Origin: JALTID01 sp027004335 [NCBI: bacterium]
GTDB taxonomy: Bacteria > JALSQH01
DNA length: 7,973 bases
Assembly: GCA_027004335.1 (NCBI GenBank)
Contig: JALTID010000186.1
Coordinates: 1-7,973 of the forward strand
Direction: 5' to 3'
Position 1 is the first letter of the stretch, and every line of letters starts with the position of its first letter. Shown one piece after another: positions 1 to 7,973 of the stretch. The position numbers and the translations under genes are program-made. Under the pieces are notes generated by a model. The model made no database searches, had not been told where the DNA came from, and saw nothing but the letters and a program-made list of their open reading frames with translations.

Positions 1-1
1 G

Positions 2-631
2 GTAAAAGGTGATAAGGTAAAAGTTGTAAGAGTTGTTGATGGTGATACGGTTGTGGTTAAATTTGAAAATGGGAGATATGAAAAAGTCAGATTGATAGGA
101 ATAAATACTCCTGAGACTGTGGATCCACGCAGGCCTGTTCAATATTTTGGAAAAGAAGCATCAAGATATACTAAAAAACATCTTCAGGGAAAAACTGTTT
201 ATCTCCAGTATGACTGGCAGATAAGGGACAAGTATGGAAGATTGCTTGCCTATATTTTTCTTCCTGACGGAACATTTTATAATGCAAAGATAGTGAAAGA
301 TGGGTATGCTTTTGCATTTACTAGGTATCCATTTAAGTACATGAAGATGTTCAGAAAACTTGAAAGAGATGCAATAGAGCACAACCGTGGTCTCTGGAAC
401 CTCAATAGTCCATATCTGAAGGAAAGAATACGACAGAGGTCCAGACACTTCAGAGAGTATGAAATAAAGGTAATAAAAGGTAAGTATCTTGCTTCTAAAA
501 AGGGAAAGTATTTTTATTCTCCTGAGTGTAAGCAGGCAAGAAGAATAAAACCTGAAAACAGGGTCTGGTTTAACTCATGGCAGAAGGCGGTAAAAGCTGG
601 CTACAAACCCCACCGGTGTTTGAAAAAATAG
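2..631 (+). CDS. Staphylococcal nuclease-like (SNase/thermonuclease) protein with Ada-like zinc-binding tail, 5' partial
   Basis: The frame is open to the left edge, so the N-terminus (and any signal peptide) is missing. A GTG at 53 is not the real start because the conserved DGDT motif lies before it. Numbering the visible 209 residues from base 2, D13-G-D15-T16 matches the calcium-binding DGDT of nuclease. R30, E38 and R80 (in DKYGR) match catalytic Arg35, Glu43 and Arg87 of S. aureus nuclease. N35 stands where that enzyme has the ligand Asp40. The family is a phosphodiesterase for DNA or RNA, often secreted. Residues about 155-209 resemble the Ada-like zinc domain often found at the end of bacterial SNases: C176, then a Lys/Arg-rich stretch, A..AGYKP, H204-R-C206, where a CxxC is more usual. 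The 3' end overlaps the PIN gene by 55 bases. The nuclease call is secure; substrate and location are unknown. Confidence 0.9.
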   Translation, partial: VKGDKVKVVRVVDGDTVVVKFENGRYEKVRLIGINTPETVDPRRPVQYFGKEASRYTKKHLQGKTVYLQYDWQIRDKYGRLLAYIFLPDGTFYNAKIVKDGYAFAFTRYPFKYMKMFRKLERDAIEHNRGLWNLNSPYLKERIRQRSRHFREYEIKVIKGKYLASKKGKYFYSPECKQARRIKPENRVWFNSWQKAVKAGYKPHRCLKK

Positions 632-1122
632 TTTCTCTCTCAAAATATCCTGAATTTGTGGTGGACACAAGTGTGGTTTTCTACCTCAGAAGGGTGGGGC
701 TGTTGCAGGGGTTTATTAAAAATTATAAACTCTTTGTTCCATATATTGTGGTTGAAGAGGCTTTGAGGAAAGATTGTGGTGATAGGAACTACTTTAAAAA
801 ATTTTTCTCAGAGGATGCTGAGGTGATCAGATTGGGGGATCACTTTTTACATGGTGAAGACGCAGTGTTATGGGTTGCTGAGAAAAGAGAATTGCCTGCT
901 ATTATTGATGACAAAAAAGCAATAAAGAAAGCTTTCAGGAGATCTATAATTTTTACCAGCTCCCCGATGGTACCGATTCTTCTTTTTTTAAAAGGAGCCA
1001 TTTCGGAAGGTGATATGAATGATAAAATTGAAGAAATTCTTAACATGGGGTATTATGGTAAGAATGTAAGAAATTACATGCAAAAAGTGACCAATATTGT
1101 GAGAAGGGAGTCCAGACGATGA
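577..1122 (+). CDS. PIN-domain protein, probable ribonuclease (DUF3368/RISPBac-like)
   Basis: This 181-residue protein has the ordered acidic residues of a PIN fold: D30 in VVDTSV, E60 in the VPYIVVEEAL stretch, D95 in the GEDAVLWVA helix, and D111-D112 before a Lys-rich helix. PIN proteins are Mg/Mn-dependent nucleases, many of them VapC-like toxins. The GEDA...DDKKA layout and the closing GYYGKNVRNYM helix are closest to the DUF3368 type. The ATG at 577 lies inside the SNase gene in another frame and has no clear Shine-Dalgarno. GTG at 616 or 658 is possible, and conservation really begins near residue 27. No antitoxin gene (UPF0175 or AbrB-like) stands beside it in the window, so a toxin role is not supported. 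It may instead be a housekeeping RNA-processing nuclease. The stop overlaps the next start in an ATGA. Confidence 0.8.
   Translation: MAEGGKSWLQTPPVFEKIVSLSKYPEFVVDTSVVFYLRRVGLLQGFIKNYKLFVPYIVVEEALRKDCGDRNYFKKFFSEDAEVIRLGDHFLHGEDAVLWVAEKRELPAIIDDKKAIKKAFRRSIIFTSSPMVPILLFLKGAISEGDMNDKIEEILNMGYYGKNVRNYMQKVTNIVRRESRR
1106..1110 (+). promoter_or_regulatory. Ribosome binding site for the 1119 oxidoreductase gene
   Basis: GGGAG lies 8 bases before the ATG at 1119, inside the last codons of the PIN gene. It supports that start and translation coupled to the PIN gene through the ATGA overlap. Confidence 0.6.
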
Positions 1123-1997
1123 GAAAAAAAATCTGTGTTGTGGGTGGTGGAGTGGCTGGTTTTGGTGTCGCCGATGGGCTGCTTGAGAGGAATTTTACAG
1201 ACTTTACGCTGCTGGAAGGGAGACCAATTTTCCTCTACACTCTTACCTGGTTAAAATTTTCAAAAAAGAAAGGTGAAAATATCTCAGGAGAATTCTCAGG
1301 AAACGAATTTAGGGATTATCTCCTGGGGCGGGAAAGGCCAGAGGAAAATTTTATTAAGGGAAACAGGGTCTTCTATCTGGATAAGAAAAAGAAGAAACTT
1401 TACTTCTCTGATGGTAAAGAGACGGCAGATTGTGAATTTGATAAACTTATTCTTGCCACCGGTGGTGTTCCTGTTCTCTATGGGGAGTATTTATTGCCCG
1501 GTTTTAGAGGTGCAGGAATTTTTACTGCCTATCAGGTAGGTGAAATGCTGACCCACTACGACTTTTTACCAGGGGAAAAGCTTATTGTTTATGGCAGGGG
1601 TGAATACGCAGCTGAAACTGCATTACTTGCAAAGGAGTGTGGACTTGATGTAAAAATCGTTTTTTCCCATGAGCCCGATTTCCATTTAGATTTCCCTTTT
1701 TTACTGGGGAAAATAGTGAAAGTTCATGGAGGGTTAAGAGTATCCGGAGTAGATGTCAGAACCGCCGGCAATGAGGTTGAAGAATTAAATGGGGATACAC
1801 TTGTAGTAGCCGGAAAATATGTTCTGGAGAGAGGATGGAGAGAGATTGCAGGTATTAAATGGGACATTGATAAATGGCGAGGAATTTCTGATGATCCTGA
1901 TATCATACTGGTGGGAGATGCTTTTGAGCCATCATTTAATTTTGTAAGACAGTATGAAGAATCATATAAAAAAGGAATGGAGCTGGCAAATGAGTAG
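1119..1997 (+). CDS. Compact FAD/NAD(P)-binding oxidoreductase (pyridine nucleotide-disulfide oxidoreductase fold)
   Basis: The 292-residue protein carries both dinucleotide folds of this superfamily. The FAD site is GGGVAG at 9-14 with acidic E33 at the end of the second strand. LATGG is at 112-116. The second Rossmann motif YGRGEYAAETA at 158-168 is degenerate, reading GRGEYA where GxGxxG/A is expected. VGDA at 265-268 is the late FAD contact. There is no CxxC active-site pair, and the protein lacks the C-terminal dimerisation domain of full-length family members (usually above 400 residues). In Thermotoga-like genomes an NAD(P)/FAD subunit of this general kind sits beside a GlpA-like dehydrogenase and may pass its electrons on to NAD or another carrier. 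Here too the next gene is GlpA-like, overlapping by 8 bases, so a two-subunit dehydrogenase is a reasonable inference. Substrate and acceptor are unknown. Confidence 0.78.
   Translation: MRKKICVVGGGVAGFGVADGLLERNFTDFTLLEGRPIFLYTLTWLKFSKKKGENISGEFSGNEFRDYLLGRERPEENFIKGNRVFYLDKKKKKLYFSDGKETADCEFDKLILATGGVPVLYGEYLLPGFRGAGIFTAYQVGEMLTHYDFLPGEKLIVYGRGEYAAETALLAKECGLDVKIVFSHEPDFHLDFPFLLGKIVKVHGGLRVSGVDVRTAGNEVEELNGDTLVVAGKYVLERGWREIAGIKWDIDKWRGISDDPDIILVGDAFEPSFNFVRQYEESYKKGMELANE
1979..1982 (+). promoter_or_regulatory. Ribosome binding site deciding the 1990 start
   Basis: GGAG lies 7 bases before the ATG at 1990. This start gives MSSNFDVVIIGAG, the normal short lead into the FAD motif. The longer in-frame start at 1954 adds 12 residues from inside the upstream gene and lacks family support. 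Confidence 0.6.
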
Positions 1998-3426
1998 CAA
2001 TTTTGATGTGGTAATAATTGGTGCAGGGATCACAGGGACAGGCGTTGCTTATGAACTGAGCAAGAAAAAATTGAAGATTGCTCTGATTGATAAGGCCCCT
2101 TTTCCGTTTCAGGGGGCAAGCAAAGCCAACTCAGGTATTATTCATGCAGGCTATGATGATCCTCCAGGGAGCCTCAGAGCAAAGCTTGTGGTAAGAGGTA
2201 ATTTTCTTTATTCCAGATGGGCTGAGGAACTAGGGTTTGATCTAAAGAGGCCTGGTTCTATCGTGGTAGCTTTTAATGAAGAAGAACTGGAGACAATAAA
2301 AAAAGAGAAAATCCAGGGAGACGAGAGAGGTGTCCCTGGCCTGAAGATACTGGGAGGAAGAGAACTTTTTGAAATAGAACCTCTTCTTAACAGAGAGGCT
2401 ATAGCAGGTTTATATGCTCCTTCTGCAGGAGTGGTATGTCCAATGGAGGTGGTGAGTTACCTTTTTAAAGGTGCTGTAAGAAATGGCGTTGTTCCCTTTT
2501 TAAATCATAGAGTTATTGGTTTTGAAAAGGAAGGTGATATAGTAACTGCGGTGCTTATAGGCGAGGAGAAAATTCATGGTGAGATTGTCATCAATGCCTC
2601 CGGTGTATGGGGAGATGTGGTTTCTTCCATGGCGGGTATTGATAAGTATAAGATAATTCCAAGAAAAGGTGAATACATTCTTCTTGATCCCAACGAGAAA
2701 TACATGGTTAATCACATACTTTTTCCAACTCCGACAATGGTTTCCAAAGGTATTCTGGTTATTCCCACTATTACTGGAGATGTTCTTATCGGTCCAACTG
2801 CTCAGAATCTTGATGATGATCACAGGGAGGATACCTTTACAACAGAAGAGGGCTTGAAAGAGGTTATTGAAAAGGCTAGTCATATTGTTCCATCTCTCTC
2901 CACAAAACTCACTATAAAAACCTTTGCAGGGATCAGGGCCCAGCCGAATACCAATGATTTTATCATTGAGGGTTATGATGAACCTTCTAATTTTATAAAT
3001 GTGATAGGGATCAGATCCCCAGGTTTAACTTCTGCTCCTGCCATAGCAGAGTATGTGGAAGATATTGTTGAGAAAAAAATTGGGGGACTTCAGGAAGATC
3101 CTTCTGCTATTACGGAACCTTTTGTAAAACCTGATGAGGTTAAGCTTGCCCTTTCAGGTCAAGCTGGGTGGGGCTTTGCTCTCACTCCCCACCTGGATTC
3201 ACCAAGTTATCCCATGGTAGGAGCTTCTGCACAGTGGGGGATAGAAAAGGAGATTTATAATTTTACCTGTTTTACAGATAAGGGTCTTGGAGTTGATCTC
3301 TCGGGTGTTTTTCAGAATGAGCTTATTAAGTTTATTCTTTCAAGAGGCTTTAAAAAAGAAGATGTTTGCTACCGTTTCCCTGGATCATGGCAGGTCATTG
3401 AAGGAAAATGTGGGGGAGAAAAATGA
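1990..3426 (+). CDS. FAD-dependent dehydrogenase of the GlpA/DAO family with atypical C-terminal domain
   Basis: This protein has 478 residues. The DAO fold is clear: GAGITG at 11-16 binds FAD, D34 closes the second strand, and NSGIIHAGY at 47-55 followed by DDPPGSLRAK is a signature shared by anaerobic glycerol-3-phosphate dehydrogenases and L-2-hydroxyglutarate oxidases. AGIRAQP (R316) and GIRSPGLTSAPA at 340-351 form the usual late FAD and substrate loop. Family members of the GlpA type normally end in a BFD-like [2Fe-2S] domain with four cysteines. Here, from about residue 380 to the end, that domain is absent. Its place is taken by about 95 residues I do not recognise, with only three cysteines (C427, C460, C474). 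The protein probably works with the preceding oxidoreductase. Glycerol 3-phosphate is one candidate substrate, but there is no glycerol kinase nearby and the family oxidises several 2-hydroxy acids. The stop overlaps znuA by ATGA. Confidence 0.85.
   Translation: MSSNFDVVIIGAGITGTGVAYELSKKKLKIALIDKAPFPFQGASKANSGIIHAGYDDPPGSLRAKLVVRGNFLYSRWAEELGFDLKRPGSIVVAFNEEELETIKKEKIQGDERGVPGLKILGGRELFEIEPLLNREAIAGLYAPSAGVVCPMEVVSYLFKGAVRNGVVPFLNHRVIGFEKEGDIVTAVLIGEEKIHGEIVINASGVWGDVVSSMAGIDKYKIIPRKGEYILLDPNEKYMVNHILFPTPTMVSKGILVIPTITGDVLIGPTAQNLDDDHREDTFTTEEGLKEVIEKASHIVPSLSTKLTIKTFAGIRAQPNTNDFIIEGYDEPSNFINVIGIRSPGLTSAPAIAEYVEDIVEKKIGGLQEDPSAITEPFVKPDEVKLALSGQAGWGFALTPHLDSPSYPMVGASAQWGIEKEIYNFTCFTDKGLGVDLSGVFQNELIKFILSRGFKKEDVCYRFPGSWQVIEGKCGGEK
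3412..3418 (+). promoter_or_regulatory. Ribosome binding site for the znuA-like gene
   Basis: GGGGGAG lies 4 bases before the ATG at 3423, within the end of the GlpA-like gene. It favours 3423 over the in-frame ATG at 3408, which would add five residues before the signal peptide. Confidence 0.6.
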
Positions 3427-4262
3427 AAAAGTTTATTGGAGTATTAATTCTGACTTTTTTCATTACCAATCCTCTCCTGGCTAAATTAAAAATAGTAACT
3501 TCCATTTTTCCCCTTTACAGTATAACAAAAGAGATTGTGGGAGACAGATGCGAGGTTGTTAATATTCTTCCCCCCAATGTTTCTCCCCATATTTTTGAAC
3601 CCAGACCCTCTGATGTCTTGAAGATGAGAGGGGCTGACATATTTGTTTATGTGGGGACAGAAGTTGAACCATGGGCGGTAAAATTAATGAGAGGAGCAGG
3701 TGGTAGCCCTGTTATAATTGAGTTTGCTTCTCTCGTTAAACCAGAAAATAATAATTATCATTTCTGGCTTGATCCCTCCATGGTTCTTGTTTTAGGTAAG
3801 AAAATTACCAGCGTGTTGGTCCAGAAGGATCCGGCTAATAAAAGTTACTATCTGAAAAGATTTTCTGTGCTTAACAAAAAATTACGGGAGCTTAATGAGC
3901 TTTATCGAAATAGGTTATCCCGGGTAAAAAATAAAAACTTAATTGTATTTCATAACGCATGGTATTACCTTGCAAAGAGATATAGATTGAACATAGTTGA
4001 TGTGGTAATAAAAGGAGAGGGAATGCAACCAACTCCCAGAGATATGCTGAAATTGGCTGAAGGTGCAAAAAAATACAGGATCAAAGTGATCTTTGGAGAA
4101 AAGCTGGGGAATGTAAAATTGTTAAAAAAGATCGCAAAGAACTTAGGTATTGGTTATATTCTACTTGATCCTCTTGGATGTCCTGATTGCAGAGGAAGAG
4201 ATAATTATTTTTCTTTTATGAAGTATAATTTAAACCAGCTTGTTTCAGGTTTAAACAGATGA
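3423..4262 (+). CDS. znuA: Metal ABC transporter substrate-binding protein, ZnuA-like (cluster A-I)
   Basis: This periplasmic or cell-surface protein captures zinc, or possibly manganese, for the importer encoded next. From the ATG at 3423 it has 279 residues and begins with a Sec signal peptide: MKK, a hydrophobic core at about 4-19, and likely cleavage after A20 (PLLA|KLK). No lipobox cysteine is seen. Metal ligands expected of the family are present: H56 in SPHIFEP, H113 in YHFWLDP, H177 in VFHNAWYYLAKRY, and D249 in LLDPLG, with E226 nearby. The His-rich loop of many ZnuA proteins is absent. C253-P-D-C256 directly follows D249 and is not a usual family feature. Three His plus one Asp fits zinc or manganese, so the metal cannot be settled from sequence. 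The stop overlaps the ATPase start by ATGA. Confidence 0.88.
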   Translation: MKKFIGVLILTFFITNPLLAKLKIVTSIFPLYSITKEIVGDRCEVVNILPPNVSPHIFEPRPSDVLKMRGADIFVYVGTEVEPWAVKLMRGAGGSPVIIEFASLVKPENNNYHFWLDPSMVLVLGKKITSVLVQKDPANKSYYLKRFSVLNKKLRELNELYRNRLSRVKNKNLIVFHNAWYYLAKRYRLNIVDVVIKGEGMQPTPRDMLKLAEGAKKYRIKVIFGEKLGNVKLLKKIAKNLGIGYILLDPLGCPDCRGRDNYFSFMKYNLNQLVSGLNR

Positions 4263-5041
4263 AAGCTCTTGAAGTTAAAAATCTTACGGTGAAAATTGCT
4301 GGAAAAGTGATCATTGAAAATGTGAGCTTTGATGTTGTGGAGGGAGAAATTTTAGGAATAGTTGGACCCAATGGGGGTGGTAAAACAAGCCTTATAAGAG
4401 CTATTCTGGGATTTCTTGATTATACAGGTGAAGTCAGAATATTTGGTTTTACACCTTCTGAGGCTAAAAAGAAGGGTCTTACTGGGTATCTCCCCCAGAA
4501 AAGTCTCTATGATCCAGATTTTCCTGTAAAGGTCAGGGATCTTGTTGCTTTTGGAATGATGAAAAGCTGGTTTGGAAAGTTGCCTTCTAACTGGAAAGAG
4601 AAGGTGAGAAGTTATCTTTCAATGGTTAATATGGAAAAGTGGGAGAATTACCCCTTCGGAAAGTTATCGGGAGGACAGCAACAGCGAGTCTCCATTGCAA
4701 GAGTTCTGGCAGGTGAGCCAAAGATTGTATTTCTTGATGAGCCAAATACTGGTATAGATGTGGTTGCTCAGGAAGATTTCTATCAGTTGCTTATGAAAAT
4801 AAATAAAGAATTAGGTGTAACAATTGTTATGGTTTCTCATGATATTGGTGTAATTTCTTCTTATATACATAAAACTGCCTGTCTCAACAGGGTACTTCAT
4901 TATCATGGTGAACCTGTTTGTATCACAGATCCAGAGCTTTTAAGGAGAGTGTATGGCAGTGGTGCAGATATGATTTTGATTCATGATGAAAATTGTGAGA
5001 ATTGCGGCTCAGTAAATGTGAAGGGTGAAGAGAGAAAATGA
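4259..5041 (+). CDS. znuC: Metal ABC transporter ATP-binding protein, ZnuC-like
   Basis: This cytoplasmic ATPase powers the metal importer, and all its nucleotide-binding motifs are intact in 260 residues. Walker A GPNGGGKTS is at 36-44, the Q-loop glutamine is Q80, the signature LSGGQ is at 136-140 followed by QQRVSIAR, Walker B ends at D160 with catalytic E161, the D-loop is around D167, and the switch histidine is H194 in VSHD. The segment after residue 205, including HYHGEPV, matches the metal-type family C-terminus. The tail carries H242-D-E-N-C246-E-N-C249, a small Cys/His cluster that could bind metal. The start overlaps znuA by ATGA with only a weak Shine-Dalgarno (AGGT at 4248), and the stop overlaps znuB the same way, so expression is probably coupled. 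Confidence 0.93.
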   Translation: MKALEVKNLTVKIAGKVIIENVSFDVVEGEILGIVGPNGGGKTSLIRAILGFLDYTGEVRIFGFTPSEAKKKGLTGYLPQKSLYDPDFPVKVRDLVAFGMMKSWFGKLPSNWKEKVRSYLSMVNMEKWENYPFGKLSGGQQQRVSIARVLAGEPKIVFLDEPNTGIDVVAQEDFYQLLMKINKELGVTIVMVSHDIGVISSYIHKTACLNRVLHYHGEPVCITDPELLRRVYGSGADMILIHDENCENCGSVNVKGEERK

Positions 5042-5850
5042 TTGAAGTCCTTGCGCTTCCGTTTATGCAAAAAGCTATCCTCGCAGGTAGTGTTTTGGCA
5101 CTAATTACCGGGATTCTCTCAGTTTTTATAGTACTGAAAAAATTATCCTTTATTGGAGTGGGGATCTCTCACACGGCTTTTGGCGGAGTGGCTCTTGGGA
5201 TTCTACTGGGCACTAATCCCTATCTAACTGCTATGGCCTTTGCTCTGATAGGTGCATTCTGGATCGGTGGAATAGGAAGAAAAGGTTCCCTACATGCAGA
5301 TGTATCTATTGGGATCCTCTTTGCCACCGCAATGGCTCTTGGTGTGATTTTTCTTGGTTTTTCTCACAATTACAATGTGGATGTAATGGGTTATCTTTTT
5401 GGAAATATTTTAGTTCTTACTTCTGGAGATGTTTTTGCTTCTATCATTATTGGAGTGGTGTCTCTTATTTTTATCGCTTTATTTTTTAAAAGGATGTTTT
5501 TCGCCGCTTTTGATGAAGAACTGGCAGATGTTAATGGAATTCCTACCGCTTTTCTCTATTATCTTTTTCTTACAATTGTTTCTTTTACTGTGGTGATCTC
5601 AATTAAGATGGTGGGGATTATTCTTGTTTCTGCTCTACTTGTAATTCCCGGGGCTATAGCGTTTCTCATCACCTATGATTATAAGCTGATGGTTCTCCTC
5701 TCAATTATCTTTTCTATCATGGGAATCTACCTTGGTTTACTTTTCAGTTTTTTCTTAAATCTTCCCTCTGGAGCCACAATTGTTGTTACTCTTACCACTC
5801 TTTTTCTCGTCTTTTTTCTGATTCAACCTAAACGAAGAAGAATAACTTAG
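5038..5850 (+). CDS. znuB: Metal ABC transporter permease, ZnuB-like (ABC-3 family)
   Basis: This inner-membrane channel subunit of the metal importer has 270 residues, close to the family's usual length. It is strongly hydrophobic, with about eight or nine membrane spans: roughly 12-32, 36-57, 61-79, 90-108, 132-150, 168-190, 192-212, 216-238 and 245-263. Family landmarks include LSFIGVGISHTAFGGVALG near 36-54, VGIILVSALLVIPGAIAF before the late spans (the region that contacts the ATPase), and LPSGATIVV near the end. It probably forms a homodimer with two ZnuC subunits. It is the last gene of the plus-strand run; its TAG at 5848-5850 is one base from the stop of the converging GMC gene. The tail PKRRRIT is cytoplasmic by the positive-inside rule. 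Confidence 0.92.
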   Translation: MIEVLALPFMQKAILAGSVLALITGILSVFIVLKKLSFIGVGISHTAFGGVALGILLGTNPYLTAMAFALIGAFWIGGIGRKGSLHADVSIGILFATAMALGVIFLGFSHNYNVDVMGYLFGNILVLTSGDVFASIIIGVVSLIFIALFFKRMFFAAFDEELADVNGIPTAFLYYLFLTIVSFTVVISIKMVGIILVSALLVIPGAIAFLITYDYKLMVLLSIIFSIMGIYLGLLFSFFLNLPSGATIVVTLTTLFLVFFLIQPKRRRIT

Positions 5851-5851
5851 C

Positions 5852-7375
5852 CTATTTTACAAGTTTATCCCAGCGTTCAATAATTTTATCTGTGGCATAT
5901 GAGGAGAAAGCCATTATTGATTCTTGTGGATTCACTCCAAGAGATGTGGGGAATATGCTCGCGTCAATGATGAAAAGGTTATTTACCTCGTGCATCTCCA
6001 GATTTTCATCTACCACCGAATCCTTTGGATCTGAGCCCATCTTTGCTGTTCCCATAGGGTGAAAAGCAGAGAGCTCCAGCATATCTGGCTTGAGTTTGAT
6101 TGTATCAATGGAGCTTAACTTAGATGGGGATGTGATTTCTTCCAGAGAAAAAATAGGTGGATAGATCTTCTTTGCACCTGCGGCAAAATAGACCTCACTG
6201 GCGATTTTTATCGCTCTCCTAAATTTCTCCAGATCTTCTTTATTCATTTTATAAGTGATAAAAGGAGCGTTTCCAAATGGTTTAACTTTTCCTGAGGAAG
6301 AATCATGTACCATTATCCCGAATCCTGCGAGATGGTTATAATCAAGCATCATTTTTTTTATGCCTTTTCCAAAAGCAGGTAGGGCAATAGAGAGCATTGA
6401 AGGAGGTATCCAGAATCCTTCAAAGATAATCCCTTCATTAGAGAATTCATCCACACAGTAAGCTTGTGGGATCCCCTTCCAGCTTTCCAGATTCTCTTCA
6501 AAGTACCCCATGACCTTTGCAGCTGGGTGTATCCTCAAATTTTTACCCAGCCATCCACTAGATTTCCCTATTTTATTTTTTTGAAGCAGAAGGGGGGTCA
6601 AGATAGCACCTGCTGCAACAATTACCACTGGAGCGTTTATCTCAAATTTATAATTTGAAGGTTCAACCCCATATTTCCCCTTCAGGAAGTAGCCTGAAAT
6701 TCCTGCGGCCTTTGGTCCTTTTGTGATAATTTTTTCTGCATGGGCATAGGTATAGTAGGTTGCTCCAGATTGCTCGGAGAGAGGAATGTATGTAACATGC
6801 ATAGCCTGTTTTGCATCAATGGGACATCCAAAGGGGCATAGGCCGCTTCCTTCACAGTTTTTCATATTTCTTTTTAATGTGAATCCATGAAATCCCAATT
6901 TTTCTGCACCAATGGCAAAAAGCTGATTGTTTCTCCCCATTAGTTCCCATGGTACTTCCATTGTATGTGTTATTTCCTCAACTTCTTTGAAGTAAGGTTC
7001 TAACTTCTCAGATGTTATGGTTTTGATTCCATAGTGTTCCTGCCATTCTCTTATTACCTCATCTGGTGTTCTGAACATTGTTCCAGAGTTTATGGTGGTT
7101 GTACCTCCAAGAGTTTTACCAAGTGGGATCACTATCCCCGTATTGCCAAGCGATAAAATTGAACCTGCATCTCTATACATCAGCTTTACCATTTCATAAG
7201 CATTCCCGTTGAAATGTTCTTTTGTAAAGTGCCCACCTTCCTCCACAATGATAACTTTTTTGCCTGCTTTTGCGAGGCGATAGGCTGCTGGTGCTCCTCC
7301 TGCCCCTGAACCTATGATTACTACATCTGCTTCTAATTTGAGATCCTTGTCTATTTTTCTTCCATCTATGATCAT
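5852..7375 (-). CDS. GMC-family FAD oxidoreductase with three-cysteine (putative Fe-S) motif
   Basis: This 507-residue enzyme belongs to the glucose-methanol-choline family, which oxidises alcohols, sugars or sugar acids. GSGAGG at 22-27 and E45 bind FAD, LGGTTTINSG at 89-98 is the GMC signature, H439 in HPMGT is the catalytic base, and N482 in GVNPQES is the second active-site residue. C174, C180 and C184 lie in NCEGSGLCPFGCP. A similar Cys-rich loop in the bacterial FAD glucose dehydrogenase alpha subunit holds a 3Fe-4S cluster, so an Fe-S centre and a dehydrogenase rather than an oxidase are inferred. No Tat or Sec signal is seen. The ATG at 7375 overlaps the preceding stop (TGATG) and has a strong Shine-Dalgarno. 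The small protein upstream is the likely partner, and the FCD regulator suggests substrate-induced expression. The substrate is unknown. Confidence 0.87.
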   Translation of the reverse strand: MIIDGRKIDKDLKLEADVVIIGSGAGGAPAAYRLAKAGKKVIIVEEGGHFTKEHFNGNAYEMVKLMYRDAGSILSLGNTGIVIPLGKTLGGTTTINSGTMFRTPDEVIREWQEHYGIKTITSEKLEPYFKEVEEITHTMEVPWELMGRNNQLFAIGAEKLGFHGFTLKRNMKNCEGSGLCPFGCPIDAKQAMHVTYIPLSEQSGATYYTYAHAEKIITKGPKAAGISGYFLKGKYGVEPSNYKFEINAPVVIVAAGAILTPLLLQKNKIGKSSGWLGKNLRIHPAAKVMGYFEENLESWKGIPQAYCVDEFSNEGIIFEGFWIPPSMLSIALPAFGKGIKKMMLDYNHLAGFGIMVHDSSSGKVKPFGNAPFITYKMNKEDLEKFRRAIKIASEVYFAAGAKKIYPPIFSLEEITSPSKLSSIDTIKLKPDMLELSAFHPMGTAKMGSDPKDSVVDENLEMHEVNNLFIIDASIFPTSLGVNPQESIMAFSSYATDKIIERWDKLVK

Positions 7376-7815
7376 CAGGCGACCTCCCTCTTTTTATGAT
7401 AAAACCTGTCATAGGGATAACCTATTCTCTGAAGAACCTCTGGTATGGAATAGTAATAGGGTAATATTAGCATTGATGCCATTATGTAGAGACCACGAAG
7501 AGAAAACATAGGGCTGTCGTGAAGTTTTTTCATTATCTTGTACCTTGTTTCAAAGGAGAGGGAGGAAAAGGTCCTGTATTTGAAAAATAGCAATGGTAAA
7601 ATGAAGCTTATGAAAAAAAGAAGTATTCTTATGAAAAACCTATTAGTTTTACCCACTAAAAGAAAAAATGTGTCAGCTTCTTCCAGTATTTCTCTCTTGG
7701 GTATTTCAACAGGTATTGTTTCGTCATAGGGGGCAACAACTTCTGCAATTGCAATAATTGTTCTGCAGGAGTGTTTTTTTACGAATCTGCCTTTAAATTC
7801 CTTGCAGATTTTCAT
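7375..7815 (-). CDS. Small membrane protein resembling gluconate 2-dehydrogenase subunit 3 / GMC gamma subunit
   Basis: This 146-residue protein is only distantly recognisable. Residues 16-30 (SCRTIIAIAEVVAPY) and the C-terminal half (FSSLSFETRYKIMKKL, later an LILPYYY stretch, PEV and IGYP) follow the pattern of gluconate 2-dehydrogenase subunit 3. That family accompanies GMC dehydrogenases as a maturation or export partner. A hydrophobic segment at 62-78 is a probable membrane span. The twin-arginine leader common in that family is absent, so it may hold the GMC enzyme at the inner face of the membrane instead of carrying it out through Tat. It lies directly before the GMC gene, its stop sharing one base with that start, which supports the pairing. 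The start at 7815 has an excellent Shine-Dalgarno. A wholly different function cannot be excluded. Confidence 0.62.
   Translation of the reverse strand: MKICKEFKGRFVKKHSCRTIIAIAEVVAPYDETIPVEIPKREILEEADTFFLLVGKTNRFFIRILLFFISFILPLLFFKYRTFSSLSFETRYKIMKKLHDSPMFSLRGLYIMASMLILPYYYSIPEVLQRIGYPYDRFYHKKREVA
7382..7388 (-). promoter_or_regulatory. Ribosome binding site for the GMC gene
   Basis: Read on the minus strand this is GGGAGGT, its last G 7 bases before the ATG at 7375. It is the strongest Shine-Dalgarno in the window and lies inside the small-subunit gene. Confidence 0.65.
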
Positions 7816-7816
7816 T

Positions 7817-7973
7817 TTATTTCTCCTTTAAAAGGTTTTCCATACCTTTTTCAAGATATTTTTTTGCTACGGAATATGCTTCTTTAGAATTTTTATTTTC
7901 TACTGCGTGAACCAATTCTCTATGAGTTTTTAGTAGAAACTCCTTTGATACGATCAAACCTTCAAAAACATCC
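7817..7973 (-). CDS. GntR/FadR-family transcriptional regulator (FCD domain), C-terminal fragment
   Basis: Only the last 51 codons lie in the window; the reading frame (from 7972) is open to the right edge and ends with TAA at 7817-7819. The stretch FLLKTHRELVHAVENKNSKEA followed by KKYLEKGMENLL matches the last helices of an FCD ligand-binding domain (typical pattern: HRELVDAIENGD, A, then a HLE helix). The histidine of THREL is the conserved one, while the later HL is YL here. FCD regulators carry an N-terminal winged helix and respond to sugar acids, carboxylates or metals. The stop is one base from the next start, so the regulator is probably cotranscribed with the small subunit and the GMC dehydrogenase and controls them. 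The DNA-binding part and the promoter are outside the window. Confidence 0.75.
   Translation of the reverse strand, partial: DVFEGLIVSKEFLLKTHRELVHAVENKNSKEAYSVAKKYLEKGMENLLKEK
7823..7829 (-). promoter_or_regulatory. Ribosome binding site for the small-subunit gene
   Basis: On the minus strand AAAGGAG lies 7 bases before the ATG at 7815. It is made from the final Leu-Lys-Glu codons of the regulator, so the regulator's C-terminus and this initiation signal share bases. Confidence 0.65.

Follow-up and report, generated by a model that had tools for sequence, protein, structure and literature searches.

A cysteine-less, probably BFD-derived domain ends a GlpA-like dehydrogenase paired with a shortened NADH-oxidase-like protein

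The window (the whole 7,973-nucleotide stretch of DNA analysed here) encodes a GlpA-like FAD dehydrogenase whose C-terminal tail is most likely a BFD domain that has lost its four cysteines, because it aligns column by column with BFD domains in a register that scores above nearly all windows of real proteins. The original prediction took BFD to have been replaced by an unrecognised domain, a view that gives way to the alignment of the tail with the BFD domains of 22 close homologues and to the register test. It also held that electrons leave the enzyme by another route; since the cysteines are gone and the partner subunit is altered, this is probably so, although not through a different domain having replaced BFD. 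Judged from the sequences, it is rather likely that the two genes represent an Fe-S-free, and probably NAD-free, branch of the GlpTk-NOX-MOX type in which the cysteine-less BFD domain is kept for docking or structure.

Results

The dehydrogenase gene and its active site

1990..3426, plus strand: GlpA/GlpO-like FAD dehydrogenase of 478 aa with a likely ATG start at 1990; Pfam DAO
2143..2145, plus strand: His52, which aligns to the catalytic base of Mycoplasma GlpO, His51 (4x9m)

The gene lies in a longer frame (ORF 1954..3426) that is intact and that contains all four tail strings quoted in the original prediction. The Pfam DAO domain matches across residues 6-357 (8.6e-70) and ends near residue 357. 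Both the closest solved relative among PDB sequences, the Mycoplasma glycerophosphate oxidase 4x9m (7.3e-52), and the top NCBIfam match, type 2 glycerol-3-phosphate oxidase, point to GlpO, but the NCBIfam score of 302 bits is under the GlpO cut-off of 460, and the 4x9m chain ends about 24 residues past the matched part and so has no such tail. The FAD motifs are kept, and Lys253, Arg316 and Ser343, which we presume to be glycerol-3-phosphate active-site residues, are invariant in five aligned rows. The match of His52 to His51, for which a chain numbering offset of 34 was derived by hand, places it on the residue suggested as the base of Mycoplasma GlpO in the excerpted text of PMC10726252. Oxidation of glycerol-3-phosphate is presumed from the retained active-site residues; with His52 acting as base, the subunit would oxidise this substrate, or one closely resembling it, at FAD.

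As predicted, the frame runs into an ATGA overlap with znuA, the stop TGA at 3424-3426 overlapping an in-frame ATG at 3423 that is the sixth codon of the ORF listed from 3408. The tail is not a frameshift artefact, as had also been argued, because the same in-frame tail is found in five other genomes. The znuABC genes lie 3' of the GlpA-like gene in the window and in its close relative L034 and are absent there in L031-L033; a zinc link through znuABC was dropped for this reason, and the znuA neighbour is uninformative for tail function.

Relatives and distribution of the tail

A search of genome contigs found 16 loci, four with the same tail: L031 from a MAG of Deltaproteobacteria (carried in the tree as Myxococcota), L032 and L033 from Spirochaetota MAGs, and L034 on the same contig as in G001, the window's family mate. 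Eleven of the remaining 12 carry BFD, and the other, L044, is split over two frames and was left unread. A search of 59 relatives added seven BFD homologues (L003-L009), and a survey of Spirochaetota added a sixth tail member (L055, genome G318). Among the proteins whose C-termini were compared, a check that had been proposed, six have the tail and 22 have BFD.

Counting the window's own, the cysteine-less tail occurs in three bacterial groups, with five relatives in other genomes. It was present in both genomes of the window's phylum (window included), in 2 of 392 genomes from the L032 phylum and 1 of 377 from the L031 phylum, and in 2 of 386 relatives surveyed. In the order of L033, five of eight genomes match: three with the whole tail, one with a 51-position remnant and one with a weak 24-position match. 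The family looks rare and scattered in the samples surveyed. Among viral contigs no relative was found with either alignment, and 356 plasmid records match, none with a single place covering 80% of the query.

Two short matches were noted by the way. In L056 (G833:C126, about 3238-3390) a short remnant, seen by eye, matches the L033 tail; before it, in another frame, comes sequence resembling the beginning of the L033 partner gene, as would be left by a deletion of most of the two-gene operon. L057 (G831:C198:19281-19352), which lies in a short open frame, matches the tail profile weakly over 24 positions (E 9e-4) and may be chance or another remnant.

A tree of the DAO part was built from six tail-family rows, 22 BFD rows and, as outgroup, eight rows without BFD; the weaker DAO relatives L014, L018 and L020-L030 were left out of tree and alignments, as was L066, a different BFD-bearing DAO protein. 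The six tail members form one clade (100/99), and they and the 22 BFD rows separate from the eight rows without BFD (100/100); the tree gives no firm position of the six-member clade among the BFD rows. Because G060, G061 and G318 hold BFD-bearing paralogues elsewhere in the genome, the cysteine-less form is a separate lineage there. No Fer2_BFD match was found in G000, G001 or G059, and absences in G000, which is 80% complete, are weak.

Loss of the four BFD cysteines

3169..3399, plus strand: cysteine-less, probably BFD-derived tail domain, residues 394-470, from gap-free alignment over the BFD core and register tests
3184..3186, plus strand: Thr399, first BFD cysteine position (Thr in 6/6; Cys in 22/22 BFD relatives)
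3190..3192, plus strand: His401, second BFD cysteine position (His, Gln or Asn across the six)
3268..3270, plus strand: Cys427, sole invariant tail cysteine, off the BFD ligand positions (Arg, Phe, Lys or Met in the BFD group)
3295..3297, plus strand: Asp436, third BFD cysteine position (Asp in 6/6; Cys in 22/22 BFD relatives)
3310..3312, plus strand: Phe441, fourth BFD cysteine position (Phe in 6/6; Cys in 20/22 and Asp in 2/22 BFD relatives)

The window tail has three cysteines, at residues 427, 460 and 474, and these form no CxC or CxxxxC pair, just as first noticed. In the alignment none of the six tail-family members retains any of the four BFD cysteines, and the tail should hold no BFD [2Fe-2S] cluster. 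A disulfide between Cys150 and Cys427 was considered and dropped, as Cys150 has no family-specific status in the alignment.

A profile search of the tail alone had been proposed, and it returned no confident match to BFD or to any other domain. Nothing convincing was found among Pfam, NCBIfam or PDB sequences: the window tail has no NCBIfam match and a best Pfam match to an unrelated family (E 0.23), and five tails searched singly against Pfam at E up to 10 gave none to Fer2_BFD (PF04324), the best being DUF5723 (0.072). The canonical proteins L035 and L041 match Fer2_BFD at 1.3e-14 and 2.5e-15. As a separate observation, Asp replaces the fourth cysteine in the BFD tails of L004 and L008 (CQGAFD, CQGSFD), which keep their Fer2_BFD match; these are possible three-Cys/one-Asp clusters or possible first steps of cysteine loss.

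Descent of the tail from BFD

In a MAFFT alignment of the six tail-family and 22 BFD proteins, the tail occupies the same place as BFD, is of nearly equal length and sits on it gap-free from residue 394 past 441, with W394 on the BFD Tyr/Phe, GLG on GMG and GS on GS. With the register fixed, the family profile scored z 4.9, and none of 20,000 column shuffles was as high. Among 546 windows of real aligned proteins, two scored as high over the 58 gap-free columns and none over the full 76. When each tail was scored singly against 7,892 windows from long open frames, between 5 and 41 windows did as well, depending on the sequence; these decoys are stop-to-stop frames of more than 250 codons and not all real genes. 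The register was first spotted by eye, which favours it; for the best score over offsets, p was only 0.029.

Local comparison does not prove tail-BFD homology. A free local search of the tail against BFD did no better than shuffles, of which 831 of 2000 scored as high without gaps and 137 of 300 with gaps. The hhalign score of 18.7 exceeded all 200 shuffles (mean 10.8) and all 34 partner windows, but of 97 decoy windows slid over these proteins 17 gave 20.0 to 21.1, every one of them within the DAO part. A tail-only AlphaFold2 model made without BFD rows was of low confidence (pLDDT 48.5) and has helices at 407-416, 419-426 and 437-451, which we take to fall roughly where the BFD helices lie. 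The full-length prediction from five rows was too poor for use (pLDDT 41.9), and the low-confidence tail-only model gave no match in Foldseek and nothing for VIA-align either.

These results bear on whether BFD gave way, at its own position, to an unrelated new domain that brings another partner or cofactor. Such a replacement would account for the absent family matches, for a local profile score no higher than that of some decoy windows and for the empty Foldseek search, but it is unlikely given the position and length of the tail, its gap-free fit with matching glycine motifs, the register test and the predicted helix positions. As a first choice it is set aside because of the BFD register, despite the absent family matches. 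Descent of the tail from a BFD domain is, we believe, well supported by the alignment and its register.

Conservation within the tail

Tail identity to the window sequence is 51, 41, 40 and 38%, against 66, 61, 60 and 54% for the whole protein. Even so, 24 of 112 tail columns are invariant in five rows, and 20 of the 43 family-specific invariant positions of the whole protein fall in the tail. Such conservation could reflect a rebuilt BFD fold holding another ligand at the old cluster site, either a metal or a flavin lying between the subunits, through the invariant Asp403, Asp430, Asp436, Tyr423, Asn424 and Cys427, and FAD-FMN-Fe-S opine dehydrogenases with an interface FMN are described in excerpts of PMC4575208. 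We regard this as improbable, and a little more so than replacement by an unrelated domain, because, of the four old ligand sites, one differs between members (His/Gln/Asn) and another is Phe, and because no known binding motif was recognised in the tail. A decayed, functionless BFD remnant, which might be read from the lower tail identity and from the apparent operon remnant L056 in a related genome, is very improbable, since the six sequences, though diverged and drawn from three groups, share a single unchanging residue at each of three of the four former cysteine positions and strictly preserve other family-specific residues.

The NOX-like partner and the iron-sulfur genes

1119..1997, plus strand: NADH-oxidase-like (Pyr_redox_2) partner, 292 aa, shortened (Pfam Pyr_redox_2, 1e-12), overlapping the start of the GlpA-like gene

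The partner lies directly upstream of the GlpA-like gene in all six tail loci and is homologous to the canonical NOX of L035 (1e-09). It keeps the FAD motif GGGxxG and a GDA motif. In all six loci it has neither QCIH nor the third glycine of GxGxxG, the NAD motif, and it stops about 100 residues before the end of the L035 NOX. Among the BFD homologues a NOX-like gene lies directly downstream in 20 of 22; these canonical NOX proteins were picked by the motif QC[IV]H.GFG, so that its presence in them is circular (20 found, 15 aligned).

No DUF1667 iron-sulfur gene lies beside the partner in the tail loci, and a DUF1667 match is absent from genomes G000, G001, G059 and G318, the absence being weak for the incomplete G000. 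In G060 and G061 the DUF1667 hits are on the contigs of the BFD paralogue, and a separately encoded carrier is possible in these two (BFD and DUF1667) and in G318 (BFD). A DUF1667-like gene was found by motif in at least 10 canonical BFD loci and confirmed by Pfam for L035, whose DUF1667 protein has a sub-threshold Fe4S4-like start. A glycerol kinase match is present in all six tail genomes, five over the cut-off, that in G000 being only a 52-position fragment.

Discussion

The system most similar to that of the window is GlpTk-NOX-MOX, described from Thermococcus kodakarensis in excerpts of PMC11962113, in which Thermotoga and Clostridium are also placed in the GlpTk group. The window's DAO subunit groups with BFD-bearing homologues and adjoins a NOX-like gene. 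We infer from gene order and taxa, the tree holding no named GlpTk protein, that these homologues are GlpTk, and the DUF1667 protein of the canonical loci is taken to be the MOX of PMC11962113. The canonical relatives have a BFD tail, a full-length downstream NOX with QCIH and the NAD motif and, in at least 10 loci, a DUF1667-like gene; in contrast, the window type has a cysteine-less tail, a shorter NOX upstream and no DUF1667. It is rather likely that the window pair are the two subunits of an FAD enzyme belonging to the GlpTk-NOX-MOX type of glycerol-3-phosphate dehydrogenase, one that would have shed its iron-sulfur parts. The former BFD domain would then be kept most likely against the short NOX-like partner, and electrons would pass from flavin to flavin, or straight from flavin, to an acceptor such as quinone, ETF or another carrier, on a path that may bypass NAD and the clusters of BFD and DUF1667.

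A GlpA-like catalytic subunit without the four C-terminal cysteines has a counterpart in the glycerol-3-phosphate dehydrogenase of Sulfolobus acidocaldarius, whose C-terminus is reported as different and whose partner is CoxG (excerpts of PMC11962113); the two tails are likened by description only. According to the same excerpts, the Sulfolobus enzyme differs in being archaeal, in belonging to the GlpA and not the GlpTk cluster, and in being CoxG-anchored without B and C subunits. Besides that report, no described cysteine-less bacterial GlpA of the tail-family kind was found among the open-licence papers searched. The dye-linked opine and D-hydroxyproline dehydrogenases (OdhABC) likewise join a DAO-type and a second FAD subunit in one complex, but differ in that they have FMN as well as [2Fe-2S] and carry binding motifs for the cluster on their alpha and gamma subunits, in the excerpted text of PMC4575208.

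More speculatively, a ferredoxin domain may have turned cofactor-free or differently liganded alongside the loss of NAD and Fe-S from its partner, giving an all-flavin branch across unrelated phyla in which the old cluster site (Thr399, Asp403, Asp430, Asp436 and Cys427) might bind another ligand or the partner's flavin; we hold this as a tentative possibility that is rather doubtful as it stands. The Fe-S-free reading of the pair would itself give a clear example of a redox domain outliving its redox centre while the partner subunit changed alongside. It would also add one more electron exit for glycerol-3-phosphate to the routes in the excerpted list of PMC11962113, namely GlpD, GlpO, GlpABC, GlpA-SdhBCD, GlpA-CoxG and GlpTk-NOX-MOX, and it warns against crediting every GlpA-like gene with a cluster.

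Other genes in the window

The window's lineage is poorly sampled, its phylum being represented in the collection searched by two genomes only (G000 and G001). Between a nuclease gene and the partner gene, positions 577-1122 encode a PIN-like protein (Pfam PIN_4, E 0.013, under the cut-off), and a similar ORF lies at the same place in L034. A GMC oxidoreductase (PF00732/PF05199) is encoded at 5852-7815 on the minus strand, with a small unrecognised protein of 146 aa directly upstream of it, and both are also found in L034.
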